Shown in pieces: positions 1 through 37,362 of a stretch of DNA of 37,362 nt. Origin of the DNA: a virus; IMG/VR virus record IMGVR_UViG_3300011114_000249, positions 1-37,362 of that record, one strand, 5' to 3'. The position numbers and the translations under genes were made by a program. The notes under the pieces were generated by a model. It searched no databases. It had not been told where the DNA came from and was given only the letters and a program-made list of their open reading frames with translations. Each line of letters opens with the position of its first letter. Within the stretch, counting starts at the first letter, position 1.

Positions 1-2311
1 CAATGTCACCATTTGCTTGGCTGTAAAAAGAACCTGAATAACCGCCACCACCCATTTGTATATTTTTAAAAACACTGTCCCAAGCACTCGGCGTAACTCC
101 CAGACCAAGGTTGCCGGAGGAGTCGAGACGCATCTTTTCAGAAAGAGATCCGCCACCCGTCCAAAACGAAAGATTGCTTGTACTACCCGTACCGCCAACT
201 ATCCTTGTATTTTGCGAAGAACTACCAGATGCTGTGAAATCTAAAATTGAAGAACCAGCCCCATATGTAGCTTGAATAGTAAATATAGAATTGCTGGTGT
301 TTGAAATTCTTGCATCACCAACTACATCCAATTTCTGTGCCGGAGAACTCGTCCCAATACCAACATTGCCAGCATTGTCAATACGCATCCGTTCTTGGAA
401 AGTGTTTGAGCCGGTGCCAAAACAAATGCCGTCGTATGCAGTAAGAAATAAAGCACCATTACGCCCAAAGCCACCGGGGTCAGATGCGTATATTTTTAAA
501 TTAGCTGTTGTTTCAAAACCCTGCCTAAAGGCTATTCCATAACCACTAAAAAACCCATCTACAACAATATTGCCGCCGGTAACATCTAGTCTTGAACTAG
601 GCGAAGTTGTCCCAATACCAAGGTTGCCGGAGGAGTTCAGGCGCATTCGTTCGGTGCCAGCCACGTTGAACACCAAAGGGCTACCATCAAACAGAAGCTG
701 CGAGTAGGCACTATTTGCGTTGTTGGTCGAAACAAGCCAAGCACCGCTACCTGCCGCTTGGGGGAACACATTAAAGCGGTCACCCGTGCCGTACACATAA
801 AAATCGCTGCGAATGCGGGTAGTTCCATTCACATCCAATGTTGCTCCCGGCGAACTCGTTCCAATACCAAGGTTGCCCGACGCATCCAGCGTCATTGCCT
901 GTGTGAAGCTGATTGTGTTTCCTGCTGTGCCGCCTGCAGCCGTGTTCCAAGAATGTGCGCCGTTTGTTTGACGATATGTACAGGAAGATGCCGATGCAAT
1001 GTATTTGAAATTGGTGCCGTCGTAATAGACGTTTGAGCCAAGGAACGCATTATCTTGCCCCGAAACGCCAGCGACGGAAGCGTTATTAATCTGCAACGCT
1101 TTGAACGTAGACCAAGAACTCGGCGTTACTCCTACACCAAGGTTGCCGGAGGAGTCAATTATTACCTGCGCTCCATTCCCCATCCGCACTGAAGAACCGT
1201 ACAGGGACAGAGGTAGGTAAGCACTTTCAGCGGTGTTTGTCGATTCAAAAAGAGCACCACTTGTTGCATCAACATAGGGGCGCAAGCGCAACCGGCCAGT
1301 TGTTGCTACCCATCGCTGTGCGACAACTGCATCAGCAACCGACACCTCTAGTTTTGTAGAAGGCGAACTAGTCCCAATGCCAAGACCTGTGGTGGTCAGG
1401 CGCATTTGTTCGGAGCCGGTAGCGTAAAACTGGATGTTGGCTGACGATGACGATGCGTTCAGGATCATGTCGCCGGGGCCGGAGTCAATTGGCCCAACAT
1501 ACGCGGTATTACCGGAGTTGATGCCGAGCATCCGAACAACAGTGCCACCCGAAGTTTTGCTGTACAAATATGTGGCGTTATTTTTTAGCGCAATATCACC
1601 AGCCACATCCAATTTATAAGAAGGCGAACTCGTCCCAATACCAAGGTTGCCGGAAGTGTCGAGCGTTGCCCTAAGTCCACCAGCCGTGTAAAACTGCATC
1701 GGAGTGGAACTGGAGTTGTAAAGCACCGCAGCGTATGCAGTGGAGCTAGGAAAAAATCCCCCTGCGGTGCTAGATTCGGTACCAATGTAAAAATCAGCGC
1801 CGGTGCTTTGAAAACGCGCAAAACTTTGAGAAGTGCTTGTGGTGTTGATAGGGTTTGCATTTACCGCAAACCGAGTAGCAGCAAAAGTCCCACCAAGCGT
1901 TAAAGCAGAACCATCAAACGTCAGCGCACTTCCCCCGGTGGCAACGCCAGAGCCGGTGTAGTAAAGAACCCCGTTAGTAGTGGTGCCGCCGCTGGCTTGG
2001 ACCAGAGTCCGGGCGGCTGATTGCGTGACAAATACGTCCTTCGTTCCCGCTGAGAACGTGACTAATGAGCCGCCGTTGCTCGATGCAAGGACAGTCGTTC
2101 GTGCTAGGTTTGCGCTGGTGGCGTCAAGAGTTCCATAGCCAACTTCCCACTCATTCGCGGTCTGGCTGGCAATGGTGTAGTAAGTGGTATTGCTGTTTCC
2201 AATACCAGACGCAAAGGTGCGAAACCCAAATACCGCCCCGGCTAAAGCTACTGCCCCTGTGCCGGTAGTGGTGGTAGTTTCCTTTACCCTATCAGCAACA
2301 ACAAAGGCCAT
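1..2311 (-). CDS. Tail fibre / receptor-binding protein, C-terminal part outside window
   Basis: The frame is open from the ATG at 2311 to the window edge, giving at least 770 codons with no stop. The N-terminus (MAFVVADRVKETTTTTGTG) resembles proteins I know from phage tail-fibre loci. After about residue 150 the protein is built from repeats around the motif GNLGIGTSSP, followed by LDV; seven variants are visible (for example GLGIGTSSP, GNVGIGTSSP, GNLGVGVTPSSW). Such repeats are typical of long trimeric phage fibres and adhesins, where host recognition lies towards the C-terminus. It starts 2 bases after the stop of the upstream gene with no clear Shine-Dalgarno, so translational coupling is likely. 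The missing C-terminus may hold a chaperone or auto-processing domain, but that cannot be seen. Confidence 0.85.
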   Translation of the reverse strand, partial: MAFVVADRVKETTTTTGTGAVALAGAVFGFRTFASGIGNSNTTYYTIASQTANEWEVGYGTLDATSANLARTTVLASSNGGSLVTFSAGTKDVFVTQSAARTLVQASGGTTTNGVLYYTGSGVATGGSALTFDGSALTLGGTFAATRFAVNANPINTTSTSQSFARFQSTGADFYIGTESSTAGGFFPSSTAYAAVLYNSSSTPMQFYTAGGLRATLDTSGNLGIGTSSPSYKLDVAGDIALKNNATYLYSKTSGGTVVRMLGINSGNTAYVGPIDSGPGDMILNASSSSANIQFYATGSEQMRLTTTGLGIGTSSPSTKLEVSVADAVVAQRWVATTGRLRLRPYVDATSGALFESTNTAESAYLPLSLYGSSVRMGNGAQVIIDSSGNLGVGVTPSSWSTFKALQINNASVAGVSGQDNAFLGSNVYYDGTNFKYIASASSCTYRQTNGAHSWNTAAGGTAGNTISFTQAMTLDASGNLGIGTSSPGATLDVNGTTRIRSDFYVYGTGDRFNVFPQAAGSGAWLVSTNNANSAYSQLLFDGSPLVFNVAGTERMRLNSSGNLGIGTTSPSSRLDVTGGNIVVDGFFSGYGIAFRQGFETTANLKIYASDPGGFGRNGALFLTAYDGICFGTGSNTFQERMRIDNAGNVGIGTSSPAQKLDVVGDARISNTSNSIFTIQATYGAGSSILDFTASGSSSQNTRIVGGTGSTSNLSFWTGGGSLSEKMRLDSSGNLGLGVTPSAWDSVFKNIQMGGGGYSGSFYSQANGDI

Positions 2312-2313
2312 AA

Positions 2314-2823
2314 TTAAGGAGTCGCCGTTAAGCTAAACGTGTAAGTTACGTTAAGAGTGTCGCCAGAGACAACGGTTCTGCTGCCGCCGGTAAAGTTAGA
2401 AGCAGAGAACAAAGTAACGGTTGGGTATGTTGAACCTGTCGCTGCGTCACACAAGAAAGCGCCAAGAACCGTACCGCCAGCGTTGATTGCAAACACGGCT
2501 ACGGATGCAGAATTAGTCGCCACAGACGGACTTGCAGCGGTTGCCGCCGCAAACGTGCAGGCTTTTCTGTTTCCACTATAGCTGGTGAATTCAGTCCAAG
2601 TATGCGTGGCAATCGTATCAGTTGCGACATACGTTCCAGTACCGCTGGTCAACCCAATGTACCAAGCGGTAATCTTAGTTGCACTGTTAGTAAGCCCGTT
2701 GCCCACCATGTACTGCAGACCATAGTTCATTACCAGATTGGGGTTCTTCTCTTCCCATTTCAGATTCCCGTCTTTGTCGTAGCAAATAACGTGAAACTCG
2801 CCACACGCAAATGCGTTTTCCAT
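2314..2823 (-). CDS. Virion-associated structural protein (tail/fibre region)
   Basis: This encodes 169 residues. The N-terminus (FHVICYDKDGNLKWEE, then NLVMNYGLQYMV) is a conserved phage pattern I recognise from genes next to tail fibres, but I know no named function. The rest is Ala/Thr/Ser-rich and beta-predicted, ending with a GDTLNVTYTFSL strand. It lies 9 bases after the preceding gene and 2 bases before the fibre gene, inside the leftward virion operon. A role as a minor tail, fibre-attachment or decoration protein is inferred from position and composition. Confidence 0.7.
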   Translation of the reverse strand: MENAFACGEFHVICYDKDGNLKWEEKNPNLVMNYGLQYMVGNGLTNSATKITAWYIGLTSGTGTYVATDTIATHTWTEFTSYSGNRKACTFAAATAASPSVATNSASVAVFAINAGGTVLGAFLCDAATGSTYPTVTLFSASNFTGGSRTVVSGDTLNVTYTFSLTATP

Positions 2824-2832
2824 GATTTAAAC

Positions 2833-3255
2833 CTAATTAGAAGACCGAATTAACGCATCTGCTGCGTTATTTGTAGGAAGCGTAATAGTAAAAGTATTAT
2901 TGGAAACTGTTTTATCAGCGCCAAAATCTAATACTGCAATTGATCGGTTAGCTTTACTAGAGTTGTATATCAACGCCGCACGTGCGGTAAACGAAGCAGA
3001 AGACCAGCTAGGGTTGGTAAAGCTGACGTACGCCGTGTATCCAGAAGAGTTAACCGTCACCCCGACAATCGTTGCACCCCCGGCAGTGTACCCCGTACCG
3101 ACAACTTCGTTCGATGTAGAGTACGCTGTCGTAGATTCATTTAGCGTAGCATCCCCAGTGTACAACGCTATTTTTAAAGTATCAGTCGTCAGGTTGTGGA
3201 TAGCCTGATACAACTCTACTTTAAAACTTGTTGTCTGGGTTTGGATAATCGCCAT
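2833..3255 (-). CDS. Virion structural protein, beta-rich
   Basis: This encodes 140 residues. The opening MAIIQTQTTSFKVELYQAIH and the central YTAYVSFTNPSW and ALIYNSSKANRSIAVLDFG segments match a small structural-protein family I have seen repeatedly near phage tail genes. The function is unnamed. There is no signal peptide or membrane segment, and the composition (Thr/Ser/Asn-rich, alternating hydrophobic) suggests an all-beta capsid or tail component. The start overlaps the upstream stop by one base, so translation is coupled. Confidence 0.7.
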   Translation of the reverse strand: MAIIQTQTTSFKVELYQAIHNLTTDTLKIALYTGDATLNESTTAYSTSNEVVGTGYTAGGATIVGVTVNSSGYTAYVSFTNPSWSSASFTARAALIYNSSKANRSIAVLDFGADKTVSNNTFTITLPTNNAADALIRSSN

Positions 3256-3905
3256 TAAATCACCTGCACGCGGGTCTGACCGCTGCGATACGTATCTTGA
3301 CGATCTTTACCATCACCCAGTTGTTTGAGCAGAATCAGAGCGTTGTCGTACATACCTTTGTACATTGCAACCAAATCTGGCTCGCCCTTCATAAACCGGA
3401 TGGCTTCAACCAACGCACCGTTGAGCAACGCTGAGTCAAAATTATCACCCAACCATGTAGTGTTCGCATCTACAATAGACTCAGGGTAATAGTAATAATG
3501 CAGCTCGACGTTATAAACCGCATCGGGGGTAGGCCCAAGGATGAACGACAGCTCCGTGACGAGGTCAGAGCGCGGACCAAAAATGGCGTAATGGGCAGGG
3601 GTGCCGGTATCCGTGGGGTTTGGATACGCCTCACGGATAAAGTTTACATCCTTATTAAGAAGGAAAGTGTAAGACCCACCCGTGGGGTAAACCGCCATGG
3701 AATACACGGATAAAAAATCAGTTGGACAAGACAGATACTGATTATTTAGCGTCGTTGTACCGGTCACGTTCTTCCGCAGATTTGGCAGTTGGACCGTGTT
3801 ATAGATCTTCTGCTCAGCCTGTCGGATGAACATGTTCATATCTGTCGTCTCGAAGGTGTTCTCCGTTATGTCAGATATGTACGTGACCAGTTCCGAGTAG
3901 TTCAT
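3255..3905 (-). CDS. Head-tail connector/neck-like protein
   Basis: This encodes 216 residues. The helical N-terminus (YSELVTYISDITENTFETTDMNMFIRQAEQKIYN) followed by a beta-rich middle (LSCPTDFLSVYSMAV, ELHYYYYPESI) and a helical C-terminus (AIRFMKGEPDLVAMYKGMYDNALILLKQL) is the pattern of phage adaptor or tail-tubular-A-like proteins that sit under the portal. The exact family is uncertain. It overlaps the upstream gene by 4 bases. The other connector candidate (4754-5464) has a similar layout, so the two may form successive rings of the neck. Confidence 0.65.
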   Translation of the reverse strand: MNYSELVTYISDITENTFETTDMNMFIRQAEQKIYNTVQLPNLRKNVTGTTTLNNQYLSCPTDFLSVYSMAVYPTGGSYTFLLNKDVNFIREAYPNPTDTGTPAHYAIFGPRSDLVTELSFILGPTPDAVYNVELHYYYYPESIVDANTTWLGDNFDSALLNGALVEAIRFMKGEPDLVAMYKGMYDNALILLKQLGDGKDRQDTYRSGQTRVQVI

Positions 3906-4171
3906 GCCATTGGACCCCGAGCCATCACGCCTTTAGTGGCAGCACCGGTACCGCGAATCTTGATGCCGGAGGTTTTAACCTTAGGGCCTTCACCCTGATC
4001 AATATTATTAACACTGATATTTAGATCATCAGTGGTCATTGACTGAGAGCTGTTGCCGTACCCACTATTACTTAAATCAACGCCTTTCTTGCCCGACATC
4101 GTATGTGGTGGCGCGTACGTTGACGCGGGGCCAACCTCCTTGCCGCCTCGTTTCATGCTGAACTTAGCCAT
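3902..4171 (-). CDS. Small basic virion-operon protein
   Basis: This encodes 89 residues. The chosen start is the ATG at 4171 (MAKFSMKRGGKEVGPAS), two bases after the upstream stop; the frame extends to 4243, but that extension lies inside the previous gene. The C-terminus IRGTGAATKGVMARGPMA is a motif I recognise from many small phage proteins in head-tail regions. The function is unknown. The protein is basic, rich in Gly and Ser and probably disordered. It belongs to a run of Gly/Lys-rich small proteins between the connector and membrane-protein genes. Confidence 0.65.
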   Translation of the reverse strand: MAKFSMKRGGKEVGPASTYAPPHTMSGKKGVDLSNSGYGNSSQSMTTDDLNISVNNIDQGEGPKVKTSGIKIRGTGAATKGVMARGPMA

Positions 4172-4172
4172 T

Positions 4173-4358
4173 TTATTTACCTTGGTTCTTAGCGCGAGAC
4201 ATATTGCGCCCAAGACGCATACGGTCGTCCGTCGTTGGACCACCTTTTTTGAGCTTCAAGGATGTGCCTTTGCCGCCCTTATGCTCTTGAGAATCATGTT
4301 GTTTAAACGCTTTTTTAATAAGCGATTTATCCTGTGCCAGATCTTCTTTGTCCACCAT
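4173..4358 (-). CDS. Small Lys/Gly-rich hypothetical protein
   Basis: This encodes 61 residues, very charged (KSLIKKAFKQHDSQEHKGGKG, then LKLKKGGPTTDDRMRLGRNMSRAKNQ). The segment with LKKGG, an acidic patch and RxRxGRNMSRA recurs in phage small proteins I have seen, without an assigned role. It lies 6 bases after the stop of the 129-residue zinc-ribbon gene. DNA binding or a packaged internal protein would suit the charge, but this is inference only. Confidence 0.6.
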   Translation of the reverse strand: MVDKEDLAQDKSLIKKAFKQHDSQEHKGGKGTSLKLKKGGPTTDDRMRLGRNMSRAKNQGK

Positions 4359-4364
4359 GGACTC

Positions 4365-4754
4365 CTATGATGTCGTGATCGTTACGGTACCAACGTATGT
4401 TGTTGCAACCAAGTAACTAGGCGTCAAAGGATCGACAAACCCTCTAGACCCACCAACCGGGTTCCAACCCCACTGAAAAATTCTACTACCTTCTGATAGA
4501 TATCCAGCAGCGTTTACACCAGACTGATAGTAGCTAAGATCTTTACGAGGTTCCCGTAGCGCCTGAGGGTCTTCAACCGGATACATACCGAGCTGTAGCT
4601 GCGGCTGATCGGGGGTCCAACACTGAGGGCAGACCTTAATATTTACCAGCTTTGTTTTAACTACTAGCTTCTTGAGATCCTTTAGCTTAAAACGAAATCC
4701 GCACAGGTCGCACTCCGCAATAGCTCGTTTGCCAGAAGCGAACCGATTACCCAT
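4365..4754 (-). CDS. Zinc-ribbon virion protein
   Basis: This encodes 129 residues. Two cysteine pairs near the N-terminus, CDLC (about residues 15-18) and CPQC (about 42-45), form a likely zinc ribbon. They are followed by LQLGMYPVEDPQALREPR, a conserved phage segment, and a Gly/Trp-rich stretch with FQWGWNPVGG. The function is unknown. Its place between two connector-like genes suggests a neck or portal-vertex component. It overlaps the upstream gene by one base. I recognise the family as conserved in phages but not by name. Confidence 0.7.
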   Translation of the reverse strand: MGNRFASGKRAIAECDLCGFRFKLKDLKKLVVKTKLVNIKVCPQCWTPDQPQLQLGMYPVEDPQALREPRKDLSYYQSGVNAAGYLSEGSRIFQWGWNPVGGSRGFVDPLTPSYLVATTYVGTVTITTS

Positions 4755-5464
4755 TAGCTGCTACCGATAAAATACTGCCGTGGTACAAACCGATCCGCCG
4801 CTTTTTCCCGATCTTCAGAAGCCGCCATCTGAAACTGATACTCGTACTCAGTCTTCAGCATGTCAAGCCGTTGCGCCCCCTCAGGGATCTTCATGGCTAC
4901 ATAATAAGCCAGCCCTGCGGTGAGGCAGGGGAGAAACCGGAAGTTCACGTCAGCGGTATTGACGCCCGTGTTGATATTGTCGATCCGACGCAGCCGCCAG
5001 TAGACAAAAATATAGTAAGGATTTAAAGCCGTACCTTGATCTGGCACCGGCCAGACGTTGATTGTTGGAGTGGCTTGTTTACGATCTATCCAAACTTGGA
5101 TGGGTCGCGCTTGGCTAAGTTTATTTGGAATAGTGGCGTACGTTGATACGCTGATCCGAGTGATAGTTAGATCCGCTTGGGTGGAAGAACTTCCCGACCC
5201 CGTACGGATCACGTGCTCCATCAGGTCTACCGTGTCTGACGGCAAGTTGTACGTCGCGGTCCCTTGCACAAGGTTGATAGTCCCTTGCTCGATAGTCCAC
5301 ATATTGATACCACGATTGGCCCACTCGGCCATCATGATATTGGCGCTGCGCCTAGCTGTCCGAAGATCGTAACCGGAACGCATCTCACGACCCGCACGTT
5401 CAAACGCTTCTTCAGCGAGTTCCGTGAAGTTCATGTCAAAATTAGCGACTCCGGATACTGCCAT
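4754..5464 (-). CDS. Head-tail adaptor (P22 gp4-like connector)
   Basis: This encodes 236 residues. The N-terminal helical part (ELAEEAFERAGREMRSGYDLRTARRSANIMMAEWANRGINMWTIEQG) followed by TYNLPSDTVDLMEHVIR and PIQVWIDRKQATPTINVWPVPD is typical of phage adaptor proteins that bind the portal and seal packaged DNA. The C-terminal helix (GAQRLDMLKTEYEYQFQMAASEDREKA) is also typical. It overlaps the next gene by one base. The assignment as a connector ring is good; the exact equivalence to P22 gp4 is tentative. Confidence 0.72.
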   Translation of the reverse strand: MAVSGVANFDMNFTELAEEAFERAGREMRSGYDLRTARRSANIMMAEWANRGINMWTIEQGTINLVQGTATYNLPSDTVDLMEHVIRTGSGSSSTQADLTITRISVSTYATIPNKLSQARPIQVWIDRKQATPTINVWPVPDQGTALNPYYIFVYWRLRRIDNINTGVNTADVNFRFLPCLTAGLAYYVAMKIPEGAQRLDMLKTEYEYQFQMAASEDREKAADRFVPRQYFIGSS

Positions 5465-5697
5465 TATCTGAACCTAGCTGTTTTCTTTGCTATTGACTTG
5501 GGCTGTGCTACAAACTGCTTACCCGCTTTCTTGCCTTCACGCTTGGCTTTGGTTGTTGCAGCGTACTCAGATGGACTCAAACTTTTAATTGCGTCCTCCG
5601 GCAAGTACCGTTCTCCGGTTTTACTCGACGGCTTACCACTCTTGGTGCGCCACTTCTGGTCGCCCCAATCCTTGAGGGATTGCTGCGGGGGTTTCAA
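5464..5697 (-). CDS. DUF5872-like protein, C-terminal half (split gene)
   Basis: This encodes 77 residues from a TTG at 5697 that overlaps the upstream TGA by 4 bases. The segments SLKDWGDQKWRTKSGKPSSK, TGERYLPEDAIKSLSPSEYA and QFVAQPKSIAKKTARFR match what I remember as the second half of a small basic protein (DUF5872-type) that is a single chain in some phages and giant viruses. The first half is the gene directly upstream (5694-5972). The absence of an ATG and a run of six G on the coding strand 13 nt before the upstream stop codon leave three options: reinitiation, a -1 frameshift, or an indel. The function is unknown; the charge suggests nucleic acid contact. Confidence 0.65.
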   Translation of the reverse strand: MKPPQQSLKDWGDQKWRTKSGKPSSKTGERYLPEDAIKSLSPSEYAATTKAKREGKKAGKQFVAQPKSIAKKTARFR

Positions 5698-5972
5698 TCC
5701 CGGTACCCCCCACCTGCTGCTTTATATTTTTTAGCAACAAGCTGAGCTTTGCGAGCGGACCACTGCCCTGCCCCAGTACCTTGGGTAGCTGCGGCTTTTA
5801 CCTGAGACACAATCCGTTTGCGCAGACTGGGTTTCGTGTAGTTGCCCGCTTCATTCACGTGTCCGCCTTCAGCGTACATAGCTACTTCGTTCGGATCATC
5901 CTTGCGGGTGATCTTCTTCTTTCCCGGCATTTTGGATGGGCTAATAGCGCCCATCCCTCGGCTTGCCATCAT
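5694..5972 (-). CDS. DUF5872-like protein, N-terminal half (split gene)
   Basis: This encodes 92 residues from the ATG at 5972 (MMASRGMGAISPSKMP), directly after the previous stop; the longer open frame to 6044 only shadows that gene. The segment NEAGNYTKPSLRKRIVSQVKAA, then GAGQWSARKAQLVAKKYKAAGGGY, is a conserved motif I associate with DUF5872-type small proteins. In fused relatives the chain continues into a QKSLKKW-like segment, which here begins the next gene (5464-5697) in the -1 frame. It is basic, with a YAEGG element like its neighbours. The function is unknown. Confidence 0.65.
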   Translation of the reverse strand: MMASRGMGAISPSKMPGKKKITRKDDPNEVAMYAEGGHVNEAGNYTKPSLRKRIVSQVKAAATQGTGAGQWSARKAQLVAKKYKAAGGGYRD

Positions 5973-5973
5973 A

Positions 5974-6312
5974 TCAGCACTTCCCGCCGCCAGCCATCTT
6001 AATTTGGGTGCCTTTGGTTCTGCCGCGCTGGGCGCAGCCGTCAATCGAGCCGCCTTTTTTGTAACCCTTTGACTCGGCCATTTCGTGCTTCATCATGGAC
6101 TTAGGAGCGCCCTTCTTTTTCATAAAGGCCATCTCTTTACCAACCATTGCTTTGGACTCGTTCATTTCACCACCCGATTTAAAAGTTTTACCCTTATCCG
6201 CTGCCGCAAAGTCTTTGCCTACTGACTGAGGAACTCCAACCTTTTTGGCAAATGAAGGCGAGTGGGCAATCGCCTCCATAAAATTATGCTGCTTTTTTGA
6301 AGTACTAGGCAT
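5974..6312 (-). CDS. Small basic KGG-motif protein
   Basis: This encodes 112 residues from the ATG at 6312, which overlaps the upstream stop in a TAATG junction. It opens MPSTSKKQHNFMEAIAHSPSFAKKVGVPQSVGKDF, a sequence pattern common in small phage proteins of this region. Lys/Gly elements follow (FKSGGEMNESK, KKKGAPKSMMKHEMAESKGYKKGG), with a tail containing DGCAQRGRTKG and a final Cys. The same GCAQRG tail element ends the upstream 500-residue protein. The function is unknown; it could be an internal head protein or a DNA-binding packaging accessory (inference). Confidence 0.65.
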   Translation of the reverse strand: MPSTSKKQHNFMEAIAHSPSFAKKVGVPQSVGKDFAAADKGKTFKSGGEMNESKAMVGKEMAFMKKKGAPKSMMKHEMAESKGYKKGGSIDGCAQRGRTKGTQIKMAGGGKC

Positions 6313-7814
6313 TACACCATCCTTCCTCTGGTTTTGCCACGCTGAGCGCAACCGTCCGCACGAGTAACCATACCACCTTTCTGGAAGGCTGGGATTTTGC
6401 CGCCTTTTTTGTTCTCGTACCTAGCAGGCAACCCGTCGTTGGAAAGGTCTTTTGCACGGTTGCGCTGTTTAGCCCGACCAGAGATGTATTCCTGCAAAAA
6501 ACCGGGTTCACGGTCTTTATCAGGTATTGATTCGCTGCGTTGCCGAGCACGGGTCTGTTTAGCGCGTTTACTTGCCGCTGCCATAGCATCAGAGGCTTGA
6601 CTTTGATTCGCACGATTCTGCTGAGCACGTTTGTTTGCCGCTGCCATAGCATCAGAGGCTTGACTTTGATTCGCACGATTCTGCTGAGCACGTTTGTTTG
6701 CCGCTGCCATAGCATCTTCAGCTTGGCTCTTGTTTGCGGCAGCGCGTTGCTCACGCTTCGTGGTTTCGGCGGCTTGCCGCGCCCCCGCTACAGCAGGAGA
6801 TTCAGTCGATATTCTTTTACGCGCCCTTTCCATCGCGGGAGTTTCACGCAACTCCGGTTTTTCCGCAGTGGATTTGGGCCTTGGCGGTCCTTTAAGGTCA
6901 GCTTCTTTAAGCCGATCAATCGCGGGTTTGTTAGAAACGGTATCCGGTTTAGCTTCGGGTATCTTACCGGTCCCCGCCCCTTCAACTTCAGGTGCAGATT
7001 TACCCGCTGCCCGGGCCAGACTCAAAGCACCGCGAGTCGCACTGCCTAAACCCCGCACGGCTGGAAGCCCCATTAACATCTGCCCAGCTTGCCTTGCAGC
7101 CAAATTAGAGTTATCAACTCTTTCGCCGGTGAATGGACCCTTCGTATCAGTACCCGGAATATCGCTTGGACTAGCGGAATAAGACCTGCTACCCCGCGAA
7201 GTACCCGCTTCCATATCCCGAGTATTTCCAGCGGAGCTAGTACCACGGATACCCCGAGTCATACCCGCTTCCCTATCCCGAGTATTTCCAGTAGAAACAG
7301 ATCTGGCTCTTGCGGGGTTTGGAGAAGTTTTTGCGGGTTTTGAAGAAGTCGATGTAAAGCTACTAGCACCTTCTCCATTTCCGAAATCTGGCCCGACGTT
7401 AGCGTCTCCGCTCTTTCCTTCGTCTTCCCGTTTTGCTATTTGAGCTTCAACACTAGGGCCAGCGGATTCAGAAGTAGAAGATGCTTTAGAACCAGAAGAT
7501 GCTCCAGAACCCATAGACCTGTTATTTGTGGCAGCGGCAGCGGGTCTGGATTCAGCGGCGACGGCGGGTTTAGATCCGGCAGTAGCAGGTTCGGATTTGG
7601 ATTCAGCGGTGGATTTTTCGTCGTCACCAAACCCAAAAAGACTTCGTAACTTACCTACGCCTTTTCTCAAACCTTCTTTTACATCTTCGGCGCTGTACTC
7701 AGGACCGTTCTGCTTCTCGCCGGTCAGCATCTCCAGCGTGCCGCCTTCGACGTAGCGCTTAATCTTGCCGCCGCTCTTAAACTTTAACTGTTTCCTGCCG
7801 GAGCTAGCCATCAT
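6312..7814 (-). CDS. Large low-complexity basic/disordered virion-operon protein
   Basis: This encodes 500 residues. It is mostly disordered: Ser/Ala/Gly-rich residues 65-260, a repeat of GNTRDxEAGxxRG near 170-205, then a helical charged region with almost three copies of a 21-residue unit (KRAQQNRANQSQASDAMAAA type; DNA repeats at 6574-6763). The start has FKSGGKIKRYVEGG and the C-terminus KKGGKIPAFQKGGMV and DGCAQRGKTRG, the same short motifs as the next gene. There is no enzymatic motif. A GAGG sits just before the tandem ATGs at 7814/7811. Size and position might suggest an internal virion or tape-measure-like role, but nothing proves it. Confidence 0.6.
   Translation of the reverse strand: MMASSGRKQLKFKSGGKIKRYVEGGTLEMLTGEKQNGPEYSAEDVKEGLRKGVGKLRSLFGFGDDEKSTAESKSEPATAGSKPAVAAESRPAAAATNNRSMGSGASSGSKASSTSESAGPSVEAQIAKREDEGKSGDANVGPDFGNGEGASSFTSTSSKPAKTSPNPARARSVSTGNTRDREAGMTRGIRGTSSAGNTRDMEAGTSRGSRSYSASPSDIPGTDTKGPFTGERVDNSNLAARQAGQMLMGLPAVRGLGSATRGALSLARAAGKSAPEVEGAGTGKIPEAKPDTVSNKPAIDRLKEADLKGPPRPKSTAEKPELRETPAMERARKRISTESPAVAGARQAAETTKREQRAAANKSQAEDAMAAANKRAQQNRANQSQASDAMAAANKRAQQNRANQSQASDAMAAASKRAKQTRARQRSESIPDKDREPGFLQEYISGRAKQRNRAKDLSNDGLPARYENKKGGKIPAFQKGGMVTRADGCAQRGKTRGRMV
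6574..6763 (-). repeat. 63-bp tandem repeat, about 3 copies, inside coding region
   Basis: The unit beginning GCCGCTGCCATAGCATC (plus strand) starts at 6574, 6637 and 6700, an exact 63-base period. The first two units are nearly identical; the third diverges after about 17 bases but keeps the spacing. The period is a multiple of three, so copies can be gained or lost without a frameshift. It encodes a helical Arg/Gln/Ala-rich unit. Confidence 0.9.
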
Positions 7815-8053
7815 TTCCTCGCTTGGATAAGCTGGTCAATTTTTGCTTCAAGACGATTGAAGCGTTGATCAATATGGTTTGTAACCTTGTCCACTTCTGC
7901 TTTAGTAGCAAAATCACGCGCCGCTTCCTCTCGGGTACGGTTCAAAAGAATAGAGAGGCGGCTCAGTTCGCTAAATTTTTCCTTGACGAAAAAACCCAGT
8001 ACCCCTAAAAACAGAGTTAGGAATGCAGACCAAGCAATATGAACGTCTAGCAT
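7811..8053 (-). CDS. Single-pass membrane protein with coiled coil (holin/spanin-like size)
   Basis: This encodes 80 residues from the ATG at 8053; a TTG at 8059 would add two residues. One hydrophobic segment near the N-terminus (AWSAFLTLFLGVLGFF, about residues 8-24) is followed by a charged helical tail with heptad character (TKAEVDKVTNHIDQRFNRLEAKIDQLIQ). Such one-helix proteins in phage late regions are often holins, inner spanins or tail-linked membrane proteins. No endolysin gene is next to it in this window, so the lysis role is only a possibility. It overlaps both neighbours by a few bases. Confidence 0.6.
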   Translation of the reverse strand: MLDVHIAWSAFLTLFLGVLGFFVKEKFSELSRLSILLNRTREEAARDFATKAEVDKVTNHIDQRFNRLEAKIDQLIQARK

Positions 8054-8301
8054 TTCCAAGCTCTAAGACTTTTGTTAATACGGGAATCTGGATCTTTAGC
8101 GGTTTTGGCCGAAGTGAGCTTCTTCTTCATCCCTTCCATGCGAGCACAGAAGGAGTCACGGCGGGAGCCGCCTTCAGGTTGGGGGCGTTTGAGTCCCGGC
8201 TTGCCGGGGTTGGCTGCGTTATAAGAAGCCCGACCCTTGGCGTTCAAACCACCTTCAGGGTTTTTGCCTTCTTTGCGCTGCCACGCTGGAGACTTAGCCA
8301 T
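8047..8301 (-). CDS. Small conserved basic phage protein (DUF6321-like)
   Basis: This encodes 84 residues from the ATG at 8301 (MAKSPAWQRKEGKNPEGGLN), overlapping the tiny upstream gene by 8 bases. The segment PEGGLNAKGRASYNAANPGKPGLKRPQPEGGSRRDSFCARMEGM is one I recognise from many phage and prophage small proteins (remembered as DUF6321). The role is unknown. It is strongly basic and Gly-rich, like the other small proteins in this stretch. The frame extends upstream to 8406 only as a shadow of the 53-residue gene. Confidence 0.65.
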   Translation of the reverse strand: MAKSPAWQRKEGKNPEGGLNAKGRASYNAANPGKPGLKRPQPEGGSRRDSFCARMEGMKKKLTSAKTAKDPDSRINKSLRAWKC

Positions 8302-8455
8302 TTTGTGTCGGCCGCGTAATGTTAAACGGGTCTGGCTGGGCGGTAATATCGCGTAGTTCCTGACGATACGTTGCCCACGATGTTTTGTCAACCGGAGTGT
8401 CAGCAAGCTGGGTCCAGTCTAAATCTTTGATCAGGTCTTGATTGGCAAGTTGCAT
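8294..8455 (-). CDS. Tail assembly chaperone-like peptide (Phage_tail_APC type)
   Basis: This encodes 53 residues: MQLANQDLIKDLDWTQLADT, then PVDKTSWATYRQELRDITAQ. The pattern DWTQLxD...WxxYRQxLRDI...Q is the signature of phage tail-fibre assembly chaperone domains that follow receptor-binding genes. Here it stands alone, directly after the 677-residue LamG protein, which fits a role in folding or attaching that protein. A GAGGTAAG sequence lies just before the ATG. It starts 4 bases after the LamG stop and overlaps the next start. Confidence 0.7.
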   Translation of the reverse strand: MQLANQDLIKDLDWTQLADTPVDKTSWATYRQELRDITAQPDPFNITRPTQNG

Positions 8456-8458
8456 CTC

Positions 8459-10492
8459 TTACCTCGTTGGGAATGCTGCGGTTGGCGTGGTGATGGTGCG
8501 GGCCACGCCTTTGGTTAACCTCAAATCTTGTATATATCCTGTCATAGGGTTAACAAGGTCTGGAGTTACGCCAATAATTAGAGTTTGGTCTGACCAATTT
8601 GTGCTGTTTGATGTGGTCGCATCTTGAGATCCGTTTACAAAAATTTTCAATGCAGTACCTGCTCGCGTTACCGCTATGTAATACCATTGATTGATTGCCA
8701 GAGTAGTCCCACCTATTAGCAATTGCGATGTTGTATACAACTGAACTTTTGCAGATGAAAGACCTAAATTAAAACCTGCTGTACTGGCAGATGAAGATCT
8801 ACTATCTGTAATAGTTGGAAAATTAGCAACACTTGTAAAATACACCCAACATTCAAGCGTAAAATCGCCTGTCCCAAATGCAAACGCAGGATTGTTACGA
8901 AGCGTTAACCAATCCCCCGTCCCATCAAACTTCATGCTTGTAGTACCCCACTGCTTTTGGGTTGTACTAACCTGAGCATCCCCCACCGTAGTCACATCGT
9001 TTTGCCACGCCGCATCGTAGATTCCGGCGTTGCCATAATTAATAAGGAGGGAGGTGCCGCTTACTGCGGTGACGGGTAGGGTGGGTGGCGTGAAGGCGGC
9101 GGTGTAAACGGCTGTGCCTTTTACTATCCGGTCATTTGATAAATATCCATTAAACGTGTTTGTTATGGAAACATTTGAACCAATAAAAAATTGTCTTGCA
9201 GTAGTTACATTTGATGTATCAGACCAAGCCCCAACGAGCGCTCCATTAATAAACCCTCTAGTAGTACCAGATTGCCGAGCCACCGCGACATGATACCAAG
9301 TGTTTATATTTGGTGTATTTAATAAAGTTCTAACTCCTCCCGCGCCCGAGCCATCGTAATACACAAGAGGTACCGGGTTTCCACTGATACCAAAACCTAT
9401 GTTGTTGATATCCCCGCCGCCAGAAATTAACTGTGTAAATCCAGATGTAGGGGTTACTTTAAGATAAAACCAGCACTCCATCGTAAAATCACCTGTGCCA
9501 AATGCAAATTCAGTACTACTAGGCGTTGATAATGAAGAACTGCTCCCATTAAAATACCCACTCCCCCCATACGTCGCAGCAGAATAAGATGCTGCCGGGG
9601 CGAAGGGTTGGGAGGCCTGCACTTGGGGGGTGCCGTTGACGGTGATAGAAATAGCGTTAGTGCTGTTGTCAATAAAACGGTTAGATTGACTTGTCAGCAA
9701 CGATGTTGCAGTTCCCGTAATTGCTGAAATATTAGTCCCAGCAGACTGTGTAGCGGCGAGTGGAGTTGTTGGCGGTGTGAAATTCCCAGTGTAAACCGCA
9801 ACACCTTTAACTATGCGGACATTAGAAATATAACCAGTATAATACCGAGAACTAGAAGAATAAAAGTCAGTGCCAATCGCCACTACTTCATTTAATGCGC
9901 TTATTGCTGTTGAGGAGGTAGTGGTTGTCGTCCCAGCAATACCATCAACATAAAACGTAAATACATTAGACGCTCTTACAACAGCAATGTGATGCCATTT
10001 ATTGTCATTAACCAAAGTTGAACTGGCCGCAATCGGCCCAGCTAAACTTATTTCATTTACCCAAAATTCTGCGGTTGTTCCTGAACTAGACATTGCAACC
10101 GTCCAACGTCCAATATTTGTAACACCTCCTTTTGTTACAATACCGCCGTACCCAGTTTGAGTTGCGCCGTTAATCCAACATTCAATTGTAAAATTACCAG
10201 ACCCAAGCTCAAGCGGTGTGCTATTTGGAACGGTCAAATAATTGTTTGAAGACGCATAATTGCTCCAATACCCATTGGGGAGGTAAGGGGTGAACGATCC
10301 TTGCGTGGGTGTGCCGTTGCGGGTAATGGTGAAATTGTTGCTAGATGAGTCTAGAAATGTATTGTTTTGCTGCGCGTTTGTGCTGGTAGTGTTTAGCAGC
10401 AACGGAACATACGAAAAGTAGGGGTCAGTAACAGCCCCAGCAGCGGCAGCTTTGCGATAACTTGTCAGTGCTAATCCAAAACCTAGTGCCAT
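8459..10492 (-). CDS. Three-domain LamG/concanavalin-like lectin surface protein
   Basis: This encodes 677 residues. After the N-terminal tag MALGFGLALTSYRK there are three repeats of a LamG/ConA-like lectin fold, at about residues 60-250, 300-475 and 500-670. Each carries the strand motif GxFTxECW (NFTIECW, DFTMECW, DFTLECW), a central NxWYHVA-type strand and, in the first two, a closing element (SNVRIVKGVAVYTGNFTPP, SNDRIVKGTAVYTAAFTPP). These domains usually bind glycans, so a role in host-surface recognition or decoration is likely. The same 14-residue tag starts the upstream gene (10497-11117). A small assembly-chaperone-like gene follows 4 bases downstream. Confidence 0.85.
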   Translation of the reverse strand: MALGFGLALTSYRKAAAAGAVTDPYFSYVPLLLNTTSTNAQQNNTFLDSSSNNFTITRNGTPTQGSFTPYLPNGYWSNYASSNNYLTVPNSTPLELGSGNFTIECWINGATQTGYGGIVTKGGVTNIGRWTVAMSSSGTTAEFWVNEISLAGPIAASSTLVNDNKWHHIAVVRASNVFTFYVDGIAGTTTTTSSTAISALNEVVAIGTDFYSSSSRYYTGYISNVRIVKGVAVYTGNFTPPTTPLAATQSAGTNISAITGTATSLLTSQSNRFIDNSTNAISITVNGTPQVQASQPFAPAASYSAATYGGSGYFNGSSSSLSTPSSTEFAFGTGDFTMECWFYLKVTPTSGFTQLISGGGDINNIGFGISGNPVPLVYYDGSGAGGVRTLLNTPNINTWYHVAVARQSGTTRGFINGALVGAWSDTSNVTTARQFFIGSNVSITNTFNGYLSNDRIVKGTAVYTAAFTPPTLPVTAVSGTSLLINYGNAGIYDAAWQNDVTTVGDAQVSTTQKQWGTTSMKFDGTGDWLTLRNNPAFAFGTGDFTLECWVYFTSVANFPTITDSRSSSASTAGFNLGLSSAKVQLYTTSQLLIGGTTLAINQWYYIAVTRAGTALKIFVNGSQDATTSNSTNWSDQTLIIGVTPDLVNPMTGYIQDLRLTKGVARTITTPTAAFPTR

Positions 10493-10496
10493 GAGA

Positions 10497-11117
10497 CTAC
10501 CACCTAATACTGCCAGAACCAGAGGTAAACGTATAAACGTAATAACCTGATCTGGCTGAAGTGCTTACAGTATACGTTCCAGTAACAGTAGTGGCTGCGG
10601 AATATGTACTTGGGTAAGCAATAATAAGCACCCCAGATTGGCCGGGACTGGGAGGAGAGGCTCCCGGATTTGGTCTTGACCCAAAACCGCCACTACCGGA
10701 AGTGCCTGATCCTGATTGTGCATAAGTTACCGACGAACCAGAAATAGAACTTGAATAATTGTTTCCACTACCCGCATTTTGACCGTTTAGTACGGTTGTA
10801 GCGCCGGTACCTGAACTCGCAGCCCCCGCTGAACCACTGCCACCACCACCAGCGGTATAAGTGCTAAAAGTGCTACTACCAGCGGTTGTGGCACTAGAGG
10901 CACCAATAACAATAGAATAAGTAGAACCAATAGAGATGGAAAAAGCTGTATTGTAAACAATCCCGCCGCCACCTCCGGGAGAACCAAATACCCCCGGAAA
11001 TCCTGTACCGTAACCACCCCCACCAACCAATAAAACTTCAACAGTAGATAAAGGAGCAACGGGTGGGGGACCGGACTTCCTATAGCTTGTTAGGGCAAGA
11101 CCGAACCCAAGGGCCAT
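10497..11117 (-). CDS. Glycine-rich putative surface/tail protein sharing the 14-residue tag
   Basis: This encodes 206 residues. It begins with MALGFGLALTSYRK, as does the LamG protein downstream, then VEVLLVGGGGYGTGFPG and a Gly/Ser-rich body. GVLIIAYPSTY leads to a C-terminal beta domain that ends GSGSIRW. The VLLVGGGG...GVLIIAYP pattern is that of glycine-rich domains found in phage tail tips and fibres. I infer an alternative or additional surface protein docked through the same N-terminal peptide. It lies one base after the preceding gene and 4 bases before the LamG gene. Confidence 0.75.
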   Translation of the reverse strand: MALGFGLALTSYRKSGPPPVAPLSTVEVLLVGGGGYGTGFPGVFGSPGGGGGIVYNTAFSISIGSTYSIVIGASSATTAGSSTFSTYTAGGGGSGSAGAASSGTGATTVLNGQNAGSGNNYSSSISGSSVTYAQSGSGTSGSGGFGSRPNPGASPPSPGQSGVLIIAYPSTYSAATTVTGTYTVSTSARSGYYVYTFTSGSGSIRW

Positions 11118-11118
11118 T

Positions 11119-11382
11119 TTAGTAAATCCGCAGCAGATTGGTAGCGTCTGTCGTGGTGTTAAACACCCGGATAACCTGTACAGGAATCACACTCCCCGCC
11201 GTCAAACCAACAAAAGTAACGTCATCACCCTGTGCGGTGAGGACTCTTACCGTGCCGGTACTCCCCGCCCCGCCAACATAAATGACTGATGGGGTGGGAA
11301 GATTAACGGTGTCGCTCTTGGTGAAGGTCGTAGCCCCACCCGGAAACATCGGGAACGTGGGGCTGTAATTAGTCTTAGCCAT
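11119..11382 (-). CDS. Spike-base-like small virion protein
   Basis: This encodes 87 residues. The pattern (PTPSVIYVGGAGSTGTVRVLTAQGDDVTFVGLTAGSVIPVQVIRVFNTTTDATNLLRIY) resembles the small beta proteins annotated as spike base proteins in gene transfer agents and some phages (RCAP_rcc01079-like). These anchor surface spikes to the capsid or tail. The context fits: the two genes downstream encode tagged surface proteins. The family call rests on memory of the motif only. Confidence 0.6.
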   Translation of the reverse strand: MAKTNYSPTFPMFPGGATTFTKSDTVNLPTPSVIYVGGAGSTGTVRVLTAQGDDVTFVGLTAGSVIPVQVIRVFNTTTDATNLLRIY

Positions 11383-11395
11383 TACAGCCTCCTAC

Positions 11396-11881
11396 TTAGT
11401 TCTGTTGGGCAGTCGGGTACATTGCACCGTCAGAGCCACGGACGATATAGGCCACTACCAAAATACCAGCCCCAGTACCGCCAGCGCCGTTAGACTGCGT
11501 AAACGCAATCGTTGCATCGGTAGAGCCGACGTTAGCAACCAATGCTGCTCCAGCCGCGCTATTGCCGCCAAGAGTGATTGAATTAGCGCCAACCAACGCG
11601 CCCAGAGTAACTGCCGACGAAGCCTGAGTACCACCAATAAAGATAGTAAACGTAGGCGCAGTGGTCGTGTACGCGGTCGTGATGATGAACTGACAAGACG
11701 TAATCAGCGAACCAGCCGGAAGCACAAACGCAGTGGTTTGAGCGGTGGTGTCAGCGTAAGCAACGGCTTTGGTTTGGGCAACAATCGTTGCGCCCATGTT
11801 CTGCACTGTGCCGGTGGCCGTGCCGGTCGTGTATTTGTTGGTGCCAAGCAGCCAAGGGCCAAGGTGGGAAGCGAAACCCAT
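11396..11881 (-). CDS. Virion structural protein (decoration/head-fibre type)
   Basis: This encodes 161 residues, Ala/Thr/Gly-rich with alternating beta strands (SLITSCQFIITTAYTTTAP, ILVVAYIVRG). It opens GFASHLGPWLLGTNKYTTGT, a start I have seen in small structural proteins beside capsid genes. It is the first gene after the terminator that follows the major capsid gene, with a good GAGG seven bases before the ATG. A decoration or spike role is inferred. Confidence 0.65.
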   Translation of the reverse strand: MGFASHLGPWLLGTNKYTTGTATGTVQNMGATIVAQTKAVAYADTTAQTTAFVLPAGSLITSCQFIITTAYTTTAPTFTIFIGGTQASSAVTLGALVGANSITLGGNSAAGAALVANVGSTDATIAFTQSNGAGGTGAGILVVAYIVRGSDGAMYPTAQQN

Positions 11882-12024
11882 GATAGATCCTCAAATCAAA
11901 ACTTGCTGTCTCTTGAGGGAAGTCTGCCTAGTCAGTCAGCAAGTCGGGTGGTCTAGGTATTGGCCTTTATAGCACATACCTACAAAAAAGAAAAGGGGGC
12001 TTTTGGCCCCCTTTTCTACCCAGA
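11882..12024 (-). other. Intergenic gap between capsid and downstream virion genes
   Basis: This 143-base gap is the widest in the leftward operon. It holds the terminator at 11984-12015 and the ribosome-binding site of the next gene. I looked for a leftward promoter between them and found only a weak TATAAA-like element without a matching -35, so transcription of the downstream virion genes probably depends on partial read-through. Confidence 0.5.
11984..12015 (-). terminator. Rho-independent terminator after major capsid gene
   Basis: The stem is AAAAGGGGGC / GCCCCCTTTT (10 bp) with a 5-base loop. On the minus strand it is followed by a T-rich tract (TTTTCTTTTTT). It lies 9 bases past the capsid stop. 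The fold is nearly symmetric, but only the minus direction has a transcribed gene leading into it. It may be partial, to raise capsid transcript levels over distal genes (inference). Confidence 0.85.
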
Positions 12025-12936
12025 TTAGCTTGCTCCGGGTGATCCGTACATTCCCAACGGATCGCTGACACCGAACGAATAACGCTCGCGTGCCTTGTAC
12101 CGCACGTTGCCCGTGTCGAAGTCGCCGTCCATGGAAGTGGACAGTGGGACGCGGACGAAGTGCTTCAAGCCGTTTGGAACGTCGGTGGTCAGGAACCACG
12201 CGTTCGTATCGGTCAAGAAGTGGTTAACGGTGTAACCCTCAGGGATCGAACCGTTGTTCTTCAGAGCGTTGATATCGTTGTCGGTGGTGCCAACACGGAG
12301 GCTGGTTTCCAACAGACGGGTAGCAACGAACATCAGAGCAGGCGGAATGACCAGCTTCTTCGGCTTAGCGGCGATCAGCAGACCACGCTCGTCCGTCCAC
12401 GCAGCGATCTGAATCACTGCGTTTTCAAGAGCGGTTTCGTTAAGATCGACAGCGGTCGAAGGGGTGTTGCTGTTAGTGCCACCAGAGATCAGCGGATGAG
12501 ACGTACTAAACAGGGGCTTGCCGTCGCCATACGTGAACGCGGAACTAAATCCGTTGTTCAGAATATTGGCAGCTTTGACCTGCTTGGTGTACGACATCGC
12601 GCGAGCCAGAGCTTTGGTATAACGGCTGGACAAACTGTCATACAGGTTGTCTTCCATTGCTTCTTCGGTAACCGAGAAGCCCATCGCAACAGTCTCGTGG
12701 TTGTAACGAGCGGTCCATGCTTCCTGCGCATTGTCGTACGCAATAGCTTGACCTTCGTTCTTAACCGGTGCGGCACCAAAGCCCGAGAGCTTGGTTTCTT
12801 CTTCAAAAGAACGCTCGGAAGTCTCTTGTTCGTAGATTTCCTTGTGCTCTTCGCCGTAGCGGGCATACTCCAAACCAAACAGCGCATTAAGGCCGGGGAG
12901 GAGTTCCTTGAGTAGTTGGGCGCGTGAAATTGCCAT
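12025..12936 (-). CDS. Major capsid protein (Mu gpT-like, HK97 fold)
   Basis: This encodes 303 residues. The pattern is that of phage major head subunits related to Mu gpT: ELLPGLNALFGLEYARYGEEH, SFEEETKLSGFGAAPVKNEGQ, ARYNHETVAMGFSVTEEAMEDNLYD, RYTKALARAMSYTKQVKAANILNNGF, PLFSTSHPL, KPKKLVIPPALMFVATRLLETSLR and a C-terminal RYSFGVSDPLGMYGS. It forms the capsid shell. A scaffold gene lies upstream and a strong terminator immediately downstream, as expected for the most highly expressed gene. Confidence 0.9.
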   Translation of the reverse strand: MAISRAQLLKELLPGLNALFGLEYARYGEEHKEIYEQETSERSFEEETKLSGFGAAPVKNEGQAIAYDNAQEAWTARYNHETVAMGFSVTEEAMEDNLYDSLSSRYTKALARAMSYTKQVKAANILNNGFSSAFTYGDGKPLFSTSHPLISGGTNSNTPSTAVDLNETALENAVIQIAAWTDERGLLIAAKPKKLVIPPALMFVATRLLETSLRVGTTDNDINALKNNGSIPEGYTVNHFLTDTNAWFLTTDVPNGLKHFVRVPLSTSMDGDFDTGNVRYKARERYSFGVSDPLGMYGSPGAS

Positions 12937-12949
12937 TTTAAGTTACTCC

Positions 12950-13861
12950 TTAGACGCTGGTAGCGTTGTAGTAGCCGTGATAGCCAAAGTTCCACTTGAC
13001 TAGAACTTCAGGATATCCGACAAATGCAACAGCCGATCCGCTAGCAGCAGTGATGCTTGCCGACACGGTAACAGCCGTCGAACTCGTCACAGCCGTGACA
13101 TAGGTGTTGTATCCGGCACCTCCCGATCCAGCCGTGAAGGCGGGAACGATGACTTGCATACCGGGGAAAACGCCCGTGGTCGAAGCAACAGTCAATGACG
13201 TAGACGAAGCCGCAGCGGTCAACGAAGTCGTAACCGTAACAGCCGTCTCTTCTACCATCCCAACGACACGGAAAGCCGCAGTATTACCGTTGGTCTTCAG
13301 GATGTTACCAGCGCCGTTGCTTGCGCCAGCCGTGTTGCCAACCACACCGCCAGTGGAGTTACCCGTTGCGGTGCTACCGACGTTAGCGCCGACGTAGTAC
13401 ACGTTGCTACCAATGAAGGTAGGCGACATATAACCAATGGTGCTAAGAGCCGTAGTTGTGTTGCTTGCCGAAGCTGGCATGGACAGCACAGCAGACTTAA
13501 ACACAGTGTCAGGATCGTCAACAACGTATGCAACAGCGTCAGTTGCGTTAGTACCGGCAGGCCAATACTGAGCACGCTGCTGGCCGTAGATCGGACCAGT
13601 TGGAGGCGAATATTCACAACCAACAAACACACCAACCGTGGCAGGGACAACGGTTTGCGCAGCTTGCGAGGTCGCGGAAATTGCCAGAGTACTGATTGCC
13701 ACCGTGCCGGTAGCAGCCATTTGTACAACGTCACCGTTAAAAAGACCGGTGTTGTACCCTTGAAGGATCGGGATCATGCGAGTAGAACCCGCAAAAACCT
13801 GACCACCGATCAAATTGACCGGCTTTAGCCCGTAGGGCGCGTCAATGATAGGATAAGCCAT
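12950..13861 (-). CDS. Capsid-associated structural protein
   Basis: This encodes 303 residues. It opens MAYPIIDAPYGLKPVNLIGG, then QVFAGSTRMIPILQGYNTGLFNGDVV and QRAQYWPAGTNATDAVAYVVDDPDTVF, a conserved pattern in phage proteins encoded just before the capsid gene. From about residue 160 it becomes Ser/Thr/Ala/Val-rich, suggesting an Ig-like or fibrous surface part. Decoration of the capsid is the most likely role. It is 13 bases from the capsid start. Confidence 0.72.
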   Translation of the reverse strand: MAYPIIDAPYGLKPVNLIGGQVFAGSTRMIPILQGYNTGLFNGDVVQMAATGTVAISTLAISATSQAAQTVVPATVGVFVGCEYSPPTGPIYGQQRAQYWPAGTNATDAVAYVVDDPDTVFKSAVLSMPASASNTTTALSTIGYMSPTFIGSNVYYVGANVGSTATGNSTGGVVGNTAGASNGAGNILKTNGNTAAFRVVGMVEETAVTVTTSLTAAASSTSLTVASTTGVFPGMQVIVPAFTAGSGGAGYNTYVTAVTSSTAVTVSASITAASGSAVAFVGYPEVLVKWNFGYHGYYNATSV

Positions 13862-13878
13862 TTAAGACTCCAAAAGAT

Positions 13879-14337
13879 TTAAGTGCCTTTGCCAAAACTT
13901 ACCTCAGACCGCCGCTCTTTAAAGAGAGGCATCTTGGGGTTATTTTCACGCATGAAGTGACTGTCGATTGAATTCATCTGTCCATCGGTCTGCTTTTGAT
14001 AGTACTCAGTCCGTTGTTTGACGAATTCAGTAGGTGTTTTGCAAAGCATCAACCCGCCGATCACAATATTGTCTTTGAAACGAGCATCAGCATCGCCATA
14101 GACATGAACTTCGGGATGGTCTTGCGCACGCACCGGTTCCCAGCCCTCACGGAGCTTTGCGGAGATATTAGTCGGGTCGTTCTGCCCAAGGGTTGAAATA
14201 CGAATCCAACGATAATCCCAGCCGTCTTGCGGCTTCGGATCAGGAAGCAGTGTTGGTGGTGCCCACTGTTTTGGACGCTCCGCGATCTCGCGGGATTCAG
14301 TGGTACGGTCATCACGGTTCTGTTGGTTCAATTTCAT
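13879..14337 (-). CDS. Hypothetical head-region protein
   Basis: This encodes 152 residues, hydrophilic. PQDGWDYRWIRISTLGQNDPTNISAKLREGWEPVRAQDHPE and NIVIGGLMLCKTPTEFVKQRTEYYQKQTDGQMNSIDSHFM are conserved in phage head modules I have seen, always between scaffold and capsid genes. The function is unnamed. Its start abuts the scaffold stop. It may be a scaffold partner or minor capsid component (inference). Confidence 0.65.
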   Translation of the reverse strand: MKLNQQNRDDRTTESREIAERPKQWAPPTLLPDPKPQDGWDYRWIRISTLGQNDPTNISAKLREGWEPVRAQDHPEVHVYGDADARFKDNIVIGGLMLCKTPTEFVKQRTEYYQKQTDGQMNSIDSHFMRENNPKMPLFKERRSEVSFGKGT

Positions 14338-15309
14338 TTAGGCACGTTCCTTCCGCATTTCCAGAGCGACTTGCTTGGCATAAAGCTCAAGCGGGATTCC
14401 GAGACGCTTCGCCAAGTTAACCTGACTCGACTTCAGCACGATTTTCTTTGGCGCAGTGCTGCGTGTTGCCGGGGCCACTACGTTCGACCGTCTGGGCTGA
14501 CTACTAAACTTCTCTGGGAATTTCTCACGCATACGGGCGTCGATGCGCTCGTAATATGCGTCAGACTGAGGATTAACCCCTTCCTCTTCGACTAGCTTTT
14601 CATGCACTGCGAGAGCAAAGCCAGTCATTTCCCGGTCTTTGTTGAACCAGCTATTACGCTCTTTCCAGCGCATAGCTTTTTCATCAACCGGCACCTCCCT
14701 CGCAGGATTAGGAGGCTGTGGTTGACTTTGTACCACATTTTCTCGTTCTTGCAAAGATTTTTGTCGCGCTGCCTCAATCCGGTCCGCTTTAAGTTTTGCA
14801 TTGGTAAATGCCTCTTGTGCAACGACCAGCGCATCCGCATCACCAGACTCGTATGCGGCTTTGAATTGAGCCTTTGCCTGCGCAAATTCCTGATCGGCAA
14901 CCGTCTTTGCCTGATCCAGAATAACCTTGTGGTTATTCCCCATGGAATTTTTAAGCTGCTCATTCTCAGCCAAAATCCGCTGCGCAATACTAATAGCCTC
15001 TTCCCGCTCACGCAGCGCAGCCTCCTTCTGGCGGCGCTCCTCATGACGGGCTTTGCTCAAATGCGACAGGCGATCACGCAGGCGCGTGTCCTTGTACCGG
15101 GATAGCTCCTCGTCGGTAACCTCATCAGGCTCCTCTTCCATCGGCTTGCGCCCACGGTCCTCGGGAGGAGTGTCATCAACAACTTCCAGCTTTACCGGAG
15201 CAGCATCGTCGTCTTCAATCTCAAATTCGACTTTCTCGTCTTTGGCATCTTTCGCATTAATTTCCACCTCATCGGGGAACTTAAAGTCGTCTTTTTCCAT
15301 TTCAGCCAT
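14338..15309 (-). CDS. Scaffolding protein
   Basis: This encodes 323 residues. The N-terminal 80 residues are very acidic (EIEDDDAAPVKLEVVDD, then KPMEEEPDEVTDEELSRYKD). A long charged coiled coil follows (about 85-205; RLRDRLSHLSKARHEERRQKEAALREREEAI) and then a basic C-terminal part (PKKIVLKSSQVNLAKRLGIPLELYAKQVALEMRKERA). Acidic start, long coil and basic C-terminal helix are typical of phage scaffolds, which guide capsid assembly and then leave. Position two genes before the capsid gene supports it. No protease gene is seen. Confidence 0.78.
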   Translation of the reverse strand: MAEMEKDDFKFPDEVEINAKDAKDEKVEFEIEDDDAAPVKLEVVDDTPPEDRGRKPMEEEPDEVTDEELSRYKDTRLRDRLSHLSKARHEERRQKEAALREREEAISIAQRILAENEQLKNSMGNNHKVILDQAKTVADQEFAQAKAQFKAAYESGDADALVVAQEAFTNAKLKADRIEAARQKSLQERENVVQSQPQPPNPAREVPVDEKAMRWKERNSWFNKDREMTGFALAVHEKLVEEEGVNPQSDAYYERIDARMREKFPEKFSSQPRRSNVVAPATRSTAPKKIVLKSSQVNLAKRLGIPLELYAKQVALEMRKERA

Positions 15310-15319
15310 GGGTATCTCC

Positions 15320-15709
15320 TTAATTTACGCGGCCAATACCACGGGGATCTTCAACAACCGCTTCAACCGAGTCATCATTAATAATTCGGAATTCGCGCCC
15401 GTGGATCTTAAACCGCGTACCAGAGTTGGCGCGGCAAAGAATAAAGTCCCCTTTTTGGCACCACGGGCCGGTGGGGAACCGCGTGGTATCGGAATACGCC
15501 ATGTCGCCCAACTCGACCACAAACAGCACGTTGGTCAAGAGTTGCTCGTGGTACACGGTCGTACCCGCTTTAAGAATCCCGCTCTCGAACTCTTCTTCAA
15601 TATCGGGCAGTGTCACAAGGATCTTATAGCCTTTAGGCTTGGGTAGCTGAGTAGCTTTTTCTTCGTTGCTCTTATTGAGCACCAGCGACAGATCCACGAC
15701 ATCATTCAT
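15320..15709 (-). CDS. GroES-like (Cpn10) co-chaperonin
   Basis: This encodes 129 residues from the ATG at 15709; a TTG at 15715 would add two. The body follows the Cpn10 pattern: PKGYKILVTLPDIEEEF, SGILKAG (as in SGIVLP of host GroES), VVELGDMAYSDTTRFPTGPWCQKGDFILCRANSGTRFKIHGREFRIINDDSVEAVVEDP. The SGI segment before TTVYHEQLLTN aligns with the mobile loop that binds GroEL. Phage co-chaperonins (T4 gp31 being the classic) adapt the host chaperonin to fold the capsid protein. Sitting between portal and scaffold, this one probably does the same. Confidence 0.82.
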   Translation of the reverse strand: MNDVVDLSLVLNKSNEEKATQLPKPKGYKILVTLPDIEEEFESGILKAGTTVYHEQLLTNVLFVVELGDMAYSDTTRFPTGPWCQKGDFILCRANSGTRFKIHGREFRIINDDSVEAVVEDPRGIGRVN

Positions 15710-15899
15710 TCTCAAATTCCTTCATCCGGTCAAAAAGTTCCTCAAGGTCTTGGTTTGCTTGGAGTAGACCTTTGATGACTCCAACCGCTTCGCGGTACTC
15801 GGCAACGTCTTTAGCGCCACCAGAACTCAGGAAATCCATAATGGCCTCCCGTCGGTTCTGGCTGCGCTCCTGTAAATAGCGATAGATTCGTTCATCCAT
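15702..15899 (-). CDS. Small helical protein between portal and co-chaperonin
   Basis: This encodes 65 residues: MDERIYRYLQERSQNRREAI, then MDFLSSGGAKDVAEYREAVG and a charged helix ending EELFDRMKEFENE. It is all-helical, with no motif of known function. It starts directly after the portal stop and overlaps the co-chaperonin start by 8 bases, so the three are translated together. I recall similar short genes in this position in other phages, without a name. Confidence 0.65.
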   Translation of the reverse strand: MDERIYRYLQERSQNRREAIMDFLSSGGAKDVAEYREAVGVIKGLLQANQDLEELFDRMKEFENE

Positions 15900-18278
15900 T
15901 TATTTCCCCGGAGGACGTGGTGGTGCGGGTGGTGGGCGGTTAGCTTGGGCTTTAACCTGCGCAGACCGGATATGCGCGTCGACTCCGATCCGATCCTTCT
16001 CAAGTTGCAGCTTTGCCGCAGCGATCTTGGCATCAGTCTGGTCTTTCTGAGCCTTGCGCTGCACATCTTGGGCTTTAATCTGCAACTCTTGCTGCTGCAT
16101 CTGGATGAGGGGATCTTGTGCCACTTGCTGTGCCTGTTGTTGAGCCGCTTGACCTTGGTGGATCTGCAGGAGCTGCTGGCTGGCCTGTGCAACCATCCGT
16201 GACAACTGAATCTCAACTTCAGGCGGCATCTCGGCGTCAGGCGCGGGCATGTGCACGCCCATGCGATCCTCGATCTGTTTGCGGTACGCAAACCCAAGGT
16301 GCTCAGCAATGTGTGCTTGCATAGATGCCATCAACATCTGAGCCTGTGGGTTCTGACCCATCTGCTGCATGATCATCGGGTCACGCATGAACGCACTGTG
16401 CGTTGCAATATGGGCGTCGTGGTCTTGATAGATAAACGCTTTCACGGGTTTACCCTTGAGCACGGACATATTCTCGCTGATCGGATCACGAGGCTTCTCG
16501 TCATCCTCGACCGGAACCAAGTCCTCGCCATTCTTAATACCAAGGATCTCGATCATCTGCCGGTGCAGGTTTGGCAGGTTGTAGATCTGAGGGGCGGTAC
16601 TTGCTAACTGAATAACAGCCTGATACTGCATGATCCGCTGCGCCATGGTTGACGAGTTCGGATCGGACACGGGGATGACCTCCACCATGTCATAGTCAGA
16701 CTGCTTGACCTTGCGGTCAGTTGTGAAGTCTGGCGTGTAGCTGTACTCCGGCGGGGTGTAGTCCCGGATGATCGCTTTGAGGAGCTTAAACTCCTCTTTC
16801 ATCGAGTAGTGCACCCGTGCCTGCACCGCAGACATCGTCTTGAGCGTGCGCTCAAGCAAGGCGAGGGTTGTCCCGACCGGTGCATTTGCACTCATGTCGG
16901 AGATGTTCATATCACTAATAGCGCCGAGCCGCCGACCCTCTTCCGTGATTTTGTCGAGCAGGCCGGACAGAACCATCGAAGGTTCTTTGTACGGCAGCGG
17001 CATGACGTTGTCGCGCAGCGCTCCGCTAGGAATATCCACGTCCCTAAACTCTCCGGGGGAGATGGGCGTGTCGTCACCCTTGATCCGCAGTCCTCTGGTC
17101 TTCAGACCACCCGGCAGGTTAGACAGTGTGCCTGCATCGACGAGCTGGCGGATTAATGAAGTTCCCGCGCGAGAATAACCGCCAATAATATGAATAAGAC
17201 CCATGCCGTACACCCCAAACCCCGGGATGTAGTTGTATTGCACGAAGTGCTGCCGTTTGAGCCGTTTCGCATCGTCTGGATTCCAATTGCGACGGATCGC
17301 TAGGATCTTCTGAGTTCCGCGCTCGTACGTGATGATGTACGGCAGGGCGATCCCGTCTGGTTCTTCGTGTCCCGGCAAATCGTAATCAATATGGACTTCA
17401 CAGGTCTGATACCGGTCATCGTCAGTAATAGAATAGCCTTGCTCGTCGGCTTTCTTCTTCTCAATGTCCGTTGCAATACTGACAGGCTCACCAAGCTCAA
17501 TATCACGGTAAAAACCCGCTACTTGGAGCTTGCGCACGTCGTTTTTAGTCTTACGCATCATGTGCGTAACACGCTCAGCCGTCTGCAAATTAGAGGCCCC
17601 ATAGGGCATAATTAAGTCTTCAGCGGACACATAAAGAGATACTTGGCGATCTAATGCGGGGTCAAAATAGACCTTTTTAAACGCAGCACCGGCAAGTCCA
17701 AGACTAAACAGCATCCGCTCATGCTCTGAGCGATATTCCGTCATTTTCTCGGTTAATTGGTAATTCATGTCATCTCTGACACGATCCGCTGCTTCCTCTT
17801 TAATCTCGTCTAATTCGCCAATAATCTGGGTTTTAACCGGTCCTTGAGCCGGAAATGTCTCCATAATCGTCTCGGCTTGGAACCTAATAGCCGCTTCGGT
17901 CAAAACGGTGGAAAACACCCCACATGCGCCATCCCAAGGCTCCGTGCGCTGCTCATACTTGAGTCCAAGCACTTCCAAGCCTTTTACATAGGCATCTGCC
18001 CAGTCTTTGCGGCTATTAATGTCCGCAGTTACCATCTCGTCGATGTCGTCCGCAATGCCAGAAAGCTCACTTTCTGACATATTTTCGGCCAAATTTGCGT
18101 CAAAATCTTCGTCTTCGGTGTTAATTTCGCCTTCGCTGAGCAAAATTTCGACATCCGCGTCGGTTTCGTCCGCCAAATCGGGCAATTCCAGCTCAAAATC
18201 GACAGAATCACCCGTAGAATCCAGTGCATCCAGCCCTACCGGAGCCGAATACAAGCCTTTGTCCATATTTACAGCCAT
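15900..18278 (-). CDS. Portal protein
   Basis: This encodes 792 residues. An acidic N-terminus (about 1-85) leads to RKDWADAYVKGLEVLGLKYEQRTEPWDGACGVFSTVLTEAAIRFQAETIMETFPA, a start typical of large phage portals. The middle has AAFKKVYFDPALDRQVSLYVSAEDLIMPYGASNLQTAERVTH and GFGVYGMGLIHIIGGYSRAGTSLIRQLVDAGTLSNLPGG, both recognisable portal segments. The last 140 residues are a Gln/Ala-rich coiled coil like the barrel of P22-type portals, with a Pro-rich end. It forms the dodecameric DNA channel to which terminase docks. It is ten bases from the terminase gene. Confidence 0.9.
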   Translation of the reverse strand: MAVNMDKGLYSAPVGLDALDSTGDSVDFELELPDLADETDADVEILLSEGEINTEDEDFDANLAENMSESELSGIADDIDEMVTADINSRKDWADAYVKGLEVLGLKYEQRTEPWDGACGVFSTVLTEAAIRFQAETIMETFPAQGPVKTQIIGELDEIKEEAADRVRDDMNYQLTEKMTEYRSEHERMLFSLGLAGAAFKKVYFDPALDRQVSLYVSAEDLIMPYGASNLQTAERVTHMMRKTKNDVRKLQVAGFYRDIELGEPVSIATDIEKKKADEQGYSITDDDRYQTCEVHIDYDLPGHEEPDGIALPYIITYERGTQKILAIRRNWNPDDAKRLKRQHFVQYNYIPGFGVYGMGLIHIIGGYSRAGTSLIRQLVDAGTLSNLPGGLKTRGLRIKGDDTPISPGEFRDVDIPSGALRDNVMPLPYKEPSMVLSGLLDKITEEGRRLGAISDMNISDMSANAPVGTTLALLERTLKTMSAVQARVHYSMKEEFKLLKAIIRDYTPPEYSYTPDFTTDRKVKQSDYDMVEVIPVSDPNSSTMAQRIMQYQAVIQLASTAPQIYNLPNLHRQMIEILGIKNGEDLVPVEDDEKPRDPISENMSVLKGKPVKAFIYQDHDAHIATHSAFMRDPMIMQQMGQNPQAQMLMASMQAHIAEHLGFAYRKQIEDRMGVHMPAPDAEMPPEVEIQLSRMVAQASQQLLQIHQGQAAQQQAQQVAQDPLIQMQQQELQIKAQDVQRKAQKDQTDAKIAAAKLQLEKDRIGVDAHIRSAQVKAQANRPPPAPPRPPGK

Positions 18279-18287
18279 TTTTAGCCT

Positions 18288-19826
18288 TTAGTAGTACGCT
18301 AGACGGCGACGGGACTTAAAATACTCTTCCGCATCCTTCTCGTCGCTCGGTAATTTAATAAATCCACCCTGACGAAACCGCATTAGGGCTTGTGTGCAGG
18401 AGTCTACCAAGTCGTCGTTCTCTCCGGCAGGGAAAGATGCGAATTCCTCAATGACTTCCTCGGCCCAACGGGTCTGCGGTGCCCATACTACGCCACTTGC
18501 GAACAAATCTGCTATTGAATTCACGCGAGCTATCTTGTCGTTGCTTGCCGCTCTAGAGCCTCTTGACGGAGTATACTCCGAAAGCATCACACCCATTGAG
18601 CGCAACTCTTGAATCAGCGGCGTGCCTGACGCTTTTGCCTCGATTATGCAGGTGTCAGGGTTGTACTCTTTATATAGCTCAAGCGCTTTCCGCTTTAAAT
18701 CGGGAAAGTCCATCCGCGCTTTGAAAGAGTCCAGCAGGATCAGATTAGGGAGCCTGTCGCCGTGCTCGTTGTCCTTATTAAACACACCCCACGTGGTACA
18801 GGCAGAGTAGTCCGCTCGCTCCTTGGCTGAAAATGCGCAGTCCCATGACTGAATAATATAGTCAACCTCCGGCGGGTCTTCCTTCTCCCACTCCTTCCAC
18901 CACTCCCTCTTAATAATAGAGCCTCCGGCACCGGAGGGCTGCTGCATGTACTGCGCGTCCCACTTGTGAACCGGCAGCTCGTCTTTAAGAGCCTGAAGTT
19001 CTTTCAGAGACCAAAACTGCGGCCATAGGGGTTTACCCGACGGCATGATGGCAGGTAGCTCGATCACCTCCCACTCCTCACCGCCACGTGTCAGTGAGCT
19101 TTTAATTACCTGCGCCGTGAGGTCGCGCTTAGACCAGCGCGTCATCACTATAATAATAGAGCCCCCCGGCTGCAGACGCTGCCGAGGCCCGGACGTGTAC
19201 CACTCGTACACCCGGTCGTAGACCTCACGGTTCGTTTCTCCTAAGGCAGCTTCTTGCTCAGAGTGGGGGTCATCAATAATAAGCAGGTCGGCACCCTTAC
19301 CGGTAACGGCACCACCGACCCCGATTGCGAAGTAGTCGCCTCCCTTGTTGGTGCTCCAGCGTCCAGCAGCCTTGGAATCTGCCTGAAGGGCAACGTCGGG
19401 GAAAATAGTTTTATAGGCGTCAGAGTCAACAAGGTTTCGCACCTTCCGACCGAATCCGGTCGCTAACTCCGACGTGTGGGAAGTCTGAATAACTTTTTTC
19501 TCTGGGAAGCGACCGAGGAACCATGCTGGCAATAGGAAAGATGCAAATTCAGATTTGGTATGCCGTGGCGGCATGTTGATGATGACCCTCTTGATTTCGC
19601 CGTCGGCTACTTTCTCAAATGAGTCAGCCATGATCCTATGATGCTTGCCGTGGATAAACCCGGGCCACATCTCTTGCACAAACGACAAGAAATCTGACTT
19701 GCATCCCTCAACCTTGCGACGGCGATTAAGTTCCTTCAACAACGAGGAAGCCTTCTCCCGAATCTCTGGCGGCATGGCAGCGAGTGCTGCTTGGATGGTT
19801 GCCGGGTCAAGATTAAGGCTCGTCAA
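18288..19826 (-). CDS. terL: Terminase large subunit
   Basis: The chosen start is the TTG at 19826, preceded by AGGAGG six bases upstream; this gives 512 residues and a 14-base overlap with the small subunit. The frame is open to 19868 without a comparable ribosome site. The ATPase half has Walker A MPPRHTKSE (about residues 85-93) and Walker B LLIIDD (181-186). The nuclease half starts at SWDCAFSAK (Asp about 329). Later acidic residues lie in DTCIIEAKASGTP and GENDDLVDS. It drives genome packaging into the prohead through the portal and cuts concatemers. Confidence 0.92.
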   Translation of the reverse strand: MTSLNLDPATIQAALAAMPPEIREKASSLLKELNRRRKVEGCKSDFLSFVQEMWPGFIHGKHHRIMADSFEKVADGEIKRVIINMPPRHTKSEFASFLLPAWFLGRFPEKKVIQTSHTSELATGFGRKVRNLVDSDAYKTIFPDVALQADSKAAGRWSTNKGGDYFAIGVGGAVTGKGADLLIIDDPHSEQEAALGETNREVYDRVYEWYTSGPRQRLQPGGSIIIVMTRWSKRDLTAQVIKSSLTRGGEEWEVIELPAIMPSGKPLWPQFWSLKELQALKDELPVHKWDAQYMQQPSGAGGSIIKREWWKEWEKEDPPEVDYIIQSWDCAFSAKERADYSACTTWGVFNKDNEHGDRLPNLILLDSFKARMDFPDLKRKALELYKEYNPDTCIIEAKASGTPLIQELRSMGVMLSEYTPSRGSRAASNDKIARVNSIADLFASGVVWAPQTRWAEEVIEEFASFPAGENDDLVDSCTQALMRFRQGGFIKLPSDEKDAEEYFKSRRRLAYY

Positions 19827-20322
19827 ACGGAACCTCCTCTTCCACGTCTGGTTCAGGCACGTCCTCAATCACCGCGTCTTCAATCTCTTCAACATCTTCA
19901 ACATCTTCAACCGGCTTTACTTCCTTCACGTACTTGTTGAAATAAGCCTCAAGCTCTTTCTCCAGATCCCTAGTGGTCTTATCCTTAATAGTAATCTCGG
20001 TGCGGTCGGCAAACAGCCCAACGTCGGCAACCTTGCCAAGTAGCTCCAACGCCTTAATTCGAATTTTTACGTCTGGATCGTCCGTCAGCTCCAGCAGTCG
20101 GTTAGTGGCGTAATACCGCAACTGGGCAGGATCGTCCACCACCCGCTTGTCATAAGCCATCAGCAGGTTGGACACCTGATTCAACGGTCCGCTTGAAACT
20201 ACTTGAATTGGCTTTGGCGTAAGCGGGGAGGCAGTGAACCCCGGCGCAAACAGATTCTCCTGTGGCGGCCCTTCACCACAAGCTGCGCTGGCGTTCTTGA
20301 ATATCTCTTGGAAATTAGTCAC
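19813..20322 (-). CDS. Terminase small subunit (probable)
   Basis: This encodes 169 residues from a GTG at 20322 with no clear Shine-Dalgarno, so the start is uncertain. The middle is helical (QVSNLLMAYDKRVVDDPAQLRYYATNRLLELTDDPDVKIRIKALELLGKVADVGLFAD), as in phage small terminases that bind the packaging site. The C-terminus is an acidic tail with repeated VED codons from a short nucleotide repeat. It is the first gene after the leftward promoter and overlaps the large subunit, which is the main support. Confidence 0.72.
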   Translation of the reverse strand: MTNFQEIFKNASAACGEGPPQENLFAPGFTASPLTPKPIQVVSSGPLNQVSNLLMAYDKRVVDDPAQLRYYATNRLLELTDDPDVKIRIKALELLGKVADVGLFADRTEITIKDKTTRDLEKELEAYFNKYVKEVKPVEDVEDVEEIEDAVIEDVPEPDVEEEVPFDEP

Positions 20323-20353
20323 TGTAAAGAATGGCTTTGGACTAAAAATATAT

Positions 20354-20367
20354 ACCCCCCGGGGGGT
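20354..20367. repeat. 14-bp perfect GC palindrome in the leftward leader
   Basis: The sequence is ACCCCCCGGGGGGT, a perfect palindrome about 24 bases downstream of the predicted leftward start. G-runs follow on the plus strand (TTTGGGGG and GCAGGGGGGG). It could be an operator or fold in the leader RNA. It lies inside the transcribed leader, before the small terminase start. Confidence 0.8.
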
Positions 20368-20397
20368 GTTTGGGGGAAATGCAGGGGGGGCCTTTCT

Positions 20398-20426
20398 ATA
20401 TTAGGGATATAGATGGGCAGTGTCAA
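20398..20426 (-). promoter_or_regulatory. Leftward sigma70-type promoter for the virion operon
   Basis: On the minus strand the -35 is TTGACA (20426-20421), the spacer is 17 bases and the -10 is TAATAT (20403-20398). The predicted start is near 20391, about 70 bases before the small terminase start codon. This is the only good promoter I find for the 20-kb leftward operon. Confidence 0.8.
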
Positions 20427-20518
20427 GAAAAAGGAAGGGGTGGGGGGCCTCTATAAAAAGTCGGGGATTGAATGTGCAAATTAGTATAGTAGCTTTGGCT
20501 CAATCGCCCGGTACTTAT

Positions 20519-20532
20519 TCGGGGCTCCCCGA
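20519..20532. repeat. Inverted repeat upstream of first rightward promoter
   Basis: The arms TCGGGG and CCCCGA flank CT. It lies 26 bases upstream of the -35 of the first rightward promoter and about 90 bases from the leftward promoter. It is a candidate operator; no regulator gene is recognised in the window. Confidence 0.55.
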
Positions 20533-20558
20533 GTATAGTGGGTTATCCCTGCCAACTA

Positions 20559-20587
20559 TTGACAATGTCAAGAGACTAGCGTAGTAT
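20559..20587 (+). promoter_or_regulatory. Rightward promoter P1 (sigma70 type)
   Basis: TTGACA at 20559-20564, a 17-base spacer and TAGTAT at 20582-20587. The -35 is the left arm of a palindrome, TTGACA-A-TGTCAA (20559-20571). It drives the two-gene cassette 20631-21001. Confidence 0.82.
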
Positions 20588-20594
20588 TCGAACT

Positions 20595-20612
20595 GTCGGC
20601 GATGTGACCGAC
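20595..20612 (+). promoter_or_regulatory. 5'-terminal stem-loop of P1 transcript
   Basis: GTCGG (20595-20599) pairs with CCGAC (20608-20612), and the stem begins at the predicted +1. The same element, with the same loop, follows promoter P2. An ATG inside it (20604) is in frame with the gene but is leader, because the P2 copy precedes an unrelated gene. Confidence 0.7.
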
Positions 20613-20630
20613 GCAACAACGGAGAGCGAC

Positions 20631-20801
20631 ATGGATATGTCAGCAGACATGATGTGGCACGTATGTGTCACGCTGGACGAGCTGCACGCAGACGGCTACA
20701 CGGATGCGTTGTTCCTCGGGTGGGAAGAGACCGCAGACAAGTGCTATCAAGCCCTGTTCCAGTGGACCGATAGGTCCGGCGTTGTAGTGAGGGCGCTGTA
20801 A
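20631..20801 (+). CDS. Small hypothetical protein, early cassette 1
   Basis: This encodes 56 residues (MDMSADMMWHVCVTLDELHA, then DGYTDALFLGWEETADKCYQ). The ATG at 20631 has GGAG six bases upstream. The frame extends to an ATG at 20604, but that lies in the leader hairpin shared with another cassette. The protein is acidic, with two Cys and three Trp and no known motif. A small acidic product made from a strong promoter near the early end suits a host-takeover factor, but this is inference. Confidence 0.7.
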   Translation: MDMSADMMWHVCVTLDELHADGYTDALFLGWEETADKCYQALFQWTDRSGVVVRAL

Positions 20802-21001
20802 TGTGGTGGCCGGGCATGGACTTGCACGTCATGCCCGCCTACGGGCGGGATTACAAGAACAAGACTCTGGCACAGGAGGACTGGCACGGGGGCAAGGACT
20901 TCTTGTTTCAGGGCCGGTACATCTCAAAGCGAGACGTGCCTGAAACAACGCACGTCTACATACGGTATGCCAAACATACCAAGTTGGTGAGAGCGCAGTG
21001 A
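20801..21001 (+). CDS. Small hypothetical protein, early cassette 1, second gene
   Basis: This encodes 66 residues (MWWPGMDLHVMPAYGRDYKN, KTLAQEDWHGGKDFLFQGRY). Its ATG overlaps the TAA of the first gene (TAATG), so it is translationally coupled. It is basic at the end (YIRYAKHTKLVRAQ). No family is recognised. A strong terminator follows five bases after the stop. Confidence 0.68.
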   Translation: MWWPGMDLHVMPAYGRDYKNKTLAQEDWHGGKDFLFQGRYISKRDVPETTHVYIRYAKHTKLVRAQ

Positions 21002-21006
21002 TCTGA

Positions 21007-21039
21007 GGGGCAGGAGCTTCGGCTCCTGTCCCTTTTTTT
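21007..21039 (+). terminator. Rho-independent terminator T1
   Basis: An 11-bp stem GGGGCAGGAGC / GCTCCTGTCCC (one G-U pair) with a TTCG tetraloop, followed by seven T. It closes the first cassette. Confidence 0.93.
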
Positions 21040-21050
21040 GTTTCTGTGAA

Positions 21051-21077
21051 TCGCCAGTTCCCTGTGCGCTCTCTCGC
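21051..21077 (+). repeat. CCAGTTCC repeat, copy 1
   Basis: TCGCCAGTTCCC, two variable bases, then GCGCTCTCTCGC. It lies 11 bases after T1 and 32 bases before the -35 of P2. Related copies are at 21791, 22717 and 22884. Confidence 0.82.
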
Positions 21078-21109
21078 GTAGCGTCCCGCGCAAGTTTCTG
21101 CGTAAACTC

Positions 21110-21138
21110 TTGACATTGTACAGAGACAAGCGTAGTAT
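21110..21138 (+). promoter_or_regulatory. Rightward promoter P2
   Basis: TTGACA at 21110-21115, a 17-base spacer and TAGTAT at 21133-21138. It shares CTTGACAWTGTACAG with P3 and P5, so the start of the spacer carries a TGTACA palindrome. Confidence 0.82.
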
Positions 21139-21145
21139 CTGGGTT

Positions 21146-21163
21146 GTCGGCGATGTGACCGAC
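21146..21163 (+). promoter_or_regulatory. 5'-terminal stem-loop of P2 transcript
   Basis: This is the same GTCGG-CGATGTGA-CCGAC element as in the P1 leader, beginning at the predicted +1 (about 21145). Confidence 0.7.
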
Positions 21164-21188
21164 GCGATGCTTACTAGGAGAACGCATC

Positions 21189-21719
21189 ATGAAGAAAGCG
21201 CTGTTTGTTCTGCCCGCTGTGGCCGCTGTTCAATCCACTATGATCAAGGCGGCCACGCGTCAAGTTGACGAGGGCAAGCGTCAACTACGGTTTGCGCGAT
21301 CCGTAAAGACCACGAATGTGCTGGCTATGTTTGGCACGATTGCTGCGAGTTGCGGTGGCGAGTTGACCGCGCACGTAGGACGCCACTACGTGTCAGGGGA
21401 ATGGAAAAACGGTGACTACATTTCCGGGTATAACAAGGACGCGGTGCACGCTCGGATCCGTTTGCGTGATCTTGACTCGTTTAAAGACGAGCGTTTGGTG
21501 TCTGTTCTGGAAATGCTCGAATCCAAGGGTTGGACTGGCTCCTCTCATGATTTTGCGTTTGCGGAGCAACCCAACCGTGATTACGTTTACGACACCGGCG
21601 ATTGGACGCTGACGATTGACGCTCGCGTCAAGTCGGACAGTGAAAGCTGCCGCCGCGTCAAGACTGGCGAGACGATCCGCACCGTCGTCGACGAGGAGTG
21701 GAAAATCGAGTGCGACTGA
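21189..21719 (+). CDS. Hypothetical protein, early cassette 2
   Basis: This encodes 176 residues. An AGGAG lies ahead of the ATG at 21189. The N-terminus (MKKALFVLPAVAAVQSTMIK) looks weakly signal-like but is followed by basic sequence (QVDEGKRQLRFARSVK) without a clear cleavage site, so I do not call it exported. The middle carries GGELTAHVGRHYVSGEWKNGDY and the C-terminus is charged. No family is recognised. It stands alone between its own promoter, P2, and the double terminator. Confidence 0.75.
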   Translation: MKKALFVLPAVAAVQSTMIKAATRQVDEGKRQLRFARSVKTTNVLAMFGTIAASCGGELTAHVGRHYVSGEWKNGDYISGYNKDAVHARIRLRDLDSFKDERLVSVLEMLESKGWTGSSHDFAFAEQPNRDYVYDTGDWTLTIDARVKSDSESCRRVKTGETIRTVVDEEWKIECD

Positions 21720-21728
21720 TTATGCGCT

Positions 21729-21775
21729 AGGGCTTCGGCCCTTTGGCCCCGGGCTTCGGCCCGGGGTTTTTTTTT
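21729..21775 (+). terminator. Tandem terminator T2
   Basis: Two hairpins with TTCG loops stand in series: AGGGC/GCCCT (21729-21742) and CCCCGGGC/GCCCGGGG (21747-21766), the second followed by nine T. The arrangement is very strong. Confidence 0.94.
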
Positions 21776-21790
21776 CGCCTGCATCCTGCA

Positions 21791-21817
21791 TCGCCAGTTC
21801 CCTGCGCACTCTCTCGC
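21791..21817 (+). repeat. CCAGTTCC repeat, copy 2
   Basis: TCGCCAGTTCCC, then a short variable part and CACTCTCTCGC. It lies 15 bases after T2 and about 27 bases before the palindrome that precedes P3. Confidence 0.82.
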
Positions 21818-21843
21818 CGCGCCGCTGGCTCGCGTGACTCTGC

Positions 21844-21856
21844 GTAAAAGTTTTAC
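21844..21856. promoter_or_regulatory. GTAAAAGTTTTAC palindrome, site 1
   Basis: Extended to CGTAAAAGTTTTACG. It ends 8 bases upstream of the -35 of P3, in the UP-element or activator position. The equivalent place before P2 has only the left half, GCGTAAA. Confidence 0.85.
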
Positions 21857-21864
21857 GAAAACTC

Positions 21865-21893
21865 TTGACAATGTACAGGGTTTGCCTGATAAT
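21865..21893 (+). promoter_or_regulatory. Rightward promoter P3
   Basis: TTGACA at 21865-21870, a 17-base spacer and GATAAT at 21888-21893. The spacer starts with the shared ATGTACAG. Confidence 0.83.
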
Positions 21894-21900
21894 TCACTCA

Positions 21901-21920
21901 CTGCAGCACTTTTGCTGCAG
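21901..21920 (+). promoter_or_regulatory. 5'-terminal stem-loop of P3 transcript
   Basis: CTGCAGCA / TGCTGCAG form an 8-bp perfect stem with a 4-base loop, starting at the predicted +1 (about 21900). The sequence differs from the P1/P2 leader but the position is the same. Confidence 0.75.
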
Positions 21921-21948
21921 CAACGATGCAACATAAAGGAACAGCATC

Positions 21949-22650
21949 ATGAGCAAATCACCTATTCTTGCAGTCCAGCTTAACGCTAAAGAAGTTGAGA
22001 TGGTCACTGACGCAGTAAAAGCGTCTAAGTCCATGCGTGCTTTAGCAGGCGAAGTTGGCGTGTCTTATGTTAAACGCATGGGGCACAAGATCTGGGACTC
22101 GGCGACGCCATTCTATGAGCACTTTAGTAACGCTATGACCGACGTGATCTTGAAGGCCGACCCGCAGTACAGCAACCCTCGGGTTCTGGTTCAGTATGCT
22201 CGCGAGAGTGGCAAGGACTGGTATATCGCCGAAGGCGACCCTGTACTGAAGGCGGCACGTGACGCAGCCGACAAGGCGAAGGCCGACGCATTGGCATACG
22301 ATGCGAAGGTTGCTGCTGCTGAAAAGCAGTCCAAGCGCGAAGACATCACGGTCGCCGAGCAGAAAATGGCGAAGGCCACACTGGCCGAAGTCAAGGCCGA
22401 GCGTGGATTGGCGAAGGCCACTGCGCAACGCATGGCAGGGGAATACGCTTTAGCGTATGAGACAAAGTTTCCCCGTCAAGTAGTGGTGATGTCGAAGGCG
22501 GACAAGTTGACGGCCTTCATTAAGAGTGTAAAAACTCTTAAGAGCACCTTCGAAAATCTCGAAGACGCTAGCGTCGACAAGTATGTGGCCGAGTCCACGA
22601 AAGCGTATCTTGACAAGATGTCGCATTGGACTGAAGTCAAGGCCGACTGA
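21949..22650 (+). CDS. Hypothetical protein, early cassette 3, Ala/Lys-rich coiled coil
   Basis: This encodes 233 residues; AAAGGAA precedes the ATG. After an N-terminal part with possible helix-turn-helix-like spacing (DAVKASKSMRALAGEVGVSYVKRMGHKIW) comes a long Ala/Lys/Asp/Glu helix (about residues 100-165; AARDAADKAKADALAYDAKVAAAEKQ), then a helical C-terminus. No family is recognised. A DNA-binding role is conceivable but unproven. It has its own promoter, leader hairpin and terminator. Confidence 0.75.
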   Translation: MSKSPILAVQLNAKEVEMVTDAVKASKSMRALAGEVGVSYVKRMGHKIWDSATPFYEHFSNAMTDVILKADPQYSNPRVLVQYARESGKDWYIAEGDPVLKAARDAADKAKADALAYDAKVAAAEKQSKREDITVAEQKMAKATLAEVKAERGLAKATAQRMAGEYALAYETKFPRQVVVMSKADKLTAFIKSVKTLKSTFENLEDASVDKYVAESTKAYLDKMSHWTEVKAD

Positions 22651-22663
22651 GCCCCGCTTCAGT

Positions 22664-22697
22664 AAAAACCCCCGGAGAAATCCGGGGGTTTTTTTTT
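22664..22697 (+). terminator. Rho-independent terminator T3
   Basis: CCCCCGGA / TCCGGGGG with a GAAA loop; the stem is extended by A-T pairs from the flanking A-run and is followed by nine T. It closes cassette 3. Confidence 0.94.
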
Positions 22698-22716
22698 CGC
22701 CTAAATTCTTGGCGTG

Positions 22717-22745
22717 TCGCCAGTTCCGTACGCGCTCTCTCTCGC
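22717..22745 (+). repeat. CCAGTTCC repeat, copy 3
   Basis: TCGCCAGTTCC, a short variable part, then CGCGCTCTCTCTCGC (two extra bases in the CT run compared with copies 1 and 2). It lies 19 bases after T3, but no promoter follows here. Confidence 0.78.
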
Positions 22746-22792
22746 CGCTGCGCCAACTCTCAAAAAAAGATTTATGGAGACCGGCTTACAGT

Positions 22793-22805
22793 GTAAAACT
22801 TTTAC
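22793..22805. promoter_or_regulatory. GTAAAACTTTTAC palindrome, site 2
   Basis: An exact copy in non-coding DNA, between CCAGTTCC copies 3 and 4. Confidence 0.85.
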
Positions 22806-22821
22806 GATTTTCGTCGTTTTG

Positions 22822-22845
22822 CTGTACCCTGCCGTCAGGGTACAG
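22822..22845 (+). repeat. Perfect hairpin, 10-bp arms
   Basis: CTGTACCCTG and CAGGGTACAG separated by CCGT. A short GTTTTG follows, so this might be a weak terminator; the arms also contain the TGTAC/GTACA element seen in the promoters, so an operator is equally possible. Confidence 0.75.
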
Positions 22846-22883
22846 GTTTTGACCCCTAGCTGTCAAGCGCAAAAATGCACAAA

Positions 22884-22910
22884 TGACCAGTTCCGCACGC
22901 GCTCTCACGC
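22884..22910 (+). repeat. CCAGTTCC repeat, copy 4 (diverged)
   Basis: TGACCAGTTCCGCACGCGCTC followed by TCACGC. It has several differences from the other copies but keeps CCAGTTCC, CGC and CTCTC at similar spacing. The next palindrome lies 34 bases on. Confidence 0.7.
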
Positions 22911-22944
22911 AATGCGCTGAAACCCGCACCAGCACTGGGTTTGC

Positions 22945-22957
22945 GTAAAACTTTTAC
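22945..22957. promoter_or_regulatory. GTAAAACTTTTAC palindrome, site 3
   Basis: Extended to GCGTAAAACTTTTACGC. It ends 20 bases before the ATG at 22978, a spacing similar to sites 5 and 7, which precede real genes. Confidence 0.85.
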
Positions 22958-22977
22958 GCAGCGGGGGAGGGAAGGGT

Positions 22978-23229
22978 ATGTTCGCTATGTTCGTTATGTT
23001 CTTATTAAGTTCTTATCTTATCTATCTATCTATCCAGTATTTACGCGGGTTTCAGCCTTATGTTCGTGTGTTCTTGTTTTACCCCCCGAAAATTATGAAG
23101 GGGAAAATTTTTTCGAGCGCCAAAGTCGTACTAATCTTTTTAACGTGTGTATTCTTACGCGCGTTTGCGCTTTCCCAATCATACCTCCAAAAACACCGAA
23201 CATGGGAACATGGCGAACATACGAATTGA
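22978..23229 (+). CDS. Possible small two-helix membrane protein
   Basis: This encodes 83 residues if real. Support: GGAGGG lies six bases before the ATG, the 13-bp palindrome sits just upstream as at other genes, and the product has two plausible membrane segments (MFVMFLLSSYLIYLSIQYL and AKVVLIFLTCVFLRAFAL). Against: the first codons are part of a 9-base tandem repeat (ATGTTCGYT), the base composition is unlike neighbouring genes, and no homologue comes to mind. If translated it could be a small phage membrane effector or holin. This is a low-confidence call. Confidence 0.35.
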   Translation: MFAMFVMFLLSSYLIYLSIQYLRGFQPYVRVFLFYPPKIMKGKIFSSAKVVLIFLTCVFLRAFALSQSYLQKHRTWEHGEHTN

Positions 23230-23325
23230 CAATCGTCTACAACCCGCGCCAATCCTAGAAGTCCAAAATAACTCAAGCTACCGCAACCGAACATTTTTAA
23301 GAACGTATCTCAAATTTACGAACAT
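22978..23325. repeat. ATGTTC / GAACAT inverted repeat cluster
   Basis: ATGTTC occurs at 22978, 22987 and 22996 (9-base period) and at 23060. The reverse complement GAACAT occurs at 23198, 23206, 23215, 23289 and 23320. All direct copies are on the left and all inverted ones on the right. It is iteron-like, but partly inside a possible gene. Confidence 0.6.
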
Positions 23326-23395
23326 ACGCCCGAAAAAAGCGTGCTAACATAGCAACTCACGCCCGAAACCGGCCAATCCCACACAGGAGCACAAA

Positions 23396-23896
23396 GTGAC
23401 TGCCCGAGCCCACACACTTGAAGACCTACCCCCTGCCTTATCCGCGAAGATTCAAATAGACCTGTCCGACCACTGGATATGGGTGGGCAACTACAACTCC
23501 GACGGGTTCCCCCTGCTCGGCAGCAAAATGGCTCACAGCGCTATCTACCGACACCTGTATCCAGAATCAAACCACCTAGACGGGCGCATCCTACGCAACT
23601 GCGGAAACAAGAACTGCGTCAACCCTGCCCACATGCGGTTCCCTCAAGCGGACAACGGAGGACTGGAAGCGAGATACAGCAGAAGAGGCAGACCCACAAA
23701 CCCCTTCGTTGTAGGTTCGACCAAGCGAATCCGAGTCACCGGCGGGAAGTCTGCATGGGTGAAGGTAGTAGATGGCGGTGCCGAGGAGAATGTCGAAAAT
23801 GTCGAAAATGTCGAAATCGACATCCCGAACAGTGTTGGCCTCGTAAAAGTTTTACTGAGAATTGCAGTGGCGTTGGAGGAGATGAATAAAAAGTAG
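23396..23896 (+). CDS. HNH endonuclease-like protein
   Basis: This encodes 166 residues from a GTG at 23396 with CAGGAG eight bases upstream. The segment RNCGNKNCVNPAHMRF (about residues 68-83) has the CxNPxH form of HNH nucleases; YRHLYPESNH before it may supply the first His. A C-terminal run of GTCGAAAAT codons (three copies) gives a Val-Glu-Asn repeat. It could be a free-standing homing endonuclease or act in DNA processing. It lies alone between the repeat stretch and promoter P4. Palindrome site 4 lies within its 3' end. Confidence 0.72.
   Translation: MTARAHTLEDLPPALSAKIQIDLSDHWIWVGNYNSDGFPLLGSKMAHSAIYRHLYPESNHLDGRILRNCGNKNCVNPAHMRFPQADNGGLEARYSRRGRPTNPFVVGSTKRIRVTGGKSAWVKVVDGGAEENVENVENVEIDIPNSVGLVKVLLRIAVALEEMNKK
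23843..23855. promoter_or_regulatory. GTAAAAGTTTTAC palindrome, site 4 (coding)
   Basis: An exact copy inside the HNH gene, read there as Val-Lys-Val-Leu-Leu, about 95 bases before promoter P4. Confidence 0.8.
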
Positions 23897-23910
23897 AAAG
23901 AAGGGGGAAA

Positions 23911-23927
23911 GGACTGCAAAGCAGTCC
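23911..23927 (+). repeat. Short inverted repeat after HNH gene
   Basis: GGACTGC-AAA-GCAGTCC. It lacks a T-run directly after, so it is a weak terminator at best. It lies 10 bases before the -35 of P4 and could also be an operator. Confidence 0.6.
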
Positions 23928-23937
23928 ACCTAAAAAC

Positions 23938-23966
23938 TTGACAAAGTAAAGAAAGTATGCTATAAT
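23938..23966 (+). promoter_or_regulatory. Rightward promoter P4, perfect sigma70 consensus
   Basis: TTGACA (23938-23943), exactly 17 bases, then TATAAT (23961-23966). Immediately after the -10 a dyad, GGAC-GTTA-GTCC (23967-23978), spans the predicted start (about 23973). Confidence 0.92.
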
Positions 23967-24040
23967 GGACGTTAGTCCATGTGGTGTTGTTCAGCCGCAT
24001 GGATGAGGGGGATCCCCCCGGTTAACCGTAAAACTTTTAC
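23967..24040 (+). promoter_or_regulatory. Structured leader of P4
   Basis: In order: dyad GGACGTTAGTCC over +1; stem TCCATGTGG/CCGCATGGA (23976-24003, 10-base loop); GGGGGATCCCCC; CGGTTAACCG; palindrome site 5. The dyad and the first stem share GTCC and cannot form together in RNA. The P5 leader has the same order with changed but matching bases. Confidence 0.7.
24028..24040. promoter_or_regulatory. GTAAAACTTTTAC palindrome, site 5
   Basis: An exact copy at the end of the P4 leader, 13 bases before the ATG at 24054. Confidence 0.87.
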
Positions 24041-24053
24041 AGAGGATAGAGAG

Positions 24054-24230
24054 ATGAAGATGAGCAAAGGTGAAAGCAAACTAGCAAGCCCTGAGTTGGC
24101 GGCGAAGTTGTCCGAGATTCTCAGGGGTCTGCAAGTGGTGCACAACGAAGGTGGGGACATAGTGCCCGGACTGGAAGAGTGCCTTGCGTTGATCGAGGAA
24201 GAGATTGCCAAAGGGGAATGTGATGAATGA
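24054..24230 (+). CDS. Small acidic helical protein
   Basis: This encodes 58 residues (MKMSKGESKLASPELAAKLS, then EILRGLQVVHNEGGDIVPGL). The ATG at 24054 follows the leader; GAGGATAGAG lies before it. The open frame runs further up to 23979, but that part is leader RNA structure, not coding. It is Leu/Glu-rich and probably two helices, with no known family. It is the first gene of the P4 operon. Confidence 0.65.
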   Translation: MKMSKGESKLASPELAAKLSEILRGLQVVHNEGGDIVPGLEECLALIEEEIAKGECDE

Positions 24231-24456
24231 TGAAGAAACGGGTAAGTGGGTGATTGTGAATTTTTTCCCGTATTCCCCCATGCACGTGTACGGATTCTTC
24301 GACACTGAAGAAGCGGCTCATGCCTACGCACAAGCGCAGCGCATGGCAGACAACGGCAACACCTATTGCGTAAATATGGTGCTCAACGCGCACTATCACG
24401 AAGACCCATCCGACTACGCTGGCATGGGGTGGGTTGGCAAAGATGGGAGACCGTGA
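24223..24456 (+). CDS. Small hypothetical protein
   Basis: This encodes 77 residues from the ATG at 24223 (MNDEETGKWVIVNFFPYSPM), with AGGGG six bases upstream; it overlaps the previous stop by 8 bases. The frame's earlier ATG (24205) lacks a ribosome site. The pattern KWVIVNFFPYSPMHVYGFFDTEEAAHAYAQ suggests a small alpha/beta domain; the C-terminus has GMGWVGKDG. I recall similar phage proteins without assigned function. Confidence 0.65.
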   Translation: MNDEETGKWVIVNFFPYSPMHVYGFFDTEEAAHAYAQAQRMADNGNTYCVNMVLNAHYHEDPSDYAGMGWVGKDGRP

Positions 24457-24459
24457 AGA

Positions 24460-24549
24460 ATGAAAAAGGTTACGGACGCCCAAGTCATGTGGGCAATCGT
24501 GGTGCTGAGCATTGTGCTCGGCGTCTTAATTAGTCAGGGAGTAGTGTGA
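24460..24549 (+). CDS. 29-residue single-pass membrane peptide
   Basis: ATG at 24460 to TGA at 24549: MKKVTDAQVMWAIVVLSIVL, then GVLISQGVV. One hydrophobic helix (about residues 9-29) follows a basic start. It lies 3 bases after the preceding stop and its TGA overlaps the next ATG (TGATG), so it is embedded in a coupled operon. No function is known. Its overlap-packed position makes translation likely. Confidence 0.55.
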   Translation: MKKVTDAQVMWAIVVLSIVLGVLISQGVV

Positions 24550-24752
24550 TGTTAGTAAAAAAAGATGGAGAGATAGTAGTCGTCAAGGACTGGGGGCCGA
24601 CGCTGATTGGGTCGGCTTACCTCAAGCCGATCCGCAATGACCTGCGAATCATTTCGTGGGACATGGAGAAGTTGCAGACTTCTCTGATCATGCGCCACCG
24701 TCACCCAGTGCGGGAGCGGTTCGTAAAATTTTTACGCTTGGGAGTTATCTGA
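24549..24752 (+). CDS. Small hypothetical protein
   Basis: This encodes 67 residues from the ATG at 24549 (MLVKKDGEIVVVKDWGPTLI); a GTG three bases earlier is less likely. Beta-rich start, basic C-terminus (MRHRHPVRERFVKFLRLGVI). The C-terminal codons contain palindrome site 6 and the beginning of a 50-bp tandem duplication. No family is recognised. Confidence 0.6.
   Translation: MLVKKDGEIVVVKDWGPTLIGSAYLKPIRNDLRIISWDMEKLQTSLIMRHRHPVRERFVKFLRLGVI
24723..24735. promoter_or_regulatory. GTAAAATTTTTAC palindrome, site 6 (T centre)
   Basis: Both arms match GTAAAA/TTTTAC; the centre base is T where other copies have C or G. It is coding (Val-Lys-Phe-Leu) and 16 bases before the stop of the 67-residue gene. 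Confidence 0.8.
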
Positions 24753-24843
24753 TGATTGCGAATGGATCAATGCGGCACCTGCCGGTGCTTTTAGGAGTTA
24801 TCTGATGATTGCGAATGGATCAATGCGGCACCTGCCGGTGCTT
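24741..24843 (+). repeat. Exact 50-bp tandem duplication at a gene junction
   Basis: The 50 bases at 24741-24790 recur exactly at 24794-24843, separated by TTA (period 53). The unit spans the ribosome site, the stop/start overlap TGATG and the first codons of the next gene. Because 53 is not a multiple of three, the first start now reads into a 17-residue frame (24752-24805) that stops at the second TGATG. Confidence 0.95.
24752..24805 (+). CDS. 17-residue leader-like ORF created by the duplication
   Basis: MIANGSMRHLPVLLGVI: the first 13 residues copy the start of the next gene, the end copies the C-terminus of the previous one. Stop and next start overlap (TGATG), so it passes ribosomes on to 24805. 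It may be a non-functional by-product or a coupling peptide. Confidence 0.4.
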   Translation: MIANGSMRHLPVLLGVI

Positions 24844-25662
24844 CACAACTTTGACGCGATGGAGCGCACGTACAACAGCATTGTGCCGATACGGGGCACA
24901 AACGTGCGCCCGTTGGGTAGACGCCCAGACCACAAGCGGTATGCCATCGAGAAGCGTAGCGACACGCAGTACGTGTGTACGTTGTACGGACACCCCGTAA
25001 TTTCTTATACAAAGGAGACATACCCGGGGCAGGGTACGCTCGGTGAGATTAGCCTGTGTGGGTTCGACACGCGCACCACGCGCGGTTTTATATCACGGGT
25101 AGTCGGTGCCGACTGCTATAGCTTCAACAATAAAACCTACATCGAGGTGGGCAAGCGGGTCAGTGAGGTCGACGGCAGGATGAGAGTCACGGGGGCATAT
25201 TACTTGCCGCCGAACCATGTGCTGCAGATACGTCACGACAAGGTGCTCAACCCTGTGCCTGTCACGAAGCGAGTCATCGACCGTGAGATTACAAAAGAAC
25301 TTCGTGTCCAGTACAAAGAGGAGATGCTCACCGCTGAGTCCATGTTGCGTCTAGGACCGGCGAAGTCTAGCGAGGGTTACATCCCACGCGCGAAGGAGTC
25401 CTACTACCGGATGCAGTTCATGACTGATCTCACGAGCGAGGAGATGACTGAGTACCTGTGGCTAATCGCGGGAAGAGTGTACGAAAAAAATCGTATACAA
25501 GTGCAGAAGAATAGGTGGGTGCCGGGGCAGGGCTTCAAACCCATAGGTGAATTCATCCCTACGTACCGCAGCTACGTGGTCAACGCGCTATACGAGATCG
25601 CAGAGAGTGATGCCGTAGATATTTACAAGGGGGTGGAGATGCCCGTCGGACAACGGGGGTAA
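24805..25662 (+). CDS. Hypothetical protein, 285 residues
   Basis: It starts at the ATG in the second copy of the duplicated junction (MIANGSMRHLPVLHNFDAME). It is a soluble mixed alpha/beta protein with basic patches (RPLGRRPDHKRYAIEKRS; TKRVIDREITKELRVQYKEEM) and no membrane segment. I see no catalytic motif and know no family. It is the last gene of the P4 unit; promoter P5 follows 29 bases after its stop, with no terminator between. Confidence 0.72.
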   Translation: MIANGSMRHLPVLHNFDAMERTYNSIVPIRGTNVRPLGRRPDHKRYAIEKRSDTQYVCTLYGHPVISYTKETYPGQGTLGEISLCGFDTRTTRGFISRVVGADCYSFNNKTYIEVGKRVSEVDGRMRVTGAYYLPPNHVLQIRHDKVLNPVPVTKRVIDREITKELRVQYKEEMLTAESMLRLGPAKSSEGYIPRAKESYYRMQFMTDLTSEEMTEYLWLIAGRVYEKNRIQVQKNRWVPGQGFKPIGEFIPTYRSYVVNALYEIAESDAVDIYKGVEMPVGQRG

Positions 25663-25691
25663 ATGACGAGGATAAATAACAAAGATAAATA

Positions 25692-25720
25692 CTTGACAAT
25701 GTACAGAAAATATGTTATAA
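25692..25720 (+). promoter_or_regulatory. Rightward promoter P5, perfect sigma70 consensus
   Basis: TTGACA (25692-25697), 17 bases, TATAAT (25715-25720), with the shared ATGTACAG at the start of the spacer. A dyad GAAC-GTA-GTTC (25721-25731) spans the predicted start (about 25727). It drives the ATPase/VWA operon. Confidence 0.93.
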
Positions 25721-25782
25721 TGAACGTAGTTCATGTGGCGTTGACATGAACCGGGGGGAGTTCCCCGAACGTAAAACTTTTA
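25721..25782 (+). promoter_or_regulatory. Structured leader of P5
   Basis: Same order as in P4: dyad GAACGTAGTTC; 8-bp stem GTTCATGT/ACATGAAC (25728-25750, 7-base loop); CGGGG/CCCCG; palindrome site 7. The paired bases differ from P4 in a compensating way (GAAC/GTTC against GGAC/GTCC), which supports selection on the structure. Confidence 0.72.
25770..25782. promoter_or_regulatory. GTAAAACTTTTAC palindrome, site 7
   Basis: An exact copy at the end of the P5 leader, 16 bases before the ATG of the MoxR-like gene. Confidence 0.87.
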
Positions 25783-25798
25783 CACAACAGAGGAAATC

Positions 25799-26875
25799 AT
25801 GAGTCAGATCAATCTTTCAAACAAGACCGTATCCCTGCAAGAAGCTGCCCGTCTGATCGAAGCGGTAGGTACTAGCGTCACCATCATGTTGCAAGGCGAG
25901 CCGGGGATCGGTAAGTCCAGCATCCTGAAGATGATGAGCGACAAGACTGCGGACGGCGAGACCCGCGTCAAGTCCTACATAGATGTTACCAACCTTGACC
26001 TCGGTGACATTGCGATGCCGTGGATCAACAAAGAGGCGGGGTGCACGCACTACGTGCCCAACGCTAGGTTCGGATTGCATACTGGTGGGCCGGTGCTGTT
26101 GATGCTCGACGAGTTGAGCAAGGGTCCCGACGCCGTGCAGAACATGCTACTGCCTCTGTGCTTAGAGCGCCGCATGGGTGAGAAGAAGAACCACAAGCAT
26201 ACGATTATCTTTGCAACGGGCAACCTGTCCGGTGACGGGGTGGGCGACAAGCTCAAGCCTCATGCGATGAATCGCTTCACTGTCGTCAAGGTTCGCAAGC
26301 CTACGGCAGCGGAGTGGATCGAGTGGGGTATCGCCAACGGCATAGTGCCCGAGGTGTTGGCAGCAGTTAAGCAGTTTCCCGACTGCATGGCGAGCTATCA
26401 AGATGGTGACTCTCAGAAAGAGAACACCATGATCTATCACCCGACCAAGGCAGTGCAGGCGTTCACCTCCCCACGCTCGCTAGAAAAAGCCAGCGACATC
26501 GTGCGTCAGCGTCGCGTGATCGGTGATGATGCGATGGAGGCCGCTCTTATCGGTACGGTGGGTGCGACGTTTGCTCAGCGCTTGATGACGTTCTTGCATG
26601 TAGCAGATCAACTGCCGCAGCGTGAGCACTATCTTACCAACCCGGACACTTGTCCCGTACCCACCGACCCTATGGCTCTGTGCATGTTGGTGTTCAGCGC
26701 CGTGTCGTGGGTCGAGCGTAAGGACATGGACGCATGGATGAAGTACCTGCAGCGGTTCTCCAAAGAACATCAGGCTTTGTTCTGCACCGGTATCTGGAAT
26801 TCCCCTAAGCAGGGGATGGCGGCAACCTGCCGTCCGTTTGTTGACTGGGCGCGGGTCAACAAGTACATCCTGTGA
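25799..26875 (+). CDS. MoxR-type AAA+ ATPase
   Basis: This encodes 358 residues. Walker A GEPGIGKS (33-40), Walker B VLLMLDE (99-105), sensor-1 ATGN (139-142) and a candidate arginine finger in AMNRF (about 159) are all intact. The C-terminal 190 residues are helical. MoxR ATPases act as chaperones that load cofactors into, or remodel, partner complexes together with a VWA-domain protein; exactly such a partner is encoded next (26931-28142). It is translated from GAGG ahead of the ATG, with a long structured leader. In a phage, targets could be a virion or host protein; this is open. Confidence 0.88.
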   Translation: MSQINLSNKTVSLQEAARLIEAVGTSVTIMLQGEPGIGKSSILKMMSDKTADGETRVKSYIDVTNLDLGDIAMPWINKEAGCTHYVPNARFGLHTGGPVLLMLDELSKGPDAVQNMLLPLCLERRMGEKKNHKHTIIFATGNLSGDGVGDKLKPHAMNRFTVVKVRKPTAAEWIEWGIANGIVPEVLAAVKQFPDCMASYQDGDSQKENTMIYHPTKAVQAFTSPRSLEKASDIVRQRRVIGDDAMEAALIGTVGATFAQRLMTFLHVADQLPQREHYLTNPDTCPVPTDPMALCMLVFSAVSWVERKDMDAWMKYLQRFSKEHQALFCTGIWNSPKQGMAATCRPFVDWARVNKYIL

Positions 26876-26881
26876 GTTTAC

Positions 26882-26894
26882 GTAAAACTTTTAC
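26882..26894. promoter_or_regulatory. GTAAAACTTTTAC palindrome, site 8
   Basis: An exact copy in the 55-base gap between the ATPase and the VWA gene, directly followed by the hairpin at 26898. Confidence 0.87.
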
Positions 26895-26897
26895 AAC

Positions 26898-26913
26898 GGG
26901 GACGCAAGTCCCC
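26898..26913 (+). promoter_or_regulatory. Leader hairpin before VWA gene
   Basis: GGGGAC-GCAA-GTCCCC: a 6-bp stem with a GCAA tetraloop, 17 bases before the ATG. Like the P4 and P5 leaders, it pairs a G/C stem with the 13-bp palindrome, here inside an operon. Confidence 0.75.
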
Positions 26914-26930
26914 AACAACTGGAGAGAGTG

Positions 26931-28142
26931 ATGGTTAAAGACTTAACCGTAGAGCAGCGTGTCGAGCGTTCGCACGTGCAGCTTATGAAAGACAAGCGGT
27001 TCGTGCGCTGGTCTGGTCTGTTCATGATCGGTAAGGTGGAGGTGTGCGATCACGTGCCCACTGCGTGTACCAACGGGCGCGACGTATGGTATGGGCGTGA
27101 GTTCTGTGAAACTCTTAGTGAGAAGGAGCTTAACTTCGTGGTCATGCACGAGAACATGCACAAGGCGTACCGTCACCTCACGACGTGGAAGCACTTGTTC
27201 AAGGAAGACCCTCGCTGCGCCGGTGCTGCCTGTGACTACGTCATCAACCAGCAGCTAGTCGACTATGACCCACACGCGTCTCTAATCCAGATGCCGTCCG
27301 ACGGTCTGATCGACGAAGAGTATCGGGGCATGGACACCCAGCAGGTGTACGACATTCTCCGCAAGAAGAAGAAAGAGAAGGGCAAGGGTCGCAAGCCGGG
27401 GGACCAGCCATGCAAGGGTGATGGGGACAGTGACGGACCCAGCGGATTCGATGAGCATGACTTCGAAGGGGCACAACAACTTGACGAAGAGGAAAAGAAA
27501 GCACTGGAACGACAGATCGGTGACGCGTTGCGTCAGGGCGGCATGTTGGCAGGTAAGCTCGGAGCCGACGCGGACAAGCAGTTCGACGAGCTTGTCGACC
27601 CCAAGGTTGACTGGAAGGAAGTATTTCGTCAGTGGTGCAAGGCAGTGGCGGCAGGGCGCGACCGCTCTACATGGCGCAAGCCCAACCGTAGGTTCCTGCA
27701 CGAGGACATCATCATGCCTAGCATGGAGAGTGTCACCCTCGGGCGCGTTGTCGTAGCCATCGACACTTCGGGGTCTATCGGTAACACTGAGCTTGCTGAA
27801 TTCTTTTCAGAGCTTGTCGCTATCTGTACTGACGTGTCTCCTGAGTGCGTTGACTTGCTGTACTGGGATACCAAGATCGCAGCGCACGAGGTGTACTCGC
27901 AAGACATGCTCGGGTCTATCGTGCAGACAACTAAGCCCAAGGGTGGTGGCGGCACTAACCCCGACTGTATTCCTACGTATGTTAAGAAGGAACGTATGGA
28001 CCCCGTGTGCGTGGTCGTCCTGACCGACGGGTATATCGGACATTGCAAGGAGGAACTATGGATGGGTCTCGCGCCGACGCTCTGGGTAGTAACGCAGAAC
28101 AAGGGGTGGACGCCCCCGTACGGTCAGTCAGTCAACATGTAG
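26931..28142 (+). CDS. Metallopeptidase-like plus VWA domain protein (DUF2201 type)
   Basis: This encodes 403 residues from the ATG at 26931 (GTG at 26928 is also possible; GGAGAG upstream). The N-terminal domain has HENMH (73-77), an HExxH zinc motif, followed by ACDYVINQQL (100-109), as in DUF2201 N-terminal putative metallopeptidases. A charged linker (about 145-195; KKKKEKGKGRK) leads to a VWA domain with a complete metal site: DTSGS (278-282), the Thr in GGGGTNPD and TDG (365-367). Bacterial relatives sit next to MoxR ATPases, as here. The pair probably works as a chaperone or protease machine; the substrate is unknown. Confidence 0.85.
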   Translation: MVKDLTVEQRVERSHVQLMKDKRFVRWSGLFMIGKVEVCDHVPTACTNGRDVWYGREFCETLSEKELNFVVMHENMHKAYRHLTTWKHLFKEDPRCAGAACDYVINQQLVDYDPHASLIQMPSDGLIDEEYRGMDTQQVYDILRKKKKEKGKGRKPGDQPCKGDGDSDGPSGFDEHDFEGAQQLDEEEKKALERQIGDALRQGGMLAGKLGADADKQFDELVDPKVDWKEVFRQWCKAVAAGRDRSTWRKPNRRFLHEDIIMPSMESVTLGRVVVAIDTSGSIGNTELAEFFSELVAICTDVSPECVDLLYWDTKIAAHEVYSQDMLGSIVQTTKPKGGGGTNPDCIPTYVKKERMDPVCVVVLTDGYIGHCKEELWMGLAPTLWVVTQNKGWTPPYGQSVNM

Positions 28143-28174
28143 AGAGGTACGAAGAACACACAAGAGAAGAACTT

Positions 28175-28318
28175 ATGGCGTTGCTTGCTCTGTCAGGCAT
28201 GGAGCTGGAGTACATCGACGAGGTGGCTCTGCTCCGTGTCACAGGGCACAACTGTGATCCATCATCAGCATTGCTTAAATCCCTTTTACGTAAAACTTTT
28301 ACAAACAACGAGAGCTAA
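28175..28318 (+). CDS. Small protein between VWA gene and next gene
   Basis: This encodes 47 residues from the ATG at 28175 (MALLALSGMELEYIDEVALL). The same frame is open upstream, and an ATG at 28058 with AGGAGG just before it would give 86 residues overlapping the end of the VWA gene by 85 bases; which start is used cannot be settled by eye. The last codons (LLRKTFTNNES) are made by palindrome site 9. No family is recognised. Confidence 0.5.
   Translation: MALLALSGMELEYIDEVALLRVTGHNCDPSSALLKSLLRKTFTNNES
28290..28302. promoter_or_regulatory. GTAAAACTTTTAC palindrome, site 9
   Basis: It overlaps a second palindrome (TTTTACGTAAAA, 28284-28295). It lies 18 bases before the ATG at 28321 while encoding the end of the small upstream gene. 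Confidence 0.85.
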
Positions 28319-28320
28319 TC

Positions 28321-29199
28321 ATGAATCAGATCATCACTAACTTCGGCCCATCCATTGCATCCAGCGCCATGCTGGTCAACCTGAGCGTGGGTAACTGGAC
28401 GGCACGCAAGCTCGACCGCAAGGTCAGCGAGGACGTGGACAGGCAGAACAACACGCAGGGCCGTGCGGGTAACTACCACAAAAACTTATTGGCAGGTGCA
28501 CATCGACTTGACCTGATCAACAAGTTCGTAGCGAACACGCGCAACCGTCACTATCACCTGACCCTGCCGTGGGCAGACACCGGCCCCCGCTTGCTTCCGA
28601 TGAAGCGGTTCTTCGACTACAAGGCAGAAGCAGATTCGTGGATTGCCAAGTACAACGAGATGAAGAAGGAGTTCCTTGTCGAGTACCCGACCATGGTATC
28701 GGCGGCGGCGTTTCAACTCGGCAGTATGTTTGACCGCAACGAGTACCCCGAGGCTGAGCAGTTGGACAGAAAGTTTTACATGGAGATCAACTTCTGGCCC
28801 GTGCCAGAGACGGGGGACTTCCGTGTCGACTGTGAGATGGAGATTCGTAACGAGCTTAACGAGAGCTATCGTCAACTGTACGACAAGCAGGTAGCCACTG
28901 CGATGGGCGATGCGTGGTCACGCTTGCATGGGGTGCTCAAGCACATGGTCGACCGGCTGACTGATGAGGAGGAAGGGGATCGCAAGATCTTCCAATCATC
29001 CATGATCGACAAAGCCAACGAGCTTATCGACACGCTCGACAGTATGAACATCACCAACGACACCCAGTTGGAGAACGCGAGGGCATCCCTTGCTGCTGCG
29101 CTTGCCGGTATCTCTGTAAAAGATTTACGGGAGAGCAAAGCTGTACGCCACGATGTTCGTACGCAGGTCGAGGACATTCTCAACAAGTTCGCATTTTGA
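28321..29199 (+). CDS. Hypothetical protein of the ATPase/VWA operon (possibly DUF3150-like)
   Basis: This encodes 292 residues. A helical protein: LVNLSVGNWTARKLDRKVSEDV near the start, NFWPVPETGDFRVDCEMEI in the middle and a long helical C-terminus (VEDILNKF at the end). The pattern, with a LxxLxVxxWxGRKxD-like start, reminds me of DUF3150 proteins that occur beside MoxR/VWA genes, but this is recollection, not a search. Its place directly after the VWA gene suggests a substrate, adaptor or third component. A one-mismatch version of the palindrome lies within it (29116-29128). Confidence 0.65.
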   Translation: MNQIITNFGPSIASSAMLVNLSVGNWTARKLDRKVSEDVDRQNNTQGRAGNYHKNLLAGAHRLDLINKFVANTRNRHYHLTLPWADTGPRLLPMKRFFDYKAEADSWIAKYNEMKKEFLVEYPTMVSAAAFQLGSMFDRNEYPEAEQLDRKFYMEINFWPVPETGDFRVDCEMEIRNELNESYRQLYDKQVATAMGDAWSRLHGVLKHMVDRLTDEEEGDRKIFQSSMIDKANELIDTLDSMNITNDTQLENARASLAAALAGISVKDLRESKAVRHDVRTQVEDILNKFAF

Positions 29200-29215
29200 T
29201 ATCAGGAGAGAGAGC

Positions 29216-30193
29216 ATGACTATCATTCACAAACCGAACAACAACATATACTTCACCCTCAAAGTCCTGCAGCAGCACGGGGTTGAGCGGGTGGCCGAGG
29301 CCATCTACGAAGAGTCTGGACTCAAGATGAAGGAGCCCATAAAGTGGCTTCTCGATGCGATGCGCGTCACGTACAAAGACCCTACGATTTACTTCCTCGC
29401 AAAGCGGGGGCAAGCTGTCGAGGTCATACAAGCAGGTGTCTCCATGGGTACGCTTGACGTGTTCACACCGAGCGGCGACGTGCGTAGTGCGGTCCAAGCA
29501 GAGGTGTCGAGCGACCTGATCAAGAACAGAAAGGCTCCCACCAACAGCAAGCGTTCGAGCACGAGAGCTAAAGCTGAGAAGCTGGTAGAACTTTTACACT
29601 ACTACAACCCTGCTGAGTATGCTGAGAAGTTGTTCAGTATGGGCGAGTGGAACCTCGGCAACCTAATCAAAAAGTCTGTACCCGTAGACTCTATTGTTAA
29701 GACTATGAGTGATCTAGTTCGTAGACTGCATTACTCGGATGACTACGCGTTTCTGGCTAGGCTCATGCGTAGCTCGCCAGCCCCGGGGGATCAAGAACAG
29801 ATAAAGAGTTATCTTGATTCGTATGATTTGTTCCGAGACAAACAGTACGAGCAGCAGTGTCTAAAAAATGTTTTAGTGATGCTGCAAGTTCTGCCGCCGG
29901 GCATACCCAACATGTATCGGATGGTCACGGCTACACGCAATGCGGTGGGCACTACACCACACGAGTACTCTTTTACTACTAGGGATATCCCTAGTATGGA
30001 AGCTCTTCCAGACGTGATACAAAGTAAGCTCGCGCTGTTGCAGTTGGGTTCAGAACCGTCCGCTCACATGGTCGGGTATCAAGACAAAGGCGTTTGTCGC
30101 TGGCTCAGCTTCTACGGCTTAATTGGCGAAGACTTAGGAGAGATGCTTGACACCGGAAGGGAAAGTAAAGAGGGAGGTGACTCGCTACCTTGA
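29216..30193 (+). CDS. Hypothetical protein, end of ATPase/VWA operon
   Basis: This encodes 325 residues from the ATG at 29216, with CAGGAGAG upstream; the frame is open to 29153 only as overlap with the previous gene. Mostly helical, with a basic linker (KNRKAPTNSKRSSTRAKAEK, about 104-123) between two globular parts. No motif is recognised. A palindrome with one mismatch (29585-29597) lies inside. Its 3' end overlaps the VRR-NUC gene by 47 bases. Confidence 0.7.
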   Translation: MTIIHKPNNNIYFTLKVLQQHGVERVAEAIYEESGLKMKEPIKWLLDAMRVTYKDPTIYFLAKRGQAVEVIQAGVSMGTLDVFTPSGDVRSAVQAEVSSDLIKNRKAPTNSKRSSTRAKAEKLVELLHYYNPAEYAEKLFSMGEWNLGNLIKKSVPVDSIVKTMSDLVRRLHYSDDYAFLARLMRSSPAPGDQEQIKSYLDSYDLFRDKQYEQQCLKNVLVMLQVLPPGIPNMYRMVTATRNAVGTTPHEYSFTTRDIPSMEALPDVIQSKLALLQLGSEPSAHMVGYQDKGVCRWLSFYGLIGEDLGEMLDTGRESKEGGDSLP

Positions 30194-30440
30194 CGAGGTA
30201 GGTGCGTACTATTTCTTCCCAGTCACGGGCGGCTACGGTCGCTCGGGAGTGCCTGATATAGTTGCATGTATCCATGGTAAGTTTGTAGGTATTGAGTGCA
30301 AGGCTGGGGACAACCAGCCTACCGCATTGCAAGTGAAGAATCTGAAGGCCATCCGTTCTGCGGGTGGCCTTTCTTTTTGTGTGAACAGCGTAAAAGTTTT
30401 ACGCGAACAACTGGAGAGTGACCTTGAAAGACTGGAGTGA
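30147..30440 (+). CDS. VRR-NUC domain nuclease
   Basis: This encodes 97 residues from a TTG at 30147 with GGAGAG four bases upstream. The single domain reads TPEGKVKREVTRYLDEVGAY, PVTGGYGRSGVPDIVACIHGKFVGIECKAG, then QVKNLKAIRSAGG. The catalytic PD...ExK set is intact (Asp in GVPDI, ECK). Stand-alone VRR-NUC proteins are common in phages and act as structure-specific or Holliday-junction-like nucleases in DNA replication and recombination. Palindrome site 10 lies in its 3' end. Confidence 0.88.
   Translation: MTPEGKVKREVTRYLDEVGAYYFFPVTGGYGRSGVPDIVACIHGKFVGIECKAGDNQPTALQVKNLKAIRSAGGLSFCVNSVKVLREQLESDLERLE
30390..30402. promoter_or_regulatory. GTAAAAGTTTTAC palindrome, site 10
   Basis: Extended to GCGTAAAAGTTTTACGC. 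It is coding in the VRR-NUC gene (Ser-Val-Lys-Val-Leu-Arg) and lies about 20 bases before the next start. Confidence 0.85.
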
Positions 30441-30654
30441 ACCATTGATTAACATTGAGCACATGGCGATTGCTTTGAAAGATACGCTCAATGCAAACCG
30501 CATCTACCACGCCGAGGGCTTAGTTAAACAGATGCTTGCCGAACTTCTTGATTTACATGCTGCGATCTTGATCGCTCAGTGGTGTGAAGATCAGTTAGAG
30601 CGTGACCGCGCTAAATCCCAAACGTCGCCAGTTCCTAAACCCAATCATGACTAA
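30424..30654 (+). CDS. Small helical hypothetical protein
   Basis: This encodes 76 residues from a TTG at 30424 with GGAG seven bases upstream; a GTG at 30418 and an ATG at 30463 are alternatives. It is helical (HAEGLVKQMLAELLDLHAAILIAQWCEDQLERDRAK). No family is recognised. It overlaps both neighbours. An isolated CGCCAGTTCC in its 3' end matches the core of the early-cassette repeat but has no flanking similarity. Confidence 0.55.
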   Translation: MKDWSEPLINIEHMAIALKDTLNANRIYHAEGLVKQMLAELLDLHAAILIAQWCEDQLERDRAKSQTSPVPKPNHD

Positions 30655-31051
30655 AAGCGAAGAACTTGCTCGGCTGGACGAGAAGATCCTTGCGTTCCTT
30701 CGGGAAAACGGGGAGCAGATACTCAGCGGCATAAAAATTTATCGACACGAGTCTCGGCAGATTGAATATCGTATGCGATACCTAAGCCGAGTCGGTCGGG
30801 TGCATAAGCGGCACGTAGTCTTAACCAGAGACGGTATAAAGAAATACTACGCTTATCGCATACCGGGGTATCCGCTCACCATCCACAGTTACCCAGTCCC
30901 AAAGGAGGATTCTAGACAAAAAGCAGCAGACTCACTTTTAGCTAAGACGATCAAAGCCGAACCTAATTACGCAGCAATCCTAAGAAATTTACCGAGGAAT
31001 CATGGAACGAAAAGTATACAAAATGGACGACAGAAAGCTCGATCCGTCTGA
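30647..31051 (+). CDS. Winged-helix-like DNA-binding protein (tentative)
   Basis: This encodes 134 residues from the ATG at 30647 (MTKSEELARLDEKILAFLRE). The segment LDEKILAFLREN...IEYRMRYLSRVGRVHKRHVVLTRDGIKKYYAY looks like a winged helix: two helices, a recognition helix and a beta wing with YYAYR. The basic C-terminus is rich in Lys/Arg. A transcription regulator or DNA-binding replication accessory is possible. It is the only gene in the window with a fold that could plausibly read the 13-bp palindrome, but there is no direct evidence. Confidence 0.55.
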   Translation: MTKSEELARLDEKILAFLRENGEQILSGIKIYRHESRQIEYRMRYLSRVGRVHKRHVVLTRDGIKKYYAYRIPGYPLTIHSYPVPKEDSRQKAADSLLAKTIKAEPNYAAILRNLPRNHGTKSIQNGRQKARSV

Positions 31052-31355
31052 TGAAGTCTTTACCGACTACGAGTTTGAGCCGGTGTTTAAAATCGGTCTC
31101 GCTCTCTACGTCCCACACTACGAACTGCCGGGGGTATGGGTGGGGGTTGGTAATGTTATGAAAAAAACTTCTGAGCTTCTGGCTTTACAAGCGGTGCCAG
31201 AGGTCAGATACATGTGGCGTCGCATCTGGACTCCGGGTATCTTTAAAGATAACAGTCGACATGTGTCGCGGGATGATCTGAAGCAACTACTTGCTAAGTA
31301 CAGAGCGCCACGCCCCAAGCGTGCCCCTGTTAAAAAACCAGTGGAGAAAGCATGA
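31002..31355 (+). CDS. Hypothetical protein with basic C-terminal tail
   Basis: This encodes 117 residues; GAGGAATC precedes the ATG at 31002, and the start overlaps the previous gene by 50 bases in another frame. The body (YEFEPVFKIGLALYVPHYELPGVWVGVGNVMKKTSEL) suggests a small beta domain; the end is Lys/Pro/Arg-rich (RAPRPKRAPVKKPVEKA). No family is recognised. It overlaps the DUF3310 gene by 4 bases. Confidence 0.6.
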   Translation: MERKVYKMDDRKLDPSDEVFTDYEFEPVFKIGLALYVPHYELPGVWVGVGNVMKKTSELLALQAVPEVRYMWRRIWTPGIFKDNSRHVSRDDLKQLLAKYRAPRPKRAPVKKPVEKA

Positions 31356-31582
31356 CTGAGATTAGAGCTGACGATGTGCAGGTGGGGGGCGACCACTACA
31401 AGGAGATGGGAGTCCAGCCGTGGGATGTGATGGAATCCGTGTTGACTCACGTGGAGTTTGTGGGGTTTTTGAAGGGCAACATCATCAAGTACGCGATGCG
31501 TCAGGGTCGTAAAGACTCCGACGATGCTGGCAAGTGCCATCACTATCGTATGAAACTTAAAGAGTTGGGAGAAGAGTGGTGA
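31352..31582 (+). CDS. DUF3310 protein
   Basis: This encodes 76 residues. The family pattern is complete: VQVGGDHYKEMGVQPWDVME, then FLKGNIIKYAMRQGRKDSDDAGKCHHYRMKLKEL. DUF3310 proteins are common in phages (sometimes called nucleotide-kinase-like) and associate with replication modules; the reaction is not established. ATGA overlap with the gene upstream. Confidence 0.85.
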   Translation: MTEIRADDVQVGGDHYKEMGVQPWDVMESVLTHVEFVGFLKGNIIKYAMRQGRKDSDDAGKCHHYRMKLKELGEEW

Positions 31583-31725
31583 TGCGCTACGGCATCCTTG
31601 ATGACGACGGGCAAGTGATCCGGTGGGTATGGGAGAAACCTGACTACCCACACATAGTTGAGAAGATTAAACGGAAACGCAAACCAAAGTTCAATCCGGC
31701 TAATTATCCGGACGCATTGTTTTAA
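31582..31725 (+). CDS. 47-residue basic protein
   Basis: ATG at 31582, overlapping the DUF3310 stop by one base (TGATG). MRYGILDDDGQVIRWVWEKP is followed by KIKRKRKPKFNPANYPDALF. The first half resembles the start of small phage proteins with a GILDxxGxVIRWVWxKP pattern. Very basic middle. No function is known. Confidence 0.55.
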   Translation: MRYGILDDDGQVIRWVWEKPDYPHIVEKIKRKRKPKFNPANYPDALF

Positions 31726-31734
31726 AGGAAAGAG

Positions 31735-31944
31735 ATGACACAAGACGACATTATCCGCATGGCGCGGGAGGCAGAACTGAACGCTCACGGTTTGGTGATT
31801 GACAGACTCGAACGCTTTGCTGCCCTTGTCGCCGCGCATGAGCGGGAAGAGTGCGCCAAAGTGTGCGATGAAGTTGGCGACAGGGATACCGATACTCATG
31901 CTTATGATTGCGCCGCCGCTATCCGCGCAAGGGGGGAGAAATGA
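31735..31944 (+). CDS. Small conserved phage protein
   Basis: This encodes 69 residues; AAAGGAAAG precedes the ATG. MTQDDIIRMAREAELNAHGL, then LERFAALVAAHEREECAKVCDE is a sequence seen in many small phage proteins of proteobacteria, often with several variants per genome. The function is unknown; helical, with two Cys in AKVCDE and YDCAAAI. It overlaps the lipoprotein gene by 4 bases. Confidence 0.68.
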   Translation: MTQDDIIRMAREAELNAHGLVIDRLERFAALVAAHEREECAKVCDEVGDRDTDTHAYDCAAAIRARGEK

Positions 31945-32180
31945 GACTGTGCATATTGGCTATTGCGCTGACTTTGACCGGCTGTACTGATTACAAAGGG
32001 GAAATGAAGGAGGAAGTGTCTAACGGAGGAAAAGAAGTTATAACTCCAGAGAAATATATAACGCCGGGGAATAAAATTACTTATGTTTTTCCGGTAACAG
32101 TTGACGGGGTGAGGTGCATGGTTGCCACCGCAAATAGCGGTGGCCGGAGCATTACTTGTGATTGGAGGAAGCATGACTGA
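31941..32180 (+). CDS. Small lipoprotein
   Basis: This encodes 79 residues from the ATG at 31941. MRLCILAIALTLTGC is a lipoprotein signal with lipobox LTGC (Cys 15), so the mature protein would be membrane-anchored through a lipid. The mature part ends VTVDGVRCMVATANSGGRSITCDW, with two Cys that may pair outside the cytoplasm. Phage lipoproteins include outer spanins and superinfection-exclusion proteins; with no lysis genes nearby, exclusion is a reasonable but untested idea. Confidence 0.7.
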   Translation: MRLCILAIALTLTGCTDYKGEMKEEVSNGGKEVITPEKYITPGNKITYVFPVTVDGVRCMVATANSGGRSITCDWRKHD

Positions 32181-32715
32181 CCGCGAACTCTTTATAAAAG
32201 TGCTGGATGCGCTGGAATACGCAACAAACGAGACAAAGCCACTAATGGAGAAAGTGCGGGTACGGATTATGTCGGAAGCCTATGACCTCGCAGACCGCAA
32301 CGATTCCGAAGGGTATAACGCTGTCAAGGTGATGTGCAGTGATGTGCTTGCCATGATTAAAGCATCAGAGCAGGGGACTGGCAATCTTTTGAAAGACGCC
32401 TACAACGCAATGGTTGAAAAGAAAACACGTTCACAGAAACTGCGCGAGGCAGGGTTTACGCGACGACCAAAGGGTTGGGAAAAAGAAAAAGATGAGCAGG
32501 AGCCGGTGGCGCATACATTGAATTGCGTATGTGGTGCTGTATGGGATGTCAGATCTGATGGTGTTGAAGAAATGGTTCATGCGCCCACTCCACTACAGCG
32601 CTCGTGGATTGGGCTGACTAAGGAAGAGGCAAAAGAAATTTCTCTGGCGAATCGCCCGTATGTCATAGACATGGTAGCCGCGCTTGAAGCAAGGTTGAAG
32701 GAGAAGAACACATGA
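32173..32715 (+). CDS. Hypothetical protein with C-terminal WxGLT module
   Basis: This encodes 180 residues from the ATG at 32173 with GGAGG four bases upstream. The N-terminal part is helical (about 1-75), a basic KTRSQKLREAGFTRRPKGWEKEK follows, then a short CVCGAVW and a C-terminal module SWIGLTKEEAKEI...LEARLKEKNT. The same module ends the next gene. WIGLTxEE segments are common in small phage proteins. The last codons double as the ribosome site of the next gene. Confidence 0.62.
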   Translation: MTDRELFIKVLDALEYATNETKPLMEKVRVRIMSEAYDLADRNDSEGYNAVKVMCSDVLAMIKASEQGTGNLLKDAYNAMVEKKTRSQKLREAGFTRRPKGWEKEKDEQEPVAHTLNCVCGAVWDVRSDGVEEMVHAPTPLQRSWIGLTKEEAKEISLANRPYVIDMVAALEARLKEKNT

Positions 32716-32924
32716 CCTGCCCAGACTGTGAACGTAATAGGTATCGTGCCGCGTTATGGCGAGCGGAAGCCTACAAGCAAGCAGGGCACGATGTCATAGA
32801 ACGCCCGTGGGTTGGGCTGACGGATGAGGAGATAGAACCCGCCGCAGAACAGGCAGATAACTATGCGGCATTTCATTCTGGCGTTCGGTTTGCGGCAATT
32901 AGACTCAAGGAGAAGAACACATGA
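32712..32924 (+). CDS. Small protein with CPDC pair and WxGLT module
   Basis: This encodes 70 residues. CPDC at the start, then PWVGLTDEEIEPAAEQADNY and an ending RLKEKNT identical to the previous gene's. The 18 bases AAGGAGAAGAACACATGA that form its end and the next start are the same as at its own start. No function is known; related to the preceding gene by partial duplication. Confidence 0.6.
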   Translation: MTCPDCERNRYRAALWRAEAYKQAGHDVIERPWVGLTDEEIEPAAEQADNYAAFHSGVRFAAIRLKEKNT

Positions 32925-33151
32925 GTGTGAAAGAAAAGCATGTAATTTTATCTGACGGCATCGCAAACCCGATAGGGTTCATTGAGGTTAGAACCTCTAA
33001 AGAATGGCTTGTTTTTTCGGGGGACGACTTTGGTTCCGTATTGACTAAAAATTTAATAACTGACACCGGCGAAACAGTCGGTGCCAGAAACAGAGCCGCA
33101 TTGCACGTTATGTTGGATGAGTGGCTTGATGGCACATGGATGGACACATGA
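32921..33151 (+). CDS. Small hypothetical protein
   Basis: This encodes 76 residues (MSVKEKHVILSDGIANPIGF, IEVRTSKEWLVFSGDDFGSV). An alternating beta-type sequence with an acidic, Trp-containing end (LDEWLDGTWMDT). No family is recognised. ATGA overlaps at both ends. Confidence 0.58.
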   Translation: MSVKEKHVILSDGIANPIGFIEVRTSKEWLVFSGDDFGSVLTKNLITDTGETVGARNRAALHVMLDEWLDGTWMDT

Positions 33152-33315
33152 GCAAAATAATTAAACCGCAAGAGTTTACTGATTTTCTTCTAAAAACTTT
33201 AGAAGATGCAGTTAAAGATGTACCCGAAGAAAGACGGGAAGAAGTTAAAGCAAAAGTGCTTGAAGCGTTTAGCGTTGGTATGTTTCAAGGGCCAAAGGAA
33301 AAGAACGGTGGGTGA
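33148..33315 (+). CDS. 55-residue charged helical protein
   Basis: ATG at 33148 to TGA at 33315: MSKIIKPQEFTDFLLKTLED, then a Glu/Lys-rich helix and VGMFQGPKEKNGG. It overlaps the previous gene by 4 bases and the next by 8. No function is known. Confidence 0.52.
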   Translation: MSKIIKPQEFTDFLLKTLEDAVKDVPEERREEVKAKVLEAFSVGMFQGPKEKNGG

Positions 33316-33520
33316 CTTCCCTATCTGCGCTATATGTAAAAAGCCGGTAGACAAGGTGGAGTCCATGCGACTACCAACTTATTTTGGCACATTGTTTAGG
33401 GTGAGTTGCCACGGCAAAACAGAAGAACAAGTTCTATCGGACTACGACTTGCAAAACGCGGTCGGCAGCGGGGTTACGTTTGGGCAAGCGTTTAAACAAC
33501 TTTTATTGGAGAACACATGA
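33308..33520 (+). CDS. Small zinc-ribbon-like protein
   Basis: This encodes 70 residues from a GTG at 33308, with AAGGAAAAG upstream; the frame extends upstream only as a shadow of the preceding gene. GDFPICAICKKPVDKVESMRL, then RVSCHGKTEEQVLS: one CxxC pair plus a CH pair, which may bind zinc. The DFPIC-ICxKPVD...CHGxTE pattern is common in small phage proteins. Confidence 0.62.
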   Translation: MGDFPICAICKKPVDKVESMRLPTYFGTLFRVSCHGKTEEQVLSDYDLQNAVGSGVTFGQAFKQLLLENT

Positions 33521-33687
33521 AAACAAAACAAGAGATTAAAGACGAAATTCTTGAACTGTACGGAGCGAACGAAGCTCTGCGTGAAGTTATGAATATGCTT
33601 CACGCCCGGTCGATGGAAAGAATGCAAAAGATGATGGCGTTAAATCATATGCTCAAAGAAATGGATAGCGAGGAGAACGACAAATGA
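33517..33687 (+). CDS. 56-residue Met-rich helical protein
   Basis: ATG at 33517 to TGA at 33687. MKTKQEIKDEILELYGANEA, then a Met-rich amphipathic helix (VMNMLHARSMERMQKMMALNHM) and an acidic end. GGAGAACAC before the ATG encodes the tail of the upstream gene. No function is known. Confidence 0.52.
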   Translation: MKTKQEIKDEILELYGANEALREVMNMLHARSMERMQKMMALNHMLKEMDSEENDK

Positions 33688-33875
33688 AAAACTATTCAGT
33701 TGAAGAGATGCCGCCACTCAGCAAGGGGCAAGCATGGCAGAAATGGTGGTACGAAACTCGGGGCCGGTTCATGGTCGCTGGCAGTGCCCATCCTATGGAG
33801 CACGCTCTCTATGATGCTTTCGTAGCGGGGTGGAATATGAGAGACACACAGGGGCAGAAGAATGAGACCACCTAG
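33684..33875 (+). CDS. Small hypothetical protein
   Basis: This encodes 63 residues; GAGGAGAA precedes the ATG. MKNYSVEEMPPLSKGQAWQK, then HALYDAFVAGWNMRDTQGQ. The AxYDAFxAGWNMR ending is one I have seen in small phage proteins. No function is known. It overlaps both neighbours. Confidence 0.58.
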   Translation: MKNYSVEEMPPLSKGQAWQKWWYETRGRFMVAGSAHPMEHALYDAFVAGWNMRDTQGQKNETT

Positions 33876-34032
33876 ACCAAACCCCGTATGCCAACAGTGC
33901 TTTCGCCAAGCAGGTATTCACAAAGTCCCACGCTTGAAGGTACCGGGGTTCAAGTGGAAGTGCGAAACCTGCTATAAAAAACTAACGCCCAGCGGTTTTA
34001 AGGATACACCTAGTGTTAACCATAGACTTTGA
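33862..34032 (+). CDS. 56-residue zinc-finger-like protein
   Basis: ATG at 33862 to TGA at 34032. CQQC (residues 10-13) and CETC (34-37) form a four-Cys zinc-ribbon-type arrangement in a basic protein (MRPPRPNPVCQQCFRQAGIH). Its 3' end overlaps the DNA polymerase start by 20 bases in another frame. A small nucleic-acid-binding accessory is plausible. Confidence 0.55.
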   Translation: MRPPRPNPVCQQCFRQAGIHKVPRLKVPGFKWKCETCYKKLTPSGFKDTPSVNHRL

Positions 34033-35848
34033 GACGTACTACGACCGAGACTTCAGCCTCTCCAAAATATCTACTGAAGAATACATTCGTGATCCAAGGT
34101 TTGAAGTCATCGGGGTGGCGGTTAAAGTGGACGATGAGGAGACACAGAGCTTCTCTGGTTCACGCGCCGACACGAAAAGGTGGCTGGAGCAGTTCGATTG
34201 GGAAACGTCAGCCGCCTGTGCTCACAACGCAGTATTTGATGCGGCCATTCTTGCGTGGCATTTCGACATTTATCCAAAAGTGTGGATCGATACTATGTCG
34301 ATGGCGCAAGCACTCCTTGGTACAAAACACAAGGTAGGGCTGGCTCCCCTTGCCGAGTACTTCCGGTTGGGGGTAAAAGGCACCGAGGTAGTTAACGCGT
34401 TGGGTAAGACGCGTAAAAGTTTTACACCTGCGGAGATGGAGCGGTACATGGAGTACTGCCGCAACGACGTGGAGCTAACCGCTGCGTTGTACACACGTAT
34501 GTACAACTTCAGGGACAACGACGATTTTGTGGTCGATGAGTTTCCTCTAAAAGAATTAAAGCTAATCGACCTCACGATCCGCATGTTCATCCAACCCGCA
34601 CTTAAAGTAGACGTGCCGCTGCTGGAGCAGCACTTGGTCAAGGTGCGAGAGGACAAGGCCAAGCTACTCAGGGACGCTGACATCAACCTTGAAGACGTGA
34701 TGAGCAACCCGAAGTTTGCCCAGATCTTAACCAGACTTGGGCTTGTGCCCCCCACTAAGATATCTCCCACTACTGGCAAGATGACCTACGCATTTGCCAA
34801 GACGGACCAAGGCTTGCAGGAGCTTCAAGAGCATCCCGACCTGCGGGTGCAAGCGGTGGTGGCTGCGCGGCTTGGGGTGAAGACGACCATTGAGGAGTCT
34901 CGCACCGAGCGGTTCATCGGCATAGGCAAGCGCGGCCCCCTGCCAGTCCCTCTTAGATACTACGCGGCACACACCGGCAGGTGGGGCGGGTCTGACAAAC
35001 TTAATATGCAGAACCTCCCTAGTAGGGGTAACGCGTCCGCCCTGAAGAAGTCCCTACGCGCACCGGATGGACACGTCATCATCTCATGCGACTCCTCACA
35101 GATCGAGGCGCGCACGCTCGCGTGGCTGGCTGGGCAGAACGACCTAGTCGACGCGTTCGCTAGAGGGGAGGATGTCTATAAGATCATGGCGTCAAAGATT
35201 TACCATAAGGAAGTTTCGCATGTAAGCAAAGAGGAGCGGTTCTTCGGCAAGACCGTGATCCTCGGGTGCGGGTATGGTATGGGGCACGACAAGTTTCACC
35301 ACATGCTGTCTCTCAAACAAGAGACAAAAATCCCAATCGACGAGGCTGAGCGCATCATCCACGTGTACCGGGGGTACAACTCCAACATCGTGCGTCTGTG
35401 GAAGATCGCTGAAAGAGCCATACACTATATGGCTACCTCCCAAGGTTGGAGGTTTGGCAGGGGCGACCTGCTGGAGTTGGGGCCTAACTGCATCATCTTG
35501 CCCAACACCATGAAGATTGAGTACAACTCCCTAAGAACTAATTCCCCCGATGGGTGGATTTACAGCACGGTACGGGAGAAGAACGTGAAGCTCTACGGGG
35601 GTAAGGTGGTGGAGAATGTGGTGCAAGCCCTTGCTCGCATTATTGTGGGTGAGCAAATGTTGAGGATCTCTAAGAAGTATCGCCCGGTCTTGACAGTACA
35701 TGATGCAGTGTCTATAATTGTTCCAGAGCAAGAGTCTACTGAGGCGATGGCGTACGTTCAGGAATGTATGCGCTGGGTTCCAAGTTGGGCTAATGGTTTA
35801 CCCGTAGATTGCGAAATAGGATGCGGCCCCACTTATGCAGACGCCTGA
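34013..35848 (+). CDS. Family A DNA polymerase with 3'-5' exonuclease domain
   Basis: This encodes 611 residues from a GTG at 34013; AAGGA lies upstream. Exonuclease motifs: DFE (5-7), HNAVFD (71-76) and YCRNDVE (148-154). Polymerase motifs: GRWGG...NMQNLPSRG; motif A DSSQIEAR (from 360); motif B with Lys 413 in GKTVILGCGYGMG; motif C HDA (563-565). All catalytic acids are present, so it should be active with proofreading. It is shorter than T7 polymerase (704 residues). It replicates the phage genome with the helicase and nucleases encoded after it. It overlaps its downstream neighbour by 14 bases. Confidence 0.95.
   Translation: MLTIDFETYYDRDFSLSKISTEEYIRDPRFEVIGVAVKVDDEETQSFSGSRADTKRWLEQFDWETSAACAHNAVFDAAILAWHFDIYPKVWIDTMSMAQALLGTKHKVGLAPLAEYFRLGVKGTEVVNALGKTRKSFTPAEMERYMEYCRNDVELTAALYTRMYNFRDNDDFVVDEFPLKELKLIDLTIRMFIQPALKVDVPLLEQHLVKVREDKAKLLRDADINLEDVMSNPKFAQILTRLGLVPPTKISPTTGKMTYAFAKTDQGLQELQEHPDLRVQAVVAARLGVKTTIEESRTERFIGIGKRGPLPVPLRYYAAHTGRWGGSDKLNMQNLPSRGNASALKKSLRAPDGHVIISCDSSQIEARTLAWLAGQNDLVDAFARGEDVYKIMASKIYHKEVSHVSKEERFFGKTVILGCGYGMGHDKFHHMLSLKQETKIPIDEAERIIHVYRGYNSNIVRLWKIAERAIHYMATSQGWRFGRGDLLELGPNCIILPNTMKIEYNSLRTNSPDGWIYSTVREKNVKLYGGKVVENVVQALARIIVGEQMLRISKKYRPVLTVHDAVSIIVPEQESTEAMAYVQECMRWVPSWANGLPVDCEIGCGPTYADA
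34413..34425. promoter_or_regulatory. GTAAAAGTTTTAC palindrome, site 11 (coding)
   Basis: An exact copy inside the polymerase gene (Arg-Lys-Ser-Phe-Thr), between exonuclease motifs II and III; far from any start codon. Confidence 0.8.
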
Positions 35849-36515
35849 GAAACCGATAACATGGTCATACAGCGGCATGTCGCTGTTTAAGCAGTGCCCC
35901 AAAAAGTATTTCCATTTACGGGTTCAGAAGGATTTTAAGGACAAGGAAACAGAAGCGCTGTTGTACGGCAGCGCCGTTCATAAAGCGGCTGAAGACTACA
36001 TCACTGAGAAAAAACCGATCCCTCCCCAGTATAAATATATGGAGGGGTACATGACCAAGATAGAAGCGTACGAGGGCGACAAGTACGCTGAGTACAAGAT
36101 GGGGCTACGGGAAGATGGATCTCCCTGCTCCTTTACTGCGCCTGACGTTTGGTGGCGGGGTATTGCAGACTTGATCGTAGTCGATGGAGAACTCTGCAAA
36201 GTAATTGACTACAAGACGGGCAAGACTTCCCGCTACGCAGACACCGCACAGTTAGACTTGCTTGCGCTGGCTACCTTCGCGCACTTCCCCGGCATCAAGG
36301 TGATCAAGGCTGCGCTGATCTTCGTAGTAGCCAACGAGTTGGTAAAACGCAAGTATCATAGAGAATCTTCCGTGCCTCGGCTTATGCAGGAGACTCGGGA
36401 TAGCTACGTCCCACTCAAGGAAGCCTACGCTACTGACGTGTGGAACCCGAAACCCAACTTCACCTGCCAAAAATATTGCCCTGTGGCGATCTGTCCACAC
36501 AACGGGAGAAACTAA
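35835..36515 (+). CDS. PD-(D/E)XK nuclease, RecB/Cas4-like
   Basis: This encodes 226 residues. Motifs in order: SYSGMSLFKQCPKKYF, LLYGSAVHKAAEDYI, WRGIADLIVVDGELCKVIDYKTGK (catalytic Asp, Asp and Lys), AQLDLLALA. One Cys in KQCPKKYF plus three in FTCQKYCPVAIC near the C-terminus could hold an iron-sulfur cluster as in Cas4 and AddB. There is no cas context; it is a phage replication/recombination exonuclease. It starts inside the polymerase 3' end. Confidence 0.88.
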   Translation: MQTPEKPITWSYSGMSLFKQCPKKYFHLRVQKDFKDKETEALLYGSAVHKAAEDYITEKKPIPPQYKYMEGYMTKIEAYEGDKYAEYKMGLREDGSPCSFTAPDVWWRGIADLIVVDGELCKVIDYKTGKTSRYADTAQLDLLALATFAHFPGIKVIKAALIFVVANELVKRKYHRESSVPRLMQETRDSYVPLKEAYATDVWNPKPNFTCQKYCPVAICPHNGRN

Positions 36516-36782
36516 ATGCCGTACACCAAGAGCCCACGCCCATACAAGCACGAATGGGATATGGAGCAGAAGCGTAACGAGAAAGCTCCGCGAGCCGCCC
36601 GTGCAAGGGCTCGGCGTAAATTAGATGCGGAAGGGGTTGACAGGAAGGGAAAAGACATTGATCATGTCAAGCCCCTCTCTAAAGGAGGGACTAACGCGAA
36701 GGGCAACCTACGCTTAGTAAGCCCAAGCGACAATCGTTCCTTCCAAAGAAACTCTGACCATACGGTCAAGAAAAACACGTGA
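36516..36782 (+). CDS. HNH endonuclease (small, ParB-N/homing-like size)
   Basis: This encodes 88 residues. A basic N-terminus (RAARARARRKLDAEGV) leads to the HNH core DIDHVKPLSKGGTNAKGNLRLVSPSDNRSF: DH, the central Asn in GNL and a final Asn. Stand-alone phage HNH proteins include homing nucleases and DNA-processing nucleases. It begins one base after the stop of the nuclease upstream and ends 6 bases before the helicase start, so it is built into the operon rather than intruding. Confidence 0.8.
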   Translation: MPYTKSPRPYKHEWDMEQKRNEKAPRAARARARRKLDAEGVDRKGKDIDHVKPLSKGGTNAKGNLRLVSPSDNRSFQRNSDHTVKKNT

Positions 36783-36788
36783 GAGAGC

Positions 36789-37362
36789 ATGGAAATACTA
36801 GATGGGAAAGGCTTACTGCTTAATCTCAGTAAGCCCGAAAGAGTTCTAGAGGCAATAAAAACAAGTAAATTAGTCAATAAGTTAGGCGATGTTTCGCAGG
36901 TGCTTGTACCTTGGGGTATACCTGAAACACACGCTCTAAAGATCTTAAAGATCAAGAATGTACCTAGTCCCATCGAGCGGGACTACAAGTGGCCCGGGGT
37001 TCACAAGCCCTTCGCCCACCAGAAGGAAACGTCCGCGTTCCTGACCATGCACAAGCGTGCCTTCTGCTTTAACGAGCAGGGCACAGGCAAGACCGCCAGC
37101 ATAATCTGGGCGGCTGACTACCTCATGACTCTTGGCTTCATCCGCAGAGTCTTGGTGGTGTGTCCCCTGTCCATCATGCAGTCGGCTTGGCAGTCCGACC
37201 TCTTCAAATTTGCTATGCACCGCACGGTCGACGTAGCGCATGGCTCTTCAGAAAAACGTAAAAAAATTGTGGGTGGCGACGCCGAGTTCGTCATCATCAA
37301 CTACGACGGCATCGAGATCGTCGAGAAGGAAATCAACGAAGCCGAGTTTGACTTGATCGTCA
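36789..37362 (+). CDS. SNF2/DEAD-type helicase, N-terminal part (runs off window)
   Basis: At least 191 codons from the ATG at 36789, with GAGAGAG upstream. FAHQKETSAFLTMHKRAFCF is followed by Walker A NEQGTGKTAS; motif Ia is RRVLVVCPLSIMQSAWQSDL and the start of motif II is near the window edge (EFDLIV). This is the order of superfamily 2 helicases of the SNF2 type common in phages. It probably remodels or unwinds DNA for replication or recombination. The C-terminal half is not visible. Confidence 0.85.
   Translation, partial: MEILDGKGLLLNLSKPERVLEAIKTSKLVNKLGDVSQVLVPWGIPETHALKILKIKNVPSPIERDYKWPGVHKPFAHQKETSAFLTMHKRAFCFNEQGTGKTASIIWAADYLMTLGFIRRVLVVCPLSIMQSAWQSDLFKFAMHRTVDVAHGSSEKRKKIVGGDAEFVIINYDGIEIVEKEINEAEFDLIV

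Follow-up and report, generated by a model that had tools for sequence, protein, structure and literature searches.

Phages that combine a MoxR-type ATPase with a VWA protein have been described before. The genes gp24 and gp25 of phage N4, a member of the Schitoviridae, are among the core genes of N4-like phages (PMC7650795), and a passage of PMC7824862 describes, for jumbo phages of group 2.2, a MoxR ATPase together with a metallopeptidase N-terminal to a vWA domain. Pairs of this kind occur in hundreds of phage records, where they are often annotated as 'HNH endonuclease'. A related set is ORF101-103 of plasmid pCAR1, with relatives reported on IncH, IncT, SXT and R391 elements; its middle gene was left unnamed (PMC2642839). 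The cryo-EM study of NorQD provides a mechanistic precedent (PMC13036017).

Here we analysed a locus on a viral DNA of 37,362 nucleotides (IMG/VR: IMGVR_UViG_3300011114_000249), called the window below, whose ATPase and VWA protein are homologous to N4 gp24 and gp25 (phrog_1297 and phrog_1314) and align to Schitoviridae proteins. The initial annotation had proposed a phage operon of five genes, which was borne out: all five were found at, or very close to, the positions it gave, on the plus strand. The first gene (25799-26875) encodes a MoxR-type ATPase of 358 aa, matching AAA_5 at 7.4e-6 and phrog_1297 at 2.7e-52. Its Walker motifs, GEPGIGKS (A) and LLMLDE (B), had been called intact, and the Walker and arginine residues are indeed invariant in 72 relatives. 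The closest solved relatives by sequence are the Midasin AAA domains (1.7e-6).

The second gene encodes a metallopeptidase-VWA fusion. It extends from 26928 to 28142 if started at GTG (404 aa), but translation more likely begins at the in-frame ATG at 26931, which closely follows GGAGAG. The protein matches phrog_1314 at 1.9e-89 and two Pfam families well above their cut-offs, DUF2201_N (1.8e-25; 90.5 versus 23.2 bits) and DUF2201 (2.5e-18; 66.8 versus 26.4 bits). Numbered from the GTG, the HENMH motif covers residues 74-78 and the MIDAS consists of D279-S281-S283, T343 and D367 (DTSGS, T, TDG). The HExxH motif is intact in 78 of 78 relatives and the MIDAS residues are likewise invariant in them, which agrees with the proposed joining of a metallopeptidase-like domain to a VWA domain with a full metal site. 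A search of solved structures by sequence returned no useful match to this protein or to the DUF3150 protein described next.

Downstream lie a 47-aa protein (28175-28318) and the third core component, a DUF3150-family protein of 292 aa (28321-29199). The former was found in the nearest relatives only, with 70-89% identity in the four nearest contigs (tblastn), and its gene is under purifying selection (dN/dS 0.25-0.38). The suggested DUF3150 likeness holds through the family: 14 of 20 aligned relatives, which are 25-91% identical to the window protein, match PF11348 (best 1e-6), whereas the window protein itself has no match to this model at E-values up to 1. DUF3150 is named by no paper in the literature searched, and any role found for it would be new.

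The last gene, g325 (29216-30193, 325 aa), is phage-specific and fast-evolving. While the five genes stand, the set does not start where it was thought to, as the module reaches upstream to a further phage-specific gene, g285 (24805-25662, plus strand, 285 aa), with a conserved motif close to YxxIxPIRGTxxRPLGxR. All module genes are under purifying selection, with dN/dS values of 0.06-0.46. Between close relatives the core is 82-96% identical, g285 47-65% and g325 48-60%, which puts the evolutionary rate of these two at about 3-5 times that of the core; their dN/dS values lie at 0.24-0.46, none above 1. Other phages carry a duplicate of the C-terminal domain of g325, about 80 residues long, as a gene of its own. 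AF2 models of relatives of g285 and g325 reached pLDDT values of 90 and 90.4. With Foldseek and VIA-align we found no convincing PDB match for g325 or g285 (best Z 4.7 and 3.7), among predicted viral structures they match only uncharacterised phage proteins at E <0.001, and no structural-protein family gave a convincing match. Fast evolution without a recognisable solved fold suggests that g285 and g325 may be specificity factors or clients.

A sigma-70 promoter of perfect consensus (TTGACA-17-TATAAT, with TG before the -10) was located as claimed, at 25693-25721, and is conserved in two relatives (L007 and L009). The structured leader behind it (25729-25767) was also recovered: it folds into two hairpins with a z of only -1.4, and their stems, GUUCAUGU/ACAUGAAC and CGGGGG/UCCCCG, change compensatorily between copies and relatives. 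Upstream of the ribosome-binding site follows a 13-bp near-palindrome, GTAAAACTTTTAC (25771-25783), with more copies at 26882 and 28290. The regulation is not, as had been thought, dedicated to the module. The window holds three perfect promoters, this one included (0.02 expected by chance), and a near-identical promoter-leader at 23938 gives the leader two sites in the record, besides those in relatives of the phage.

Genes for DNA polymerase A, an exonuclease and an Hjc-like protein share the strand of the module, and the structural genes are on the opposite strand. Two adjacent 303-aa proteins of the head region were considered as paralogues and rejected. The largest ORF of the record encodes the portal protein, with 792 aa; a search for the giant virion RNA polymerase of Schitoviridae found no longer ORF in the record, which may be a fragment. 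The large subunit of the CobN-CobS-CobT cobaltochelatase has about 1200 aa, and none was found in the 37-kb record.

The five families MoxR, VWA, DUF3150, g285 and g325 occur together in 107 non-redundant uncultured-virus loci. For the co-occurrence counts we used 42 loci in which the module lies clear of the contig ends, and loci were fetched independently with DUF3150, g325, g285 and VWA queries. MoxR, VWA and g325 are each present in 42 of the 42 internal loci, DUF3150 in 41 and g285 in 31, so the uncharacterised genes are tied to MoxR/VWA elsewhere too, and the initial annotation withstands the check it had set itself. In an independent scan g285 always adjoined MoxR/VWA, except on cut contigs. 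As a single query the window g325 retrieved no relatives, whereas subfamily alignments did. The genes lie always on one strand, in four orders (20, 17, 17 and 2 loci). Sequence and comparison together establish five co-inherited families with intact ATPase, metallopeptidase and MIDAS sites. The linkage of g285 and g325 comes mostly from one phage lineage: a gene of about 512 aa, judged by its position and strand to be the large terminase, is shared upstream by 32 of 56 loci. Vertical inheritance therefore accounts for part of the linkage; the shuffled gene order is the counter-argument.

In 50,697 cultured phages no g285 or g325 was found with two representatives, nor with the window g325. The VWA protein is carried by 684 cultured records, only three of which have a detectable DUF3150, so DUF3150 is not required by every phage MoxR/VWA system.

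Besides phages, the triad of MoxR, HExxH-VWA and DUF3150 is found on Burkholderiales plasmids and in Pseudovibrio and Chitinophaga, without g285 and g325 and in three arrangements; the core also occurs in an integrase-bearing locus. Plasmid homologues of the DUF3150 protein score 1e-49 to 1e-67. The pCAR1 set is more distant, with a NorQ-type MoxR, a DUF3150 protein (8.3e-92) and a VWA protein with HECSH and MIDAS. In the SXT literature no deletion phenotype was found for these genes. The presence of the three-gene core on conjugative plasmids as well as on phage suggests that mobile DNA of several kinds uses a machine not recognised before.

Taken as a whole, we consider it on balance probable that the module encodes a phage AAA+ machine for protein remodelling that is expressed early. 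MoxR would form a hexamer on which, as in NorQ-NorD and Midasin, the VWA domain docks with a loop reaching into the pore. ATP hydrolysis would twist the VWA protein, and the N-terminal HExxH domain might then process the bound target or help metal insertion into it. DUF3150 could be the adaptor or scaffold of the core, and g285 and g325 dedicated partners, either target adaptors or clients, that fit it to each phage-host pair. Our guess is that it acts not on the virion but on a protein complex, of host or phage, that works early in infection (DNA metabolism, transcription or defence), because host-type promoters drive the operon, which lies in the replication half of the genome, and because plasmids carry the same core beside DNA-processing and transfer genes. 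The early timing we infer only from promoters and position. The host-type promoters, like the neighbours of replication type, favour takeover or DNA metabolism over virion assembly without deciding the matter.

A rather less probable reading is that the triad builds conjugation machinery on plasmids and a replication or recombination complex in phages. It adjoins T4SS genes in one setting, a sliding clamp in another and an exonuclease, ssb and RecT in a third, and the pCAR1 authors suggested a role in transfer (PMC2642839); however, the neighbours vary, and none of this kind is among the Chitinophaga neighbours examined. It is unlikely that the module is a counter-defence or host-takeover protease, in which the HExxH domain would receive host proteins through g285, g325 and DUF3150. 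The invariant HExxH, the fast evolution of g285 and g325 and the spread of the core over phages, plasmids and the integrase-bearing locus would fit this, but the dN/dS values of these two genes may reflect relaxed constraint, and PADLOC, which covers defence rather than counter-defence, returned weak ATPase matches only.

Slightly less likely still is a virion-assembly chaperone, that is, a MoxR-VWA pair whose protease domain matures structural proteins with g285 and g325 as assembly factors. Such a role is proposed for the jumbo-phage pair (PMC7824862) and reported for p618/p892 of the Acidianus two-tailed virus, and chaperones may be made early. Yet the module lies among replication-type genes with the head genes on the opposite strand, plasmids carry the same core and have no virion, and g285 and g325 resemble no structural family convincingly. 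A machine that inserts metal cofactors, as NorQ-NorD or CobS-CobT do, is improbable: in pCAR1 the ATPase carries a C-terminal CbbQ/NorQ domain and the VWA protein is labelled NorD-like, but neither a client metalloenzyme nor the large subunit of a chelatase was recognised, and no ORF of the window exceeds 792 aa.

Within the favoured remodelling machine, a bolder generalisation, which we regard as doubtful, is that MoxR, HExxH-VWA and DUF3150 form a general three-subunit machine of phages, conjugative plasmids and integrative elements, put together on two or more occasions around distinct MoxR/VWA subfamilies, to which the phage added g285 and g325 as rapidly evolving specificity subunits that direct it at host proteins in the early phase of infection. 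The recurrent third subunit, common to conjugative plasmids, and the two fast-evolving phage partners turn the vague 'chaperone' label into a defined, testable complex.

Compared with the known systems, pCAR1 ORF101-103 and its relatives have MoxR, DUF3150 and HExxH-VWA adjacent as here, but with distant NorQ/NorD-type MoxR/VWA subfamilies and no g285 or g325. Among the Schitoviridae, the two genes between ATPase and VWA in Pectobacterium phage CB1 are not detectable DUF3150 homologues. The two genes after VWA in MinM2, tried as candidates for g285 and g325, are not detectable homologues of them. Acidianus p618/p892 is likewise a viral MoxR-VWA pair, but according to PMC7824862 it is without the peptidase domain, and it is assigned to tail development. 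The vWA-MoxR-VMAP conflict systems also join MoxR and VWA to a third partner, which is VMAP with effectors there (PMC7159879) and DUF3150 here. For the jumbo-phage pair, the passage in PMC7824862 mentions no DUF3150, g285 or g325, and the window phage is not known as a jumbo phage. The pair of MoxR and metallopeptidase-VWA is thus already known, from N4 gp24/gp25-like genes and jumbo phages, and what is new is the joint travel of the five families.

All five gene families of the module recur together in viral loci. These are the MoxR ATPase (25799-26875 in the window), the HExxH-VWA protein (26931-28142), the DUF3150-like protein (28321-29199) and the phage-specific proteins g285 (24805-25662) and g325 (29216-30193). 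Scanning with the DUF3150-like query identified 80 viral loci, and independent scans identified 41 with g325, 25 with g285 and 35 with the VWA protein. The neighbourhoods of these loci were profile-searched and merged into 107 non-redundant components, of which 42 are internal loci with the module at least 3.5 kb from both contig ends. MoxR, VWA and g325 were found in all 42 internal loci, DUF3150 in 41 and g285 in 31, where distant g285 and g325 assignments depend on iterated profiles. None of the internal loci has g285, g325 or DUF3150 without MoxR and VWA, and every component missing MoxR or VWA is close to a contig end. In 56 components all five families lie on a single strand within 5.1-7.7 kb, in the order DUF-MoxR-VWA-g285-g325 (20), g285-MoxR-VWA-DUF-g325 as in the window (17), MoxR-VWA-g285-DUF-g325 (17) or MoxR-DUF-VWA-g285-g325 (two). 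We found no description of this five-gene set in the literature and sources searched.

The C-terminal ~80 residues of g325 reappear as a separate gene of 87-159 residues directly 3' of g325 in many relatives, for example on the related contigs L080 (12172-12546) and L054 (13330-13797). In Synechococcus phage MinM2 (L001 11182-13124), two genes of 300 and 346 aa downstream of VWA occupy the place of g285 and g325 in phages with the MoxR-DUF-VWA order; no sequence similarity between their products and g285 or g325 was detected.

The window is an IMG/VR virus record of 37,362 bases. Its minus strand encodes terminase, portal and capsid-like genes, and the plus strand carries the module, a Hjc-like gene, DNA polymerase A and a PD-(D/E)XK exonuclease. 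The record is probably a fragment, since contigs of close relatives extend to ~61 kb. An upstream gene of ~512 aa, taken as the large terminase by its position and strand, is common to 32 of the 56 five-family loci and the DNA polymerase to 35, which suggests one broad phage lineage; these loci are therefore not independent events.

The genes, promoter and motifs listed in the initial annotation were all found in the window at the positions given there. The 404-residue VWA protein matches DUF2201_N, a 'putative metallopeptidase domain' (Pfam, 1.8e-25), and the DUF2201 VWA-like domain (2.5e-18), and the 358-residue ATPase matches AAA_5 and phrog_1297 'ATPase' (PHROGs, 2.7e-52). Among solved structures, Midasin is closest to the ATPase in sequence. 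The HExxH and MIDAS residues are invariant across 78 relatives of the VWA protein, as are the Walker and arginine residues across 72 MoxR relatives. The VWA protein also matches phrog_1314 (1.9e-89), whose label 'HNH endonuclease' finds no support in the Pfam result or the motifs. Many GenBank phage records carry the same annotation for HExxH-VWA proteins, which looks like a propagated mislabel, as Pfam and motifs point to a metallopeptidase-VWA protein.

MoxR, VWA and DUF3150 of close relatives share 82-96% identity with their counterparts in the window (dN/dS 0.06-0.13), and the polymerase and exonuclease are conserved at a similar level. Identity is 47-65% for g285 and 48-60% for g325, with dN/dS of 0.24-0.46 and in no case above 1. 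The 56 complete loci average 46-50% identity in the core of MoxR, VWA and DUF3150, compared with 21-22% in g285 and g325. Their faster divergence fits specificity factors or clients, or could alternatively reflect weaker constraint. For a g325 relative (L068, pLDDT 90.4) and a g285 relative (L026, pLDDT 89.8), AlphaFold2 gave confident models; the window proteins are ~17% and 21% identical to these relatives, respectively, so that transfer of the models depends on profiles. Neither model had a convincing match among solved structures, which does not prove a new fold.

The perfect-consensus promoter of the module at 25693, part of what the initial annotation calls dedicated regulation, has equally perfect counterparts at 23938 and 35690. 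A common two-hairpin leader follows the promoters at 23938 and 25693 (promoter plus leader, 23938-24040 and 25693-25783); this unit is also found twice in each of the relatives L007 (2223, 4122) and L009 (2721, 5229), where the stems change in a compensatory manner. This repeated promoter-leader may stabilise or regulate early mRNAs. Furthermore, the 13-bp near-palindrome GTAAAA(C/G)TTTTAC has ten exact copies in the window, all within the plus-strand gene half (21844, 22793, 22945, 23843, 24028, 25771, 26882, 28290, 30390 and 34413), several of them directly 5' of ribosome-binding sites. Allowing up to two mismatches, 30 matches were observed on both strands of the window with 0.93 expected. 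It is present in 10-12 copies in L007 and L009 and in fewer than two in loci beyond the nearest group, and may serve as a regulator site or RNA element. Because of the shared promoter-leader and the recurrent near-palindrome, the module belongs to a group of units under similar control.

The core is also found outside phages. On plasmids of Burkholderiales and Rhodovastum, DUF3150 homologues (1e-49 to 1e-67) are accompanied by MoxR and VWA genes that are likewise homologous, and on two of the four plasmids inspected the triad immediately precedes type IV secretion genes. On the Simplicispira plasmid the MoxR gene lies several genes from the other two. The triad order is DUF-MoxR-VWA in Pseudovibrio, which has a gene for the DNA polymerase III beta clamp close by, and MoxR-VWA-DUF in Chitinophaga (L198 2697-8834), where a tyrosine integrase and a PIN_8 nuclease-like gene lie alongside and the locus is perhaps an integrative or defence element. 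DUF4942 genes lie close to the triad in both Pseudovibrio (L197 11728-15488) and Simplicispira (plasmid, L087 819-2702), which are unrelated bacteria. In plasmid pCAR1, the gene between ORF101 and ORF103, the published MoxR and VWA genes (PMC2642839), is DUF3150 (8.3e-92). The pCAR1 VWA protein has HECSH and MIDAS yet belongs to a different subfamily, so DUF3150 goes with MoxR and HExxH-VWA in two subfamilies. We detected neither g285 nor g325 in any of these loci from plasmids or isolates. Matches to g325 or g285 do lie next to the core on four more genome contigs (L192-L195); every one of these comes from a metagenome-assembled or uncultured bin, and they may be phage sequences placed in bacterial bins.

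If the module works like NorQD (PMC13036017) and Midasin, a MoxR ring would twist the VWA protein. Proteolysis or metal handling is suggested by the HExxH domain, and DUF3150 is the recurrent third component. The observation in the initial annotation is confirmed, and its interpretation holds in part and is extended. Since this general model is compatible with several of the candidate roles, our confidences in them overlap: the module may serve host takeover or counter-defence, DNA-processing assembly or virion assembly, though a role in the virion alone is made less likely by the occurrence of the core on plasmids. The pair of MoxR and metallopeptidase-VWA protein is already known. With tblastn, the VWA protein was matched in 684 cultured-phage records and the ATPase in 474, including Schitoviridae, in which the two are the counterparts of N4 gp24/gp25 (PMC7650795). 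A jumbo-phage survey (PMC7824862) describes a MoxR AAA+ ATPase-vWA pair with the metallopeptidase domain N-terminal to vWA in one protein, and proposes virion assembly as its role.
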